From Fusobacteriaceae bacterium (GTDB taxonomy: Bacteria; Fusobacteriota; Fusobacteriia; Fusobacteriales; Fusobacteriaceae), in assembly GCA_017984315.1 (NCBI GenBank), contig JAGNZR010000001.1, forward strand, positions 34,783 through 98,782: a stretch of 64,000 nt of DNA. Direction: 5' to 3'. Of the stretch, positions 1 through 64,000 are shown piece by piece. Position numbers and translations under genes: made by a program. The notes under the pieces were generated by a model that searched no databases, was not told the origin of the DNA, and was given only the letters and a program-made list of their open reading frames with translations. Each line of letters begins with the position of its first letter. Within the stretch, counting starts at the first letter, position 1.

Positions 1-331
1 TCTCTTTATACCCCATATTTATAAACAACTCTAAATTTTCAACTTTAGTAAAAACTAGTGAACTATCATACCCCTCACTGAACATCTTATTTAAAATATC
101 AGTTACTATTTTTCCTGATACCCCTTCCCCTCTCATTGAAGAATCTATGGCAAAACATTTCAGTATATTTTTTGTTTTTGAAGCAGTAGCAACTATCCTA
201 TCCTCTGAATCTCTAAGAACAATTGTATAGTCACAATCTTCATCAAAATTAAGCTCATTCTCTTTCAAAAATAATCTTAAATCTTGCATTTCAAATTTAT
301 TTTTATAATTTACTTTTTCTACCGAATTCAT
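1..331 (-). CDS. citC: [Citrate [pro-3S]-lyase] ligase, N-terminal part (cut by window edge)
   Basis: An open frame starts with ATG at 331 and runs off the left edge, giving about 110 N-terminal residues. They look like the GNAT-type N-terminal domain of CitC, the AMP-forming ligase that acetylates the prosthetic group of citrate lyase. The stretch 'ILKCFAIDSSMRGEGVSG' matches the acetyl-CoA-binding loop of that domain, and 'FINMGYKE' follows further on. The C-terminal nucleotidylyltransferase domain lies outside the window. The gene sits 18 bp after the lipoprotein gene on the same strand, so probable co-transcription. A stand-alone GNAT acetyltransferase cannot be excluded from the N-terminus alone. 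Confidence 0.75.
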   Translation of the reverse strand, partial: MNSVEKVNYKNKFEMQDLRLFLKENELNFDEDCDYTIVLRDSEDRIVATASKTKNILKCFAIDSSMRGEGVSGKIVTDILNKMFSEGYDSSLVFTKVENLELFINMGYKE

Positions 332-349
332 TTTTTCTCCTCAATTTTA

Positions 350-1012
350 TTAATAAGTTACTGATGTATCTTTAGAACTGTCATCTTCATCATCTATATT
401 AAAATCTTCTATATTTTTTGTTGAACCACTACTTTGCATATCTCTTGAACTATTATTTGCAGGAAGTGAAACTCCACTTATAGCTCCTTTTACTTTAGAT
501 AACTGTTCCTGCAATAATACAGTATATTTAGTTAAAGCATTTTTAGATTCTTGAAGTACCTCAGAACGTGGAGCAGTTACCAAAACATAAGCTCTTTTTT
601 CATCACTCCAATTCCCTTTTTCTGACAATCTTGGTGCAACTTTCTCTACTGTATAACTTGTTAAATCAGGAATAACTGGAGTATATATTTTTTTCATATA
701 AGCCTCCATATCTATAATGAAAGAGTTGTACACCATCCCTGATTCCTTTGCAATTGCCTCTTTCAAATTATTTTTTGCATCTGCAGAAGCTTTAGATAAT
801 GCAAAGCTGATCCCACTCTCTGTTATTGGTGCTGATCCTATCCCATAAAGTTCAGTTTCTAAATTAACTTTAGACATAGCTTCTGTTCTTACATTTTGAG
901 GAACTGGTTCTAAAAAGTCAGTTGTTGCTTTCCCTATATTATCTAGTGCTGCACAACTACATAAAAATAAGCTCATTACAATTAAAATAAACTTGTTTAT
1001 TCTTTTTTTCAT
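350..1012 (-). CDS. LPP20-like outer-membrane or periplasmic lipoprotein
   Basis: This 220-residue protein starts with a basic n-region and a hydrophobic segment ending in a lipobox (L-C-S-C, Cys about residue 20), so it should be lipidated and exported. The stretch around residues 55-95 ('LYGIGSAPITESGISFALSKA') resembles the LPP20/FlgT-type N-terminal fold found in several Gram-negative lipoproteins. The C-terminus is low-complexity, rich in Ser and Asp. It lies 11 bp downstream of the chorismate mutase gene and 18 bp upstream of citC. The function is unknown; lipoprotein status is confident, the LPP20 link is tentative. Confidence 0.7.
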   Translation of the reverse strand: MKKRINKFILIVMSLFLCSCAALDNIGKATTDFLEPVPQNVRTEAMSKVNLETELYGIGSAPITESGISFALSKASADAKNNLKEAIAKESGMVYNSFIIDMEAYMKKIYTPVIPDLTSYTVEKVAPRLSEKGNWSDEKRAYVLVTAPRSEVLQESKNALTKYTVLLQEQLSKVKGAISGVSLPANNSSRDMQSSGSTKNIEDFNIDDEDDSSKDTSVTY

Positions 1013-1023
1013 TAATCTCCCCC

Positions 1024-1584
1024 TTATAGTTTTATATTACAAATTGCTACCCCTTTGTATAACTCATCAAAAGATATTACATAAAAATACTCTTTCTCTT
1101 TATTAAAAATTTCAGTTTCAACTTTTAAAATAATATTTTTTTCTAAATGTTTTTCTAATTTATCTTCACTTAAAATAATAAAATCATAGTTTTTATATCT
1201 ATTTATTTCACTTAAAAACTCTTTTTCTATAAGAGTATTATCATTTTCTTCAAATTCAAAATTTACACTATTTCCAAATATTTTTAAAGCTACAAACAAA
1301 CTTTTCTCTCCAAAAGATAAAATAGAGAAACTCTTCTCTAAAGCTCTGCATCCAGAGATAATCTCCTTGAAAATCCCTTTAATAGATTCTTTATGCATTT
1401 TTTTTGACATAGATGATAATTTTTCTAAAATTTCTATCTCTCTTTCAGGTATATAAAAAGGGGTTAAATTTTTCTTTTTTAGTATTCCTACTTGATTGAC
1501 TATTTCAGCCCTCTCTTCTAATAATTCTAATATTTTTAAGTCTATTTTATTTATTTTATCTCTTAACTCTTTAAGCTTTAACAT
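1024..1584 (-). CDS. Chorismate mutase, AroQ class, with extra C-terminal region
   Basis: The first 85 residues form a typical AroQ helical chorismate mutase domain: 'LRDKINKIDLKILELLEER', then Lys-rich helix 1, 'FYIPEREIEILEKL', and a third helix with 'EIISGCRALE'. The enzyme converts chorismate to prephenate for Phe/Tyr synthesis. The remaining 100 residues are AT-driven Lys/Glu/Asn-rich sequence that I do not recognise; no complete prephenate dehydratase motif is seen there. It heads a minus-strand group with the lipoprotein and citC and is divergent from accD, with 212 bp of AT-rich intergenic DNA between. Confidence 0.75.
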   Translation of the reverse strand: MLKLKELRDKINKIDLKILELLEERAEIVNQVGILKKKNLTPFYIPEREIEILEKLSSMSKKMHKESIKGIFKEIISGCRALEKSFSILSFGEKSLFVALKIFGNSVNFEFEENDNTLIEKEFLSEINRYKNYDFIILSEDKLEKHLEKNIILKVETEIFNKEKEYFYVISFDELYKGVAICNIKL

Positions 1585-1796
1585 AAAACTCCTACCTTTT
1601 ATATAAATAATATAGTATAATATCTTATAATAAAACTTTTATATATACTTTTTTATTGGGCATTATCTGCCACAATACAACATATTTATTTTAATAATAT
1701 TACACCAAAAAAAAAGAAAAATAAAGATTTTATTGAAAATGAAGAATAAATTTTATAAAATTAATAGCACTGTAAATTTATTTAAGGAGGAAAGTT

Positions 1797-2699
1797 ATGG
1801 GTTTCTTTTCTATTAAAAGAAAAAAATATGCAACTTTAACTGTAAAAAATGAAGAAATCGAAAAAGAATTAAATAGAAATAATAATTTAATCAATAATGA
1901 AGAGGAGTTAAAAGATACCTCTGATAAATCTTCTACACTTTGGATAAAATGTCCAAGTTGTGAAGAGATGGTCTACAAAAATGATATCGATAATAACATG
2001 AGAAAATGTACTCTTTGTGATCACTATTTTTCAATGAGTGCATGGGAAAGAATTGCTCTTTTAATTGATGATGGTAGTTTTGAAGAGATGGATAAAGATT
2101 TAAAATCTGATGATCCACTAAATTTCCCACAATACAAACAAAAATACAAAGATACTGTTGAAAAAACTGGTCTTAATGACGGGGTTATCTCTGGTGTTGG
2201 AACTATTAACGGACTAAAAGTTAGTATTGCCTCTATGGATTTTGGATTTTTAGGTGGAAGTATGGGGTCTGTTGTTGGTGAAAAAATAACTCGTGCTATA
2301 GAAAGAGGAGCTGAACTTTCTATCCCTGTTCTAGTTGTATCAACTTCTGGAGGAGCTAGAATGCATGAAGGGATCATCTCTCTTATGCAGATGGCTAAAA
2401 CTTCTGCTGCAATTGAAAGGTTAAAGCTTAAAGGGGTCCCTTATGTAGCTATTCCTGTAGATCCTACTACTGGTGGTGTTACGGCTTCTTTTGCAATGCT
2501 TGGAGATATAATTTTAAGTGAACCTAAAGCTTTAATAGGTTTTGCTGGTGCTAGAGTAATCGAGCAGACTATAAAGCAAAAACTCCCTGAAGGGTTCCAA
2601 AGAAGTGAATTTTTACAAGAGCATGGTATGGTTGATGTAATCGCTAAAAGAGAGGATATGAAACAAACTTTATACAACTTCTTAAGTTGTACAATGTAG
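1797..2699 (+). CDS. accD: Acetyl-CoA carboxylase carboxyltransferase subunit beta
   Basis: A 300-residue AccD. Residues about 52-76 form the four-cysteine zinc ribbon (CPSC ... CTLC), followed by the crotonase-like carboxyltransferase domain with 'STSGGARMHEG' and 'GGVTASFAMLGD' glycine-rich loops. With AccA it transfers carboxyl from carboxybiotin to acetyl-CoA, the first committed step of fatty acid synthesis, in the cytosol. ATG at 1797 follows an AAGGAGG at a good distance. The first 45 residues are a variable Lys/Asn-rich extension before the zinc finger. The stop is 8 bp before the AccA start, so the pair is translated from one message. Confidence 0.96.
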   Translation: MGFFSIKRKKYATLTVKNEEIEKELNRNNNLINNEEELKDTSDKSSTLWIKCPSCEEMVYKNDIDNNMRKCTLCDHYFSMSAWERIALLIDDGSFEEMDKDLKSDDPLNFPQYKQKYKDTVEKTGLNDGVISGVGTINGLKVSIASMDFGFLGGSMGSVVGEKITRAIERGAELSIPVLVVSTSGGARMHEGIISLMQMAKTSAAIERLKLKGVPYVAIPVDPTTGGVTASFAMLGDIILSEPKALIGFAGARVIEQTIKQKLPEGFQRSEFLQEHGMVDVIAKREDMKQTLYNFLSCTM

Positions 2700-2707
2700 G
2701 AGGAATT

Positions 2708-3646
2708 ATGAAATTTGAAGAAAAAGTTCAAGAGATAGAGCAAAAATTAGCAGCTTTAATTAAATTTTCAGAAGAGAAAAAAATTGACCTATCATCTGAA
2801 ATAGAAAAATTAACTGTTCAAAGGGATGAAGTTTTAAAAGAAACTTATTCTAAACTTACTTCTTGGGATAAAATATTTGTAGCTAGACACCCTGAAAGAC
2901 CTTATACATTAGATTATATAGAGCAATTGGGTACAAATTTTGTTGAACTTCATGGAGATAGGCTATTTAAAGATGATCCTGCTATTGTAGGTGGACTTTG
3001 TAAAATCGATGGAAAAAACATTATGGTTATTGGTCACCAAAAAGGTAGAACTACAGAGGAAAAAATTCATAGAAATTTTGGAATGCCAAATCCTGAAGGG
3101 TACAGAAAAGCTTTAAGACTTATGAGAATGGCAGAAAAATTTAATGTCCCTATTTTAACTCTTATTGATACTCCAGGTGCTTATCCTGGTATTGAAGCTG
3201 AGGAGCATGGGCAGGGAGAAGCAATTGCTAAAAATCTAATGGAGATGGCTGGAATTAAAGTTTCAATGATTTCTGTTGTTATTGGTGAAGGTGGAAGTGG
3301 TGGAGCCTTAGCCCTTGGAGTAACTGATAAAATTTATATGTTACAAAATGCAGTTTACTCTGTAATCTCTCCTGAAGGGTGTGCAGCAATCCTTTTTAAA
3401 GATGCATCAAGAGCTCCTGAAGCTGCTGAAAGTCTTAAAATTTCTGCTGCTGATTTAGTAGGTTTAAATATCATTGACGGAATTATAGAAGAGCCTGTTG
3501 GTGGAGCGCATAGAGATCATAAATGTATAGCAAATAACCTTAAAAAGGTCATATTAGAATCATTTTCAGAGTTAGAAAAACTTAATGTAGAAACTTTACT
3601 GGAAAACCGTTACACTAAATTCAGAAGTATAGGAAAGTTTTTCTAA
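2708..3646 (+). CDS. accA: Acetyl-CoA carboxylase carboxyltransferase subunit alpha
   Basis: This is a 312-residue AccA, the partner of the preceding AccD. It shows an N-terminal helical segment, 'ARHPERPYTLDYIEQL', 'GHQKGR', 'LIDTPGAYPGIEAEE' and 'GEGGSGGALALG', all characteristic of the alpha carboxyltransferase. ATG at 2708 is preferred over an upstream in-frame codon at 2687 because the AGGAGG at 2698-2703 lies just before it and 2687 would overlap accD. No biotin carboxylase genes are visible in the window. Confidence 0.96.
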   Translation: MKFEEKVQEIEQKLAALIKFSEEKKIDLSSEIEKLTVQRDEVLKETYSKLTSWDKIFVARHPERPYTLDYIEQLGTNFVELHGDRLFKDDPAIVGGLCKIDGKNIMVIGHQKGRTTEEKIHRNFGMPNPEGYRKALRLMRMAEKFNVPILTLIDTPGAYPGIEAEEHGQGEAIAKNLMEMAGIKVSMISVVIGEGGSGGALALGVTDKIYMLQNAVYSVISPEGCAAILFKDASRAPEAAESLKISAADLVGLNIIDGIIEEPVGGAHRDHKCIANNLKKVILESFSELEKLNVETLLENRYTKFRSIGKFF

Positions 3647-3712
3647 AAATAAATTAATATTTTTTTTACTATTTATACTATACTCATTAACCGATTTTTA
3701 GAGGGGTAACTT

Positions 3713-4681
3713 ATGATAAAAAAAATTGCAATTTTAACTAGTGGTGGAGATGCCCCTGGTATGAATGCAGCAATAAGAGCTGCTGCTAAATATGCTATGA
3801 ATTTAGGGATGCATGTCTACGGAGTTAATAGAGGTTATTTAGGAATGCTAAATGATGAAATATTTCTTATGGAAGAATCTTATGTATCTGGAATAATTGA
3901 TAGAGGGGGGACTAAACTTCTCACTGCTAGATGCTTAGAATTTAAAGAACCAAAATTTAGAACTATAGCTGCCCAAAACCTTAAAAGAAGAGGGATTGAA
4001 GGGTTAGTTGTCATTGGTGGGGATGGTTCTTATAGAGGTGCTGACCTGCTTTATAAAGAGCATGGTATCAATGTGGTTGGTATCCCTGGAACTATTGATA
4101 ATGACATAATTGGAACGGATTTTACTATAGGGTTTGACACTTGTTTAAACACTATACTAGATGCAATTTCAAAAATTAGAGATACTGCAACTTCTCATGA
4201 AAGAACTATTTTAATTGAAGTTATGGGAAGAAATGCTGGTGATTTAGCATTATACTCTGCTCTTGCAGGTGGTGGAGATGGTCTTTTAATCCCTGAAATT
4301 GAAAACTCTATAGAGCTTTTGCCTCTTCAAATTAAAGAGCGTAGAAGAAATGGTAAACTTCATGATATTGTTCTAGTTGCCGAAGGTGTTGGAAAAGTAT
4401 CTGATATTGAAGAATTTTTGAAACAAAAAATGTCATCAGAAGTAAGAAGTGTTGTTTTAGGTTATGTTCAAAGAGGGGGGATCCCTTCTGGATTTGATAG
4501 AATCTTAGCAACAAAAATGGCAGTTAAAGCTGTTCAATTATTAGATGAAAAAATTAGTGGCGTAATGGTTGGAATTGAAAATAATAAAATTATTACTCAC
4601 CCTATCTCTTATGCATGGGAAGGTACACGTGAAACTTCTCTTGAAGCTGATTATGATATTGTTAGAGTTTTAGCAAAATAA
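3713..4681 (+). CDS. pfkA: ATP-dependent 6-phosphofructokinase
   Basis: A 322-residue bacterial PFK, the normal length. Signature pieces are 'GGDAPGMNAAIR' near the N-terminus (ATP phosphate binding), 'GGDGSYRGA', the catalytic 'GTIDNDI' with its Asp pair, 'EVMGRNAG' and 'ILGYVQRGG'-type substrate loop ('VLGYVQRGGIPSGFDR'). It phosphorylates fructose 6-phosphate in glycolysis. Gly after GGDG indicates ATP rather than pyrophosphate as donor. It lies 66 bp after accA and ends at a strong terminator. Confidence 0.97.
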   Translation: MIKKIAILTSGGDAPGMNAAIRAAAKYAMNLGMHVYGVNRGYLGMLNDEIFLMEESYVSGIIDRGGTKLLTARCLEFKEPKFRTIAAQNLKRRGIEGLVVIGGDGSYRGADLLYKEHGINVVGIPGTIDNDIIGTDFTIGFDTCLNTILDAISKIRDTATSHERTILIEVMGRNAGDLALYSALAGGGDGLLIPEIENSIELLPLQIKERRRNGKLHDIVLVAEGVGKVSDIEEFLKQKMSSEVRSVVLGYVQRGGIPSGFDRILATKMAVKAVQLLDEKISGVMVGIENNKIITHPISYAWEGTRETSLEADYDIVRVLAK

Positions 4682-4688
4682 ATAAAGA

Positions 4689-4730
4689 AATAACCTGATC
4701 ACTTAAACAGTGCAGGTTATTTTTTATTTG
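4689..4730 (+). terminator. Rho-independent terminator after pfkA
   Basis: Stem AATAACCTG (4689-4697) pairs with CAGGTTATT (4713-4721), with an inner CACT/AGTG pair continuing the helix, followed by a T-rich tail. Confidence 0.9.
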
Positions 4731-4810
4731 ATATTGCTTTATTCTGTTTTTTAATATAAGATAACATCGAATATAAAAATACAGAAAACTAAAAAGGAGT
4801 TTTGAATATT

Positions 4811-5404
4811 ATGAACAGTAATTCTTTAGAGAAACTGATTGATGAACTGAATAAACTGCCTGGTATTGGAAGAAAAAGTGCAACAAGAATTGCTTTTCAT
4901 ATGCTTAATATTAGTATGCAAGATGCTATAAAATTTTCAAATACAATTTTAGAAGCAAAACGAAATATAAAAAAATGTGTTACTTGTGGCAATTTATCAG
5001 AAAAAACCGAATGCACAATTTGTGGCAATGAGTTCAGAGATAAATCAATTATCTGTATTGTTGAGGACAGCAGAGATATTATCTCCTTTGAGAAAACTGG
5101 AAAATATAAAGGGGTTTATCATGTGTTAGGTGGTAAATTAGCACCTTTAAAAGGTATTACTCCTAATAAGCTTAATATAGAGTCTCTATTAAAACGAGTA
5201 TCATTTGGTTCTATCAAAGAGATTATAATCGCTATAAATCCTGATTTAGAAGGGGAAACTACAACTTTATATCTTTATAAATTATTGAAAGAATTTAATA
5301 TAAAAATTACTAGAATAGCTAGTGGAATCCCTATTGGTGGCAATATTGAACATGCTGATTCTGCTACAATCTCTAGAGCTTTAGAAGGTCGTCAAGAAAT
5401 TTAA
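4811..5404 (+). CDS. recR: Recombination mediator RecR
   Basis: A 197-residue RecR with the helix-hairpin-helix 'LPGIGRKSATRIAFHML' at the N-terminus, a four-cysteine zinc finger ('CVTCG ... CTIC') around residues 55-72, and a TOPRIM domain beginning 'IICIVEDSRDI'. It acts with RecO/RecF to load RecA at gaps. I choose ATG at 4811, 11 nt after the AGGAG at 4795; an in-frame TTG at 4802 is too close to that SD. Confidence 0.95.
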   Translation: MNSNSLEKLIDELNKLPGIGRKSATRIAFHMLNISMQDAIKFSNTILEAKRNIKKCVTCGNLSEKTECTICGNEFRDKSIICIVEDSRDIISFEKTGKYKGVYHVLGGKLAPLKGITPNKLNIESLLKRVSFGSIKEIIIAINPDLEGETTTLYLYKLLKEFNIKITRIASGIPIGGNIEHADSATISRALEGRQEI

Positions 5405-5432
5405 TTTATTTATATTATTTGGAGGTATTTAA

Positions 5433-7067
5433 TTGAAAAAAATTTTATATGCTACTCTTTTAGTTTTAATTAACTTAAGTGTTTATAGCAGTGAGTATGT
5501 AACAGAAGTAAAGGTTATCCAAGGAAAAATTATTGAAGAAAAAAATTCTTTAAATTCTACAGAAAAAACTCTCCCCACTCCAAATGAGGTAGTTAGCATA
5601 AAAAATAGTGAACCAAGCACTCCAGAGCAAACTCCTGCTCCTAGTGTTGTGGCAACCCCTGAACCTGTAAGCACAGTAGTTTCTACTGAAAATACTGTTA
5701 ACAGCGAGCTTATTGCTACTTCTGACCCTATTGAAAAAGAGATTCCTGAAAATCCAACTGTATCTAATACAACTGACTCTAAATATAACTTTACTAAAGT
5801 TCATAATTTAAAAGTCACTGATGCACCTAATTCTGACAAAAAATCAGATTTTTTAAGAATTAATACAAGAGTGACTGTTTTAGAAGAAAAAACTATTGGG
5901 GATTCTAAACCTGTAAAATACTCAAAAATACAATATAAAAAAGATAATAAAGTTACAACAGGGTGGATAAAAAGCGATGCTTTAACAAATAAAGCCACTG
6001 ATATTTTACCTAAAAATTGGTCTGCAATTGATTTAAAGCCAATGCCTAAAAAAAATTATACAAGCAATCCTAGAGTAGTCGTTAAAGGTATTTATGTATC
6101 TGCAACTTCTTTATCAGTTACAAAAAGCTTAGACAGACTTATTGATCTGGCAAATAAAACTGAGATTAACGCCTTTGTTGTTGATGTAAAAAATGATGAT
6201 GGACACCTTTTATGGAAAATGCCTAATGTAGTTTCTAAACATGGTATCCCTTCAGATAATAGAGCACCATTTAAAGATATTGCCCCTACTATAGAGAAAC
6301 TTAAAAAAAATAATATCTATTTAATAGCAAGAATCGTATCTTTTAAAGATCCAACTTATGCTAAAACAAAAAATAATAGAACAATAGTAGATAAAAGAAC
6401 TGGTAAACCATTCACTAATGCTGATGGGCTTATCTGGGTTTCAGCTCATGATAGAGAGTTATGGCAGTATAATATAGATGTTGCAAAAGAGGCTGCTAAA
6501 GCTGGTTTCAATGAGATTCAGTTTGACTATGTTAGATTCCCAGCTTCTAATGGTGGAAAATTAGATCCATATTTAGATTATAGAAATCCAAATGGAGAGA
6601 GTAAACCTGTTGCAATTCAAAAATATTTAAAAGAGGCTTATAAACAACTATCTCCATTAGAAGTTTATACTGCTGCGGATGTTTATGGTCAAGTAGGTTC
6701 ATCCCCTGATGATATGGCTCTTGGGCAATATTGGGAAGCGGCTTCTAATGCTGTTGACTATATCTGTCCTATGGTTTATCCAAGCCACTACGCAAATGGT
6801 ACTTATGGTACAAAGATTCCTGATGCAGAGCCATATAAAACAGTTTACGGCTCTACTAGAGACTCTTTAAATAGAAATCACAATATTGATACTCCTGCTG
6901 TTGTAAGAACTTGGATACAAGACTTTACTGCACGTTGGGTTAAAGGGTATATCAACTATGGTATTAAAGAAGTTAACACTCAGATTAAAGCTTTGAATGA
7001 TTTAGGACAAAAAGAGTATATTCTTTGGAATGCAAGTAACAGATATAGCTTTGAAAAAGCAAATTAA
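5433..7067 (+). CDS. Exported putative glycoside hydrolase (GH13-like / DUF4015 family) with SH3-like domain
   Basis: A 544-residue exported protein. It starts at TTG (5433) 7 nt after GGAGG (5421-5425); residues 1-20 form a signal peptide. Residues 30-110 are a Pro/Thr/Ser/Glu-rich linker, 120-190 resemble a bacterial SH3-type wall-binding domain, and 210-540 form a TIM-barrel-like domain with 'VKNDDGHLLWKM', 'GFNEIQFDYVRFP' and 'YICPMVYPSHYANGTYG', hallmarks of the putative glycosyl hydrolase family. It may act on cell-surface or extracellular polysaccharide (inference). A hairpin terminator follows. Confidence 0.82.
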   Translation: MKKILYATLLVLINLSVYSSEYVTEVKVIQGKIIEEKNSLNSTEKTLPTPNEVVSIKNSEPSTPEQTPAPSVVATPEPVSTVVSTENTVNSELIATSDPIEKEIPENPTVSNTTDSKYNFTKVHNLKVTDAPNSDKKSDFLRINTRVTVLEEKTIGDSKPVKYSKIQYKKDNKVTTGWIKSDALTNKATDILPKNWSAIDLKPMPKKNYTSNPRVVVKGIYVSATSLSVTKSLDRLIDLANKTEINAFVVDVKNDDGHLLWKMPNVVSKHGIPSDNRAPFKDIAPTIEKLKKNNIYLIARIVSFKDPTYAKTKNNRTIVDKRTGKPFTNADGLIWVSAHDRELWQYNIDVAKEAAKAGFNEIQFDYVRFPASNGGKLDPYLDYRNPNGESKPVAIQKYLKEAYKQLSPLEVYTAADVYGQVGSSPDDMALGQYWEAASNAVDYICPMVYPSHYANGTYGTKIPDAEPYKTVYGSTRDSLNRNHNIDTPAVVRTWIQDFTARWVKGYINYGIKEVNTQIKALNDLGQKEYILWNASNRYSFEKAN

Positions 7068-7097
7068 TTTTACATATTTTAATTGAAAGAATAGAAA

Positions 7098-7132
7098 AAT
7101 AAAGAGGTTATACACCTCTTTATTTTTTTATT
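7098..7132 (+). terminator. Rho-independent terminator
   Basis: Stem AATAAAGAGGT (7098-7108) and ACCTCTTTATT (7114-7124) around a 5-nt loop, then a T-run, 30 bp after the GH-like gene. Confidence 0.88.
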
Positions 7133-7215
7133 ATAACTGTTCAATAAAAGATATTCAAAAAAACTATGTATCGTGTTATAATATTGTATATGTACTTTTT
7201 TGGGAGTTGGTATTT

Positions 7216-8073
7216 TTGGATGGTATAATTTGCATTAATAAACCTAAAGGGATTACTTCCTTTGATGTGGTTAGAAAATTAAAGAAAATATTAAAAGAAA
7301 AAAGAATAGGACACACTGGTACTCTTGATCCTTTAGCTACAGGTGTAATGATTATCTGCATTGGAAGAGCAACTAAAATGGTACAAGACTTAGAAGGCAA
7401 AGATAAAGATTATATCGCTGGTTTTGAACTAGGATATAAAACTGACACTTATGATTTAGAAGGGACTGTTGTAGCTTCTAAAGAGTTTGATTCTATCCCT
7501 TTGGAAACTTTAAATGAAGTTTTAGAACTTTTTAAAGGGGATATAAAACAAGTCCCACCTATGTACTCAGCTCTTAAAGTTGATGGAAAAAGACTTTATG
7601 ATTTAGCTAGAGAAGGGATTACTGTTGAAAGAAAAGAGAGAGATGTTAAGATTACCTCTCTTTATTTACAAGATTTTAACGGCAGATCTGGCAATTTATT
7701 TTGTTCTGTATCTAAAGGAACGTATATCCGTTCATTAGTTTATGATATTGGTGAAACTCTTGGAGTTTATGCAACTTTAACAGATCTTATGAGAACAAGA
7801 GTTGGGGATACTCCCATTTCAAAATGTTATACTTTAGAAGAGGTTGAAACTTTGTGTGAAAATTCAAACTTCGATTTTATATCTAGTGTTGAAAAGTATT
7901 TCAATTATCCTAAATTAGAGATTTTGAATGATGAACAGCTGAAATATTATAAAAATGGTAACAGCTTTTCTTACATAAAAGATAATGGTTATTATTCAAT
8001 ATATTATAACGATGAATTTATTGGACTTGGAAATGTAACAAGAAATAGATTACAGGCTTATAAATATTTTTAA
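7216..8073 (+). CDS. truB: tRNA pseudouridine(55) synthase
   Basis: A TruB with 'GIICINKPKGITSFDVVRKL', the catalytic motif 'GHTGTLDPLATG' (Asp about residue 36), 'VPPMYSALKVDGKRLYDLAREG' and the C-terminal 'SKGTYIRSLVYDIGE'. It makes pseudouridine 55 in the T-loop of tRNAs. The start appears to be TTG at 7216, 9 nt after GGAG at 7203-7206; a TTG at 7207 directly abuts the SD. It is followed 33 bp later by typA. Confidence 0.94.
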   Translation: MDGIICINKPKGITSFDVVRKLKKILKEKRIGHTGTLDPLATGVMIICIGRATKMVQDLEGKDKDYIAGFELGYKTDTYDLEGTVVASKEFDSIPLETLNEVLELFKGDIKQVPPMYSALKVDGKRLYDLAREGITVERKERDVKITSLYLQDFNGRSGNLFCSVSKGTYIRSLVYDIGETLGVYATLTDLMRTRVGDTPISKCYTLEEVETLCENSNFDFISSVEKYFNYPKLEILNDEQLKYYKNGNSFSYIKDNGYYSIYYNDEFIGLGNVTRNRLQAYKYF

Positions 8074-8106
8074 ATAAAAAAAAAATTAAAATAAAGGAAG
8101 TGTTTA

Positions 8107-9918
8107 ATGAAAATTAAAAATGTAGCTATTATAGCTCACGTAGACCACGGAAAAACAACTTTAGTTGACTGTCTTTTAAGACAAGCTGGAGTATTTGGAG
8201 CTCATGAGCTTGAAAAAGTCGAAGAGAGAGTAATGGATTCTAATGACATTGAAAAAGAAAGAGGAATTACTATATTTGCTAAAAATGCCTCTGTTCATTA
8301 TAAAGATTATAAAATAAACATTGTTGATACTCCAGGACATGCTGACTTTGGTGGAGAAGTACAAAGAATTATGAAAATGGTTGACTCTGTTATCTTATTA
8401 GTTGATGCTTTTGAAGGTACAATGCCTCAAACTAAATATGTACTGAAAAAAGCTTTAGAGCAAGGTCACAGACCAATAGTTGTTGTTAATAAAATTGACA
8501 GACCTAATGCAACTCCTGAAGAAGTTCTATACACTATCTACGATTTATTCTTAGAGCTTAATGCTAATGAGCACCAATTAGAGTTCCCAGTTGTTTATGC
8601 ATCTGGTAGAGGTGGATTTGCTAAACTGAATCTAAATGATACTAGTGATAATATGGAACCATTATTTGAAACTATAATAGAGCATGTTCAAGATCCTGAA
8701 GGTTCTAAAGATGAAGATTTACAATTCTTAATCGCTAATATTGAATATGATAACTACGTTGGTAAAATAGCAGTAGGTAGAGTATATAATGGTACTGTTA
8801 GAAAGAACCAAGAAGTTATTTTAATAAAAAGAGACGGAAAACAAGTTAAAGGTAAAGTATCTGTAATTTATGGTTACGAAGGGCTAAAAAAAGTTGAAGT
8901 TCTTGAAGCTTCTGCTGGGGATATTATCTCTATTGCTGGTCTTCCAAATATTGATATTGGAGAAACAATTGCTGATCCTATTAATCCAAAAGCATTACCA
9001 CTTATTGATATAGATGAACCTACACTTGCTATGACTTTCATGGTTAACGACTCTCCATTTGTTGGAAAAGATGGAAAATTAGTTACATCTAGAAATATTT
9101 GGGATAGATTACAAAAAGAGCTTCAAGGTAATGTAAGTATGAGAGTAGAAGCTACTGAATCTGCAGATGCTTTCATCGTTAAAGGTAGAGGAGAGCTTCA
9201 ACTTTCTATACTTTTAGAGAATATGAGAAGAGAAGGATATGAAGTTGCAGTTTCTAGACCAAGAGTTATCTTCAAAGAGATTGATGGAGAGACTTTTGAG
9301 CCAATCGAATTAGCAGTAATTGATGTTGATGATAACTTTACAGGTATAGTAATCGAAAAATTAGGAAAAAGAAAGGGAGAGTTAGTAACGATGAATCCAG
9401 GTACTGACGGGTATACTCGTTTAGAGTTTAAAATACCTGCAAGAGGACTTATAGGTTATAGAAGTGAGTTCTTAACAGACACAAAAGGAACTGGAATTTT
9501 AAATCACTCTTTCTATGATTTTGAAATTTACAAAGGGGATATCCCTGCAAGAAATAAAGGGGTATTAGTCTCTTTAGAAACTGGTAAAACAATAGCTTAT
9601 GCATTAGGAAACTTACAAGATAGAGGTATTATGTTCCATGATCCAGGTGTTGAAGTTTATGAAGGTATGGTTATTGGAGAGCATAACAGAGAGAATGACT
9701 TAGTTGTAAACGTTTGTAAAATGAAAAAACTTACAAATATGAGAGCTTCTGGTTCTGATGACGCTATTAAGCTTGCATCACCAAGAAAAATGACTCTTGA
9801 GCAAGCCTTAGAATATATTGCTGATGATGAATTAGTAGAAGTAACACCTAATTTCATTAGAATAAGAAAAAGATTCTTAAATGATAATGACAGAAAAAAA
9901 GCTGAGAAAAAGGGGTAA
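8107..9918 (+). CDS. typA: Ribosome-associated translational GTPase TypA/BipA
   Basis: This is a 603-residue TypA, full length. The GTPase domain has G1 'AHVDHGKTT', G3 '[12 protein letters not shown]' and G4 'NKID'. EF-Tu-like domain 2 follows, then EF-G-like domains III and V and the BipA-specific C-terminal domain ('[20 protein letters not shown]', '[10 protein letters not shown]'). It binds the ribosome and supports assembly and stress growth. The next gene starts 3 bp after its stop. Confidence 0.97.
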
Positions 9919-9921
9919 TTT

Positions 9922-10758
9922 ATGATTAAAAGAGCAGCGTTAATTATAATCATCGTTTTAGTTTTTCTAACTGGCTGTAGTAATAGCCAGAATAATAAGA
10001 CAATTAATGCACTAGATATATATAACTATATTTTGGTTGATGATAATGTTGCTCTTTCTAACTCTTTAAAAGAAGGGTTCCCTATTAATTATAAAAACAG
10101 AGATTCAATCTCCCTATTAGACTATGCAGTTATGAAAGATTCACTTAAAAGTATTGATTTACTTTTAAGTGAAGGGGCAGATTACGAAAAAAATAACACT
10201 ATTTTTAAGGTTAAAAGTATAAAAGCATTAACTTTTTTTATAGAAAATGGTGCAAATCTAAACATTGTTAACGAGGTGGGAGATCCTCTTTTAATAGATT
10301 ATATAAAGAAAAAACCCACAAAATATTCACTTTTTTTAATTGAAAAAGGTGCTGATATAAAAGCTAGGGACAGTAATGGATGGAACTCTTTATTCTGGGC
10401 TTCAATGACTGGAGATAAAAGAATTTTAGATTCAATTCTGAAAAAAGGAGGATTACCTCTAACAAAAGATTCCAAAGGAAACTACCCAATATACTATGCT
10501 AGTGATGAGGATAAAATAAACTCACTCCTTAAATTTAATTATAATATAAATGAGGTAAACTCAGATAACGAGAATATACTAGGGGAAGTCTACTTAAAAG
10601 CTGTTGCTAATAACCACCCTAATATTATATTACAATTATATAAAAAAGGGGTTAATCCGAACTATAACTCTTATGGTAAAGGGGCTTTAGATATTGCTAC
10701 TGAAGCTAACAATGAAAAAATGATTGAATTTTTAAAATCAAATTCTGTAAAAGAATAA
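9922..10758 (+). CDS. Ankyrin-repeat lipoprotein
   Basis: This 278-residue protein begins with a hydrophobic signal ending in 'LTGCSNS', a lipobox with Cys about residue 19, so it should be membrane-anchored. Several ankyrin-type repeats follow from residue 55 ('LLDYAVMKDSLKSIDLLLSEGAD', 'NGWNSLFWASMTGDKRILDSILKKGG', 'GALDIATEANNEKMIEFL'). Such repeats mediate protein-protein contacts; the partner is unknown. It follows typA by 3 bp and ends at a terminator, so it shares that transcript. Confidence 0.82.
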   Translation: MIKRAALIIIIVLVFLTGCSNSQNNKTINALDIYNYILVDDNVALSNSLKEGFPINYKNRDSISLLDYAVMKDSLKSIDLLLSEGADYEKNNTIFKVKSIKALTFFIENGANLNIVNEVGDPLLIDYIKKKPTKYSLFLIEKGADIKARDSNGWNSLFWASMTGDKRILDSILKKGGLPLTKDSKGNYPIYYASDEDKINSLLKFNYNINEVNSDNENILGEVYLKAVANNHPNIILQLYKKGVNPNYNSYGKGALDIATEANNEKMIEFLKSNSVKE

Positions 10759-10760
10759 AA

Positions 10761-10790
10761 AAAAGAGGCTATAGCCTCTTTTTTTTATTC
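10761..10790 (+). terminator. Rho-independent terminator
   Basis: A palindrome AAAAGAGGC-TATA-GCCTCTTTT (10761-10782) followed by T residues ends the truB-typA-ankyrin unit. Confidence 0.9.
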
Positions 10791-10859
10791 TTACTAATCT
10801 ACCTCATTTACATATTACCCTTTCTCTACTTGAAGATAAGCAAAAATGCGCAATGAATA

Positions 10860-11660
10860 TTAATTTTTACGAATAGGTATATAAATTTTAATAAGAATTC
10901 CTTTCCAGATACCTCTATTAGCTACTGAAACTTCATAATAAGATCGTTTTTTTTCAACTATTTTATAACCAATAGAGGTTAAATATGCTTTTAATTTTTC
11001 ACAACTTTCACTTAATTCAATATCGTTTTCTTTATGGTACATAGTTGCATAAAGACCTTTTTCAATGATCAGTGTATCTCCTTTGTTTGTTTCTGCAGCA
11101 AGAAGATCTCCGTGATAATATATTCCTTTAATTATATTATCTGAGGGCTCGATAAAAATTCTTGAAGAGTTATTCACATCATTCTCTTTAAGGATATTTT
11201 TCAGTTTCGCATCAGCTGAAAAAACAGAGAAATCATCTTTAGGCTGAAGAATCTCTGTAACTATTCCCCTTTTTTCTTCAACTTCTTCAATTAGAGGTTT
11301 TTCAATGCCGTCAAACATTATAAGTCCAATTTCTTCTTTTTTGTTGTTAATTAATTTTTTTGCCTTTTTCAAATTAACTATTTTTTCATCAATAGCATCT
11401 AACTTTCTTTGAAGATAGTTAAAACTTTCTATGCTGTTTTTACTTTCAAAATATTCTAGAATTTCTTTTAAGGAAAAATCAGCAGATTTCAAACCTATGA
11501 TAAAAGCTAAGTCTAAAAATTGATCTTCAGTATAATATCTATAAGATGTCTCTTTATCTATAATCAATGGTTTGAAAAGTCCAATTTTATCATAATGAAG
11601 AAGAGTTTGTCTTGTAATACCAAAAAGGTTAGCGACGTCAGATATTTTAAACTTTTTCAT
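10860..11660 (-). CDS. MerR-family regulator with GyrI-like effector domain (BltR/BmrR type)
   Basis: Residues 1-70 form the MerR winged HTH: 'KISDVANLFGITRQTLLHYDKIGLFKP' and 'YRYYTEDQFLDLAFI'. A dimerising coiled coil follows (about 75-115), then a C-terminal GyrI-like ligand-binding half as in multidrug sensors. ATG at 11660 is chosen because an AAGGAG lies just upstream; a further upstream in-frame codon at 11687 has none. The gene is divergent from a tolC/adaptor/RND operon and an atypical 20-bp-spacer promoter lies between them, so it probably activates the pump in response to a ligand (inference). Confidence 0.88.
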   Translation of the reverse strand: MKKFKISDVANLFGITRQTLLHYDKIGLFKPLIIDKETSYRYYTEDQFLDLAFIIGLKSADFSLKEILEYFESKNSIESFNYLQRKLDAIDEKIVNLKKAKKLINNKKEEIGLIMFDGIEKPLIEEVEEKRGIVTEILQPKDDFSVFSADAKLKNILKENDVNNSSRIFIEPSDNIIKGIYYHGDLLAAETNKGDTLIIEKGLYATMYHKENDIELSESCEKLKAYLTSIGYKIVEKKRSYYEVSVANRGIWKGILIKIYIPIRKN

Positions 11661-11672
11661 AAAAATTTCTCC

Positions 11673-11704
11673 TTGACTGTATAGCATAGTATATAGTTTA
11701 TAAT
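11673..11704 (+). promoter_or_regulatory. MerR-type promoter of the efflux operon, 20-bp spacer
   Basis: TTGACT (11673-11678) and TATAAT (11699-11704) are separated by 20 bp, too long for ordinary sigma70 recognition. The dyad ACTGTATA-N6-TATATAGT (11676-11697) fills the spacer. This is the standard architecture of MerR-activated promoters. It also lies just upstream of the divergent merR ribosome site, allowing autorepression. Confidence 0.65.
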
Positions 11705-11822
11705 TTATTATACTCTTAAAAAAATTAAAATGAAAGAGTCAATATAAAAAAAATTAAATATCGTTTTTATTTCATATTTTATTATGAAAATATCGGAATT
11801 AATTAAACTAAAAGGAGTTTTT

Positions 11823-13091
11823 ATGAATAAAGTTATTGTGTTATTTTTAATTATTTTTCAAATTTCATTTTGTGATGTTGTCTCTATTGACAAGGCTATT
11901 AGCTTAGGAATTGATAATAATATTAATATTAAAGTATCTGAGAAACAAATAGAATATTCTAGATATAAGCTAAGTTCTGCCTTTAAAGAGGCTCTTCCTT
12001 CTATTAAATATGAAGGAAATTATGCAGCTGGAGAATATACTAGAGACATGGGAAAAGATTTTAATCAAAATGAAAAAATAAGTTATTCACAAGGATTAAC
12101 ATTAACACAGCCATTATTTAGGGGTGGGATTATTATAGGTGGAATTAATATAGCAAAATTAACACTTTCAAAATCTTTTTTTGAGTATTTAGAAGAAAAG
12201 AAAGCTACCCGTTTAGAGATAATTGAAATATACTCTACAATTCTTCAAAATCAAAGAGAATTAAAAGTATACGAAAGTTCAAAAGCAGAGATGTTAAAAA
12301 GATACGAAAGGCAAAAAGTTCAGTTAGAGATGAAAATTATTACAAAATCAGACCTTTTAAAAACTGAAAGTACACTTAGTAGCACTATTGCAGATATTAT
12401 TGGATTAAGAAGTGAGATAAAAGTAGAGAAAGAAAATTTAAAAACAAAGATAGGATTTCCTAAAAATTTAGATATTGAAGTTATAGAATTTACAATTCCA
12501 GAGAATTTAAGTAAAGGAATAAACTTTAAAGATGATTTGCAACAGGCTAAAACAAAAAGTACAAGAGCATTAATAGCTAAGAAAAATCTTGAAATTTCAA
12601 CTGAAGAAAAGAATGTTTCAAGAGGTGAAATGATGCCTAAAATAGATGCTTTTACAAGCTATGGAAATAATGCAATAGAGGAAAGAGATTATGATAATTC
12701 ATGGGAAAATGCTGAATGGAGAGGTGGAGTAGCGGTCTCTTGGAATGTATTTAACTTTGGAAAAGATTACGATAATTATAAAGGGGCAACAGTACAACTA
12801 GAAAAAGAAAAATTAAAAGATAAAGATACTCAGGATAATATAGAACTTGATCTAATTAGAGCTTATACAGACATTATTAAAATTGAAGAGCAAAAAATAG
12901 CAATCTATCAACGAATGATAGCAGCTAAAGAGAGTTATTTTATGGATAAGCATAAATACGAAGCAAATTTAATCTCAATTGTTGATTTTTTAACTTCTGA
13001 AAATTCATCAATAAAAGCTGAAGTAGAATATAATAAAATATTAAAAGATTATTATGTTGCGTGGGAAAAATATCGTACTTTACTTATATAA
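11823..13091 (+). CDS. TolC-like outer-membrane efflux protein
   Basis: A 422-residue outer-membrane factor with a signal peptide (about residues 1-18), then alternating coiled-coil and beta segments of the OEP family: 'SIDKAISLGIDNNINIKV', 'LTLTQPLFRGGIIIGG', and a second repeat with 'AVSWNVFNFGKDYDNYKGA'. It forms the exit duct for the adjacent RND pump. ATG at 11823 follows AAAGGAG; a more upstream in-frame ATG at 11784 lacks one. It is first in a three-gene operon. Confidence 0.93.
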   Translation: MNKVIVLFLIIFQISFCDVVSIDKAISLGIDNNINIKVSEKQIEYSRYKLSSAFKEALPSIKYEGNYAAGEYTRDMGKDFNQNEKISYSQGLTLTQPLFRGGIIIGGINIAKLTLSKSFFEYLEEKKATRLEIIEIYSTILQNQRELKVYESSKAEMLKRYERQKVQLEMKIITKSDLLKTESTLSSTIADIIGLRSEIKVEKENLKTKIGFPKNLDIEVIEFTIPENLSKGINFKDDLQQAKTKSTRALIAKKNLEISTEEKNVSRGEMMPKIDAFTSYGNNAIEERDYDNSWENAEWRGGVAVSWNVFNFGKDYDNYKGATVQLEKEKLKDKDTQDNIELDLIRAYTDIIKIEEQKIAIYQRMIAAKESYFMDKHKYEANLISIVDFLTSENSSIKAEVEYNKILKDYYVAWEKYRTLLI

Positions 13092-13118
13092 AAACTAGTT
13101 AGATAGAGAGGGGAAAAT

Positions 13119-14222
13119 ATGAATATAAATAGAAAAAAGAATATAAAAAATCTAATAAAAATTACTTTTATAGGTGCTATTATGGCAGGAATAATAGGGT
13201 GTGGGAAGAGTGAAAAAGATGTTAAAAATGCAGAATCTGAAGCAAAAAGAGTATATACTACACCAATTGAAAATAGAAGTTTAGATAACCTTTATCAATC
13301 AGATATTATCATGACACCAAAAAGTAAAATTGATCACAAAACAGAAACAAAAGGGACTATTATCTCTATTTTAAAAAAGAACGGTGACTTGGTAAAAAAA
13401 GGCGAGATAGTTATAAAACTAACTAAAGCAGAAGTTGAATCAGAATACAAGTCAGCTCTTGCTAATTTAGAATCTTCAAAAATACTATTAGATGCAGCAA
13501 ATAATAAGTATGAAAAATATAAAAAACTTTTTGAAATGGGATTAGTTTCTGAAATTGATTTTTTAAATTTTAAAACAGATTTTAGTGATGCTAAGGCTCA
13601 TTATTTAGCACAAAAAGCTAATTTTGAAAATAAAAAAGATACATATGATAAATTAACAAGAGTATCTTTATTAGATGGAAAGTTAGGAAATCTTTTCTTG
13701 AAAGAAGGAAATGATGTCGCGGAAGATGAAATTTTATTTACTGTAATTAACGAATCAGCTATGGAAGGGTATGTAGAGTTTCCAGGAAATTTATATAATA
13801 ATATAAATGAAAGAGATAAAGTAACAGTTGAGATTACTGATTTAAAAAATAAAATTTTCGAAGGAATTGTAACTGAAATTAATCCTGTTGCAAATCCTGA
13901 AACTAAAAAATTTAAAATGAAACTTTCTATTAAAAATAATACTTCTGAAATAAAAGATGGAATGTATGCAAAAGTATCTATTGCTTTTGAAAATAAAAAG
14001 GGGTTAGTTGTACCACAAAGTTCAGTGCTTACAAAATCTTTTATATCATACATATATGTAGTAAAAGATGGAATAGCTAAAAAAGTTTCTGTAGAAAGAG
14101 GGCTAATAAATGAACCCTTTATAGAGGTGATTTCTAACGAGATTAAACCAGGAGATAAGGTTGTTTCTGAAGGAACATTCGGTCTTAATGATGGAGATAA
14201 AGTAATAGAAATTACAAAATAG
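13119..14222 (+). CDS. RND efflux periplasmic adaptor (membrane fusion protein), lipoprotein
   Basis: A 367-residue HlyD/AcrA-type adaptor. The N-terminus has a signal ending in 'GIIGCGKS', a lipobox with Cys about residue 28, so it is probably lipid-anchored like AcrA. Then come a split lipoyl domain ('KGTIISILKKNGDLVKKGEIVIKL'), a hairpin coiled coil (about 105-180), a beta-barrel domain and a C-terminal membrane-proximal domain ('GLVVPQSSVLTKSFISYIYVV'). It links the pump to the TolC-like duct. It lies 27 bp after the tolC-like gene and 12 bp before the pump gene. Confidence 0.93.
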   Translation: MNINRKKNIKNLIKITFIGAIMAGIIGCGKSEKDVKNAESEAKRVYTTPIENRSLDNLYQSDIIMTPKSKIDHKTETKGTIISILKKNGDLVKKGEIVIKLTKAEVESEYKSALANLESSKILLDAANNKYEKYKKLFEMGLVSEIDFLNFKTDFSDAKAHYLAQKANFENKKDTYDKLTRVSLLDGKLGNLFLKEGNDVAEDEILFTVINESAMEGYVEFPGNLYNNINERDKVTVEITDLKNKIFEGIVTEINPVANPETKKFKMKLSIKNNTSEIKDGMYAKVSIAFENKKGLVVPQSSVLTKSFISYIYVVKDGIAKKVSVERGLINEPFIEVISNEIKPGDKVVSEGTFGLNDGDKVIEITK

Positions 14223-14234
14223 GAGGATAAAAAA

Positions 14235-17200
14235 ATGTCGCTAGCTGGAATAGCTATAAAAAGGCCCGTAACAACAACAATGTTAATGATAGCAATGATT
14301 TTTTTAGGAATCATCTCCTTATTGACATTAAGAACAGAGATGTTACCTAATATAAATCCACCTATTATAACAATAGATACTTTTTGGAGCGGAGCTGTAT
14401 CAGAGGATATTGAAAGTCAAATAACTAAAAAAATAGAAGATATATTACCTAATATAGAAGGTATAAAAAAAATTACATCAAACTCTTCATTCGAAAATTC
14501 ATCAATAGTTATTGAATTTGATTATGGTTTTGATACAGATAGAAAAAAAGGTGAAGTACAAACGGAAATAGACTCTATAAAGGGTAATCTTCCTGATACA
14601 AGTGATGACCCTAGAGTAAAAAAACTTCTTGTAGGATCTGGAGTTCTTACTTTACAAGCTGTAATATCAGGAGATAATTTTACAGAAGTTACCTCTTTTG
14701 TAGAAAATTATGTGAAGCCAAGATTAGAAAGAATAAAAGGTGTAGGAAGTATTGATATTTTTGGGCTTACTGACAAACAGATTCAAATACAATTTGATTC
14801 AGACAAATTAAAAGCATACGACCTTACCCCTGTAGAACTTTATGAACTTATTAATCAATCTAGTTTAAATGCTCCAATGGGGGTTATAAATACTGGAAAG
14901 CAAGAAGTTATCATTAGATTTATGGGCGAACTTACAGAACTTGATGAATTCAAGAATTTGATTTTAAAATCTGGAGGTAAAAATTTAAGATTAGGGGATG
15001 TTGCACAGGTAATATTAACAACAGATGACCCAGAGTCTATAACAAAACAGGATGGAGTTAATGCTATATCTGTAGGAGTTAATAAATCAATATCAGGAAA
15101 TACAGTTGAGATAAATAATGAAGTAAAAAAACAATTTAATTTATTGATGTCTTACGCGCCGTCAAATACAAAGATAAATATTATAATGGATTCTTCCGGA
15201 GATATAAAGTCAGCAATTGCAGGGGTAAAAAACAGTGCTTTAACAGGTCTTGTTTTTGCTACTATCATTCTTTTTGCTTTCTTAAAGAACTTAAGAACAA
15301 CCTCTTTAATAACGATATCTTTACCCATTTCAATAATGTTTACTTTTGTATTTCTTTATTTTCAAGGGACTACACTTAATCTAATTTCACTTATGGGATT
15401 ATCTATTGGAGTAGGAATGCTTACAGACAACTCAGTTGTTGTTATAGATAATATATATAGACATATTACTGAGTTGAAAAAAGATGTTATGACAGCTGCA
15501 GAAGAGGGTGCATCTGAGGTTAGTTTATCCTTAATAGCTTCAGCACTTACAACTATTATTGTATTTGTGCCAATTTTACTTATACCTGGATTAGCAAGAG
15601 AAATATTTAGAGATATGTCATATTCAATAATTTATTCAAACTTAGCTGCTCTTATTGTGTCTTTAACTCTGATGCCAATGATAGCAAGTAGATATCTAAG
15701 AAGTGACATTAATATAGAAAAATCAGGGAAAATATTTACAAAGATAAAAAAGACGTATCTTTTCTTAAGAAATTTAGCATTTAAAAATAAGAAGAAAACT
15801 TTAATAGGTATATTTTTTGTTTTTATAGCTACTTTAGTTATAGGAACAAAAGTAGTTAAGAGTGAATTTATGCCAAAGCAAGATTTTGGAAAATATGCTT
15901 TAATTGCTGAAATTCCTAAAGGTGCCTCTTTAGATAAATCTATGGAAATTATGGAAAAAATGGAAAGTATAATAGTAAATAATAAGCATACAAAGACATA
16001 TACAGAACTTTTAGATAAATCAAAAATTATATTTAATGTAGATATAGGTCCTAAAAATACTAGAGAAATATCTGTTTTTGATGTTCAAGACCAAGTTAGG
16101 GTGAAAGCAATAGGTATCCCAGATATAAAACTTTCCGTAGTTAGTCAATTCCAAAGTGATTCAGCAGGAAAGAGTATAGAGTTCTCTATTACAGGAGATA
16201 GTTTGGATGAGGTAAAAGATATTTCTAAAAAAATTCAAGATAAAATTTCCAAAAACAAAGGGATTGTAGATCTTAGTTCAAGTTCTGAATCAGGAAGTTT
16301 AGAATTAAGAGTACAAGTTGATAGAGATAAATTACAAACTTATGGAATATATCCAGCACAGCTTAGTAAAGAGCTATCTTATTCGTTCCTTGGTGGAGAT
16401 AAAACTCAAGGTCAAACTGTTACAGTTAAAACAGGACTTGAAGAGATTGATGTTTTAGTAAGACTTTCTGAAAAGGATAGAAGAGATGTAAAAAAATTAG
16501 AGCAATTAAATATAAAAACATCAACAGGTGAATTTATAAAAGTTTCGGATGTTTGTAAACTTAGCATAGTAGAAGCAACTTCAGAAATAAAAAAAATAGA
16601 TAAAATTTATAGTGTTACTCTAAGTGCAAATGATGGTGGTATAGGAGTGGGAGAAATTCAAAAGGCATTCTTAAAAGCTTTTAAAGATTTAAATCTACCT
16701 AAAAATATAGGTTATTCATGGGGAGGAGAATCTGAAAGTCTTCAGGAAGTTTCAGAACAACTTATGATGTCTTTGGGAATTTCAATATTCTTAGTTTATG
16801 CAATACTAGCATCACAGTTTGAGAGTTTTATATTACCGTTTATTATAATTGGTTCAATTCCACTTGCCTTAATAGGAGTTTATTTCGGACTTATTGTTAC
16901 TAACTCTTCATTTGATGTAATGGTTATGACAGGTATTGTAATGCTTGCTGGTACAGTTGTAAATAATGCAATTATTCTTATAGATTATATAGAAATTTTA
17001 AGAAAAAGAGGTCTGTCTAGAGATAAAGCTATATTGAAAGGTTGTTTTACAAGATTGAGACCAATTATTATGACAACATCAACTACTGTTTTAGGAATGC
17101 TTCCACTTGCTTTCGGAATAGGAGAAGGTTCAGAAATATATAGTGGTCTGGCAGTAGCAATTATATTTGGAATGACATTTTCAACAATGCTAACTCTTAT

Positions 17201-17282
17201 TGTAATACCTATTCTTTACGAATATGTTGAGGATTTTAGTAAGAAATTTTTAAACATAAGTTTTAAGAAAAAAGAGAAATAA
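14235..17282 (+). CDS. RND-family drug/metabolite efflux pump (AcrB-like)
   Basis: The 1015-residue inner-membrane pump has the usual RND plan of 12 transmembrane helices with two large periplasmic loops. The N-terminus is 'LAGIAIKRPVTTTML'. TM4 reads 'GVGMLTDNSVVVIDN': the first Asp of the AcrB proton-relay pair is present but the second is Asn. TM10 has 'GTVVNNAIILIDYI', with Asn where AcrB has the relay Lys. These substitutions are common in RND pumps outside the AcrB core group, so activity is not excluded. Substrate unknown; the linked MerR/GyrI-like regulator suggests hydrophobic or cationic compounds. A terminator follows directly. Confidence 0.92.
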   Translation: MSLAGIAIKRPVTTTMLMIAMIFLGIISLLTLRTEMLPNINPPIITIDTFWSGAVSEDIESQITKKIEDILPNIEGIKKITSNSSFENSSIVIEFDYGFDTDRKKGEVQTEIDSIKGNLPDTSDDPRVKKLLVGSGVLTLQAVISGDNFTEVTSFVENYVKPRLERIKGVGSIDIFGLTDKQIQIQFDSDKLKAYDLTPVELYELINQSSLNAPMGVINTGKQEVIIRFMGELTELDEFKNLILKSGGKNLRLGDVAQVILTTDDPESITKQDGVNAISVGVNKSISGNTVEINNEVKKQFNLLMSYAPSNTKINIIMDSSGDIKSAIAGVKNSALTGLVFATIILFAFLKNLRTTSLITISLPISIMFTFVFLYFQGTTLNLISLMGLSIGVGMLTDNSVVVIDNIYRHITELKKDVMTAAEEGASEVSLSLIASALTTIIVFVPILLIPGLAREIFRDMSYSIIYSNLAALIVSLTLMPMIASRYLRSDINIEKSGKIFTKIKKTYLFLRNLAFKNKKKTLIGIFFVFIATLVIGTKVVKSEFMPKQDFGKYALIAEIPKGASLDKSMEIMEKMESIIVNNKHTKTYTELLDKSKIIFNVDIGPKNTREISVFDVQDQVRVKAIGIPDIKLSVVSQFQSDSAGKSIEFSITGDSLDEVKDISKKIQDKISKNKGIVDLSSSSESGSLELRVQVDRDKLQTYGIYPAQLSKELSYSFLGGDKTQGQTVTVKTGLEEIDVLVRLSEKDRRDVKKLEQLNIKTSTGEFIKVSDVCKLSIVEATSEIKKIDKIYSVTLSANDGGIGVGEIQKAFLKAFKDLNLPKNIGYSWGGESESLQEVSEQLMMSLGISIFLVYAILASQFESFILPFIIIGSIPLALIGVYFGLIVTNSSFDVMVMTGIVMLAGTVVNNAIILIDYIEILRKRGLSRDKAILKGCFTRLRPIIMTTSTTVLGMLPLAFGIGEGSEIYSGLAVAIIFGMTFSTMLTLIVIPILYEYVEDFSKKFLNISFKKKEK

Positions 17283-17333
17283 AAAAAAGAGCTGCCAACA
17301 AAGAAATTTGTTGACAGCTCTTTTTTTTATGCC
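17283..17333. terminator. Bidirectional terminator between RND pump and STAS-like gene
   Basis: AAAGAGCTG and CAGCTCTTT arms plus an inner CAACAAA/TTTGTTG helix give a long stem flanked by A-run and T-run, so it can serve both converging genes. Confidence 0.88.
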
Positions 17334-17665
17334 ATTACATATTCATTTTCATTTTCAAATTTGTTTAACTTCTTGGCCAGTTCCTTATAATTCTTTTTCA
17401 AATATTCTATCTCATCATACAGAAAAGAAGTTGGATTTTTAATGGTTATCATCTCATTTAAATTTAAACTATTTTTATAATATTTTTTTAAATCTTTAAA
17501 TGAAAGATATAAAAAAGCAATAGAAACTGTGTTTATATTAGAAAAATCTATAGTGACTTTTTCATTTTTTCCTAAAGCTTTTACAATTATCTTATTTATT
17601 TTTTTTGCATTTTCTGGACAAATTAATGACGATGTTTTTAAAATTTTTTCTAAAACTAATATCAT
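17327..17665 (-). CDS. STAS-like (DUF4325-type) protein
   Basis: A 112-residue cytosolic protein. The central part 'NEKVTIDFSNINTVSIAFLYLSF' matches the core strand-helix of the DUF4325/STAS-like family, small proteins resembling anti-sigma factor antagonists. The C-terminal 30 residues are a charged helix. No kinase or phosphatase partner is adjacent, so the role is open. The ORF ends within the terminator it shares with the RND operon. Confidence 0.6.
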   Translation of the reverse strand: MILVLEKILKTSSLICPENAKKINKIIVKALGKNEKVTIDFSNINTVSIAFLYLSFKDLKKYYKNSLNLNEMITIKNPTSFLYDEIEYLKKNYKELAKKLNKFENENEYVMA

Positions 17666-17694
17666 TGTTACCCCCTACTATATTATGCAGTATA

Positions 17695-18240
17695 TTAACA
17701 CTGCATCTCTTCTTTAACTCTTTTAACAGTTGCGCTATCTGCCAATATCTCTAAAAGCTTTAAAGAAAAATCTAATGATGTTCCTGCACCTCTAGAAGTT
17801 ATTATCTTTTCAGAAACAACAACTTTTTCATTGATATAATTTCCTTGAGATATTTCACTTAAAACTCCTGTATGGCATGTAAAATCTTTCCCTTCTAATA
17901 ATAAGTTTTTTGCTAAAATTGTTGGCGCTCCACATATGGCACCTATATACTTAGAATTTTCATAATAATACTCTACACACTTAACAACACTTTTATCCAG
18001 TGACAAATTTTCATACCCAGGATATCCACCAGGAAGAATTAATAAATCACCGTCTTTAATTTTTTCTAAATCTAAAATAGTATCAGCTTTTATAGTGACA
18101 TGATTTGAAGAAGTTACTTCTAGCTTATCATAAATCGAAACTGTTGCTACTTTAACTCCTCCTCTTCTTAATACCGCAACAGGAGTCAAAGCTTCAATTA
18201 ATTCAAAACCATTGGCTAATAGAACATACGCTTTTTTCAT
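17695..18240 (-). CDS. DJ-1/PfpI (YajL-like) family protein
   Basis: A 181-residue DJ-1 superfamily protein: 'VLLANGFELIEALTPVAVLRRGG' with the conserved Glu about residue 14, and the nucleophile elbow 'IGAICGAPTIL' with Cys near residue 100. 'ILPGGYPG' and 'TSRGAGTSLDFSLKLLE' complete the pattern. Members act in protein/glyoxal repair or as chaperones; the exact activity here is not determinable. It is convergent with nothing and has 244 bp of AT-rich DNA upstream. Confidence 0.88.
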   Translation of the reverse strand: MKKAYVLLANGFELIEALTPVAVLRRGGVKVATVSIYDKLEVTSSNHVTIKADTILDLEKIKDGDLLILPGGYPGYENLSLDKSVVKCVEYYYENSKYIGAICGAPTILAKNLLLEGKDFTCHTGVLSEISQGNYINEKVVVSEKIITSRGAGTSLDFSLKLLEILADSATVKRVKEEMQC

Positions 18241-18450
18241 AATATTTTTTTAACGAAGTATTTATTCGCTAATTTTCCCCCTTTATAGTATTTATTTAAA
18301 ACATTTTTTTCGATTAAATAACATTTACAGTATTAATAATATTTTATAACTATTATTTAAAATATAAAAATATAAATTATATATCATAATTATATATTTT
18401 ATAATGTATTTATGGTAAAATAATATAACTGATTAACATTAAATTTAAAT

Positions 18451-18484
18451 GGAGGTGGGGGGTTAGGTAAACTAATCCTATATT
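18451..18484 (+). promoter_or_regulatory. Ribosome-binding site with an intervening hairpin
   Basis: A strong GGAGG (18451-18455) is 29 nt from the ATG at 18485, too far for normal use. Between them GGGTTAG (18460-18466) pairs with CTAATCC (18472-18478) around a GTAAA loop. Folding the hairpin leaves 10 nt between SD and ATG. Confidence 0.55.
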
Positions 18485-19375
18485 ATGGAATATATTATAG
18501 ATGAAAATTATGATGGGGTCAGATTAGATAGATTTTTAAGAAAGATGCTTCCTAATACACCTTTAACTGAAATTTTTAAAAGTTTAAGAGTAGGAAATAT
18601 AAAACTTAATGGAAAAAAAGCAAAAGAAAATGCTAGAGTAGTTAAAGGAGATTTAATTAAGATTTTTAAACTTTCTGGTGCTTCTTTAGAAGAAAAAGAG
18701 AATCTTGAAAAGCTTAAAACTGATTTTATCGAATTATCCAATAAAGATTTAGAGATGATAAAAAAAGGGATAATTTTTGAAGATGAAAGAGTTGTAATAT
18801 TTAATAAGCCCTGCGGAATAGTTATGCACACAGGTTCTGGTCATGAATATGGTTTAAATGAAATGCTTATATCTTATTACAAAAATCCAAATTTAGCTTT
18901 TGTTAATAGAATAGATAAAGAGACTTCAGGTATGGTTATTGCTGCTAAAACTCTCCCTTGTGCAAGGGAATTATCTGAAGAGATTAGAGAGAATAGAGTT
19001 GATAAAAGATACTATATATTAGTTGACGGAGTTGTAAAGAATAAAAAATTTACAAAGAGTAGTTATTTAAAGAAAACAGAAACTGGAGTAATTGAATTAT
19101 CTAGCTATGAACAGGGAGCCAAAGAGAGCATTACCCACTTTGAAGTTGTAAAAATTATTGGAAGCAGAACCCTTTTAATAGGGCAATTAGATAGCGGAAG
19201 AACACATCAACTTAGAGTTCAGCTTTCATCTATGGGGTACCCAATTGTGGGGGATAAAAAATATAACCCTAAAACTAAAACAAGAAAGATGCTACTTCAC
19301 TCATATTACTTAGATATAAAAAAATATAACCTAAAATTTGAATTACCTATCCCTGATGATTTTTTAAATTTATAA
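18485..19375 (+). CDS. RluA-family pseudouridine synthase
   Basis: A 296-residue enzyme with an N-terminal S4 RNA-binding domain (about residues 10-60, 'VRLDRFLRKMLPNT') and a RluA catalytic domain with 'NRIDKETSGMVIAAKT' (catalytic Asp in the R-I/L-D motif) and 'LDSGRTHQLRVQLSSMGYPIVGDKKY'. It modifies uridines in rRNA, probably as RluC or RluD; which sites cannot be told. The only in-frame ATG is at 18485, since a stop lies 12 bp upstream. The initiation region is unusual (see the preceding entry). Confidence 0.9.
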   Translation: MEYIIDENYDGVRLDRFLRKMLPNTPLTEIFKSLRVGNIKLNGKKAKENARVVKGDLIKIFKLSGASLEEKENLEKLKTDFIELSNKDLEMIKKGIIFEDERVVIFNKPCGIVMHTGSGHEYGLNEMLISYYKNPNLAFVNRIDKETSGMVIAAKTLPCARELSEEIRENRVDKRYYILVDGVVKNKKFTKSSYLKKTETGVIELSSYEQGAKESITHFEVVKIIGSRTLLIGQLDSGRTHQLRVQLSSMGYPIVGDKKYNPKTKTRKMLLHSYYLDIKKYNLKFELPIPDDFLNL

Positions 19376-19378
19376 AAG

Positions 19379-19418
19379 AAAACCTCCTCCTGGTATCAAT
19401 CTAGGAGGAGGTTTTCTT
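19379..19418. terminator. Bidirectional terminator
   Basis: Thirteen-base arms AAAACCTCCTCCT (19379-19391) and AGGAGGAGGTTTT (19403-19415) around an 11-nt loop sit between the converging pseudouridine synthase gene and murI. Confidence 0.93.
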
Positions 19419-20210
19419 TTATACTACTTTTGTTTCAATACTCTCTATACTGTCACCTAAAAATGATTCAGCTATACTTTTAAACACCTCTTTATCCCCA
19501 CTTACATAGTACTCTACTGTAGCATCGGCATCTGCGTCACTCAATAATGATAGCTCTTCTAATTTTAATTTTAATTCTTTTGCAGTTTCAAAGGCTGGAT
19601 CAACTATTCTTCCTTTAAAATATTTTTCGATATCATTTAAAATCAAAGGGTAATGAGTGCAACCTAAAACTAAAGTATCTATATCATTAGGTATTGGAGA
19701 CAGGTACTCTTCTAAAAGAGTAAAACGTTCGTCAAAAGTTTCCCATCCTTTTTCTATCATAGAGCAGAATAATTTACACCCTGCCTCAAAAACTTCTATC
19801 TCTTCATCTATTTTTTTTATCTCTTTTGTATATGCTAAATTTTTAACTGTAAAAGGCGTTGCGATTACTCCAACTCTATTATTCGTTGTTCCATTTACTG
19901 CTGTAAGAGCTCCCGGATGAATCACTCCTATAACAGGGATACTTGAAGTTAATTTTAACTCTTCTAAAGCTGCAACTGTTGCAGTATTACAAGCTATTAC
20001 AACAGCTTTGCACCCTTTTTCTATGAAAAAATCCCTTATTTTCAAACATCTTTGTTGTATCTCTTCTTTTGTTTTTTCTCCATATGGTGAATACAATGTA
20101 TCCCCATAATATACAACACCTTCATTTGGAAAGATCTCTCTTATCCTTTTAAGAACAGTAATTCCACCTACTCCTGAATCAAAAACACCAATTTTCCCTA
20201 AATTTTTCAT
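19419..20210 (-). CDS. murI: Glutamate racemase
   Basis: A 263-residue MurI, normal length. 'GVFDSGVGGITVLKRI' opens the protein. The two catalytic cysteines are in 'VIACNTATVAAL' (about residue 73) and 'LVLGCTHYPLI' (about residue 184). It supplies D-glutamate for peptidoglycan in the cytosol. Transcribed toward the shared terminator; the 5' flank is a 395-bp intergenic region. Confidence 0.96.
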   Translation of the reverse strand: MKNLGKIGVFDSGVGGITVLKRIREIFPNEGVVYYGDTLYSPYGEKTKEEIQQRCLKIRDFFIEKGCKAVVIACNTATVAALEELKLTSSIPVIGVIHPGALTAVNGTTNNRVGVIATPFTVKNLAYTKEIKKIDEEIEVFEAGCKLFCSMIEKGWETFDERFTLLEEYLSPIPNDIDTLVLGCTHYPLILNDIEKYFKGRIVDPAFETAKELKLKLEELSLLSDADADATVEYYVSGDKEVFKSIAESFLGDSIESIETKVV

Positions 20211-20605
20211 TTTCTCACCCTCTGCCTTTATTTAGTCATTTATGTTAAAAAATTTATATTTTTATAGTAAATGATATATTGTACCTTATATTTAAGCTTT
20301 GTACAACCTTATTTAAAATAAAAAAACCAGTTATTTCAGTTAGTTCTTAGTAAATTTATTTATGATTTTCTGAAACTTTATCATGTGACACTATTATATC
20401 TATAATAGCATTTTTATATTAAAAAAGAACATTTTGTTTAAATTATTGTCTATTTTATATAATTATAAGTTTAACAATATATTATATTTATATTTATACT
20501 AAATATTTTTAACATCATAATGACACATAATAGTTATATTATACATTTATAAAAAGGAATTAATATAATTCCTAGTAAATTAAATATAACAGGAGAGTGT
20601 TTATT
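20211..20605. other. Intergenic region, nothing recognised
   Basis: About 395 bp of very AT-rich DNA between divergent murI and the exported Met/His-rich protein gene. It must hold both promoters, but I see no operator or RNA that I can support. Confidence 0.5.
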
Positions 20606-21043
20606 ATGAAAAAATTATTATTAGCAACTGCAGTAGCTACATTATTATCGGTGACAGCTTTTAGTGCAACAACAGATACAAAAACTGCAACAATGCCCGC
20701 AGGGATGAATCACAACAATATGTCAAGTGGAAATGGTATGATGAATGGAAATATGCACAATATGGATATGAGCCAAATGATGGTTGATGGTGAGTGTAAA
20801 ATGATGGCTGATGGTGGTATGATGGCAAAATATTTTACTGATTCAGAAAAAGTAGATTTTAAAAAAAATAGAGATGAGATTCAAAAATTAAAAACATCAG
20901 AAAATCCAGATTGGAAAAAAATTGAAGAGTTAAACAGAAAAAATGCTGAAATAATGGCAAAAGTAAAAACTAAAATGATGCAAGAGACTCATCATAATAA
21001 TATGATGAACCCTGTACAAACAAAGCCAACAACAGCACAATAA
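20606..21043 (+). CDS. Exported Met/His-rich small protein
   Basis: A 145-residue protein with a clear signal peptide (cleavage near 'TAFSA-TT', about residue 22). The mature N-terminal half is packed with Met, His and Asn (such as 'GMMNGNMHNMDMSQMM'); then an amphipathic Lys/Glu helix ('EKVDFKKNRDEIQKLK') recalls Spy/CpxP-type periplasmic proteins; the tail has 'ETHHNNMM'. Metal (copper) binding is plausible from composition only. ATG at 20606 follows AGGAG; an in-frame GTG at 20597 overlaps the SD. It is 23 bp upstream of the cystine carrier. Confidence 0.7.
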   Translation: MKKLLLATAVATLLSVTAFSATTDTKTATMPAGMNHNNMSSGNGMMNGNMHNMDMSQMMVDGECKMMADGGMMAKYFTDSEKVDFKKNRDEIQKLKTSENPDWKKIEELNRKNAEIMAKVKTKMMQETHHNNMMNPVQTKPTTAQ

Positions 21044-21066
21044 ACTTAAAAGGGGAAGAGATTTTT

Positions 21067-22440
21067 ATGAACATTATTTTAAATGTTGTACTAATGTCAG
21101 TTCTAATGGGAATTTTATACATTATGCAGCAAAAATTCGTTTCTTTTTCTAAAAGGGTATTTACAGCTTTAATAATGGCTGTAGCTTTTGGAATATTTTT
21201 ACAAATGACTTATGGTTTAAACAGTGATGCGGTGAATAAATCTTTAACATATATTAATGTTGTTGGAACTGGGTATATACGGTTGTTAAAAATGATAGTT
21301 ATGCCTTTAATAATGGTGTCTATAACCTCAGCAATTATTAACTTAAAAGATGGCAAAACACTGGGTAAAATGGGTGGAATGATTATCGGAATTCTTGTTG
21401 GAACATCGGTTATTGCAGCTATCATAGGTGTTATTTGCGCTCTGATTTTTGGTTTAACAGCTGAAGGTTTACAATTAGGTGCTCAAGAAACAGCTCGTGC
21501 AGCATATCTTGAAGGGAAATTGGGTGAAGCAACAGTCACTTCATTTATCAGTAAATTTGTTGAAATGATCCCTGATAATGTCTTCCTTGATATGACTGGA
21601 GCGAGAAGTTCATCAACTATAGCTGTTGTAGTTTTCTCTGCATTTACAGGGATTGCAGCTTTAGGAATTCAGAAGAAAAAACCACACTCCTTTGAAGTAT
21701 TTAAAGATATGGTTAACTCATTCCATGATATTGTTATGAGAATTGTTACTCTTGTTTTAAGGCTTACACCTTATGGTGTTTTAGCACTTATGACAAAAGT
21801 TATTGCAACTTCAAATGTTTCTGAAATATTAAAACTTGGAAATTTTGTTTTAGCATCATATGTTGCTTTACTACTAATGTTTATAGTACATTTAATTCTT
21901 ATCTCTTTTTATGGGTTGTCACCAATTCAATTTGTTAAAAAGAGTCTACCTGTTCTAACTTTTGCTTTTACATCTAGGACAAGTGCTGGAACAATCCCAT
22001 TAAATGTAGAGACACAAGTAGAAAAATTGGGTGTTTCTGAAGGTGTAGCTAATCTTTCCGCTTCTTTTGGAGCTTCTATAGGTCAAAATGGGTGTGCAGC
22101 TATTTATCCTGCAATGGTTGCTGTCATGATTGCACCAACTGTTGGTATTAACCCTCTTAACCCTATATTTTTAATTCAATTGATAGTTATTATAGCTATT
22201 TCTTCTTTTGGAGTTGCAGGAGTTGGTGGAGGAGCTACATTTGCTGCCCTCATCGTACTTTCATCTATGAACCTTCCAGTAGGTCTTGTAGGACTTTTAA
22301 TAGCTATTGAGCCTCTTATCGATATGGGTAGAACTGCTCTTAATGTAAGTGGATCTATGACAGCTGGAGTTGTCACTGCTAAATCTCTAGGTGAATTAAA
22401 CGAGAATGTTTATCATTCTGATAACTTAATTGAAGAATAA
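21067..22440 (+). CDS. tcyP: L-cystine/dicarboxylate symporter, TcyP-like
   Basis: A 457-residue sodium:dicarboxylate symporter family membrane protein (DAACS). The N-terminal 'MSVLMGILYIMQQKFVSFSKRV' and 'GTGYIRLLKMIVMPLIMVSI' follow the TcyP subgroup; the transport core has 'FTSRTSAGTIPLNVETQVEKLGV', 'NGCAAIYPAMVAVMIAPTVG' and 'PLIDMGRTALNVSGSM'. It probably imports cystine with sodium. The pairing with the Met-rich exported protein is close (23 bp), which may hint at sulfur or metal homeostasis. A terminator follows. Confidence 0.87.
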   Translation: MNIILNVVLMSVLMGILYIMQQKFVSFSKRVFTALIMAVAFGIFLQMTYGLNSDAVNKSLTYINVVGTGYIRLLKMIVMPLIMVSITSAIINLKDGKTLGKMGGMIIGILVGTSVIAAIIGVICALIFGLTAEGLQLGAQETARAAYLEGKLGEATVTSFISKFVEMIPDNVFLDMTGARSSSTIAVVVFSAFTGIAALGIQKKKPHSFEVFKDMVNSFHDIVMRIVTLVLRLTPYGVLALMTKVIATSNVSEILKLGNFVLASYVALLLMFIVHLILISFYGLSPIQFVKKSLPVLTFAFTSRTSAGTIPLNVETQVEKLGVSEGVANLSASFGASIGQNGCAAIYPAMVAVMIAPTVGINPLNPIFLIQLIVIIAISSFGVAGVGGGATFAALIVLSSMNLPVGLVGLLIAIEPLIDMGRTALNVSGSMTAGVVTAKSLGELNENVYHSDNLIEE

Positions 22441-22452
22441 TTCCCAAATTTA

Positions 22453-22500
22453 AAAAAGGCGTGTTCATTATTAACAATTGTTATGAAACGCCTTTTTCAT
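22453..22500 (+). terminator. Rho-independent terminator after tcyP
   Basis: AAAAAGGCG (22453-22461) pairs with CGCCTTTTT (22489-22497), with an inner TTCAT/ATGAA helix. Confidence 0.85.
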
Positions 22501-22635
22501 TTTTCCAGTTTATAAAACCTTATTTTTATGACAATTTCATCTTAGACCTCGAAAAAAATCATTGACATAATATAGTTTCAATTGTACAATCTTAGTACAA
22601 TTAAACTTAAATTTTTTATAGGGGGAGAATTAAAC

Positions 22636-24144
22636 ATGGAACAAAAAAAAGGTTTTTTTAACAAATTTTTGAATTTCATTGAGGTTGGTGGAAATGCTTT
22701 ACCTCATCCAGTAACACTATTTTCGTTATTAGCTTTAACTATAATTGTGATTTCTGGAATTTTTGATGGTACTACTGTATCATTTATAAAACAAGGAAAA
22801 GAGGTTTCAGTAACTGCTAAATCTCTTGCAAATGCTGAAGGGATCAGATATATACTAAACTCAATGGTTAAGAACTTTACTGGTTTTGCACCACTTGGAA
22901 CTGTACTTGTTGCACTTCTAGGAGTTGGAGTTTGTGAAGGAACTGGACTTATGTCTGCAGTTATTAAAAATACTGTTAACTCTACACCAAAAAAAGCTCT
23001 AACAGCAGTTCTTGTTTTTGCTGGTATTATGTCTAACGTTGCTTCTGATGCTGGATATGTTGTTTTAATTCCACTTGGAGCTATTATTTTCTTATCAGTT
23101 GGTAGACACCCTATTGCTGGACTTGCTGCTACTTTTGCAGGAGTATCTGGTGGTTTCTCTGCTAACCTTTTAATCGGTACTTTAGATCCTTTACTTGGAG
23201 GAATCTCTACAGAAGCTGCTAAACTTATAAATCCTGATTATACTGTTTTAGCAACGGCAAACTGGTATTTTATGGCTGCATCTACTTTCTTTATAACAAT
23301 TGCAGGCACTTTTGTAACTGAAAAAATTGTTATTCCTCGTCTTGGAGAGTACAAAGGTGACGAAAAAGCTGATTTACACCCTTTAACTCCTATTGAGAAG
23401 AAAGCGTTAACTGCTTCTGGAGTTTCAACTATAATCTTCATTTTAATCATGCTTTGGTTAACTGTTCCTGAAACTGCAATTTTAAAAGAAAAGGGAAATT
23501 TAAATGCATTTATGCATTCTGGACTTGTTCCTGTTCTTATGTTTTTCTTCTTAATTCCAGGAATAACATATGGAGTTGTAGCTAAAACAATTAAAAGTGA
23601 AAAAGAAGTTTGTGCTATGATGGGTAAAGCTATGTCATCTATGGGTGGATATTTAGCCCTTGCATTTGCTGCTTCTCAATTTATAGCTTATTTTGGATAT
23701 TCAAATTTAGGTACTATCTTAGCTGTAAAAGGTGCTGAAGGTCTTAAATCTGTTGGATTTACAGGTTTACCTTTAATGCTTGCATTTATTGTGCTTACTG
23801 GATTTATAAATCTATTTATGGGATCTGCATCAGCTAAATGGGCTATCATGGCTCCAGTATTTATTCCAATGCTTATGCAACTTGGTTACTCACCAGAGCT
23901 TACTCAAGTTGCATTTAGAATTGGTGATTCTTGTACAAATGTAATATCTCCACTTATGTCATACTTTGCATTTATAGTTACATTCTGTCAAAAGTATGAT
24001 AAGAACTCTGGTATGGGAACACTTATATCAACTATGATGCCTTACTCAATAGTATTCTTGATCTCTTGGAGTATTGTATTCATTATTTGGTACACTTTAG
24101 GTCTTCCTATCGGTCCAGGTGCTCCATTATTCTATAACATGTAA
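22636..24144 (+). CDS. AbgT-family transporter
   Basis: A 502-residue polytopic protein with AbgT signatures: 'GFFNKFLNFIEVGGNALPHP' at the N-terminus, 'FAPLGTVLVALLGVGVCEGTGLMSA', 'NVASDAGYVVLIPLGA', 'FMGSASAKWAIMAPVFIPML' and 'RIGDSCTNVISPLMSYFAFIV'. The family imports p-aminobenzoyl-glutamate or exports antimetabolites; substrate is not decidable here. ATG at 22636 follows a GGGGGAG; an upstream in-frame codon at 22582 has no SD. Confidence 0.93.
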   Translation: MEQKKGFFNKFLNFIEVGGNALPHPVTLFSLLALTIIVISGIFDGTTVSFIKQGKEVSVTAKSLANAEGIRYILNSMVKNFTGFAPLGTVLVALLGVGVCEGTGLMSAVIKNTVNSTPKKALTAVLVFAGIMSNVASDAGYVVLIPLGAIIFLSVGRHPIAGLAATFAGVSGGFSANLLIGTLDPLLGGISTEAAKLINPDYTVLATANWYFMAASTFFITIAGTFVTEKIVIPRLGEYKGDEKADLHPLTPIEKKALTASGVSTIIFILIMLWLTVPETAILKEKGNLNAFMHSGLVPVLMFFFLIPGITYGVVAKTIKSEKEVCAMMGKAMSSMGGYLALAFAASQFIAYFGYSNLGTILAVKGAEGLKSVGFTGLPLMLAFIVLTGFINLFMGSASAKWAIMAPVFIPMLMQLGYSPELTQVAFRIGDSCTNVISPLMSYFAFIVTFCQKYDKNSGMGTLISTMMPYSIVFLISWSIVFIIWYTLGLPIGPGAPLFYNM

Positions 24145-24154
24145 TAGAAAAATT

Positions 24155-24195
24155 AAAAGAGTATGATCAAGTAGATCATACTCTTTTTTAATTTA
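24155..24195 (+). terminator. Rho-independent terminator
   Basis: AAAAGAGTATGATC (24155-24168), loop AAGTA, GATCATACTCTTTT (24174-24187), T-run. Confidence 0.92.
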
Positions 24196-24311
24196 TTTTA
24201 ATTACTAAAATTATTTTCAGTATGAAGTACACCTTTTTCAATTACCTATTCTCCTTTAGCCTTATCATATTCTAAAGAATAAAACATCACCATTAAAATT
24301 AAAATCATTTG

Positions 24312-24355
24312 CTTGTCAATTATTCCTTAATATGCTACACTCTTTTATTGACAAG
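24312..24355 (+). promoter_or_regulatory. nadA promoter with candidate NiaR operator
   Basis: TTGTCA (24313-24318), 17-bp spacer, TACACT (24336-24341). A 9-bp inverted repeat CTTGTCAAT (24312-24320) and ATTGACAAG (24347-24355) covers the -35 box and the likely start site. Repression by the operon-encoded NiaR is an inference. Confidence 0.55.
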
Positions 24356-24393
24356 ACAGTTGTAAAAACTATTGACTATTCTAAGGGGGAGTT

Positions 24394-25299
24394 ATGAATA
24401 AATTAAATTTAATTAACAATTTAAAAAAAGATAAAAATGCTGTTATTTTAGCTCATTATTATACAGAAGATGATGTTCAAAAAGTAGCTGATTATGTTGG
24501 AGACTCTTATTTTTTAAGTAAGAAAGCTATAGAATTAAAAGAAAATCTAATAGTTATGTGTGGTGTATATTTTATGGGAGAGAGCGTCAAACTACTCAGT
24601 CCAAATAAAAAAGTAGTAGTTCCCGATAAATCTGCTGATTGTCCTATGGCTCATATGGCAACTCTTGACAGTGTAAAAGAAATGAAAGATAAATATGAGG
24701 ATTTAGCTGTAGTTTGTTATGTTAATTCTACTGCTGATCTAAAATCTGTTAGTGATGTTTGTGTTACATCTGCCAATGCCGTTGATGTAGTAAAAAAATT
24801 ACCAAATAAAAATATATTTTTTATTCCTGATAAACATTTAGGTAGTTATGTTGCAACTAAACTTCCTGAAAAAAATATAATTTTATGTAAAGGATATTGT
24901 CCTATACATGATGGAGTAAATTTAAAAGATGTTACGGAATTGAAAAATAAGTATCCAAAAGCTCAAATTATGGTACACCCAGAATGCAGTCAAGAAATTT
25001 TAAATCTTGCTGATTACGTTGGAAGTACTACAGGAATAATTAATTATGTATCTAATAGTCAAAATAATGATTTTATAATTTGTACTGAAGTAGGTATTTT
25101 ATATGAATTAAAAACTAAAAATCCTAATAAAAATTTTTATTCCCCTGAAAAAAGAATGGAATGTTTAGATATGAAAAAAACAACATTAGATAAAATAATT
25201 CATGTTTTAGAAACTGAAGAAAATGAAATTATTTTAGATTCTATAATTGCTGAACAAGCTAAAAAACCACTAGATAAAATGTTAGAATTGGGGAGATAA
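24394..25299 (+). CDS. nadA: Quinolinate synthase
   Basis: A 301-residue NadA. It condenses iminoaspartate with dihydroxyacetone phosphate using a [4Fe-4S] cluster. Cys residues in 'VMCGVYFMGES', 'MVHPECSQEI' and 'KRMECLDMKKTTL' occupy the three cluster positions of the family; 'ILAHYYTEDDVQ' is the N-terminal substrate motif. It starts the nadABC-niaR operon and ends 2 bp before nadB. Confidence 0.96.
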   Translation: MNKLNLINNLKKDKNAVILAHYYTEDDVQKVADYVGDSYFLSKKAIELKENLIVMCGVYFMGESVKLLSPNKKVVVPDKSADCPMAHMATLDSVKEMKDKYEDLAVVCYVNSTADLKSVSDVCVTSANAVDVVKKLPNKNIFFIPDKHLGSYVATKLPEKNIILCKGYCPIHDGVNLKDVTELKNKYPKAQIMVHPECSQEILNLADYVGSTTGIINYVSNSQNNDFIICTEVGILYELKTKNPNKNFYSPEKRMECLDMKKTTLDKIIHVLETEENEIILDSIIAEQAKKPLDKMLELGR

Positions 25300-25301
25300 T
25301 C

Positions 25302-26600
25302 ATGAAAAAATTTGATGTTATTATCGTTGGAACTGGTGCTGCTGGTTGTTTTTCAGCATTACACTTAGATGATAAATTAAATATACTAATGGTAACAAAA
25401 GAAAAAGCAGAGGAGAGTGGTTCCTATTTAGCTCAAGGAGGTATCTGTGTCTTAAAAGATGAAGAAGACTTTAATAGTTTTTTTGAAGATACATTAAAGG
25501 CAGGGCACTATAAAAATAAAAAAGAAGCAGTCGAAGTAATGATTAATTCTTCAAATGAAGTTATAAAAGAATTAATAGATTATAATGTAGATTTTAATAG
25601 AGAAAATGGCCAGCTTCTTTATACACGGGAAGGTGCTCATTCAAAATCTCGTATTCTATATCATAAAGATATAACTGGACAAGAGATAACTAGTAAATTA
25701 TTAAGTAAAGTTAAAAAAAGAAAAAATATAACTCTTCTTGAAAATACTAAAGTTATTGATATTATTGAAAAAGATAAGAAGTGTATTGGAGTTATTTTAA
25801 ATGATAAACAAGGTAACTTAGAAATCATATCTTCTAAATGTGTTATCTTAGCAACTGGAGGAATAGGTGGAATTTTTAAAAATTCCACTAACTTTCCTCA
25901 TATAACAGGTGACTCTTTAGGAATAGCAATTAAACATCACATTAAATTGAAAGATTTGAGTTACATTCAAATTCATCCTACAACACTTTATTCTAAAAAG
26001 AGTGGAAGAAGATTTTTAATTTCTGAATCAGTTAGAGGTGAGGGTGCTTTACTTTATAATAAAAATTTCCAAAGATTTACTGATGAATTACAATCAAGAG
26101 ATGTTGTTACAAAAGCAATATTAGCAGAAGTACAAAAAGATAAAAGCGAATTTGTTTGGTTAGATATGAGACCAATCATTGAAAGAGGGATTGATATTAC
26201 TAAAAGATTTCCTAATATTATAAAAAAATGTAAGGAAGAGGGGTATAATCCAATGAAAGAGTGTATTCCTGTTGTTCCAGCTCAACATTATTTTATGGGA
26301 GGGATAGAGGTTGATTTAAATAGCTCTACTTCATTAGAAAATTTATATGCTGTTGGTGAAACTAGTTGTAATGGTGTACATGGTGCTAATAGACTTGCAA
26401 GTAATTCTCTTTTGGAAATCTTAGTTTTTTCAAAAAGAGCAGCTATAAATATAAATAAAAAAATTGATAAAATTCCCCTTATAGATTCGAAATATATAAA
26501 ATTAGATTCATATTCCAATAATAAACTCTTTGAAGAGTATAAAACTAATATTTTAGAAGAGATTGAAAAAGATAAGATAATGAAGGAGAAAATATCGTGA
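25302..26600 (+). CDS. nadB: L-aspartate oxidase
   Basis: A 432-residue FAD enzyme that oxidises L-aspartate to iminoaspartate for NadA. The dinucleotide motif 'DVIIVGTGAAGCFSAL' and 'ESGSYLAQGGICV', 'HPTTLY', 'RGEGALLYN' and 'GETSCNGVHGANRLASNSLLE' are diagnostic. It is about 100 residues shorter than the E. coli enzyme because the C-terminal helical domain is largely missing, as in some anaerobe NadBs. It overlaps nadC by 4 bp. Confidence 0.94.
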   Translation: MKKFDVIIVGTGAAGCFSALHLDDKLNILMVTKEKAEESGSYLAQGGICVLKDEEDFNSFFEDTLKAGHYKNKKEAVEVMINSSNEVIKELIDYNVDFNRENGQLLYTREGAHSKSRILYHKDITGQEITSKLLSKVKKRKNITLLENTKVIDIIEKDKKCIGVILNDKQGNLEIISSKCVILATGGIGGIFKNSTNFPHITGDSLGIAIKHHIKLKDLSYIQIHPTTLYSKKSGRRFLISESVRGEGALLYNKNFQRFTDELQSRDVVTKAILAEVQKDKSEFVWLDMRPIIERGIDITKRFPNIIKKCKEEGYNPMKECIPVVPAQHYFMGGIEVDLNSSTSLENLYAVGETSCNGVHGANRLASNSLLEILVFSKRAAININKKIDKIPLIDSKYIKLDSYSNNKLFEEYKTNILEEIEKDKIMKEKIS

Positions 26601-27451
26601 ACTTAATAACTAATAAAATAAATGTAGATAATTTGATTTTAATGGCTTTAAAAGAAGATGTTTCTAATGAAGATATTACTACTAATTCGATCATAAAAGA
26701 CAAGAAAATTGGAAAAATTAGCCTAATTTGCAAAGAAGAGGGTATTTTAGCTGGTATTGAAGTTTTTAAGAGAGTATTCCAATTATTAGATGAGAATGCA
26801 AATTTTTCTATTAAAAAAAAAGATGGTGAAAAAATTGAAAAAAACGAGGTAATCGGAGAGATTTCTGGAGATGTAAGAGCTATTCTTACTGGAGAAAGAA
26901 CAGCTCTTAATTATCTTCAACATATGAGTGGTATTGCAACTTATACTTATAATATGGTAAAATTATTAAAAGGGAGCAATATAAAACTTTTAGATACTAG
27001 AAAAACAACACCTAATATGCGTATTTTTGACAAATATTCTGTTAAAATAGGTGGTGGATATAATCATAGATACAACCTTTCTGATGGAATATTGATAAAA
27101 GATAATCATATTGACGCTGCTGGTAGTATTACAGAAGCTATAAAATTAGCTAAAAATTATGCTCCTTTTGTAAGAAAAATTGAGGTTGAAGTTGAAAATT
27201 TAGAAATGATAGCTGAAGCTATAAAAGCTGGGGCTGATATCATAATGTTAGATAATATGAACCCTGAACTTATGAAAGAGGCTGTAAAACTTATAAATGG
27301 AAGAGCTGAAACTGAATGTTCAGGAAATATTTCTAAGGAGAATATAGAAAAAATTAAAGATACTGGAGTAGACTATATTTCTAGTGGGGCATTGACTCAT
27401 TCAGCACCTATTTTAGATTTTTCTCTAAAATATCTTCAAATATTAAAATAA
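26597..27451 (+). CDS. nadC: Nicotinate-nucleotide pyrophosphorylase (carboxylating)
   Basis: A 284-residue NadC converting quinolinate and PRPP to nicotinate mononucleotide. 'GERTALNYLQHMSGIAT', 'DTRKTTPNMR', 'GGGYNHRYNLSDGILIKDNHI' and 'EVEVENLEMIAEAI' are the expected active-site blocks, with the Arg/His/Lys residues intact. Its start overlaps the nadB stop by 4 bp. Confidence 0.96.
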   Translation: MNLITNKINVDNLILMALKEDVSNEDITTNSIIKDKKIGKISLICKEEGILAGIEVFKRVFQLLDENANFSIKKKDGEKIEKNEVIGEISGDVRAILTGERTALNYLQHMSGIATYTYNMVKLLKGSNIKLLDTRKTTPNMRIFDKYSVKIGGGYNHRYNLSDGILIKDNHIDAAGSITEAIKLAKNYAPFVRKIEVEVENLEMIAEAIKAGADIIMLDNMNPELMKEAVKLINGRAETECSGNISKENIEKIKDTGVDYISSGALTHSAPILDFSLKYLQILK

Positions 27452-27471
27452 AATTATTGTGAGGGAAAAAT

Positions 27472-27987
27472 TTGACTGGAAAAGAAAGACGTAAAAAAAT
27501 TTTAGAACTTATAAAAAATTCCACTACACCTATCTCTGGAACTGAATTAGCAAAAATATGTGAAGTTAGTAGACAGATAGTTGTACAAGATATTGCTTTA
27601 TTAAGAGCTGAAGAATATGATATCTATTCTACTACAAGAGGATACCTCTTTGAAAATACTAAAAAATATAGAAGAGTTTTTTGTATTTCACATAAAGATC
27701 ATAAAATAGAAGAAGAATTAAATTCTATTGTTGATTTTGGTGGAACAGTTTTAGATGTATTCGTAAAACATGATGTCTATGGAGATATTAAAGCTGAATT
27801 AAATATTAATTCTAGAAAAAAAGTTTTGGATTTTATTAAAAAACTAAACTCTGGAAATGTATCTCCTCTAAAAAATCTTACATCTGATATTCACTATCAC
27901 ACTGTTGAAGCAGAGAGTGAAGAAGTTTTAGATTTTATTGAAAAAGAATTAGAAATTAAAGGTTTACTCTACAAAGAAAAAAAATAA
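27472..27987 (+). CDS. niaR: Niacin-responsive transcriptional repressor NiaR
   Basis: A 171-residue protein with an N-terminal HTH ('SGTELAKICEVSRQIVVQDIALL') and a C-terminal 3H domain with the three spaced His positions ('HKDHK', 'VKHDVYGDI', 'DIHYHTVEAES'). This architecture defines NiaR (YrxA), which represses NAD synthesis/salvage genes when niacin is present. Start is TTG at 27472, 7 nt after GAGGG. Position as last gene of nadABC fits autoregulation of the operon. Confidence 0.92.
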   Translation: MTGKERRKKILELIKNSTTPISGTELAKICEVSRQIVVQDIALLRAEEYDIYSTTRGYLFENTKKYRRVFCISHKDHKIEEELNSIVDFGGTVLDVFVKHDVYGDIKAELNINSRKKVLDFIKKLNSGNVSPLKNLTSDIHYHTVEAESEEVLDFIEKELEIKGLLYKEKK

Positions 27988-28040
27988 ATAAAAATCAAGA
28001 AATTGATATAAAGTAATAAAATATAAAGTGAGGAAGAAAA

Positions 28041-28607
28041 ATGAAAAAAGATTTTTTTAAAATTCTTAAAGAGGAAGAGATTATTGTAGCATTAAAAAAA
28101 ATTGAGGATCTTCCTTATGCTCTCAAATGTAAGAGTAAAATAATTTTTCTTCTCTGTGGAACTATTTTAAACATTGAAGAGATTACAAGAAAAATCCGTA
28201 GTGCTGGAAAAATTTCATTTTTACATTTAGATATGATTAGCGGTTTTGATTCTAAAGAAGTTTTAATTATAGATTTTTTAAAAGAAAACAGTTATGCTGA
28301 TGGGATTATAAGTACAAAACCAACAATCATAAAACATGCTAAAAAAATGGGTTTTTTATCAATACAAAGATGCTTTATTTTAGATTCACTATCTTTAGAG
28401 AATAGTAAAAAAATGTTAAAAGAAGGAAATCCTGATGCTTTGGAAATTCTTCCAGGGGTAATGCCTAAAATAATAAAAACAATTTCGGAAAAAATAACAA
28501 TTCCACTTATAGCAGGTGGATTAATAAATGATAGTGACGATATTACAGCTGGGATTGCTTCAGGTGCAGCAGCAATTTCAACTACAAAAAAAGAATTGTG
28601 GAAATAA
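28041..28607 (+). CDS. glpP: Glycerol-3-phosphate-responsive antiterminator GlpP
   Basis: A 188-residue GlpP-family protein with a TIM-barrel-like fold: 'IFLLCGTILNIEEI', 'FLHLDMISGF', 'GIISTKPTIIKHAKKMG', 'QRCFILDSLS' and 'LEILPGVMPKII ... PLIAGGLI'. In Bacillus it binds glycerol 3-phosphate and lets RNA polymerase pass leader terminators of glp genes. Here two matching leader terminators lie downstream, before glpF and before glpA, which supports the same job. Confidence 0.93.
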   Translation: MKKDFFKILKEEEIIVALKKIEDLPYALKCKSKIIFLLCGTILNIEEITRKIRSAGKISFLHLDMISGFDSKEVLIIDFLKENSYADGIISTKPTIIKHAKKMGFLSIQRCFILDSLSLENSKKMLKEGNPDALEILPGVMPKIIKTISEKITIPLIAGGLINDSDDITAGIASGAAAISTTKKELWK

Positions 28608-28621
28608 TACGTACAAAATGT

Positions 28622-28650
28622 TTGACTTTATGGAATTATTGTGTTATATA
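28622..28650 (+). promoter_or_regulatory. Promoter of glpF(K)
   Basis: TTGACT (28622-28627), 17-bp spacer, TATATA (28645-28650), about 20 bp before the leader terminator. Confidence 0.6.
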
Positions 28651-28670
28651 TGTATTATAATTTTATAAAG

Positions 28671-28732
28671 TGGCAAGAGACCGAGAGAGCTGCAAAAAAA
28701 AAAAGACTTCTTTTTGTTGCTCTATTTTTTTG
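28671..28732 (+). promoter_or_regulatory. GlpP-responsive leader terminator upstream of glpF
   Basis: The motif TGGCAAGAGA (28671-28680) is followed by a terminator: AGAGC...CAAAAA pairs with TTTTTG...GCTCT (28686-28723), then a T-run. The same motif in the same position occurs before glpA at 31148. This is the arrangement expected for GlpP antitermination. Confidence 0.72.
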
Positions 28733-28792
28733 TAAGATTATTTAGATTTCTAAAAAGTATTTATATAACAATATTGAACTATGGAGGTAAAA

Positions 28793-29512
28793 ATGATTGG
28801 TTCAAATGTTTATTTAGCAGAATTTATTGGAACAATGTTATTAATTTTATTTGGTAATGGCGTGGTAGCAGGCTGTATTTTAAGAAAAAATAAATCTGAA
28901 AATGCAGGTTGGATGGTTATCACAGCAGGTTGGGGATTTGCTGTAATGATAGGAGCTTATGCAACTGGATGGATAAGCGGTGCACATTTAAATCCTGCGT
29001 TAACAATCGGCTTAGCAATGAGTGGTCTTTTTGCAAAAGAATTAGTAGCTGGTTATATAGTTGCACAATTTTTAGGAGCTATGACAGGGCAAATTTTAGT
29101 TTACTTAGTTCATAAACTACATTATGATGAAACTGAAGACCATGGAACTGTACTTGCAACTTTTTGTACTGGTCCAGCAGTAAGAGATTACAAATGGAAT
29201 TTTATAACAGAAGCGGTAGTAACAATGATCTTAGTTTTTGGATTACTTGCAATAGGTAACGCCAAAAATGCCACTGGACCAATGGCACCTATGCTAGCAG
29301 GAGGATTTATTTGGGCTATAGGTATGAGTTTAGGAGGTCCTACAGGTTATGCAATTAATCCTGCAAGAGATTTAGGTCCAAGAATAATTCATGCAATCTT
29401 GCCGTTAAAACACAAAGGTAATTCAGATTGGTCATACTCTTGGGTTCCAGTAGTTGGTCCGATTGTAGGAGCAATAATAGGAGGACTAGCTTATACTAGT
29501 TTATATATTTAA
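28793..29512 (+). CDS. glpF: Glycerol uptake facilitator (aquaglyceroporin)
   Basis: A 239-residue MIP-family channel with both NPA-type boxes: 'SGAHLNPALTIGLAM' and 'GYAINPARDLGPR'. The Asp after NPAR ('NPARD') is the glycerol-facilitator signature rather than a strict aquaporin. Six hydrophobic segments are visible. ATG at 28793 follows GGAGGT; 28781 overlaps that SD. It is followed by glpK after 73 bp. Confidence 0.95.
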   Translation: MIGSNVYLAEFIGTMLLILFGNGVVAGCILRKNKSENAGWMVITAGWGFAVMIGAYATGWISGAHLNPALTIGLAMSGLFAKELVAGYIVAQFLGAMTGQILVYLVHKLHYDETEDHGTVLATFCTGPAVRDYKWNFITEAVVTMILVFGLLAIGNAKNATGPMAPMLAGGFIWAIGMSLGGPTGYAINPARDLGPRIIHAILPLKHKGNSDWSYSWVPVVGPIVGAIIGGLAYTSLYI

Positions 29513-29537
29513 TTTGTAATACAACGATTTATGTTAA

Positions 29538-31091
<1,554 letters not shown>

Positions 31092-31097
31092 AAAATC

Positions 31098-31126
31098 TTG
31101 TATAAACCATTATAAAGTAGTATACT
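31098..31126 (+). promoter_or_regulatory. Promoter of the glpA operon
   Basis: TTGTAT (31098-31103), 17-bp spacer, TATACT (31121-31126), 7 bp after the glpK stop. Confidence 0.6.
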
Positions 31127-31147
31127 AAAAATATAAAAAATAGATAC

Positions 31148-31214
31148 TGGCAAGAGATTGGAGAGCTAAAAAACATCCTACATATTGTAGAATGTTTTTT
31201 AGACTCTCTTTTTT
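31148..31214 (+). promoter_or_regulatory. GlpP-responsive leader terminator upstream of glpA
   Basis: TGGCAAGAGA (31148-31157), identical to the glpF leader, then a long stem from GAGAG (31161) through CTAAAAAACAT and CTACA to TGTAG, ATGTTTTTTAG and CTCTC (31208), followed by T residues. Confidence 0.75.
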
Positions 31215-31242
31215 ATTAATAAAAATTTCGGAGGATAAAAAA

Positions 31243-32679
31243 ATGTATGATATTTTAATAATTGGAGCAGGGATCTCTGGAGCCACAATTGCTAGAGAGT
31301 TATCAAAATACGATTTAAAAATTGCACTTCTAGATAAAGAGAATGATGTTTCTAACGGAAGTACTAAAGCTAACAGTGCCATTGTTCATGCAGGTTATGA
31401 TGTAAAACCTGAAACTCTTATGGGAAAATATAATGCCAAGGGGAATGCCATGTACGAAGATTTATGTAAAGAGTTGCATGTTCCTTTTAAAAGATGCGGC
31501 TCTTTAGTAATAGCTTTTAACGAGGAGGATATGGAGCATATAAGAGAGCTGTATGAAAGAGGGCAAAAAAATGGAGTTCCTAAACTTCATATAATAGATA
31601 GGGTAAAAACAAAAGAGTTAGAACCTCATATTCAAGATGGAGTCATCGGTGCTCTATATTCAGAAACAGCTGGAATTGTTGGACCTTGGGAACTAACAAT
31701 TGCACTTGTTGAAAATGCTGTACAAAATGGAGTAGATCTTTTTTTAGAAAATAAAGTTAAAAAGATAGAAAAAATATCAGATGGTTTTAAAGTTACAACG
31801 GATAAAGGTGCTTATGAAACAAAAAAAATTGTTAACTGTGGTGGAATTTATGCTGATGAAATTCATAATTTAATTGCAAAACCTACATTTAAAATTACTC
31901 CAAGAAAGGGGGAGTATTTTGTCCTTGATAAAACACAAGGTGAAAAGATTCACCGAACTATATTCCAATGTCCAACAAAGTTAGGAAAAGGGGTTTTACT
32001 TACTCCAACAGTTCATGGAAATCTTTTAGTAGGTCCTGATTCTCAAGAGATTAAAGATAAAGAGGATATTTCAACATCTCAAGAGAGATTGGATTACGTT
32101 AAAGAGACAAGCATTAAGTCAGCTAAAAATATTGAATTTAGAGATATTATAAGAACTTTTGCAGGACTAAGGGCAGAAAGTGACAGAGGAGACTTTATAA
32201 TTGGCGAAACTGAAGATTGTAAAGGGTTTTATGATGTAGCAGGTATTAAATCTCCTGGACTTACCGCGGCTCCCGCAGTTGCATTGTCTATTGTGGAAAT
32301 GTTAAAAAAATCGGAATTAAATTTTGAAAAAAAATCAGAATTGGCATTAATAAAGCTTGAAAAACCAGTTAACTTTATGGAATTAAGCTCTAAAGAGAAA
32401 GAGATAAAAATCAAAGAAAATCCAGCCTATGGAAGAGTAATTTGCAGGTGTGAAATGATAACAGAAGGAGAGATTATAGATACTTTAAAAAGACCTTTTA
32501 TTGGAAAATCTGTAGATGCTATAAAAAAGAGATGCAGACCAGGTATGGGGAGATGTCAAGGTGGATTTTGTGGTCCTAGAGTTCAAGAGATAATTGCAAG
32601 AGAGTTAGGCATAGAGTTGAAAAAAATTGTACTTGATAAAGAAGAATCATATATTTTAACTAATGAAACAAAGAGATAA
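31243..32679 (+). CDS. glpA: Glycerol-3-phosphate dehydrogenase, FAD and [2Fe-2S] type (GlpA-like)
   Basis: A 478-residue FAD oxidoreductase: 'DILIIGAGISGATIARELS' binds FAD; 'NSAIVHAGYD' and the C-terminal 'FAGLRAESDRGDFIIGE' fit the DAO/GlpA group. The last 90 residues form a BFD-like [2Fe-2S] domain with 'CRCE' and 'CRPGMGRCQGGFC'. It oxidises glycerol 3-phosphate to DHAP, probably passing electrons to the next gene product. ATG at 31243 follows GGAGG; an earlier in-frame codon at 31192 lies inside the leader terminator. Confidence 0.92.
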   Translation: MYDILIIGAGISGATIARELSKYDLKIALLDKENDVSNGSTKANSAIVHAGYDVKPETLMGKYNAKGNAMYEDLCKELHVPFKRCGSLVIAFNEEDMEHIRELYERGQKNGVPKLHIIDRVKTKELEPHIQDGVIGALYSETAGIVGPWELTIALVENAVQNGVDLFLENKVKKIEKISDGFKVTTDKGAYETKKIVNCGGIYADEIHNLIAKPTFKITPRKGEYFVLDKTQGEKIHRTIFQCPTKLGKGVLLTPTVHGNLLVGPDSQEIKDKEDISTSQERLDYVKETSIKSAKNIEFRDIIRTFAGLRAESDRGDFIIGETEDCKGFYDVAGIKSPGLTAAPAVALSIVEMLKKSELNFEKKSELALIKLEKPVNFMELSSKEKEIKIKENPAYGRVICRCEMITEGEIIDTLKRPFIGKSVDAIKKRCRPGMGRCQGGFCGPRVQEIIARELGIELKKIVLDKEESYILTNETKR

Positions 32680-32693
32680 CAGGGAGGAAGCGT

Positions 32694-33950
32694 ATGAAGT
32701 ACCAAGTGGTAATTATAGGAGGGGGTCCTGCAGGTCTTGCAGCAGCTAAATCTGCTTATGAAAATGGTGCAAAAAGCATTTTAATAATAGAAAGAGATAA
32801 AGAGTTAGGCGGAATCCTCCAGCAATGTATACATAATGGATTTGGCTTACATAAATTTAAAGAAGAGTTAACAGGACCAGAATATGCTCAAAAATATATT
32901 GATATGATAAAAAAACTTCCAATAGATATAAAGTTAGAGTCTATGGTGCTAAATATTACAGATAAAAGAGTTATATCTATGATAAACCCTCAAGATGGAT
33001 ATATAGAGATTGAAGCAGGATCTATTATTTTGGCAATGGGGTGTAGAGAGAGAACAAGAGGAGCTATAAATATACCAGGAGACAGACCAGCAGGAGTATT
33101 TACAGCAGGAGCGGCTCAAAGATTTGTAAATATGGAAGGTTATATGGTAGGAAAAAAAGTTTTAATTTTAGGAAGTGGTGACATTGGCCTTATAATGGCA
33201 AGAAGAATGACTCTCGAAGGTGCAAAAGTGGAAGCAGTTGTTGAACTTATGCCATTTTCAGGGGGATTAACAAGAAATATAGTTCAATGTTTAGAAGATT
33301 TTAATATTCCATTATACCTTTCTCATACAGTAATAAATATAAAGGGTAATAAAAGAGTTGAAGGAGTCACAATAGCGAAAGTGGATGAAAATAGAAAACC
33401 AATCCCTGGAACAGAAAAGACATATGATGTAGATACCCTTTTATTATCAGTAGGGCTTATTCCTGAAAATGAGCTTTCAAGGCAAATGGGAACAGAGTTA
33501 GATAGAAGAACAAGTGGTCCTTTTGTAAATAGCAGAATGGAAACATCAATCCCTGGTGTATTTGCTTGTGGAAATGTAGTTCACGTGCATGATTTAGTAG
33601 ATTTTGTAAGTGCTGAGGGGGAGAGAGCTGGAAAAAATGCAGCTGAGTATATACAAGGTTTAGTTGGAGAAACAATATGCCAATTAAACATAACAAATGG
33701 GGCAGGAATAACTTACACTGTACCACAAGTAATAAATTTATGCGAAGCACCTCAAAATATCGAAGTTTTTATGAGAGTTAATGGCGTTTATAAAGATAAA
33801 AGAATAGTTGTAAAATGTGGCGATAAAGAGATAGTTGGATATTCAAGAAAACACTTAGCTCCTGGAGAGATGGAAAAAATAATGATTCCAAGTAAATTTC
33901 TAAATGAGATAAATAGGGAGCTAACTATTGAGCTTCAGGAGGTAAAATAA
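32694..33950 (+). CDS. FAD/NAD-dependent oxidoreductase, glycerol-3-phosphate dehydrogenase partner
   Basis: A 418-residue pyridine-nucleotide-disulfide-type reductase: 'QVVIIGGGPAGLAAAKSAYE' (FAD), a second Rossmann motif 'KKVLILGSGDIGLIMARRM' (NAD(P)) and 'GVFACGNVVHVHDLVDFVS'. In many anaerobes a gene of this family sits between glpA and a DUF1667 gene, in place of E. coli glpB/glpC, so it likely moves electrons from GlpA. It starts 14 bp after glpA and ends 1 bp before the next gene. Confidence 0.87.
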   Translation: MKYQVVIIGGGPAGLAAAKSAYENGAKSILIIERDKELGGILQQCIHNGFGLHKFKEELTGPEYAQKYIDMIKKLPIDIKLESMVLNITDKRVISMINPQDGYIEIEAGSIILAMGCRERTRGAINIPGDRPAGVFTAGAAQRFVNMEGYMVGKKVLILGSGDIGLIMARRMTLEGAKVEAVVELMPFSGGLTRNIVQCLEDFNIPLYLSHTVINIKGNKRVEGVTIAKVDENRKPIPGTEKTYDVDTLLLSVGLIPENELSRQMGTELDRRTSGPFVNSRMETSIPGVFACGNVVHVHDLVDFVSAEGERAGKNAAEYIQGLVGETICQLNITNGAGITYTVPQVINLCEAPQNIEVFMRVNGVYKDKRIVVKCGDKEIVGYSRKHLAPGEMEKIMIPSKFLNEINRELTIELQEVK

Positions 33951-33951
33951 A

Positions 33952-34296
33952 ATGAAAAATTTAATCTGTATTGTTTGTCCAATAGGGTGCCATTTAGAAG
34001 TAGATACAAAGAGTGACTACAGAGTAACAGGAAACACTTGCCCTAAAGGGGAAGTATATGGAAAAGAGGAATTAATAGCACCTAAAAGAGTTGTAACTTC
34101 AACAATAAAAATTCAAGGAGGGCTTTATAATAGAATCCCTGTTAAAACAACAGAAGCTATTCCTAAAGAGCTAACTTTTGAATGCATGGAGCTTTTAAAC
34201 TCTTTAGAAGTCATATCTCCAATAAAAGTTGGAACTAAAGTTCTTGAAAATATTTTTAATACAGGAGTAGATATAGTAGTTACTAGAGATATGTAG
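33952..34296 (+). CDS. DUF1667 protein of the glycerol-3-phosphate operon
   Basis: A 114-residue protein with N-terminal cysteines in 'CIVCPIGCHLEV' and 'GNTCPKG', likely binding an Fe-S cluster or metal, and 'PKRVVTSTIKIQGG' typical of DUF1667. It is the third gene of the glpA unit and probably an electron-transfer subunit (inference from context). It ends just before the terminator that closes the operon. Confidence 0.85.
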   Translation: MKNLICIVCPIGCHLEVDTKSDYRVTGNTCPKGEVYGKEELIAPKRVVTSTIKIQGGLYNRIPVKTTEAIPKELTFECMELLNSLEVISPIKVGTKVLENIFNTGVDIVVTRDM

Positions 34297-34315
34297 ATAG
34301 ATAACTAAATAATAA

Positions 34316-34358
34316 AAAAAGTGCAATCCCATTTTATTAGAGATTGCACTTTTTTATT
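34316..34358. terminator. Terminator of glpA operon, probably also for ancestral guaA
   Basis: AAAAAGTGCAATC (34316-34328) pairs with GATTGCACTTTTT (34342-34354). It directly abuts the att core, so before insertion of the elements it would have separated convergent glp and guaA. Confidence 0.9.
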
Positions 34359-34368
34359 ACTCCCACTC
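34359..34368. other. att core 1 (chromosome / element A junction)
   Basis: ACTCCCACTC, identical to the end of guaA at 63233. Read on the minus strand it still ends a frame with I-E-W-E-stop, a relic of the GuaA C-terminus. Confidence 0.8.
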
Positions 34369-34471
34369 GATACAGATTAGTTTATGCCTTTTGATTTTCT
34401 TTGATAAATAGTGATTTTTAGTGTTCATACTATCACTATTGTTAGTAAAAAAGTTGTCTGTTAACCTTTTA

Positions 34472-34490
34472 GGAGTCAAAATGGAGTCAA
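34472..34490. repeat. Tandem repeat, candidate integrase arm site of element A
   Basis: GGAGTCAA occurs twice with an 11-bp period, 113 bp inside the left core of element A. Elements B and C have different tandem repeats at about the same place. Confidence 0.4.
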
Positions 34491-34501
34491 TATTATAAAT
34501 A

Positions 34502-35338
34502 TTAATCAATCGATTTCCAAAGCTTCCTAATTGAAATACCAATTTGTTCCCAACTAATATCAGATGCATAAGAATACTTCTTTTGATACTTTTTCCAACT
34601 CAAAGCCATATTTTCATTGGAAAACACACCTTCAATAATATCATAACCATTTTTAATAACATGAAATGTTCCGCGCTTTTTCCCTGTTCCTATAAGAGCT
34701 TCTTTTAAAATAGTTAAATCAATTGACTCGCTTTGAAGCTGGTACAATATATGAACATCATAGAAATCTCTCATTCTTGTATTAGCTGTAGATCGTGTAA
34801 TAATTGTTTCTAATTTCTCAGCAAGAATTGTTTCTATATTATAGCTTAGAATCTCAATTTCTCTATCTTCTAATAACAGTTGATACATATGCAAAATCTC
34901 TTTCGGCGTTATTTCATCACCTGTAGTAATATCAACTTTAATTGGAATTTTAGCATTTTCAAGTATTGCATCAATTGATACCCTAAAACCTGGATAATCT
35001 GCTTCATCTCTTATTTCTTCAACCTTCTTTATTTCAAATTTAACTCCATCTCCAGTATCAATAGTAATAATATCCTCAAACGTTAACTTAATTGAATCAA
35101 TAGTTACTGCTTTATTTTTCATTGTAGTATCCATATCTACTGTTGAACGACTTTCTACACCAATAAGTGAGCTAATAAGCATGCCACCTTTTAAAATAAA
35201 GTTTTCTTTATAATTTGATAAAGCAATTCTTTCAAGAAGTCTTTCCATCATATAATTTCTAAGTAGTATTTGAGGATTTATGCTTTTCTTCTTGGCTATA
35301 TTATTAATCAAATCTTTAATTTGCCTTAATGTCCTCAT
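34502..35338 (-). CDS. abiEii: AbiEii-family toxin, nucleotidyltransferase
   Basis: A 278-residue DUF1814/AbiEii protein. 'FILKGGMLISSLIGVESRSTVDMDTTMKN' carries the GG and D-x-D motifs of the nucleotidyltransferase fold; 'PIKVDITTGDEITPKEI', 'ETILAEKLETIITR' and 'RMRDFYDVHIL' are family-typical. AbiE systems act as type IV toxin-antitoxin modules and give abortive phage defence. It overlaps the antitoxin gene by 4 bp. Confidence 0.92.
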   Translation of the reverse strand: MRTLRQIKDLINNIAKKKSINPQILLRNYMMERLLERIALSNYKENFILKGGMLISSLIGVESRSTVDMDTTMKNKAVTIDSIKLTFEDIITIDTGDGVKFEIKKVEEIRDEADYPGFRVSIDAILENAKIPIKVDITTGDEITPKEILHMYQLLLEDREIEILSYNIETILAEKLETIITRSTANTRMRDFYDVHILYQLQSESIDLTILKEALIGTGKKRGTFHVIKNGYDIIEGVFSNENMALSWKKYQKKYSYASDISWEQIGISIRKLWKSID

Positions 35339-35937
35339 ATCAAAACCTCCACATATTGCCTAATTATCTTCTCTACTCTAAATTTTTCTGCATATTGTAA
35401 TAGTTTTGGGATATCTTTTTCTTTCTCCGATAAATATCTTCTAATTCCTTCATTGATAATCGCAGAATCAATAACATTTCGGTTCCTTACGATATCGCAA
35501 ATAGTACGTTCTTTATTATAGACTCGAATATTTCTCCCAAATGGGGTTTTCCCATATTCTACACCTAGATTCAATAGATCATTTTTTATAAAATATACAT
35601 AAATACCATCATTTTTAAAATTGGAGGCATTGTATCCTGATGGTAAAGTAACTGTATACTGTAAAGGGTCTCTATCCGTTAAATCATGTAAATAAAGTGC
35701 TGTCTCGTGTGAAAAAATAGCCTTTTTACTTCTCGCTTGTAAAACATACATCGCATCTTCAAATGCATCTTTAGATAAATACACTCCTTGAGCAACTCTT
35801 TCTATATATCCTTTTTTTACATATTTGCTTAATAACTGTTTTGAAATTCCAGCTTCTATTATATCTTTAGTTAAAAGCATTCCTTCTTTTTCAAGAAGTA
35901 AAGTTTCTAAAAGTTTATGATAATCCATATAATTCAC
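35335..35937 (-). CDS. abiEi: AbiEi-family antitoxin, DNA-binding
   Basis: A 200-residue AbiEi protein with an N-terminal winged HTH ('LLTKDIIEAGISKQLLSKYVKKGYIERVAQGVYL') and the C-terminal domain ('YGKTPFGRNIRVYNKERTICDIVRNRN'). It should neutralise AbiEii and repress its own promoter. A long inverted repeat just upstream fits that role. Confidence 0.92.
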   Translation of the reverse strand: MNYMDYHKLLETLLLEKEGMLLTKDIIEAGISKQLLSKYVKKGYIERVAQGVYLSKDAFEDAMYVLQARSKKAIFSHETALYLHDLTDRDPLQYTVTLPSGYNASNFKNDGIYVYFIKNDLLNLGVEYGKTPFGRNIRVYNKERTICDIVRNRNVIDSAIINEGIRRYLSEKEKDIPKLLQYAEKFRVEKIIRQYVEVLI

Positions 35938-35941
35938 CTCA

Positions 35942-35989
35942 GTTTACTTTTATGCTTATATTTTATATTATATAAGTACGGAAGTAAAC
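35942..35989 (-). promoter_or_regulatory. Candidate AbiEi operator
   Basis: GTTTACTT (35942-35949) and AAGTAAAC (35982-35989) are exact inverted repeats, with CTTATA/TATAAG nested inside, immediately upstream of the abiEi start. AbiEi proteins are known to bind inverted repeats at their promoters. Confidence 0.5.
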
Positions 35990-36015
35990 ACATTATTCTT
36001 TATATAGAAATAAAA

Positions 36016-36058
36016 ATGTCATAGAACATCAACAATATAAAAATTGATGTCTATGACA
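36016..36058. repeat. Inverted repeat (hairpin) upstream of abiE
   Basis: TGTCATAG + ACATCAA pair with TTGATGT + CTATGACA with one bulged A. No clear T-run, so not called a terminator. Confidence 0.5.
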
Positions 36059-36214
36059 AATCATTTGGGATGGTTATTTTGGACCACTCTCATCTGCTTT
36101 TATTATATTCTTAGATTGATAATTGATAGAATTAGAATCAAAAAGAACAACCATGACAAGCTTTGCCACACAGAATACATGTAACTGTCCTAGCGTTTTC
36201 ATATATAATTTAAG

Positions 36215-36354
36215 TAGCAGGAGTTAAAGTCGAGGGACGGTTTGGCGGTTATACCCCGTTTTTTGAACATGACTTTGTTGTCTTTGAGAACACAGAATTG
36301 CTTCTTTGAAAGCGTACACTAATCTTTCTTTTTTTCAGACAACTTCTCCTGCTA
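36215..36354 (+). ncRNA. Candidate IS110 bridge-type RNA region
   Basis: A noncoding stretch just before the IS110 transposase is closed by TAGCAGGAG (36215-36223) and CTCCTGCTA (36346-36354), about 140 nt apart, with internal GC-rich segments. IS110-family elements encode structured bridge RNAs in the noncoding end next to the transposase. No target or donor loop could be assigned. Confidence 0.35.
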
Positions 36355-37687
36355 ATCATATTATACAGGAGCTTAAATTGCTATGAAAGCTCTACTTAAT
36401 ATTTGCTCTGGTTTAGATGTTCATAAGGAGATTATTGAAGTTTGCATTTTAAAGGGAGATTCTTCTGATGATGTTAATGTTGTTAGAGCTAGCTTTTCAA
36501 CTTTGCGTGGGGATTTGTTTAAGTTAAGAGATTTTTTAGTTATGAATGATTGTTTTCATGTTGCTATGGAAAGTACTGGTATTTATTGGATGGCTCTTTA
36601 TGATATTTTACAAGAGCATTCAGGTTTTACTGTATATGTTGTTAATGCTCATCATATGCGTAATATCCCTGGCAGAAAGACTGATGTAAAGGATGCTCAG
36701 TGGATTTCTGAACTATTTCGTTTTGGGCTTTTAAATTCTAGTTTTATTCCTTGTAAAGCTGTTCGTGAACTTAGAGAATATACTAGGTTTTACAAGAAAG
36801 TAAATGAAAATAGAGCCCAGTTAGTTACTAGAATTGAAAAGTTTTTGCAAATCCATGGTTTTAAGCTTTCTTCTGTTGTTAGTGATATTACTGGTGTTAC
36901 TTCAAGAAAGCTTCTTCATCACTTAGCGGATAATGGTAGTATTTCATGCACTGATGTTGCTCATTTGATTGACAAGAGGATTAAAAAATCTCCACAGGAG
37001 ATTGCTTACGCTCTTAATGGTACTCTTTCTTTAGCTGAGCGCAAGCTCCTTAAAAGAATGCTTTCTTTTCTCGCTATTTTTGAGCAAGAACTCCTTGATT
37101 TAAAGTCTGAAATCATTAATCTTTCTGAGCCATTTAATGAGTCTGTTGAGATTATGTCTAGTATCCCTGGTCTTGATGTTCTTTCTTCTTTGTATATTTT
37201 AGGTGAAATTGGCGATGATATGAGTTCTTTTGCTACTTCTTCTAATATTACATCTTGGGCTGGGCTTTGCCCTAGAAATAACGAAAGTGCTGGCAAGAAA
37301 AAATCTCAAAAGATTTTGCATGGCAATACTTATGTGAAATCTATTCTTTGTCAGTGTGCATGGGCTGCTGTAAGGACTCGTAATACTCGTATTGCTAAGT
37401 GGTTTTGGTCTCATCAAGGTAAAATTGGGCAAAAGAAATCAATCATTGCTGTAGCTAGAAAATTACTTGTGTATATTTACATGATTCTTAGTTCTAGATC
37501 GCCTTACAATGCTAAGTTAGATATGACGTAAAAAAAGCCTTAATTTCAAAACATATTTGTTTTAAAAAAAGGCTAGTTTAATCTATTTGGCATGGAGATT
37601 TATATTTTGGCTCGATGCCTTTTTGTAGTTGCTTAATTTATGTTTGTTTTATCATTTGTGTATTTTTGTTACACACTAACCGTCCCT
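36233..37687 (+). mobile_element. IS110-family insertion sequence (extent approximate)
   Basis: The transposase gene is flanked by the 10-bp inverted pair AGGGACGGTT (36233-36242) and AACCGTCCCT (37678-37687), giving a 1,455-bp unit, in the size range of the family. IS110 ends are usually not terminal inverted repeats, so these may be subterminal and the true ends lie further out. Confidence 0.55.
36383..37531 (+). CDS. IS110-family DEDD transposase
   Basis: A 382-residue transposase with an N-terminal RuvC-like DEDD domain: 'GLDVHKE' (D12), 'AMESTGIYW' (E63), and 'GRKTDVKDAQWISEL' (D101, D104). The C-terminal Transposase_20 domain has 'SSIPGLDVLSSLYILGEIGD' and 'SWAGLCPRNNESAGKKKS', containing the Ser used in strand exchange. 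All key residues are intact, so it looks active. ATG at 36383 follows CAGGAG. Confidence 0.94.
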   Translation: MKALLNICSGLDVHKEIIEVCILKGDSSDDVNVVRASFSTLRGDLFKLRDFLVMNDCFHVAMESTGIYWMALYDILQEHSGFTVYVVNAHHMRNIPGRKTDVKDAQWISELFRFGLLNSSFIPCKAVRELREYTRFYKKVNENRAQLVTRIEKFLQIHGFKLSSVVSDITGVTSRKLLHHLADNGSISCTDVAHLIDKRIKKSPQEIAYALNGTLSLAERKLLKRMLSFLAIFEQELLDLKSEIINLSEPFNESVEIMSSIPGLDVLSSLYILGEIGDDMSSFATSSNITSWAGLCPRNNESAGKKKSQKILHGNTYVKSILCQCAWAAVRTRNTRIAKWFWSHQGKIGQKKSIIAVARKLLVYIYMILSSRSPYNAKLDMT

Positions 37688-37920
37688 TTTGATTTAGTTA
37701 AGTATCTTTTCTTTGTGATTCATATTATCCTCCACTGTTCCATCTATACTGATAGTATACTGTTTTCTCAGTGCATATGCAACAATATAAATTTTGTTGT
37801 ATCGGTTCTTAAATTATATAATTAATACGCACATTTCAAACTAGTTTACCTTATTAGTGTAATACGAAAATTAAAAACCCGTGTATTCCTTTATTAAAAA
37901 GGATACACGGGTTTGATTTA
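37532..37920 (+). other. IS110 downstream noncoding region with hairpins
   Basis: AGCCTT...AAAACA / TGTTTT...AAGGCT (about 37537-37573) and GGCAT...ATGCC followed by T-run (about 37589-37617) form two hairpins after the transposase. A further stem with one bulge, AAACCCGTGTAT... / GGATACACGGGTTT (37875-37914), directly precedes att core 2. A small ORF here looks spurious. Confidence 0.6.
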
Positions 37921-37922
37921 CT

Positions 37923-37932
37923 ACTCCCATTC
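37923..37932. other. att core 2 (element A / element B junction)
   Basis: ACTCCCATTC, one base different from the guaA core; minus strand reads E-E-W-E-stop. Confidence 0.75.
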
Positions 37933-38501
37933 TTCACTATCTTTATGTCTTTTCTTTACAAAGTATTGCAATATCAGTATATTTTTTACAAATAGTTCTA
38001 GTGTATATCTTTAATTTCGTATAGTTTTTAGATTTTTTTACCCGTTCCAGTACCAGTTCCAACTAAAACTTATGTTGTTATTATTCTTATTAGATTATAA
38101 GCATTAATATATTTGCTTACTCTTTTAAATTATTTTCTTCTAAGTTATCAATCTTTTCTTTTTTTTCTATCTCTATATTTATAAAGCCCATTCTACACAA
38201 AAAAATTACAAGAGATAAAATAGATATTATTAGTATCTCCAGAAAACATATCCAAATTTTTCAATACATGTTCATGTAAATTGATATCTCTATACCTATA
38301 TCTAAATAGGCCAATTGCCCAATTATAAAATTTTTTTATAATTGTTACTCCTGATACTTTTTTTACAATCTCTATATAATCCTTTTTATTATTTTATTAA
38401 AATTATTCCAATCGTTCAATTTTTTTAATACCAAAAGTTTAGATTCTTAACTATACAAAAGATGATTTATTTAACACATGTACAAGAAAAAAGATAGTCT
38501 A
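37933..38501. other. Left end of element B, noncoding
   Basis: About 570 bp without a gene. At 38041-38060 lies a tandem GTTCCA repeat (CCCGTTCCAG, then CCAGTTCC), 118 bp from the core, matching element C. The rest is AT-rich DNA in which I see nothing else. Confidence 0.5.
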
Positions 38502-39023
38502 CTATCGAACTAGGTCCATCAGCGACTTTTCTCCTTTCCCAATCTTTGATACTCTTTTGTACTCTTGTATGCTTTTCAACAAATCATCTATGTTAGAGAA
38601 ATAACTATACACAAAATCATAACTTTTAACAGAATCATATTTAAGTTCACTTTTGCAGTATTCACTTGGTTTATGAAATTTTGACTTCTTAAATTTATCA
38701 TACTTTCCTTCGTTAATAATTATAAGCATCTCTATCTCTGGAGCAGTTATGATGTTTATTACCTCAACTTTATCTTTATATGCTTTACTCAATTTGAAGT
38801 TTTCTCTCCTTGAATCTAATATTCTAACTACTGATATTTTCTGACTAAACTCCTTTTTCAAGTATCTATCTTCAAAAGTTTTTGCACTGCGACACCGAAT
38901 TATTTCGCCCTCTAACAACATTGTAGTGTCAAACACAAGTTTATCACTTTCCAAAAGTCGGTCCATAATCGCTTGCTCAGCGTTTCCTTCACAAATACAG
39001 GCAACATATCCTTCTAAAGTCAT
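38502..39023 (-). CDS. TOPRIM-like partner of the retron-associated ATPase
   Basis: A 173-residue protein. 'ACICEGNAEQAIMDRLLESDKLVF' near the N-terminus has the Glu-rich turn of TOPRIM-like nucleases, 'VVRILDSRRENF' could hold the acidic metal site, and 'ITAPEIEMLIIINEGKYDKFKK' follows. It begins inside the ATPase gene stop (4-bp overlap), so the two are translationally coupled. OLD/PARIS/retron-type defence modules often pair an ATPase with such a nuclease; whether this one cuts nucleic acid is unknown. The family assignment is from motif impression only. Confidence 0.5.
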   Translation of the reverse strand: MTLEGYVACICEGNAEQAIMDRLLESDKLVFDTTMLLEGEIIRCRSAKTFEDRYLKKEFSQKISVVRILDSRRENFKLSKAYKDKVEVINIITAPEIEMLIIINEGKYDKFKKSKFHKPSEYCKSELKYDSVKSYDFVYSYFSNIDDLLKSIQEYKRVSKIGKGEKSLMDLVR

Positions 39024-40198
39024 TTTTCTCCTCCATATTCAACAACAACTCTTTTTAAGTCCATGTATGCTTCATATGCAGGAACTGTTCCATGTAAATA
39101 TCCACTTTGGTAAACTTCACTTTTCTTAATATCATTTCTACATAGTATTCTTGAAAGGTTATCAACTTCTATCCCCTCATGATTTCGAATAATAAAAATA
39201 TTATCATTTCGTTCAAACTCATCTAACAATTCAGGATAATGTGTGGAAAATATAATTACAGCACCTTTCTTATTAACCTTTTTACTCATAAAAAATCTGA
39301 TTAGTGTTGAAACAATTTCTTTGTTAAAATGATTCTCTAATTCATCAATTATCAAATAACCACCTTCATCTAATACTCTCATTGCATTAACAAATACGTT
39401 GATTCCTTTAATCGTTCCTGATGATAAATACTTAGCTAATTCCATAGGTGAATACAGCAAAATTTCTTCTTTTGCATTAAATTTCAACCTGATTTCAAGC
39501 TTTTCATCGTTCACATTTAAATTAGTACGTAGATATTCTATACTTGGATCTAAGAATTTAATGAGTTCTTTAGGAAAATCTCCCAATATTCTTATTAGAT
39601 TTACATTTGTCCAATCTAAAGTATCCATATAATTTACCTTCAATCCATATTTTTTATTTAATGCAATAACAATACTTATATCTTCTGGTAAAAACTCTTC
39701 GTTTTTATCCCTAATTTGTGATATATCATTTTCTTCAAATTTGAATAAATTTTTAATTGTATCTACAGATTTCACCGATTTGCTCCACATTGATTCCTCA
39801 TCAATTATAAACTTATCTTCGCCATCAATAGAGTTTTTAGATTTTATTATAGTTGTTTTAAGTTTATTCACCGATTCTTTTCCTACACAAAAGTAAGATT
39901 CTACTACAATCTTCTCATTCTTTTTTAGTCCTTTTAAAATTTCTCTACTTTCTATATTGTTAATTGATTGATTATTTAACAACTGTATAACAAAAGATAT
40001 CACTTTCAATGTAGTAGTTTTTCCTGATGCATTAATCCCAATCAAGGCTAACGCATTATTTGTTCTTATTTGAGGAGATATTTCATATAACATTTCATTT
40101 TTCCCACTACGGACTCTTTGAATAGCTGTAAAATCTACTTCTAGAACATCTTTAAATAATTTAAGACCTTCAACTTTTATTTTCAATATCCTCATCAT
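39020..40198 (-). CDS. AAA/ABC-type ATPase (OLD/Septu-like), retron effector candidate
   Basis: A 392-residue ATPase. Walker A 'GINASGKTT' is at residues 54-62; Walker B 'YLIIDELENHF' at about 281-291 with Asp-Glu at 285-286; a switch His in 'FSTHYPELLDEF' at about 318-325. The N-terminus 'RILKIKVEGLKLFKDVLEVDF' matches AAA15/AAA21 (RecF/SMC-like) ATPases used in OLD, Septu (PtuA) and type I retron systems. Two tandem ATGs (40198, 40195) follow GAGGAG. It is separated from the RT gene by a hairpin terminator, so it may have its own promoter. Confidence 0.8.
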   Translation of the reverse strand: MMRILKIKVEGLKLFKDVLEVDFTAIQRVRSGKNEMLYEISPQIRTNNALALIGINASGKTTTLKVISFVIQLLNNQSINNIESREILKGLKKNEKIVVESYFCVGKESVNKLKTTIIKSKNSIDGEDKFIIDEESMWSKSVKSVDTIKNLFKFEENDISQIRDKNEEFLPEDISIVIALNKKYGLKVNYMDTLDWTNVNLIRILGDFPKELIKFLDPSIEYLRTNLNVNDEKLEIRLKFNAKEEILLYSPMELAKYLSSGTIKGINVFVNAMRVLDEGGYLIIDELENHFNKEIVSTLIRFFMSKKVNKKGAVIIFSTHYPELLDEFERNDNIFIIRNHEGIEVDNLSRILCRNDIKKSEVYQSGYLHGTVPAYEAYMDLKRVVVEYGGEK

Positions 40199-40284
40199 CT
40201 ATCTCCTCTTTAAACCACTTTATTCGTTTTAATATATATACACATACATATATATTACCATATTTTTTCTATAATTCAATAAAA

Positions 40285-40323
40285 ATGTCGATTTAAAACA
40301 TTTTTTCAGTTTTAAATCGACAT
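40285..40323 (-). terminator. 15-bp hairpin terminator between RT and ATPase genes
   Basis: ATGTCGATTTAAAAC (40285-40299) and GTTTTAAATCGACAT (40309-40323) are perfect complements around a 9-nt loop; on the minus strand TTTTATT follows. This should end RT transcription 10 bp after its stop. Confidence 0.85.
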
Positions 40324-40332
40324 CCCAGCATT

Positions 40333-41277
40333 TCATCTTTGTACTTTAGCACTACTTATTCTACCAATTTCTTTGTACTTTTCTGGTTCAATACTTCTAG
40401 CTGCTTGTATTTGTCCCTGTAAAGTATATATTTTTTTCAAGTCAACTTTATCAATAGCTTCTACATCACAAAGGTTTTTTATATCTTGAAAATTATCATA
40501 AATTTTCTTTTGCAAATTATTTGGAACCTTTAATTTGTTATCTGGCATCAAAATCGTTCCTGTAATTGGCGCAGGGATATCTTTGCCATAATACTTAACT
40601 TTTTTATACTTAGGTCTATGACCATACTTTCTCAATCGTATATCCGCTTCTCGTTTTAATAAATTTACATTAAAAGGATTTTCTGCTGAAAAAGTCAAAT
40701 CATCTACGTATACCGTAAATATACATTTATTTTCACAAGCAACTTCATACAACTCAAAAAACATCGCCTCATATGCATAAAATGCTATTAATTGACTTGT
40801 TGGACACCCTGTCGGAATACCCCCTTCTAAGCATACAAGATCAGTACAAAACCCTGCAATATCTCCAGCCATCAACATCTTATCTTTAAAAAATCTAAAT
40901 ACATATTCTCTATTACAATTATCATAAAAATTTTTTATATCCATCGTTAAAACATAATGAGACATAATATGCGCTTTACCATTATCAATATAGCATTTCC
41001 CTTTCTCACCCGATATTAACCAATCTGGTCTCTTAACATATTGTATAAGTTGAAGTAAACGTTTCTGAACGATTTTCAATCTTTGATTAGGTGCAGTTAT
41101 TTTTCTCTTATCGCTGTTATCCTTTTTATAGATTTCGAAACAATGATATTTAACACTATCACGTAAAGTATTAAATTCAGAGTCTGAAATATCCAACAAG
41201 GAGCATATCTTTTTTTTCGATTGGCATTTATATAGTGCACATTGATTAATTTCGTACCTATATTTAGGATTCTTCAT
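40333..41277 (-). CDS. Retron-type reverse transcriptase
   Basis: A 314-residue RT. Residues 99-103 'NGKAH' sit where retron RTs carry the NAxxH motif, just before 'YVLTMDIKNFYDN' (catalytic Asp at 113). 'GCPTSQ' is at 157-162, the active-site 'YVDDLTFSA' at 190-198, and 'PITGTIL' (237-243) corresponds to the retron VTG motif. No maturase or endonuclease domain follows, which argues against a group II intron. Retron RTs make branched msDNA from an adjacent ncRNA. It starts directly after the XRE gene stop and is followed by a terminator and an ATPase/TOPRIM-like pair. Retron identity is likely but the ncRNA is unproven. Confidence 0.85.
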   Translation of the reverse strand: MKNPKYRYEINQCALYKCQSKKKICSLLDISDSEFNTLRDSVKYHCFEIYKKDNSDKRKITAPNQRLKIVQKRLLQLIQYVKRPDWLISGEKGKCYIDNGKAHIMSHYVLTMDIKNFYDNCNREYVFRFFKDKMLMAGDIAGFCTDLVCLEGGIPTGCPTSQLIAFYAYEAMFFELYEVACENKCIFTVYVDDLTFSAENPFNVNLLKREADIRLRKYGHRPKYKKVKYYGKDIPAPITGTILMPDNKLKVPNNLQKKIYDNFQDIKNLCDVEAIDKVDLKKIYTLQGQIQAARSIEPEKYKEIGRISSAKVQR

Positions 41278-41568
41278 CTACTCAACACCTTTTGACATAC
41301 CTTTAATCAATCTCATCATCATATTCCTTACAAAAGTCTCTCCTTTATTATCTTTCTTAGCATCATCGTAGTCTTCTGATAACAATATCAATGATGATAA
41401 TTTTATGCCATAGATTTTTGAATACTTTTCAAGTAATTCGAGTGATGGCTTTTTTTTGTTATTTTCAATTTCAGATAAATAGCTTTTAGATATCTCGAGT
41501 AGCTCACTCATCTCAGTTGCTTTTAGACCATATATTGCTCTAGTTCTTTTTAAAACATCACCAATCAT
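41278..41568 (-). CDS. XRE-family HTH protein upstream of the RT
   Basis: A 96-residue protein with a Cro/CI-type HTH over residues 1-60 ('TRAIYGLKATEMSELLEISKSYLSEIENNKKKPSLELLEKYSKIYG') and a charged C-terminal helix. Its stop is immediately next to the RT start, so the two are co-translated. It may regulate the cassette or sense msDNA; neither is shown. Good SD (GGAG) precedes ATG at 41568. Confidence 0.85.
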   Translation of the reverse strand: MIGDVLKRTRAIYGLKATEMSELLEISKSYLSEIENNKKKPSLELLEKYSKIYGIKLSSLILLSEDYDDAKKDNKGETFVRNMMMRLIKGMSKGVE

Positions 41569-41618
41569 TAGCTACTCCTTTCATATATTATCAACTAATT
41601 AAATTAGTAAAATTCAAA

Positions 41619-41897
41619 ATTAGATAGGCTTTCTAATCCATCACTCTAACGAAACCACTGCATAAGGCGTTCTACTATTTGTATAACCAACCATAAGAAC
41701 TCTAATCCTTTGAACAAAATCTTAAAGATATTTTTTCTAAGTTTATTAGTTCTTTGTGCAGTTTTAAGAGGTGTTTTTTGACCGTTCTGTAAGGACAGCT
41801 TGTTTTTCATTTTTTCATCTCCTTTGAGAGGTTCTAATGCTATCTTGAACCCCTTTCCCTTAAAAGAGACAGGTGCATACAGAACAGCCTATCTAAT
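41619..41897 (-). repeat. Long-range 12-bp inverted repeat flanking the small ORF
   Basis: ATTAGATAGGCT at 41619-41630 and its exact complement AGCCTATCTAAT at 41886-41897 enclose 255 bp. In RNA this would close a large domain, as a1/a2 arms do in retron msr-msd RNA. A second pair, GTTCTGTA (41784-41791) and TACAGAAC (41878-41885), nests inside. Confidence 0.6.
41646..41810 (-). CDS. Small 54-residue basic/amphipathic protein in retron leader
   Basis: ATG at 41810 lies 8 nt after AGGAG (41819-41823). The product has a basic N-terminal half ('MKNKLSLQNGQKTPLKTAQR') and a hydrophobic-aromatic helix near the C-terminus ('FKILFKGLEFLWLVIQ' then 'RLMQWFR'). The SD, length and amphipathic pattern argue for a real peptide, but it sits inside the region closed by a long inverted repeat, so it could also be chance within an ncRNA. 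Not similar to anything I recognise. Confidence 0.4.
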   Translation of the reverse strand: MKNKLSLQNGQKTPLKTAQRTNKLRKNIFKILFKGLEFLWLVIQIVERLMQWFR

Positions 41898-42066
41898 CCA
41901 TTGAGCAACGCTGGAGTTCCCTTTCCAGCGTTGCTATGGCACGGCGTGCTTCGGGTCGTTCGGAACATGCGCGCTCCATAAAGTAGAGTATTAAAACTCC
42001 TCAAGTGCAAAGCACTCCATTTTGTGGGAATAGACCTTAATATACTATGTATATTATTTGCTGTTA
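41880..42066 (-). ncRNA. Candidate structured RNA (possible retron msr-msd)
   Basis: This segment is markedly GC-rich against its surroundings and folds into successive hairpins. The strongest has 12-bp perfect arms AGCAACGCTGGA (41904-41915) and TCCAGCGTTGCT (41924-41935) with an 8-nt loop. AGTGC-N3-GCACT (42004-42016), GCAC-N3-GTGC near 41940 and AATATAC-N3-GTATATT (42039-42055) are others. A near-consensus promoter lies just upstream on the same strand as the RT. A branching G and a1/a2 arms are not assigned with certainty. Confidence 0.5.
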
Positions 42067-42071
42067 CATAT

Positions 42072-42100
42072 ACTATAATATACTAATTTTTTTATGTCAA
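42072..42100 (-). promoter_or_regulatory. Strong promoter of the retron leader
   Basis: On the minus strand TTGACA (42100-42095), 17-bp spacer, TATAGT (42077-42072). Transcription would start near 42065 and run through the hairpins, small ORF, XRE gene and RT gene. Confidence 0.75.
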
Positions 42101-42419
42101 CTATTTTTTTTCGCTATTAGAGAATTTTATTTTATTTTCCAATAACTTAGACTAAGCAAAAGCAGTTCCATGTCAGTCTGTTTAAAAATAAAAACCTCAC
42201 TACTTCCATTGTATATGATATAAATTCATGCATTTTGAATTTTAATTTTCAACTGTTTTTATGCTATCTTTATATATGTGCCTCTAATTATACCGAACAT
42301 GATAACTCTCATCTTCACTACTTAATGTTCTAAATTGTGATGTTTCAATAGGATATTTTATAGAGTATAGTGTAATCTATCTTCCAATCTTAATCTTTTT
42401 CAATCTTCCTTTTTAAATC
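42101..42419. other. Intergenic region between relaxase gene and retron cassette
   Basis: About 320 bp of AT-rich DNA. I see no gene, RNA or terminator that I can support. Confidence 0.4.
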
Positions 42420-43829
42420 TTATAATTCCATATCTCTGGATTTCTTCTTCTTAGGTTTGTCCACTGCCATCTCTCTTTTCTTTGCTAAAGCTCTCTCAAC
42501 TTCTTCTTCATAGGTTTCTTCTTTATTTTTTTCTTTAGGAATATTTTTTTGTTCTAATTGCTCTATCTTTTCTCTTTCCAGTACTAATATATCGAATTCA
42601 TTTTCAAGCTTTATGGTTTCTTTATATATTGTTCCTTTTTCTTTATCTATTCTAGAGTACTGCTGTTTTAGTTTTTGAAATATGGTTTTGTCCTGTATTC
42701 CTTTTAATACTAGCTCTTTGTATTTTGGATATCTTTTTAAGAATTCTTCTACTTTTATGAAAGAGTTTTGATATGCCAGGATGTCTTTTTTGTTTATTAG
42801 ATTATAGATTTTATCGTTTGGATTTTTAATATGGCCCTCATAGTGGGCTCTTTTATTAACGCAGGTTTCTATATATGGTGTAACCTTTTTTATTGCTAAT
42901 TCTTCTCTACATAGATTTTGAACTCTTATGCTATAATTTTTTACTACTTTAGTTATTTCTCCTATTCTACTAGCTATATTAGCTTTAGTAGCTTCTATTT
43001 TTTCTATTCTAGCTTTTTCATTATTTAGCCACTCTATAAATCCTGTAGTGAGTTTTTCATCTTTTCTCTTTGCAAAATTAGTTCTAATTGCTTTTCTAAT
43101 ATTATCTTCTGCAAATGCTTCTCCGAGAGTTTTTCCACGTATAAATCTATCTTGGCTTTTATGCTTAAATGCTATGTGTTTTCCCTGCTTTATTTCGTAA
43201 TCATATTTAATCATTAAATCTAAAAATTCTCTCCAGTTATCTGCTAAATCTATTGCTGAAGATAGAACTTCTTTAAGATTTGATTTTGCACTTTTACCTA
43301 GCTTATCTTGTTTCCAATCAAACCAATTTGTAAATGTACGAGTTTTTAGATAGTCAATGTCTTTTTGAATTTCTGGAGTAATTATTGAGAGGTTATGTTC
43401 TTTGCAAATTCTATCACTTTGATTTCTAATTTTCATGTATGATCCATAATATGATTGATATACTTTGCCTTGATTTACATCTACAGAATTAAAAATAACA
43501 TGATTATGAATATTATTTTTATCTACATGTGTTGCTAGTATATATTCATAATCTTGTCCAAATATGCTTTCGCATAATTCTTTTCCTACTTTATGAGCTT
43601 CTTCATATGATACTTCTCCAGGAAGGAAGGATTGAATAAGGTGATGAGCTAAAGTCTTTGTTTTAGAATGAAATTGTTTTTTAGTTATTTCAAATTCTTT
43701 GTGAGCATTTTCTCTGCTGCATAGATTAGTTTTTACATAGATTTCTTCTAGAGTTTTTTCGCCATTACATATATAGTCTATAGATTTTTTTAGGTTAGTT
43801 TTTATTGGATGAATTTTGGTAATTGCCAT
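42420..43829 (-). CDS. Relaxase / mobilization nuclease (MOBP type)
   Basis: A 469-residue VirD2/MobA-like relaxase. The N-terminal domain has 'TKIHPIKTNLKKSIDYICNGEKT', 'TLAHHLIQSFLPGE' and the metal-binding His motif 'THVDKNNIHNHVIFNSVD'; the catalytic Tyr is probably among the N-terminal tyrosines ('DYICNGEK'). The C-terminal half is a long charged coiled coil. It should nick oriT (44290-44326) and lead transfer with help from a conjugative element. Overlaps mobC by 1 bp. Confidence 0.9.
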   Translation of the reverse strand: MAITKIHPIKTNLKKSIDYICNGEKTLEEIYVKTNLCSRENAHKEFEITKKQFHSKTKTLAHHLIQSFLPGEVSYEEAHKVGKELCESIFGQDYEYILATHVDKNNIHNHVIFNSVDVNQGKVYQSYYGSYMKIRNQSDRICKEHNLSIITPEIQKDIDYLKTRTFTNWFDWKQDKLGKSAKSNLKEVLSSAIDLADNWREFLDLMIKYDYEIKQGKHIAFKHKSQDRFIRGKTLGEAFAEDNIRKAIRTNFAKRKDEKLTTGFIEWLNNEKARIEKIEATKANIASRIGEITKVVKNYSIRVQNLCREELAIKKVTPYIETCVNKRAHYEGHIKNPNDKIYNLINKKDILAYQNSFIKVEEFLKRYPKYKELVLKGIQDKTIFQKLKQQYSRIDKEKGTIYKETIKLENEFDILVLEREKIEQLEQKNIPKEKNKEETYEEEVERALAKKREMAVDKPKKKKSRDMEL

Positions 43830-44209
43830 TATAAAAATGCCTCATTTATTATATGGTTAGTTATCATTTCTCTTATATTTAGTATTAACTTTGCTTCTTC
43901 TTTGATGCAGCGTTCAAAAAATTTTAAAGCTTCTCTATCTACATGATTCATGTTATTTGCTATTTTAGTAATTTGATTTATGTTATTAGAATTTCTGCTA
44001 ATCGTTGAGCTAAGTTTTCTAAGTTCATTTCCAATCTTTCCATCTAGATCAATGGAAATTATTCTATTTTTTAATATTGAATCCCTATAGAATTCTCTTT
44101 TAGTTCTATAGCTTGTCTGATTAAATCTTCTATTTATTTCATCCATTTCTTGTTGATTTACCATGAAGTGAACTGTACAATCATTCTTTCTATTTACTTT
44201 ATTTTTCAT
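43829..44209 (-). CDS. MobC-like relaxosome accessory protein
   Basis: A 126-residue protein with an N-terminal ribbon-helix-helix ('DCTVHFMVNQQEMDEINRRFNQTSYRTKREFYRDSIL') and the MobC core 'GNELRKLSSTISRNSNNINQITKIANN'. It helps the relaxase at oriT, located 80 bp upstream of its start. Confidence 0.85.
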   Translation of the reverse strand: MKNKVNRKNDCTVHFMVNQQEMDEINRRFNQTSYRTKREFYRDSILKNRIISIDLDGKIGNELRKLSSTISRNSNNINQITKIANNMNHVDREALKFFERCIKEEAKLILNIREMITNHIINEAFL

Positions 44210-44224
44210 CTTTGCTTTTCTCCT

Positions 44225-44326
44225 TTTATCTTTTGGGGTGTTAGGGGTATCCCCTAAAAAAACAAATTTGATTTATCAAATTTCAAGCTTACTATTTGAC
44301 TGTGGTCAAATAGTATATGCTTGCTA
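44225..44326. other. Candidate oriT of element B
   Basis: Inverted repeat TACTATTTGAC-N4-GTCAAATAGTA (44290-44315), then two bases and TGCTTGCTA (44318-44326). Element C has a different inverted repeat but the same two-base gap and TGCTTGCTA, also upstream of its mobC. A GGGG-N3-CCCC palindrome within TTAGGGG...CCCCTAAA (about 44240) is shared too. Confidence 0.7.
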
Positions 44327-44504
44327 ATATCTAAAACCAGTACCGAGATTTTAAGAATCCTTCCCTTCATTCAATCTCTTTTCATATTTTATCTATTAGC
44401 TTTTGAAAAAATTCAAGAACGTAACACATTAAGTTTCTTAGCCCAGATTGCAGCCTTGAATAAAATTTCTTAGTACAATTGCGGTGTTACGTTCTTGAAA
44501 AAAG

Positions 44505-45467
44505 TTAAGGTAATTTCCAGTGCCATCCTGTTCCAACTCTTATAGATTTTATTCCCAATTCCTGTTTTGAATTTTCAAGTGTTCGTTTCGATATCCCAAG
44601 AGTTTTACCTTTTGCAAATATCTCACTTGCTGGATAAGAATCTTCTTCTGTAAGTAAATCTTTTAGAAATGATTCTGCTTTTAAACTTTTATTACCTTGT
44701 GAAAATCCACTTAACAATTCTTCTATAGAGATATCATATTCTCCTACCCAGTTGAATATATTGTCTTTAATCTCAAAAGCTACCGTACTTCCTTCCTTTT
44801 CTAAGTTGTTTTTTATTTGAGCTAGTGCTCTAATATTTGGATTCTCAGGAACACGTGCAACTAATAAAACACTTCTAGCTATAGCAAAAAAATCAATTGA
44901 TCCTATTCCTCTATAAGCAGCTTTAGCTCCACTGCCTTTATTCATATGTCCAATTAAAACTACTGCACATCCAGTTTTTTCTGCAATTGTCCCTAATCGT
45001 TTTGTTATATCTCTTGTTTCGTTTGCTCTATTCATATCTACTTTATCCCCTAAATAAGCTTGTAATGGGTCTAATATAAGTAGTTTTGCTCCTGTTGTTC
45101 TTATAGCTGCTTCTATACGAACATCATTCATGCTAAGAGAATCTTCACTATCATCTATAACCATAATTCTTTTACAATCAGCCCCTGAATCTTCTAATCT
45201 TGGTTTAACTGTATCTGCTAATCCATCCTCTGCTGTCTGATAGATTATATTAATTGGCTCTCTTAGTTCATCTTCTCCAAAGCATCTTCCAAGAGATAAT
45301 TCTGAAGCAAGTTTTAATATCAATGATGTCTTTCCTTCTCCAGGATCTCCTTGGACTATTGTAATTTTTCCATATGGTATATATGGCTTCCATAACCATT
45401 TTATTTCTTCTCTTTCAATCGTATCCATAACAATTATTTTTAATTGATTGAACTGTGGCTTTTGCAT
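44505..45467 (-). CDS. RepA-like AAA ATPase / replicative helicase
   Basis: A 320-residue RecA-fold ATPase: Walker A 'VQGDPGEGKTSLILKLA' (about residue 35), Walker B 'AKLLILDPLQAYLGDK', 'VVLIGHMNKGSGAKAAYRGIGSIDF' and a C-terminal winged-helix-like region ('PASEIFAKGKTLGISKRTLEN'). This is the hexameric helicase type of mobile elements, likely driving element replication. It lies between the RHH gene and the mob genes. Confidence 0.85.
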   Translation of the reverse strand: MQKPQFNQLKIIVMDTIEREEIKWLWKPYIPYGKITIVQGDPGEGKTSLILKLASELSLGRCFGEDELREPINIIYQTAEDGLADTVKPRLEDSGADCKRIMVIDDSEDSLSMNDVRIEAAIRTTGAKLLILDPLQAYLGDKVDMNRANETRDITKRLGTIAEKTGCAVVLIGHMNKGSGAKAAYRGIGSIDFFAIARSVLLVARVPENPNIRALAQIKNNLEKEGSTVAFEIKDNIFNWVGEYDISIEELLSGFSQGNKSLKAESFLKDLLTEEDSYPASEIFAKGKTLGISKRTLENSKQELGIKSIRVGTGWHWKLP

Positions 45468-45510
45468 TATATTGCCTCCATTAATCTATTTTTAAAGTTG
45501 CATACGGAGG

Positions 45511-45592
45511 TCTACCGTGCTAAAATACTAATATAGTAAATAAGTTGTTTGGCACGGTAGAAAGCTCTTGTATTTCCAGATACAAGTGCTTT
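45511..45592. repeat. Two hairpins upstream of the helicase gene
   Basis: TCTACCGTGC (45511-45520) pairs with GCACGGTAGA (45552-45561); next to it CTTGTAT-N6-ATACAAG (about 45567-45586) forms a second stem followed by T6 on the plus strand. Could be a replication origin or attenuator. Confidence 0.5.
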
Positions 45593-45593
45593 T

Positions 45594-45956
45594 TTAATTT
45601 TCCGTATCAGAATCATAAACTATGCCATCTATATCCAATTTCTGATTTAATAATTTAGTTAGTGATTCCAAAAATATTTTGCATTCTAACAATTTTTCTT
45701 GAGCTTCTGAATTTATGTTTTTGCAATTTAAATTTGCTATATTTTCATTCAGTTTCTTTATTTCTAGTGCCAATCTGTCGCTTTCATATTTTCCTGCTAC
45801 AATATTTATTTCTCCTTCTAAAATAGCTTCAATAATAAATTGTCCTTTAGGCTTTCCAGATATTTTTTGTCTAGCATGAAGCAGTAAAAATTCCTCTGGT
45901 GACAAACGAAATGTCACGGTTTTATTTCTAAATCTATTTATATCTAAACCACTCAT
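45594..45956 (-). CDS. RHH-type DNA-binding/mobilization accessory protein
   Basis: A 120-residue protein with 'NKTVTFRLSPEEFLLLHARQKISGKPKGQFIIEAIL', a ribbon-helix-helix pattern, then a coiled coil. It begins inside the integrase stop (4-bp overlap). Element C has a different RHH protein at the same place. It may act in relaxosome or partition; unproven. Confidence 0.65.
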   Translation of the reverse strand: MSGLDINRFRNKTVTFRLSPEEFLLLHARQKISGKPKGQFIIEAILEGEINIVAGKYESDRLALEIKKLNENIANLNCKNINSEAQEKLLECKIFLESLTKLLNQKLDIDGIVYDSDTEN

Positions 45957-47020
45957 TTTAGTTCCTCTCTATACTCAGCATCAAGTTTATCTGCCATCTG
46001 TACTTGCTTATTTGGATATAAATGAGCATAAGTATTCATTGTAGTTTCTATTCTTTCATGCCCCAACCTTTCAGCAATAATTAGTGGTGTAAAACCCATC
46101 TCTATCAAAAGTGCTGTATGGCTATGTCTTAAATCATGTAGTCGGATTCTTTTTACACCACTTAGTTTTATTCCTCTTTTTATTTCACTAGTTAAATAAC
46201 TTTTAGTTACTGGAAACATTCTTGTATTCTCATCTATCTCATATAAGCTATTTATATATTCTTGTAAATCTATTGCTAAAAATTCTGGAATATTAATAAT
46301 TCTTTTACTCTTAGGAGTCTTAGGTTCAGTGATTATATCTTTTTTATCTAATCGCTGATAGGATTTAGTTATTGATATAGTTCTTTTTTCAAAATCTATA
46401 TCTTTAGGAGTTAATGCCATTAGCTCTCCTATTCTTATACCTGTCCAATATAAAACTGAAAAAGCAATATAACTAATTCTTTTATCCATAACATGATCAA
46501 TGAATTTCACAAATTCATGTTTTGTCCAAAAGAGCATTTCATCAGCATTATTTTTTCCCATGCTGCCTGACTTAGAGCAAGGATTACTTTTAAGCTCATA
46601 ATACCTAACAGCAAAATTAAAAATAGCATTTATTTGGTTATGAATTGTCTTGAGATACGTTTGAGAATAACCTTGTTGAATTAATTCATTTTGCCACTTA
46701 CGTATATCTTTTGGCTTGATATCATTCATCTTTTTGTCTTTGAAATATGGAACAATCTTTAAATCAATAATGTACCTTTTAGTTCTCATCGTGTGTTCTC
46801 TCAACCTAGTTTTCATATCTGCATAATATAAGCCTACAAAATCTTCAAATTTCATATTTAAATCAGCTTGCTTAGTCTGCAAAAAATCTCTCACCCATTC
46901 TTCAGCTTCTTTTTTAGTATCAAATCCTCTCTTAGTAGATTTTTTTCTATACCCTTGCCAGTCAGTATATGAATATTGAATCTTCCACTTATTTGTGGCT
47001 TTATCTCTTTGTGCTTTCAA
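45953..47020 (-). CDS. int: Tyrosine recombinase integrase, element B
   Basis: A 355-residue phage-type integrase with an AP2-like arm-binding N-terminus ('WKIQYSYTDWQGYRKKSTKRGFDTKKEAEEW'), a SAM-like core-binding domain and the catalytic domain: 'WTGIRIGELMAL' (Arg I), 'RLHDLRHSHTALLIE' (H-x-x-R), 'LGHERIETTMNTYAHL' (His/Tyr). It should act at the guaA core and is clearly related to the element C integrase. Xis lies 12 bp upstream. Confidence 0.94.
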   Translation of the reverse strand: MKAQRDKATNKWKIQYSYTDWQGYRKKSTKRGFDTKKEAEEWVRDFLQTKQADLNMKFEDFVGLYYADMKTRLREHTMRTKRYIIDLKIVPYFKDKKMNDIKPKDIRKWQNELIQQGYSQTYLKTIHNQINAIFNFAVRYYELKSNPCSKSGSMGKNNADEMLFWTKHEFVKFIDHVMDKRISYIAFSVLYWTGIRIGELMALTPKDIDFEKRTISITKSYQRLDKKDIITEPKTPKSKRIINIPEFLAIDLQEYINSLYEIDENTRMFPVTKSYLTSEIKRGIKLSGVKRIRLHDLRHSHTALLIEMGFTPLIIAERLGHERIETTMNTYAHLYPNKQVQMADKLDAEYREELK

Positions 47021-47032
47021 ACAATCATCTCC

Positions 47033-47221
47033 TTATGCTTGCTGTCCATAATATTTATCATAAAAATATTTACGTGGAAGCTTTCCTGCAATTGTAAGAT
47101 AACCTTTTTTGTCCAACTCTTTATTTAAACTTCGTATTATTTTGTAGCTGTGCCCCACACTTATACCTAAAATTTCAGCTAACTCATTCGCAGTAATGTA
47201 AATTTTTGTTTCATTTTTCAT
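47033..47221 (-). CDS. xis: Excisionase-like HTH protein, element B
   Basis: A 62-residue winged-helix protein ('KIYITANELAEILGISVGHSYKIIRSLNKELDKKGYL', 'GKLPRKYFYDKYYG'). Size, basic charge and place directly before int indicate a recombination directionality factor. ATG at 47221 follows GAGGAG; the longer in-frame start at 47242 overlaps the SD. Confidence 0.8.
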   Translation of the reverse strand: MKNETKIYITANELAEILGISVGHSYKIIRSLNKELDKKGYLTIAGKLPRKYFYDKYYGQQA

Positions 47222-47246
47222 ATTGTTTTCTCCTCTCATCAATTAG

Positions 47247-47306
47247 TTAAACTTTTTTGTTTAATCACCTTGTCTTTATTCTATTAAACAAATTTGTTTT
47301 AGTCAA
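47247..47306 (-). promoter_or_regulatory. xis-int promoter with repressor operators, element B
   Basis: Minus-strand TTGACT (47306-47301), 17-bp spacer, TAGAAT (47283-47278). The spacer holds the palindrome AAACAAATTTGTTT (47286-47299); a second, TTAAAC-N6-GTTTAA (47247-47264), lies downstream. They are likely sites for the divergent XRE repressor. Confidence 0.7.
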
Positions 47307-47380
47307 GCTTTTTTGTTTAATATAATTATCATTAGTGATATAATATAATCATATTATTTATTGAAGGTGGTGAGATAATA

Positions 47381-47941
47381 ATGACGATAGGCGAAAGAAT
47401 AAGAAAAATACGTGATTTTCGCAATCTTACTCAAAAAGAATTAGGGGTTGAATTGGGTTTCCCAGAATCAAATGCCGGTATAAGAATTGCTCAATATGAG
47501 TCAAACACACGAGTCCCCAAAAAAGAAACATCTATACAGATTAGTAAAGTTTTAAAATGCAATTATATATCTATATATGATGGAACTGATTTAGGTTCTG
47601 CAGAAAGAACTATGCAGAATTTGTTTTGGCTAGAGGAATTATCTTCTGTATCACTTTTTGTATATCCATTAGAACGTTATAGCGATAAATCTGATAATGT
47701 AATAGTAAGTGGTAAATATAATTCATATAATTTCCCTAGTGTTTCCCCTCCAATAGGAATAGCTATGAGCTATAATATAGTTAACAACTTCATGAATGAA
47801 TGGGCAATTAGAAAAGAAGAATTACAAAGCTCTAAAATCTCTAAGGCTGAATATTTCGAATGGAAAATCAACTGGCCAAGTTCGTGTGATGATTGTGGAA
47901 AAACAATACCAACATATAAATGGAAAAATCAAGAAAAATAA
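47381..47941 (+). CDS. XRE-family repressor, element B
   Basis: A 186-residue protein with an N-terminal HTH ('TIGERIRKIRDFRNLTQKELGVELGF') and a C-terminal region ending in 'CDDCGKTIPTYKW', possibly a zinc knuckle. It is divergent from xis-int and probably represses them. An overlapping plus-strand ORF in another frame is a shadow. Confidence 0.85.
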   Translation: MTIGERIRKIRDFRNLTQKELGVELGFPESNAGIRIAQYESNTRVPKKETSIQISKVLKCNYISIYDGTDLGSAERTMQNLFWLEELSSVSLFVYPLERYSDKSDNVIVSGKYNSYNFPSVSPPIGIAMSYNIVNNFMNEWAIRKEELQSSKISKAEYFEWKINWPSSCDDCGKTIPTYKWKNQEK

Positions 47942-47977
47942 TTTTATGAGTCAAAAGTCAGTCAAAAACAAAAAAAC

Positions 47978-48020
47978 AACCCCTAAAACACTGTTTTACC
48001 AATGTTTTAGGGGTTTCTTA
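47978..48020 (+). terminator. Terminator at right end of element B
   Basis: AACCCCTAAAACA (47978-47990) pairs with TGTTTTAGGGGTT (48003-48015), ending 10 bp before att core 3. Confidence 0.85.
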
Positions 48021-48025
48021 TCGTT

Positions 48026-48035
48026 ACTCCCACTC
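48026..48035. other. att core 3 (element B / element C junction)
   Basis: ACTCCCACTC, identical to guaA; minus strand reads K-E-W-E-stop. A tandem GTTCCA repeat begins 117 bp inside element C (48143). Confidence 0.78.
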
Positions 48036-48142
48036 TTCATTTCATATCATAATCTATATGCAAAATCCTTCAATTTAGACATTATTTAACAGTTCATTTA
48101 TGTTCTATTCATCTGATTTGGATACATTTATAATTTATTTTA

Positions 48143-48164
48143 CCCGTTCCAGTCCCAGTTCCGG
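48143..48164. repeat. Tandem repeat, candidate arm site of element C
   Basis: CCCGTTCCAG and CCAGTTCC, 12-bp period, almost identical in sequence and position to 38041-38060 in element B. Confidence 0.5.
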
Positions 48165-48187
48165 TCAACTATTTACATAAATAAATC

Positions 48188-49684
48188 TTATAATGTTAAC
48201 TTCTTTTCTTCGCTTATTGCTATTCCTGCGTCTCCCCATATATCCTTAATATCTTCATCATAAGCTTTGTATACTTCTAATACAAATTTCTCATCACTCG
48301 TTTTCGCTTCTACTCTTTTCAAAATTAAATCCACATCAGCTTTACTAGTGAAAGCTTCTAAACTTTCTTTACTAATAGAATATGTATAACCTCCTGTTCC
48401 AACAGATATATTTATCATATCATTCAAGAACCTAAATATATTTGCTTCGCATATAATTACCTTAATATAACTCTTAATTTTGTCTTGTTCTTCTTTATAT
48501 GCATGATATATGCCCCATATGTTTTTTGGCATATAATTGATATCCTCATACAAATTTATATTATTTTTCAATATATCTTCTGCCATTTTTTTGATAGTTT
48601 CTTCCAATAATTCTTTTCTACCATTAATATTAATGTTTTCTTTATCACTGCTGAACCAATATGACACATCTTGTAAAAATCTCAATCTACTATACTCTTT
48701 CATGATAGATTCTAAAAAATTCACATATTCATGGTTTGAAATTTTATTTAATAAGACGTGGATAATTACTGCCACCCTACTTCTGGCACTTAAAGCCATA
48801 AATTCTCGCGAATCATCTATAACCTCAACATTATTAAAAAGTATCTTTACAAAATCATATATATTTTCTTGCTCAAAATCATCCACGTATAATTGCACTC
48901 TCTCAAAAATTTCTTTGTGATATGAATAATGAACTGAGCTTAATATCTCTTCTAATAATATATTCTTGTTTATTAATGGTTGCTGCTTATTAATTTTATT
49001 AATAAAGTTTTCTACTATACTTCCTATTTCTGTATAAGCATTGCTTGTCTCGGTGAAATATAAATCAAAATATTTTGCACTAGATATTCTTCTTAGTTTA
49101 GATATAATTATGTAATCTGGATCTTTTGATATGATGTTCCCAGTATATACTAAGTCCTGACTGTTATTATACTTATTTACATATGGAAATATTTCCCCTA
49201 ATATCTCTCTATAATTTTCATTGTCTGAATTCCTAAATAAATCCTCCAAAAAGGCTTTTCCTTCAGAATTGAATTTTTCTCTATTATAAATAACTTTGTA
49301 AACTTGGTGGTCATACATTTGATCATGAGATATAAAATATTCTTTATTATCATGTATGGCCTTATATAAAGGGAAATTGAACATTTTTATATATTCCATT
49401 ATTAATAAATCCTTTTTATATAAAAAATGTCTAGTCTTAAAGCTAAGATTAACTGCTGAATTTATAAATCTTTTAAAATCTCTTACATCTAATCTTTTAT
49501 TAGAGATAAATCTAATAAAGGAATTATAATCACTTAAATTTTCTTCACTCTCACCATACATAGCTAGTAACTTTTTCAAAGAAGTTGCATATAGATTCGA
49601 TAAAACAGATTTATCTATTTCTGGAATACGAATTTGTAAATTTATAATTTTCTTTAAGTATTCATAGTCTATACCGGTGTTTGT
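48188..49684 (-). pseudogene. KAP-family P-loop NTPase, C-terminal fragment
   Basis: About 495 residues open directly from the IS3 end, with no SD and a first possible start (TTG at 49687) inside the IS. The opening 'DYEYLKKIINLQIRIPEIDKS' and 'RLDVRDFKRFINSAVNLSF' match the region after the ATPase core of KAP NTPases (the R-D-x-K-R-F signature). Walker A and B are missing, cut off by the insertion. The rest is helical. KAP proteins are often linked to phage defence; the intact form of this one cannot be judged. It could instead be a whole gene of unknown type. Confidence 0.55.
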
Positions 49685-49718
49685 CAAGTAAGTTGTCGCA
49701 TTTTCTTATAAAAACATT

Positions 49719-50579
49719 TTATTCCTTTGTTTCCGATTTGCCATTGACATGGAGCCTCTGCCTATATGGCTTTGGTACCTGAAGGCATGGATATTTGGGT
49801 CTATATTTCATTGTTTTAAAAAGTGCTTCTGAGTAGGGATTATCATTACTTACTCTTGGTCTTGAGAAGGAGCTTTGGACTTCTAGTTTTTCAAGGGTTG
49901 CTTGGAAGGTTGCTGCTTTCATTGGACTTCCATTATCTGAATGTAATACTAATGGTTTTCCTGCTATTCCCTGTGATAATGTAGCCTTCCTGATTAGGTA
50001 TTCAGCATGTTCAGCCTTTTCCTCTTCCCATACTTCATAAGCTACTATCAGTCTACTAAACATGTCTACAATTAGATAAAGCTTGTAATATTGTCCTTTG
50101 ATAACTCCATTTAGCCAGGTTATATCCCAAGTCCATACTTGGTTTGAAGCTGTAGCTATATGTGTTGGTGGTTCTCTTTTTACTGGAGGACTAGTTCTAC
50201 CTCTGTGAGCATTCATTTTTTCTTCTTTTAAGATTTTATATATTGTTGACTCTGAGGCTATATATCTACCTTCATCAGCTAATTTGGGAACTATTTGAGA
50301 TGGTGCTAAATCTGCATATTCAGGGCTATTGACTACTTCTATTACTTCTTCCCTTTCTTCATCTGTCAGTTTGTTTTTGGGGGTAGGTATTTTCACTAAA
50401 GGTCTTTGATCTTTCTTGACTTCTCCTTCTTCAGTCCATCTTTGATAGGTTCTTTCACTAATATTTAGCTCATCACAGGCTGGTTTTAATCTTGCACCAT
50501 TTTCTCTAGCCTCATTGATCAGCATTACTGCTGTCACGCGATCTGAGTCACTGATCATTCGTCCTCGGGGTCCCCCCAA
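49719..50579 (-). pseudogene. IS3-family transposase OrfB, C-terminus replaced
   Basis: A 286-residue rve-type transposase with the DDE triad visible in 'TWDITWLNGVI', 'LVLHSDNGSPM' and 'NPYSEALFKTMKYRPKYP'. After that the reading frame runs into foreign noncoding-derived sequence for 22 residues, whereas copy 2 continues with the normal 'FNGFESLEEARKWVEKFVKWYN'. So about 95 C-terminal residues are lost. Expression would need a -1 frameshift on a G6 run (50572-50577) from OrfA. Confidence 0.85.
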
Positions 50580-51076
50580 ATCGCGTTTGCTTTTTTTCTT
50601 AAGACTAGTAGGGCAGCTGTTTCTGCTAATGCCTTTTCTTTAATTCTTAATTCTTTTTGAAGTTCTTTTACTTTATCTTTTTCTTCCTTTAAGGAGTCTT
50701 TCAATTCTTTTGGGTCTTCTTTTTCTTCTAGATTAGCTTTAAGGCATTGATTTCTCCATGTTTTTACATCATCAACATAAATACCTTTTCTTCTACAGTA
50801 TTCAGCTAGTTCTGTTTCTGAAAGAGAGGCAGTTTCAAGTACTACATGAAATTTATCTTCAGAAGTCCATTTGTTGGCAGGTTTATGATTAATTGTAGTT
50901 TCCTTGCTATCAGTTTCAGCTTTTTTAATCCATTGATATATGGTGGGTCTAGGTACTCCTAATTCATTAGAAAGGCTTGTAATTGTGTCATTTGTAGGCT
51001 TTGCTAATCTTTTAAGTACAGAGTCTTTATATTCTTTGGTATAGCTTCTTTTCTTTCTAGTTTTAGACATAATCAT
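50555..51076 (-). CDS. IS3-family transposase OrfA (HTH)
   Basis: A 173-residue protein with an HTH ('RRSYTKEYKDSVL'-like start, here 'KKRSYTKEYKDSVLKRL', and 'SLSNELGVPRPTIYQWIKKAE') and a C-terminal leucine-zipper helix rich in Lys/Glu. It ends 'NAIWGDPEDE' just past a G6 slippery run used for -1 frameshifting into OrfB. Confidence 0.88.
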   Translation of the reverse strand: MIMSKTRKKRSYTKEYKDSVLKRLAKPTNDTITSLSNELGVPRPTIYQWIKKAETDSKETTINHKPANKWTSEDKFHVVLETASLSETELAEYCRRKGIYVDDVKTWRNQCLKANLEEKEDPKELKDSLKEEKDKVKELQKELRIKEKALAETAALLVLRKKANAIWGDPEDE

Positions 51077-51135
51077 TCTCCTTAGGTTATTGTCGTATTT
51101 CTATTATATACTATTTATTCTATACGACAACTATC

Positions 51136-51612
51136 CTACCATATAAGGGATTTGAAAAGATTTATGGATTATATCCAGACCCATCAGATTACACTTCAGT
51201 CAGTTTTAGACTAGGGACAGAAGCAATAGATATAAGCGACTATTCTTTAAGCTTGAATATGGTCGCAAATGAGAAGACAGATAAATTCAACAAATTTAAA
51301 GGGAAAAATGGAATCTATGAAATTATGTTATCAAGTGAACCTGAAAAGGCTCCTAAAATCACAGCGAAATTTAAGGAAAATCTAATTATTGAAAAGGATA
51401 TGGGTAAATATCTTTCCGATTTGTTGATTAAATATCCTACAGGGGAGTATGGAGAAACTCAAGTAGCCTTTGAAGATATGCACTTGATACTAGAAGGAGA
51501 AGATATATCAATGCTAGTAGTATTTGAGAGTATTGATGTTTATTCTGATAATAGGAAAGGCAAAATGGACTATAGTGTAAATCTTCATGGAATATATATA
51601 AAATATAAATAA
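51136..51612 (+). pseudogene. 5'-truncated gene of unknown function
   Basis: The frame is open from the IS edge ('PYKGFEKIYGLYPDP ... FRLGTEAIDISDYS') to a stop at 51612, about 155 residues, and no SD precedes any start. Only internal TTG/ATG codons around 51253 offer a start, so the N-terminus was probably removed by the IS. I do not recognise the family; 'YGETQVAFEDMHLILEGED' looks like a beta-rich domain. Confidence 0.5.
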
Positions 51613-51824
51613 AGATAATCATTTTGAAATATAAATAGAAAATTAATAGATTAATAGCTAGAGGGGCGGACTATATTTGTAAAACCATGACCAAGCAATC
51701 TTTGATTAGTCATGGTTTTATTTATAAGAATCATAAGAGTAATTAAAATAAGAATAATTATTTCACCTGCCCAAACTATGACAATAAATAATAGCACTAG
51801 TATATAGATAGGACAACCCAAATA

Positions 51825-52709
51825 TTATTTCTTTTTAATAATTATACTTACAGAAAGCAAGATTAGAACTATTGCAAGCAATTGCATAAAAGAGAGTGTT
51901 TCATTTAACAACATGAATCCAATAACTATACTGGTAATTGGTTCGATTGAAGAGAACATTGCTGTTAATTTAGCACCAATTTTTAGAACTGATCTCTGAT
52001 ATAAAAAGGTGGCCATAGCCAGTATTAGAGAAAAGACCAAAACAAGACCCCATTCTAAACCTTGGAAACTAGTATAGATACCATTGCCTGTCAGGCTAGA
52101 AAAAATGTAAATCATAACTGAACCAAAAACATTAATGAAAAATAATATTTTGATATTATCCATCTTGGCTAAACGGGAGTATTGTACTAATACTGAGTAT
52201 AGCGAATAAGATACAGCAGATATAATGGCTAAGATGATACCATTAATCTTTAGTCCTTCAGACCTGTCAAAAAATAACATTAGAGCAACTGAAAATATCA
52301 AAACACTCAATGTTTCGGCCTTAGAAGGCTTAGATTTGCTAAGTATAGAGGTCAATATAAATATCATTATAGGATATGTAAAGTGTAAAGACGTTGCAAC
52401 ACCAGACTTTATATAATTGTAAGATGTATATAAGCTGATTACAGTAGAGACAAATGCTAAACTAGCTAGCAATAGCATGAAAACATCTTTTTTATTTATT
52501 TTTATACTGATTTTATACTTTATAATAGTTGTATATCCTAGCAGGGGAATAGCAAAGAGCAGTCTATAAAAAGCATTACTAATAGAGTCACTTCCCTGTG
52601 CATTTAGATAATTTGTCAAAAGAGGCATTGAGCCCAATATTATAGCTGAAATAACTGCATCTAAATAATTTCTATTATCTATTTTAGACACCACCTTTAT
52701 ATTATTCAT
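51825..52709 (-). CDS. EamA/DMT-family exporter
   Basis: A 294-residue protein with ten hydrophobic segments in two EamA halves ('AVISAIILGSMPLLTNYL', 'LHFTYPIMIFILTSIL', 'INGIILAIISAVSYSLYSVL', 'AKLTAMFSSIEPITSIVIGFMLLNETLSFMQLLAIVLILLSV'). DMT proteins export amino acids or metabolites. It is divergent from a TetR gene whose palindromic site lies between them. No clear SD before ATG 52709. Confidence 0.88.
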   Translation of the reverse strand: MNNIKVVSKIDNRNYLDAVISAIILGSMPLLTNYLNAQGSDSISNAFYRLLFAIPLLGYTTIIKYKISIKINKKDVFMLLLASLAFVSTVISLYTSYNYIKSGVATSLHFTYPIMIFILTSILSKSKPSKAETLSVLIFSVALMLFFDRSEGLKINGIILAIISAVSYSLYSVLVQYSRLAKMDNIKILFFINVFGSVMIYIFSSLTGNGIYTSFQGLEWGLVLVFSLILAMATFLYQRSVLKIGAKLTAMFSSIEPITSIVIGFMLLNETLSFMQLLAIVLILLSVSIIIKKK

Positions 52710-52749
52710 AGAAGCTGATATAATTGTTTTAAAAGCATATTGATAATAA

Positions 52750-52765
52750 AATAATCGCGATTATT
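52750..52765. promoter_or_regulatory. TetR operator 1 (divergent eamA/tetR)
   Basis: Perfect 16-bp palindrome AATAATCGCGATTATT between the exporter and tetR genes. Confidence 0.75.
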
Positions 52766-52816
52766 ATTTAATGGTAATCGATTTAATTATATTTGTCAAT
52801 AGATTGGAGGAAGGAA

Positions 52817-53464
52817 ATGTATAATTTAGAAAGAGAAAGGCAACAAAAGGTGAACTATATTAAAGTAGCTAGAAGTATGATAGAAGAGTGTGGCTTTGAT
52901 GATATAAGTATTAGAAAAATAGCTGATAAAATAGGTAAAAATAGTGCAACACTATATAAATATTTTGAAGGTCTAGACATATTGCTACTTTTTGCACCTA
53001 TTAGCTATCTAAAAGAATATATCGAAGAGCTTTTACCATCCATTAGGGATATAGAGGAGCCTAAGGAAAAATATCTAAAAGTATATGAAGTCTTTAATAA
53101 ACACTCATTTAATAACCCTGAAATTTATTTTAACTTATTTTATGGTCCTCAATCAAAACATACTAAAAGGGTTATAGAGGAATATTATATATTGTTTCCT
53201 GAGGAGTTAGGAAATGAGGAAGAAAATGAAATAAATCTAATGCTTAGGCAGGGTGATATAATAAATAGAGACACTCAGTTAACAAAACTTTTTTTAGTAA
53301 AAGGAATATTCAATAAAATTGAAGTTAATTACCTGATAGATATAGCAGTAAGAGTTCATTCATCTTACTTATATGAACTAATACATAAGGGAGCAGATAC
53401 TGAAAAATCTATGAAACAATTTAATGTATTTCTAAAGGATACAATTGAATTGTTGGATAAATAA
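52817..53464 (+). CDS. TetR-family repressor
   Basis: A 215-residue TetR protein: HTH 'YIKVARSMIEECGFDDISIRKIADKIGKNSATLYKYFEGLDILLLF' at residues 15-60, then a helical ligand domain. ATG at 52817 follows GGAGGAAGG; the longer start at 52793 reads through that SD. Two copies of the same 16-bp palindrome mark likely targets: its own divergent promoter and the pepD-permease promoter. Confidence 0.9.
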   Translation: MYNLERERQQKVNYIKVARSMIEECGFDDISIRKIADKIGKNSATLYKYFEGLDILLLFAPISYLKEYIEELLPSIRDIEEPKEKYLKVYEVFNKHSFNNPEIYFNLFYGPQSKHTKRVIEEYYILFPEELGNEEENEINLMLRQGDIINRDTQLTKLFLVKGIFNKIEVNYLIDIAVRVHSSYLYELIHKGADTEKSMKQFNVFLKDTIELLDK

Positions 53465-53483
53465 ATGCTGGTTTAGATTTTTC

Positions 53484-53512
53484 TTGACAAATAATCGCGA
53501 TTACTATATAGT
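53484..53512 (+). promoter_or_regulatory. pepD promoter with TetR operator 2 in the spacer
   Basis: TTGACA (53484-53489), 17-bp spacer, TATAGT (53507-53512). The spacer is AATAATCGCGATTACT plus one base, one mismatch from operator 1, so a bound TetR would block polymerase. Confidence 0.8.
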
Positions 53513-53566
53513 CTAAAACAAGCATATGAAAACGTTAACACCAGACTTTATTAAAGGAGGAATATA

Positions 53567-55036
53567 ATGAAAGAAAAACTTTTCAATAACTTGGATGAAT
53601 TGCTTACAAATGAGATCTTTAATAATTTTAATAAGATATCCCAAATACCACGTCCGAGTTTTAAAGAGAAAAAGGTTAGTGATTTTCTAAAGTCATGGGC
53701 AGAATCCTTAGACTTAGAGGTACTTCAAGATGAATATTCAAACTTACTTATCTCAAAACCTGCAAGCAAAGGCTACGAGGGTAAAAGACCGATAATTTTG
53801 CAAGCTCATACCGATATGGTCTGTGAGAAACACCCAGAAGTTGACCATGACTTTGATAAGGACCCTATTGATCTAGTATTAGATGGAGATATACTATCGA
53901 CAGGGGGTAGGACTACCTTAGGAGCCGACAATGGTATAGGTGTAGCTATAGCTATGACAATATTAGAAAGTAATAGTTTAAGCCATCCAAAGCTAGATGT
54001 TTTGTTAACTGTGGCAGAAGAAGAAGATATGAGTGGAGCACTTAATGTTGAACCTTCATGGTTTAGAACAAATAGAATTATAAACTTAGACAACTCTATA
54101 GACAATCAGCTTATAACAGGAAGTGCTGGAGGAAAAGGTGTTAAACTTTCCGTTCCGGTAAAGCATACAAATGTTGACAAAAATAAATATAAAAGCTTTG
54201 ATTTAACTGTGAAAGACTTGCAAGGGGGGCACTCAGGAGAAGATATAGATAAAGGCCTTGCTAATTCTAATACATTGTTAGCTAGACTCTTAAATGAAAT
54301 TAGAAAGGAATGTGAGCTATTAATAAGTCAAATCCAAGGAGGGAACTTTAGACTTGCAATCCCTAGAGAATCTACCTGTAAGATAAATATAAGACAAAAT
54401 GACTTAGGAAAGGTTCAAAATATTATCGATAAGTTGTCTAAAGAGTTTGTGAACAGATATGAGGGGATAGAAGCAAATCTAACTGTAGAGTTAAAAGAGT
54501 CTGATTTTAATGAAGCCAGTCTTGACTTAGCAAGCACTTCTAAAGCCATCGATACTATTTTGATATCACCCAATGGTATAAGTGAGATGCTTGGGGGAAT
54601 AGATGTTGTAGAGAGCTCTATTAATCTAGGAGAAGTATATCTAAAGGATAATAAGCTTTTCTTTATTTATGAAATAAGAGCGATTTATGAAACAAGCAGA
54701 GAATATATTTATGACAAACTGTGCATTATTTCTAAACTGATGAATGGAGATATTGAATACTTTGCAAAATATCCTAGTTGGACTTATTTACCAGAATCAG
54801 ATCTAAGAGAACTAATACTAGAAATATATGAAAAAAAATACGGAGAAGTAATGGAAGCTATAGTACTACATGCAGGACTTGAGTGTGGATGTTTTGCCTC
54901 AAAGATAAAAGATATGGATGCAGTATCCTTAGGACCTAATACATGGAACCTTCATGCTCCATCCGAATCAGTAAGTGTTTCTTCAACGATTAAGATATAT
55001 AATCTATTAGTTAATATATTAAAAGAATTAAACTAA
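53567..55036 (+). CDS. pepD: Aminoacyl-histidine dipeptidase (PepD, M20 family)
   Basis: A 489-residue metallopeptidase: 'ISQIPRPSFKEKKVSDFLKSWAESL', 'LQAHTDMVCEK' (zinc His/Asp), 'TTLGADNGIGVAIAM' (bridging Asp), 'VAEEEDMSGA' (Glu pair), 'GGHSGEDIDKG' and 'AGLECGCF'. It hydrolyses Xaa-His dipeptides such as carnosine in the cytosol. Followed 22 bp later by a permease that may import the substrate. Confidence 0.93.
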   Translation: MKEKLFNNLDELLTNEIFNNFNKISQIPRPSFKEKKVSDFLKSWAESLDLEVLQDEYSNLLISKPASKGYEGKRPIILQAHTDMVCEKHPEVDHDFDKDPIDLVLDGDILSTGGRTTLGADNGIGVAIAMTILESNSLSHPKLDVLLTVAEEEDMSGALNVEPSWFRTNRIINLDNSIDNQLITGSAGGKGVKLSVPVKHTNVDKNKYKSFDLTVKDLQGGHSGEDIDKGLANSNTLLARLLNEIRKECELLISQIQGGNFRLAIPRESTCKINIRQNDLGKVQNIIDKLSKEFVNRYEGIEANLTVELKESDFNEASLDLASTSKAIDTILISPNGISEMLGGIDVVESSINLGEVYLKDNKLFFIYEIRAIYETSREYIYDKLCIISKLMNGDIEYFAKYPSWTYLPESDLRELILEIYEKKYGEVMEAIVLHAGLECGCFASKIKDMDAVSLGPNTWNLHAPSESVSVSSTIKIYNLLVNILKELN

Positions 55037-55058
55037 AAATATTCCAGGAGGAGATATT

Positions 55059-56255
55059 ATGCATCCAGCACTAGCATTTTTTGCTTTAATGGCTTTTTTA
55101 GCAGTAGGAGAATTTATATCAATTAAGACAAAAGCAGTAGTACCTTCAATACTAATATTTTTATCTCTATTGCTTGCATCTGTTTGGACAGGCCTTTTAC
55201 CAAAAAATATTATTCAACTAGGTGGATTTTCTGACGAATTGACAGATGTAATCATGGTAATAATAGTTGTTAATATGGGAAGTTCACTAAGCGTAAAGGA
55301 ACTTAAAACAGAATGGAAGACAGTACTTATAGGAATTGGTGCAATAATAGGAATAGCAGCGGTTATTATACCTATAGGATCTATGTTATTTGACTTTGAA
55401 ACTGCAGTAATAGCGGCACCTCCAATAGCAGGTGGATTTGTTGCAGCTTTTGAAATGTCAAAGGCAGCACTTGCAAAAGGGCTTCCTCATCTGTCTACTA
55501 TTGCATTATTACTTCTTGCTGTGCAAGAATTTCCTGTTTATTTAATACTTCCAAGTCTATTAAAAAAGGAAGGAACAAGAAGACTGGAAGCTTTTAGAGC
55601 CGGAACAGCAGATGTAGTTCAATCTAGTAATATAGAAGAAAAAGAAAAAAGATTTCCTGAACTTCCAGAGGACTACAAGACAGAATCTATATACTTATTT
55701 TTATTAGGACTTATGGGACTATTTGCAATAATTGCGAATATACTATCAGGTAAGTTATTTACAGCAATGGGTATTAACTTTAGCATCTCACCTACCATAT
55801 TTGGCTTAATGTTTGGTATTATAGCAGGGGAGATTGGATTGTTAGAAAGAAAAAGCTTACAAAAAGCTAACTCTTTTGGTTTTTTTGTAGTAGCATCACT
55901 AATTGGTGTTATGGGTGGATTAGTAAACAGCTCACCAAGCGAAATATTATCTTTAATAGGTCCAATGGCAGCTTTAATTGCTATGGGAATAGTAGGTATG
56001 GGCATAGGTGGAATTATAGTTGGTAGAATTTTAGGTAATAATTGGGAGATGTCTTTTGCAATTGCATTAAACTGTTTAATAGGCTTTCCTGTAAACTTTC
56101 TATTGACAAATGAAGCTATAAAAGCTTTAGCTGAAACTGATGAAGAGAGAGACTACTTATCTAATTCCATGATACCAACTATGTTAGTTGGAGGATTTAC
56201 AACAGTGACATTAGGGTCAGTTGTATTTGCAGGTATACTTGCAAACTTTTTATAG
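55059..56255 (+). CDS. Polytopic membrane transporter, pepD partner
   Basis: A 398-residue protein with about ten transmembrane segments. Glycine-rich turns such as 'PPIAGGFVAAFEMSKAALAKG' and 'NCLIGFPVNFLLTNEAIKAL' recall secondary carriers of the GltS-like type. I recognise it as a recurrent partner of peptidases/amidohydrolases in Firmicutes but cannot name the family. Likely imports dipeptides or exports an amino acid. RBS AGGAGG at 55046. Confidence 0.65.
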   Translation: MHPALAFFALMAFLAVGEFISIKTKAVVPSILIFLSLLLASVWTGLLPKNIIQLGGFSDELTDVIMVIIVVNMGSSLSVKELKTEWKTVLIGIGAIIGIAAVIIPIGSMLFDFETAVIAAPPIAGGFVAAFEMSKAALAKGLPHLSTIALLLLAVQEFPVYLILPSLLKKEGTRRLEAFRAGTADVVQSSNIEEKEKRFPELPEDYKTESIYLFLLGLMGLFAIIANILSGKLFTAMGINFSISPTIFGLMFGIIAGEIGLLERKSLQKANSFGFFVVASLIGVMGGLVNSSPSEILSLIGPMAALIAMGIVGMGIGGIIVGRILGNNWEMSFAIALNCLIGFPVNFLLTNEAIKALAETDEERDYLSNSMIPTMLVGGFTTVTLGSVVFAGILANFL

Positions 56256-56421
56256 AAAGAAAGTAATACTATAATATAAAAAAAGTAACACCTTAGCTTT
56301 TATAGAGGGATATTTAGTTGATATGATATCTACAGCGGGGAGATCATCAAGCATTTAGTGAATCAAAAAGCTTGATACTATTCATTAAATTCTTGAACTA
56401 TAGAATTACAATAATGAAAAT

Positions 56422-56452
56422 AAAAAGACGCCTTAGGGCGTCTTTTTGTAAG
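56422..56452 (+). terminator. Terminator of the pepD operon
   Basis: AAAAAGACGCC, short loop, GGCGTCTTTTT (56422-56447). Confidence 0.9.
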
Positions 56453-56551
56453 AAAAAAAAACATATTTCCAAACATAATATAACACTAGAAAGCTATAGC
56501 GGCTATTTAGTTAATGTAATTTTCTCATGAGTTGCAGTTATATATGTATAC

Positions 56552-57337
56552 ATATCGGTGTTTGTCAAGTAAGTTGTCGCATTTTCTTATAAAAACATTT
56601 TATTCCTTTGTTTCCGATTTGCCATTGACATGGAGCCTCTACCTATATGACTTTGGTACCTGAAGGCATGGCTATATAAGGGTACTGCCTTCTTCAGAGG
56701 CTACCATATAGGCTTCTCCATATCAATGGTTCGCTAACACCAAATCTAGCACTATATTGTTAATTACTTTTATTTAATAAATCTTTTACTTCTTCTTCAG
56801 CCATGGGATTAAGTGATACATATTCTGGTAATTCCCAATTTCTAATATCCTTGGACCATCTTTCTGGATGTTTTGCTTTAGCCTTTTCATACACTTTAAT
56901 GCGATTTTCCATTATCTTTTTATCTAATCCATAGTGCCTTTGATAAGGGGTTACAAAGTTAATCCCACTATGTAAATGAGTTTTATTATACCATTTTACA
57001 AATTTTTCTACCCATTTTCTGGCTTCCTCTAGGCTCTCGAATCCGTTAAATGGATATTTGGGTCTATATTTCATTGTTTTAAAAAGTGCTTCTGAGTAGG
57101 GATTATCATTACTTACTCTTGGTCTTGAGAAGGAGCTTTGGACTCCTAGTTTTTCAAGGGTTGCTTGGAAGGTTGCTGCTTTCATTGGACTTCCATTATC
57201 TGAATGTAATACTAATGGTTTTCCTGCTATTCCCTGTGATAATGTAGCCTTCCTGATTAGGTATTCAGCATGTTCAGCCTTTTCCTCTTCCCATACTTCA
57301 TAAGCTACTATCAGTCTACTAAACATGTCTACAATTA
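56552..57337 (-). mobile_element. IS3-family element, copy 2 (5'-truncated)
   Basis: Starts with the same end sequence as copy 1 and is nearly identical to it, but keeps the 3' part of orfB. It stops abruptly at 57337, inside orfB, 7 bp from the mobC stop. Together with copy 1 it bounds the eamA-tetR-pepD-permease cargo in direct orientation. Confidence 0.85.
56760..57326 (-). pseudogene. IS3-family transposase OrfB, C-terminal fragment
   Basis: 188 residues from 'MFSRLIVAYEVWEEE' to the natural C-terminus ('WELPEYVSLNPMAEEEVKDLLNKSN'). The first catalytic Asp is lost; the second Asp ('HSDNGSP') and Glu ('NPYSEALFK') remain. Identical to copy 1 except Gly for Glu in 'LEKLGVQ'. Not functional alone. 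Confidence 0.85.
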
Positions 57338-57344
57338 TTTTACA

Positions 57345-57695
57345 CTAAGAGTTGCTACTATATTTCCTCACCAAGATATTTTGTATCTTCATTATCTCTT
57401 TCGATATATTATCATTCTCTTTTTTTAAATCCTCAATATCTTCTCTGTAAATTATTCCTGTACTATTTACTCTTTTTGCAATTTGATTAAGGTTATTAGA
57501 GTTCTTTCCTATAAGGCTTTGTAATTCTCTAAAAACATTCATATCAATTACAAGTATAGGGGCTTCAAGGATACTTTTCCTTATAAAATGAGCCATTGAT
57601 TTTGATTTGCTAAGTTCAAGTTTTTTCTTGAAAAGTTCCTTTTCTTCCTTGGTTAATTTGATTTCAATCCTTTCATTCCTATATTTATTAGTCAT
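57345..57695 (-). CDS. MobC-like relaxosome protein, element C (relaxase missing)
   Basis: A 116-residue protein: 'NERIEIKLTKEEKELFKKKLELSKSKSMAHFIRKSIL' (RHH) and 'LQSLIGKNSNNLNQIAKRVNSTG' (MobC core), similar to the element B MobC. In element B the relaxase overlaps the mobC stop; here the IS fragment begins 7 bp after it and no relaxase gene exists in the element. Confidence 0.85.
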   Translation of the reverse strand: MTNKYRNERIEIKLTKEEKELFKKKLELSKSKSMAHFIRKSILEAPILVIDMNVFRELQSLIGKNSNNLNQIAKRVNSTGIIYREDIEDLKKENDNISKEIMKIQNILVRKYSSNS

Positions 57696-57731
57696 ATTTT
57701 TCTCCTTTACTTTTATATTTTCAACTGGGGT

Positions 57732-57855
57732 CTTAGGGGCTACCCCTAAATCTTTCAGATAAGAACAAGTAGAAAATTGAATAGAATAAAGAGAACCTTA
57801 AGGTCAGCTTTATTCTATTTTCTCGTAAGTGTCCGTACACTTACTGTGCTTGCTA
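57732..57855. other. Candidate oriT of element C
   Basis: GTAAGTGT-N4-ACACTTAC (57825-57844), two bases, then TGCTTGCTA (57847-57855), matching the layout in element B. A larger pair, AATAGAATAAAG and CTTTATTCTATT (about 57780-57819), and a TTAGGGG/CCCCTAAA palindrome (about 57732) lie beside it. Confidence 0.7.
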
Positions 57856-58038
57856 CTAAAGTTTTAATAGGCACAGGGGAGTGTAACTGTAACCTAGGAT
57901 TTCAAAAGTCCTCAAATAAGGAATGTCTTTTTTATAAGACCTCACTAAGCCTTGATATTACTAGGCTTCAATTTCTATTAGAGCATTCCTAATGGTTTTA
58001 AAAGTTCGGTTACAAGTTACAAGGTTACACAGTTACAA
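57856..58038. other. Noncoding DNA downstream of oriT
   Basis: No gene supported; includes short GTTACAA/TTGTAAC-type repeats near 58010-58035 before the helicase stop. Confidence 0.4.
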
Positions 58039-59487
58039 TTATTCTTTAATATCTTTATTCCTACCTGTGTCTATTATTATTTGTTCTGACTGCCATTCTT
58101 TTGGTGTATCAGCGTTATCTACTTCTACAAAACCTTCTTTTATACTTTCCTCTTTTTTATAATAAAGTTTTACAGGTATAGATACTCCACTAGGAGTAAT
58201 CCTTTTAGTCTTTGATGATCTGATAGCCTTCCATTCTGGGAAGTAGTTGTCCATTATTTCAGAGAAGGATTTTGATTTTATTTGATAGCCTTGCATGGCC
58301 AATTCCTTGAAGCAAGTTAGGTTAGGCTCTTGACTTCCTGGCTTATACTCCTCTAAAAAATACCTAATATCTTCCACATCTGGATTGAGATACTTAAATT
58401 TTTCTTGCTCTTGGTAAAAATCTTTTAGTAATTCCTTTGGTAGGGTCCAGGAGTGTTTCTTTTCTTTATAAAGTTTGTATCCATAGGCCAAGGCTTGGTT
58501 AAAATCCTCTCTAATAGAATCTAAATAATCTTTTTCTGATTGCCTCCCTTGATAATCCTTGTCGGAGTAAATAGCCTTCTTTCTTTTTTCTTTAAAGCAT
58601 TCTACTGGCAAATACCTTCTCTCTCCAGTATGGTCATTTAAAAAAGTTCTTTCATTTAATGTTCCAATTAAAATACAAGTCCTAGGAACATCGATTGAAA
58701 ATTTTTCATAGGGGATTCTTATCCTATCGCTTAATTTAGATAAAAATGATTTTGCTTCATTGGCAGACTTTGCATTTCTTAGGGCAACAAACTCTTCAAT
58801 TTCTACTACAGTCTTTCCCATTAGATTCATAACTGCATCTTTGCCTTGAATATTTTCAATGGTACAAAACCAATCATCTCTTATAGCCAAATATCTAGCA
58901 AAAGTAGATTTTCCTATTCCTTGACCACCTACTAAGACCATCATTTCATCAAACTTGGATCCTGGTTCAAATACTCTTTTAATCAAACCCAAAATCATAT
59001 GCTCCATAATCCAAGCATTAAGTTCTGTATCATTAGCTCCTAGATAAGTTGGTAGGAGTTTAGCTATTGCATTTCTATCTCCCTTCCAAGTAAGGTTTTT
59101 TAGATACTGTTCTGGTGGACTTATTTCATACTGATGGGCGACAAAACGCACTGCATCCCACATTTTATTAGCATTGTAATTAAGTCCAAAATGCTTTTCT
59201 ATTTCAAGTCCTAGCCTGTTATTTAGTGAGTCATCCCATAGTCTAATTTGGTTTGGCTTTATGCCTTTTTCCTCTATAATCTTACCTTGAAATTTAATTT
59301 CATTGGTAAATTTATCATAGAAAATTTGTCCTTCATATATTTTCTTAGCCTTACAATATTTTGGATTAAGAAGTACTGTAACAATATTTCCTGTAATTTG
59401 CTTTACATTACTTTTTACTGTTTTCTGTAAATCAATTAAAGAATAGGATTGGTCTATTTCAGGAAAAGCTAGTTTAAACTCTTTCAT
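58039..59487 (-). CDS. VapE/D5-like replication helicase
   Basis: A 482-residue SF3-type ATPase of the virulence-associated E family: Walker A 'GGQGIGKSTFARYLA', 'WFCTIENIQGKDAVMNLMGKTVVEIEEF', and the sensor block 'CILIGTLNERTFLNDHTGERRYLPVEC'. It probably unwinds the element origin together with the upstream primase. Start chosen at ATG 59487 (AGGA upstream), overlapping the primase gene by 14 bp; a longer frame from 59550 lies wholly inside that gene. Confidence 0.88.
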   Translation of the reverse strand: MKEFKLAFPEIDQSYSLIDLQKTVKSNVKQITGNIVTVLLNPKYCKAKKIYEGQIFYDKFTNEIKFQGKIIEEKGIKPNQIRLWDDSLNNRLGLEIEKHFGLNYNANKMWDAVRFVAHQYEISPPEQYLKNLTWKGDRNAIAKLLPTYLGANDTELNAWIMEHMILGLIKRVFEPGSKFDEMMVLVGGQGIGKSTFARYLAIRDDWFCTIENIQGKDAVMNLMGKTVVEIEEFVALRNAKSANEAKSFLSKLSDRIRIPYEKFSIDVPRTCILIGTLNERTFLNDHTGERRYLPVECFKEKRKKAIYSDKDYQGRQSEKDYLDSIREDFNQALAYGYKLYKEKKHSWTLPKELLKDFYQEQEKFKYLNPDVEDIRYFLEEYKPGSQEPNLTCFKELAMQGYQIKSKSFSEIMDNYFPEWKAIRSSKTKRITPSGVSIPVKLYYKKEESIKEGFVEVDNADTPKEWQSEQIIIDTGRNKDIKE

Positions 59488-60415
59488 AGGCCCTAGTCCT
59501 TCTTTTGTATTCAAAATGTCTACTCCAGTCAAAGGCCACAAAATTTCCAAGGCCCAAAACTTTCTCTATGGTCTTTTCTACATAGTCAAGATACTTTCTA
59601 TCATCCCTTCTTTTTTCATTGGTGGCTAAGCGATTTAAAGGCGTCATTAAAAAGAGTTCTTTCATTAAGTTACGATTTCCATCTGTATAGTTTCTAGCAA
59701 GTACTAGAAAGGTAAAGTCATCCCTGCTATGGTCACCTGTTAGACTAGCCCCTGAGATAAGAATACTTGCCTTTCTATTGGTTCTTTCCATTGTGGCTAG
59801 TATTTCATCTAGGCTTAGGTCCTCAAGTCTAGAAAACTTGTTTAAAGGCTCATACCTATACTCTCTAATTTGTTTTAAGGTAGATGTTTTCTCCTGTGTC
59901 CATTTCTTATAAAGTCTTTTTAATTCATCTTCTTTGTCTAAGAGATTATTACTTCTCGGAAAGAAGGATCCATCTCCTATATTGCCTGTAAGAGCTATAT
60001 ATCGGTTATTCTTATATATCTCAATTCCTCTACTTGATAAATTGAGGTTGTTTGGTATTGTTCCCTTTGCAAAAATATGGATTCCCTTGCCTGATTGAGA
60101 TACTTCCATATAAGTTCCTGCAAAGTTCTCTACAACTTCTTTGGCCATAAGAGTTAGCTTTCCACCTTGAATTGCATGATCTAGGTCTATACAGATAATC
60201 CTATCTTCTTCTACTAAAACAAATCCTAGAGGTTTATTCTTTGTCTTAGCTTCATTGAAATCTATCCATCGTTCTGGATGATTCCAATCACTAGCTTTTC
60301 CATCAATTAGTGAAAAGGGAAGCTTTGCTACTTTACCATTTAAATTTTCCTTTCTCCAACCTACAAATCTTTTCAAATTTTTCATTTCTTCTGGTAGATA
60401 TTTATATTTTCCCAT
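59474..60415 (-). CDS. Primase/polymerase-like replication protein
   Basis: A 313-residue protein with 'MKNLKRFVGWRKENLNGKVAKLPF', 'RIICIDLDHAIQGGKL' (paired acidic residues of the prim-pol fold), 'YMEVSQSGKGIHIFAKG' and a C-terminal helical segment with 'DFTFLVLARNYTDGN'. This is the usual partner of VapE helicases in integrative elements. AAGGAGG precedes ATG 60415. Confidence 0.85.
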   Translation of the reverse strand: MGKYKYLPEEMKNLKRFVGWRKENLNGKVAKLPFSLIDGKASDWNHPERWIDFNEAKTKNKPLGFVLVEEDRIICIDLDHAIQGGKLTLMAKEVVENFAGTYMEVSQSGKGIHIFAKGTIPNNLNLSSRGIEIYKNNRYIALTGNIGDGSFFPRSNNLLDKEDELKRLYKKWTQEKTSTLKQIREYRYEPLNKFSRLEDLSLDEILATMERTNRKASILISGASLTGDHSRDDFTFLVLARNYTDGNRNLMKELFLMTPLNRLATNEKRRDDRKYLDYVEKTIEKVLGLGNFVAFDWSRHFEYKRRTRAYERV

Positions 60416-60511
60416 TCATTTTTACCTCCTTATGCTGTTCAAAACAGACCCCATATGGTAAAATGAATTTGGTAGAAACATTCCAAATGGGGTGTGCCTT
60501 TGGCCTTTGTG

Positions 60512-60832
60512 CTAAAGGTTTTTTTCTTTTTTGATTTCATAGTAAATCTCTATTAAAAACCTTAAAATCTCTTGATCTTCCTCTTCTAATCTTCCATATT
60601 TCTTTACAAGCTTTGCTAGTCTAAATATTTCTAGAGCAAATTTATCTTCAAGTCTATAATCAGCCTTAATAGACACAGTAGAGGCAGTTAATGAACTAAT
60701 AATATAATCTTGCTTAGTAAGTCCACTTATCTCTACTTTCTTATCTAATAGGTCAGCTTCTTTTTCTGTTGCCCTAAAAGAAATTATCTTATTTCTCTTT
60801 CTTTTAACTTGTTTTTTTATTTCCTTACTCAT
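60512..60832 (-). CDS. RHH-like accessory protein, element C
   Basis: A 106-residue basic protein: 'RNKIISFRATEKEADLLDKKVEISGLTKQDYIISSL' is a MobC/RHH pattern, followed by a charged helix. ATG at 60832 is 6 nt after GGAGG and overlaps the integrase stop by 8 bp. It matches the position of the RHH gene in element B. Confidence 0.7.
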   Translation of the reverse strand: MSKEIKKQVKRKRNKIISFRATEKEADLLDKKVEISGLTKQDYIISSLTASTVSIKADYRLEDKFALEIFRLAKLVKKYGRLEEEDQEILRFLIEIYYEIKKEKNL

Positions 60833-61946
60833 CTTCATCCTCCAATAATTTTTCCCATTCATCATCTAAGTTGCTTTTTCTTATAGTGGATAGGGAGTTA
60901 GCCATATCATTTTGTTTGCTTGGGAATAAATGAGCATATCTATAAGTTATATCGATGGATTCATGACCTAGTCTATCTGCTATAGCTATTGCTGAATATC
61001 CTAATTCAATTAATAAAGATACATGGGAATGTCTTAGGTCATGGACTCTAATCCTTTTAACTCCAGCCTTTTTACTTCCCCTAGTCATTTCATGGTGTAG
61101 ATAGGACTTAGTAATTGGAAATAATAACTGATCCCCCTTTAGCTTGTATATTCCAGCCATATATTTTTCTATTTCTTCTGCCAAAAAGTCTGGCATAACA
61201 ACTGTTCTGATACTTTTTTTAGTCTTAGGCTCTGTAATAATGTTTTCTCCATCTATTCTTTGTAGAGATTGGTTTACTCTAATAGTATTGTTAGTAAAAT
61301 CAAATTTCTCCTTGGTTAAAGCTAGTAATTCTCCTGTTCTTAGTCCACACCAATACAAAATTTGAAAAGCATGGAAGGATAAAGGTTTGTCTTTAACTTC
61401 CTCTATAAATTTGTCATACTCTTTTTCAGTCCAGAACTTCATCTCAGAAGCTTCCTTTTCTCCCATAGAGCCAACATCCCTTGCAACATTAGATTTTAGG
61501 TTATAGTACTTGCAAGCATGATTTAGGACACTACTTAATTGAGCATGTATTGTTCTTAAGTAGGTCTGGGAATATTTTTTGCCTTTATCATCTTCCTCTT
61601 TCATTAATATGTTTTGCCATTTAACTATTGTCATTTTAGTAATTTCATTAACTTGAAGATCTCCTATATAGGGAATAACCTTTGTCCTTATTATTTGTTC
61701 TTTAGTTCTCCAGGTGTTTTCTCTTAATCTTGGTCGCATATCCTTTCTATATACTTGAAAAAATTCAGCAAATGTCATATCAAGATTTCCAGCTTGCTCT
61801 CTTAAAAAATCTTCTTCCCATTTTAGAGCTTCTTTTTTTGTTTTAAATCCTCTTTTCTTCCTATTAATCTTCTCACCACGCCAATTACTATAGGTAAATT
61901 TGGCAAACCAGGTCCCATTTCCACTTTCATCCCTATAAGCTCCCAC
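60825..61946 (-). CDS. int: Tyrosine recombinase integrase, element C
   Basis: A 373-residue integrase with the arm-binding N-terminus ('GTWFAKFTYSNWRGEKINRKKRGFKTKKEALKW') and catalytic motifs 'WCGLRTGELLAL', 'RVHDLRHSHVSLLIE' and 'LGHESIDITYRYAHLFP'. Many blocks match the element B integrase ('YSQTYLRTIHAQL', 'NIITEPKTKKS'). Start is probably GTG 61946, 7 nt after AAAGGAGG; a TTG at 61976 is inside xis. Confidence 0.93.
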   Translation of the reverse strand: MGAYRDESGNGTWFAKFTYSNWRGEKINRKKRGFKTKKEALKWEEDFLREQAGNLDMTFAEFFQVYRKDMRPRLRENTWRTKEQIIRTKVIPYIGDLQVNEITKMTIVKWQNILMKEEDDKGKKYSQTYLRTIHAQLSSVLNHACKYYNLKSNVARDVGSMGEKEASEMKFWTEKEYDKFIEEVKDKPLSFHAFQILYWCGLRTGELLALTKEKFDFTNNTIRVNQSLQRIDGENIITEPKTKKSIRTVVMPDFLAEEIEKYMAGIYKLKGDQLLFPITKSYLHHEMTRGSKKAGVKRIRVHDLRHSHVSLLIELGYSAIAIADRLGHESIDITYRYAHLFPSKQNDMANSLSTIRKSNLDDEWEKLLEDEDE

Positions 61947-61948
61947 TA

Positions 61949-62137
61949 CTAGGCCTCCTTTCTTACTTGATAACAATACTTGTCCAAGAAATATTGTCTA
62001 TTAATTTTGCCTCTTTGAACCCTATAGCCTAGTTCAAGTAGTTCTCCATTCATTTCATTTATTATTTGATAGGCTGTAGTTCTGCTAACTTCTAAAAAAT
62101 CCTGAACTTCTTTTGCGTTCATAAAAATCTTATTCAT
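61949..62137 (-). CDS. xis: Excisionase-like HTH protein, element C
   Basis: A 62-residue protein ('FMNAKEVQDFLEVSRTTAYQIINEMNGELLELGY', 'GKINRQYFLDKYCY'), closely parallel to the element B protein. ATG 62137 follows AGGGGGAAG; an earlier in-frame codon at 62230 lies in the operator. Its stop is 2 bp from the int GTG. Confidence 0.82.
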   Translation of the reverse strand: MNKIFMNAKEVQDFLEVSRTTAYQIINEMNGELLELGYRVQRGKINRQYFLDKYCYQVRKEA

Positions 62138-62223
62138 TTTTTTCTTCCCCCTTGTGTTTTTATTTATAAGCTTCTCATCAATGAATAAATGACGAGCATC
62201 AATTTGGTTGCCTTGTAATTTAT

Positions 62224-62278
62224 AGCACAATTTCGTGCTATTTAATTATATATTATCAGCACGGTTCCGTGTTGTCAA
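62224..62278 (-). promoter_or_regulatory. xis-int promoter with operators, element C
   Basis: Minus-strand TTGACA (62278-62273), 17-bp spacer, TAATAT (62255-62250). The dyad AGCACGGTTCCGTGTT (62258-62273) fills the spacer; a second, AGCACAATTTCGTGCT (62224-62239), lies downstream. Confidence 0.75.
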
Positions 62279-62412
62279 GTTTTATTTATTATAACTTGAA
62301 TTTATTTCTTGTATTACAATGGGTTTGCTTGATTTTGTAATAGTTCACTTTTGTTGCTATTGATGATGTTTTATGATAGAATAAATAAAAATACTTTTTA
62401 AAGGAGTTCCAA

Positions 62413-62841
62413 ATGATTTCAGGTGAAAAGTTAAAAAAGTTAAGATTACTTAGAGAATTGACACAGAAGGAATTGGCTATAAAATCAGGACTTACAGATT
62501 CTGCTATAAGGAATTATGAATTGGGTTATCGTTCGCCTAATAAGGATCAATTAATAAAAATAGCCCAAGTTTTAGACTGTGATGTATCTGCCTTAATTGA
62601 CCATACTCCTATTTCTAATTTTGAATTTATGCAAATTCTTTTTGATTATGAGGAAGAGTTAAAAATCAGACCCCTAGTAGAAGATTCTACAATAGGGCTG
62701 CTTTCCCATGATATGAATTTAAATGATTTTTTAATTGAATGGGATGAAATTAGAAAAAAACACTATAACGGAGAAATTACAGATGAAGAATTTGAGGATT
62801 GGAAGCTCTCATATCCTAAGAAGTCTAGATTGAAAAAATAA
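62413..62841 (+). CDS. XRE-family repressor, element C
   Basis: A 142-residue protein: HTH 'SGEKLKKLRLLRELTQKELAIKSGLTDSAIRNYELGYRSPNKDQLIKIAQVLD' and an acidic C-terminus. Divergent from xis-int, AAAGGAG before ATG. Likely binds the two dyads at 62224 and 62258. Confidence 0.88.
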   Translation: MISGEKLKKLRLLRELTQKELAIKSGLTDSAIRNYELGYRSPNKDQLIKIAQVLDCDVSALIDHTPISNFEFMQILFDYEEELKIRPLVEDSTIGLLSHDMNLNDFLIEWDEIRKKHYNGEITDEEFEDWKLSYPKKSRLKK

Positions 62842-62868
62842 TTATTGCACTATAAACATATAACCTCA

Positions 62869-63020
62869 TTTTAAACTGGTCGAAATCGACTAGTTTAAAA
62901 ATAATTCAATACTAAGTATATGATCCAATTTTAACCCCATCGAATTCGATGGGGTTAAAGTGTTTCATAAGCAAATCCATAACTCGAGTTCTAACCGTCT
63001 CGAATTCGATACCTTTAGAA
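62869..63020. repeat. Three palindromes phased at exactly 60 bp
   Basis: Centres at 62884/62885, 62944/62945 and 63004/63005. Cores are CGAAATCG, CGAATTCG, CGAATTCG; arms differ but stay complementary in copies 1 and 2 (TTTTAAACTGGT with ACTAGTTTAAAA; TTAACCCCAT with ATGGGGTTAA) and at the outer ends of copy 3 (TTCTAA with TTAGAA). Confidence 0.75.
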
Positions 63021-63064
63021 ATGTATTTATATTCATAAGATAAATATAAATACAAATACAAAAA

Positions 63065-63100
63065 ACACCATAGATTCTTTTAACAAGATCTCTATGGTGT
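63065..63100. terminator. Hairpin at right end of element C
   Basis: ACACCATAGA (63065-63074) pairs with TCTATGGTGT (63091-63100). May terminate guaA readthrough; weak T-run. Confidence 0.6.
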
Positions 63101-63230
63101 CCCTATTTGCAATCCACTTGGCATTATTTATCTTATTATTCTAAAAAACTTTTTTACCCAATTTCGTTCCAGTTGATGGTTTTCAACCTCTGTAAGCATT
63201 GGTTTTATAAGCTTTTACCTTTTGTTTTAA

Positions 63231-64000
63231 CTACTCCCACTCAATAGTTGCTGGTGGTTTTGAAGAGATATCATAAGTCATTCTATTTATCCCTTTAACT
63301 TCATTTATAATTCTATTTGAAACTTTATCTAAAAACTCATAAGGTAATCTTGACCATGTAGCTGTCATAAAGTCTATTGTATCTGCTGAACGAAGAACTG
63401 CAGTATACTCATAAGTTCTTTCATCCCCCATAACTCCTACAGATTTTACAGGTAGTAATACAACAAAAGCTTGGCTTACTTTTTGATATAGCCCTTCTGC
63501 TCTAAGTTCAGAAATAAATATATCATCTGCTTCTCTTAATATATCAGCTTTCTCTTTTGATACATCCCCTAATATTCTGATTCCAAGCCCTGGCCCTGGG
63601 AATGGGTGTCTATCAACCATATAATCAGGTATTCCTAACTTTCTTCCAACCTCTCTTACTTCATCTTTAAATAGCTCTCTTAATGGCTCTAAAAGCTCAA
63701 ACTTCATATCTTCAGGTAATCCACCAACATTGTGATGAGATTTTATTGTCTGTGATGGACCTTTTACAGATTGTGACTCAATAACATCTGGATAAATTGT
63801 ACCTTGAGCTAAAAATTTAACATCTGTAAGTTTAGAAGCTTCATCATTGAACACTTCAATAAACTCTTTTCCAATTATTTTTCTTTTAGCTTCTGGTTCT
63901 GAAACTCCTTCTAAAGCTTTTAAAAATCTCTCTTCTGCATTAACACACTTTATATTCATATGGTAATGCTCTCCATAGATCTCCATTACATTTTTAGCTT
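63231..64000 (-). CDS. guaA: GMP synthase (glutamine-hydrolysing), C-terminal half (cut by window edge)
   Basis: The frame is open to base 64000, upstream of an internal ATG at 63986, giving about 256 C-terminal residues. '[26 protein letters not shown]' belongs to the ATP pyrophosphatase domain; '[39 protein letters not shown]', '[15 protein letters not shown]' and the terminal 'KPPATIEWE' are the GuaA dimerisation domain. It aminates XMP to GMP. The last codons overlap the att core (63233-63242), so integrations rebuild the stop and leave the protein intact. Confidence 0.97.
63233..63242. other. att core 4 (element C / guaA junction)
   Basis: ACTCCCACTC inside the guaA 3' end, the presumed original attachment site for all three elements. 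Confidence 0.82.

Follow-up and report, generated by a model that had tools for sequence, protein, structure and literature searches.

A type VI retron whose template RNA may double as the gating leader of a small, probably toxic ORF

The minus strand of the window, which is the whole 64,000-nucleotide stretch of DNA that was analysed, carries a type VI retron that, by analogy with other retrons, is probably anti-phage. As the best explanation of its architecture, and one we hold to be reasonably likely, we propose that the template RNA of this retron doubles as the gating leader of a small toxin ORF. Computation supports four components of this proposal, namely the homology and covariation of the RNA, the sequestration of the Shine-Dalgarno (SD) sequence of the ORF, a long-distance complementarity across the ORF, and the coding status of the ORF. 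The ncRNA class is already known; the part that merits following up is the control, both translational and long-distance, that is conserved for the small ORF.

The retron genes and the structured RNA upstream of them

The reverse transcriptase (RT; 40333-41277, minus strand) was matched by the PADLOC profile RT_VI with an E-value of 2.7e-86, compared to 2e-36 for the next-best retron class. RTs of the retron clade are recognized by the motifs YxDD, NAxxH, and VTG, which occur in the window as YVDD, NGxxH (N-x-x-x-H), and ITG, and the YVDD, the Asn-His pair, and the T-G were invariant in the RT alignment. In a sequence comparison with the PDB, the best relatives were all retron RTs. The XRE/HTH protein encoded next to the RT (41278-41568, minus strand) was matched by HTH_VI (E 4.5e-31), and the type VI set is completed by a small auxiliary ORF of 54 aa (41646-41810, minus strand) that is conserved across homologs. 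The gene set at 40333-41810 thus has the composition described for type VI retrons, which consist of an RT, a DNA-binding protein, and a small auxiliary protein (PMC8541194). When the locus at 40333-42065 was compared with type VI retrons in the classification of Mestre et al. 2020 (via PMC8541194) and in PADLOC (RT_VI/HTH_VI), the parts were the same, including the structured RNA upstream, and no difference in parts was found.

RT relatives were collected from Clostridia genomes (ten), plasmid records (24), and phage records (16). The preliminary description had placed a folded RNA upstream of the small ORF and the XRE gene and had considered its position away from the RT unusual. The position is correct, but it is the rule in type VI, as the order of structured RNA, small ORF, XRE gene, and RT gene was found in every complete homolog, that is, in every examined locus with enough upstream sequence. 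On an Enterococcus durans plasmid (L030), the type VI XRE gene is annotated, and the RT gene and the small ORF are present without annotation. A scan of viral contigs with the RT as query yielded no relatives, and plasmids searched at the DNA level with the leader as query yielded nothing.

The RNA had been described as a GC-rich folded segment in AT-rich DNA, at 41880-42066, and as a candidate msr-msd. The GC content in 150-nt windows is indeed 0.47-0.51, compared to about 0.25-0.30 in the flanking DNA, and the individual features were recovered as reported: a perfect 12-bp inverted repeat with arms at 41904-41915 and 41924-41935 and a loop of 8 nt, an AGTGC/GCACT hairpin at 42004-42016, and a TTGACA-N17-TATAGT promoter on the minus strand (42100-42072) that has 11 of 12 consensus bases and is the top promoter match within 4 kb. 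The minus-strand RNA of the segment folded with -76.9 kcal/mol, compared to -57.5 kcal/mol for shuffled sequences (z -4.5), and surpassed 200 of 200 dinucleotide shuffles.

A covariance model (R1), built from nine homologous Clostridia loci with the window excluded, matched positions 41873-42065 of the minus strand over its full length with 120.3 bits (E 5.2e-35). This was the sole match of the model, both within the window and genome-wide, and it provided improved bounds for the segment. Functional sequence extends beyond 41873 up to position 41810, where the small ORF starts. The leaders of the nine Clostridia loci can be aligned with the window along their entire length. The segment is present in all homologous RT loci that extend far enough upstream to be examined for it (9/9); its absence there would have spoken against the msr-msd reading. 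R1 also matched the type VI loci of S. aureus, S. haemolyticus, and E. casseliflavus plasmids (2e-11 to 5e-8); the equivalent segments of Aeromonas plasmid and Klebsiella phage loci were not found in the R1 search. An unrelated RNA family, which would have spoken against the msr-msd reading, did not emerge from Rfam, as there was no match to the segment at the gathering score and no credible family at relaxed thresholds.

In the homolog alignment, 93.6% of the cells were paired, compared to 83% in shuffled and 38-54% in slid controls. Covariation of the stems was strong, with changes on both sides in 25 of 53 pairs versus 12.2 in shuffled and 3-9 in slid controls; these counts stem from related sequences and are not independent events, yet the slid controls retain this relatedness and nevertheless drop to 3-9. 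The segment is a conserved structured ncRNA on the same strand as the RT operon. As the RT belongs to RT_VI and the closest solved structures are those of retron RTs, the msr-msd reading is further supported. We judge 41873-42065 to be a real type VI retron ncRNA, and its reading as an msr-msd candidate to be essentially right.

The ncRNA begins with a putative a1 (AACAGC, 42060-42065), which pairs with 41883-41888 in the leader fold. It is followed by the 5' hairpin P1 (TAATATAC/GTATATTA, 42038-42056; helix 2), in which 5 of 6 pairs show both-side changes among the homologs, and by the msr hairpins 1 (AGTGC-TTT-GCACT, 42003-42018; helix 3) and 2 (GAGGAGT..ACTCT, 41985-42002; helix 4), both with 100% of the cells paired and with compensatory changes in 3 of 6 and 2 of 7 pairs, respectively. 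The msd hairpin A (41936-41980) was predicted by single-sequence folding in the window and in all homologs, and the msd hairpin B (41904-41935; helix 5), which is the perfect 12-bp hairpin, has 5 of 10 pairs compensatory in homologs. The putative a2 region (GCTGTT / CTGTA, 41878-41888), whose CTGT is invariant in homologs, pairs with a1 in folds of the leader by itself. This a1:a2 helix (helix 1) comprises 5-9 bp with 89.7% of the cells paired, and its pairing probability was 0.72 in the leader alone and 0 in longer transcripts. As a1:a2 is short and both-side change was seen in one pair only, the hairpins are more firmly supported than the predicted canonical retron fold. A helix GGTCTAATCC/GGATTAGA within the ncRNA that appeared in some folds was rejected, as it is not general and is broken in L004, L005, L007, and L010.

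Two pairings around the small ORF

In all loci for which upstream sequence was available, the small ORF occupied the same position. Its dN/dS is 0.10-0.31 among related homologs, with differences mostly at third positions, and it is therefore a real gene under purifying selection. The product is cationic, with a strongly basic N-terminal half and an amphipathic C-terminal helix, and by analogy it is a probable small cationic amphipathic toxin. It had no match in Pfam, PADLOC, and NCBIfam, and its homolog from a Klebsiella phage belongs to a PHROG of unknown function.

The first pairing is a hairpin at 41819-41869 (minus strand), in which an anti-SD strand located 3' of the putative a2 pairs with the AAAGGAG of the small ORF (TCTCTTT with AAAGGAG) around an inner stem (GGGGTTC/GAACCTC). 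In these two helices (helices 6 and 7), 9 of 15 pairs are compensatory in homologs. The probability of the SD being unpaired was 0.27 in the window and 0.01-0.38 in the nine Clostridia homologs, so that it is mostly paired. Sequestration was less uniform outside Clostridia, where L024 and L026 were predicted to be open. In the Aeromonas leader L019, a terminator-like hairpin with a T-run (GTTCGAAATATCTTCGAACTTTTTT) lies between the ncRNA and the small ORF, which suggests that some transcripts of this locus end before the toxin.

The second pairing spans the ORF. The 14-nt block GGATTAGATAGGCT (41886-41899, minus strand), adjoining the putative a2 on its 5' side, shows complementarity to the element AGCCTATCTAATTT (41617-41630, minus strand) in the 3' flank, located after the stop of the small ORF and before the start of the XRE gene. 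This long-distance helix was spotted by eye in three loci and tested afterwards; as an RNAduplex swap test with gapped energies was uninformative, with many short stems strung together, a limited-bulge helix test and covariation counts were used. In the Clostridia set, 98.4% of the cells were paired and 5 of 14 pairs were compensatory, which was reached by 0 of 500 shuffles; examples are GGCGGG/CCCGCC in L004, GATGGG/CCCATC in L005, and GATGAG/CTCATC in L010. The best leader/3'-flank helix lay at the same place, with differing sequences, in 18 of 21 loci, a count that includes near-duplicate loci such as L015/L016, and in L020, L024, and L027 the long-distance helix was not the top helix. It recurs in Staphylococcus, Enterococcus, Ligilactobacillus, and Aeromonas, as well as in Yersinia, Pasteurella, and Shewanella phage loci; plasmids of Bacilli and both plasmids and phages of proteobacteria are thus among the 18.

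Folding of the full leader-ORF-flank sequences resulted in a mean pairing probability of block and 3' flank of at least 0.81 in 16 of 18 loci, and the helix was absent from the predicted fold of L026. In the full transcript of the window, the long-range pairing was 0.92, compared to a mean of 0.01 and a maximum of 0.03 with shuffled 3' flanks, and in 14 loci the pairing probabilities were 0.89-0.99, compared to shuffled means of 0-0.35. Single-locus shuffle tests outside Clostridia were mostly not significant. Judged from the aligned sequences, the leader/3'-flank complementarity is conserved. A specific displacement of a1:a2 by the long-distance helix was dropped as an idea, as shuffling of the 3' flank did not prevent the loss of a1:a2 in the longer transcripts of most loci, and the thermodynamic folds revealed no clean switch between the two helices.

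A gated toxin mRNA and its alternatives

In the proposed mechanism, one transcript from the promoter at 42100-42072 would contain the retron RNA in its 5' part and encode the toxin in its 3' part. Two locks would act on this transcript: the local hairpin would hide the toxin SD, and the block of the retron RNA adjoining a2 would pair with the 3' flank of the ORF and thereby close the toxin mRNA in an inactive form. The conserved pairing that flanks the small ORF would thus probably keep the toxin silent. We infer from the architecture that the peptide is toxic, that the structures repress its synthesis, that msDNA is produced, and that the toxin is switched on in infection, for example when the block is processed or reverse-transcribed or when the XRE protein is released. 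Retron RTs start copying directly 5' of a2. As the block is located directly 5' of the putative a2, in the region where the RT would start, reverse transcription could alter the lock. A more tentative idea is that in type VI retrons the template segment next to a2 itself serves as the antitoxin element, locking the toxin mRNA through its pairing with the 3' flank of the ORF. Reverse transcription, or removal of the copied RNA by RNase H, would alter this pairing, so that toxin translation would report the state of reverse transcription. If this were true, the first DNA made would, by the logic of retron priming, match the sequence of the toxin 3' flank element.

Type I toxin mRNAs, such as those of hok/Sok and AapA/IsoA, also have their SD hidden by a local hairpin and a 5'-3' long-distance helix (PMC6733600). 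The small peptide, the local SD hairpin, and the mRNA-closing helix are shared with these systems, whereas the 5' partner is here the retron template RNA, no gene for an antisense RNA was identified, and the part of the antitoxin would be played by the retron RNA, the RT, or the XRE protein. By computation, the small-ORF mRNA has the type I features of SD sequestration and long-distance interaction, which we consider as a mechanism and not as a sign of membership.

In the retrons with solved structures, Ec86, Ec83, Ec67, Ec78, and Kva2, the RT is homologous and a hairpin-rich msr is likewise followed by long msd hairpins. Their effector is a larger protein or a domain fused to the RT, whereas the ncRNA described here apparently serves as leader for the mRNA of the effector. 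The testable model that results is an RNA-gated peptide toxin instead of a protein effector held by msDNA. In open full texts, which our literature check covered, we found no description of SD sequestration or long-distance pairing in type VI retrons, nor of their mode of action, and such control of the small ORF may be described elsewhere. The covariance model provides a means to find Gram-positive type VI retron ncRNAs, which were unmatched by Rfam here, and it may be of use for defence annotation and for tools that produce single-stranded DNA in cells.

The XRE protein could also be the principal regulator. The TTGACA of the promoter (42072-42100) was aligned in all nine Clostridia homologs, and just upstream of its -35 region lies the palindrome TTCTC-TAATA-GCGAA (42110-42124, minus strand; one mismatch between the arms), the best candidate for a predicted, probable XRE operator. 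TTCKC-N5-GCGAA has its only exact match in the window there, and 19 of 23 loci have a palindrome of the TTCGC-N5-GCGAA type just ahead of the promoter, in many of them perfect and longer. In a more conventional reading, the RNA would be an ordinary type VI ncRNA whose hairpins serve only RT binding and RNA processing, and control of the small ORF would lie with the XRE protein, acting as repressor of the promoter. The conserved operator-like palindrome and the invariable position of the XRE gene between the small ORF and the RT gene agree with this. However, it would leave unexplained the covarying SD-sequestering stem and the coevolving leader/3'-flank helix, each of which includes bases beyond the ncRNA core, and we consider this reading rather unlikely. 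In the gated-mRNA proposal, the operator probably belongs to the same promoter. In most Clostridia loci (L002-L010), the gap between the small ORF and the XRE gene contains a short hairpin AGTC-GTAA-GACT followed by TTTATATA before the XRE start, a possible second promoter or operator for XRE-RT.

The small ORF might instead encode a small accessory peptide that acts, for instance, as an adaptor for the RT or the membrane and whose dosage is tuned by the RNA structures. Its product matches no known toxin family, and the strongly basic character of its N-terminal half could allow it to bind nucleic acid. On the other hand, a double lock on translation is a typical feature of type I toxins (PMC6733600), and the cationic amphipathic helix is retained in all loci despite low sequence identity, which makes a mere accessory role improbable in our view. 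That the GC-rich hairpins are an oriT, a replication element of a mobile element, or a terminator has next to no credence, even though an integrated element has its relaxase and MobC genes nearby, as the homologs are found in many unrelated settings, invariably together with a type VI RT and with no link to a relaxase, as the covariation is of the RNA pairing type, and as Rfam yielded no match.

Genomic surroundings of the retron

As no second close copy of the retron was found in the family of the host or in 98 genomes searched at the phylum level, a horizontal acquisition fits. Near-identical direct repeats (CCCGTTCCAGT[A/C]CCAGTTCC) at 38041-38060 and 48143-48162, 10.1 kb apart, enclose the retron together with the relaxase, MobC, a helicase-like gene, an integrase, and a probable excisionase. 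Judged by sequence and arrangement, they are probably the att sites of an integrative mobilizable element on which the retron resides; relatives were searched for an unoccupied integration site, and none was found. Behind the RT gene on the same strand (38502-40198) lie the genes of an AAA_21 ATPase (PADLOC AbiLi, E 9e-35) and of a protein of 173 aa that has no family match. Both were set aside as retron effectors, as the genes downstream of the RT vary between homologs, and they look like a separate abortive-infection pair.
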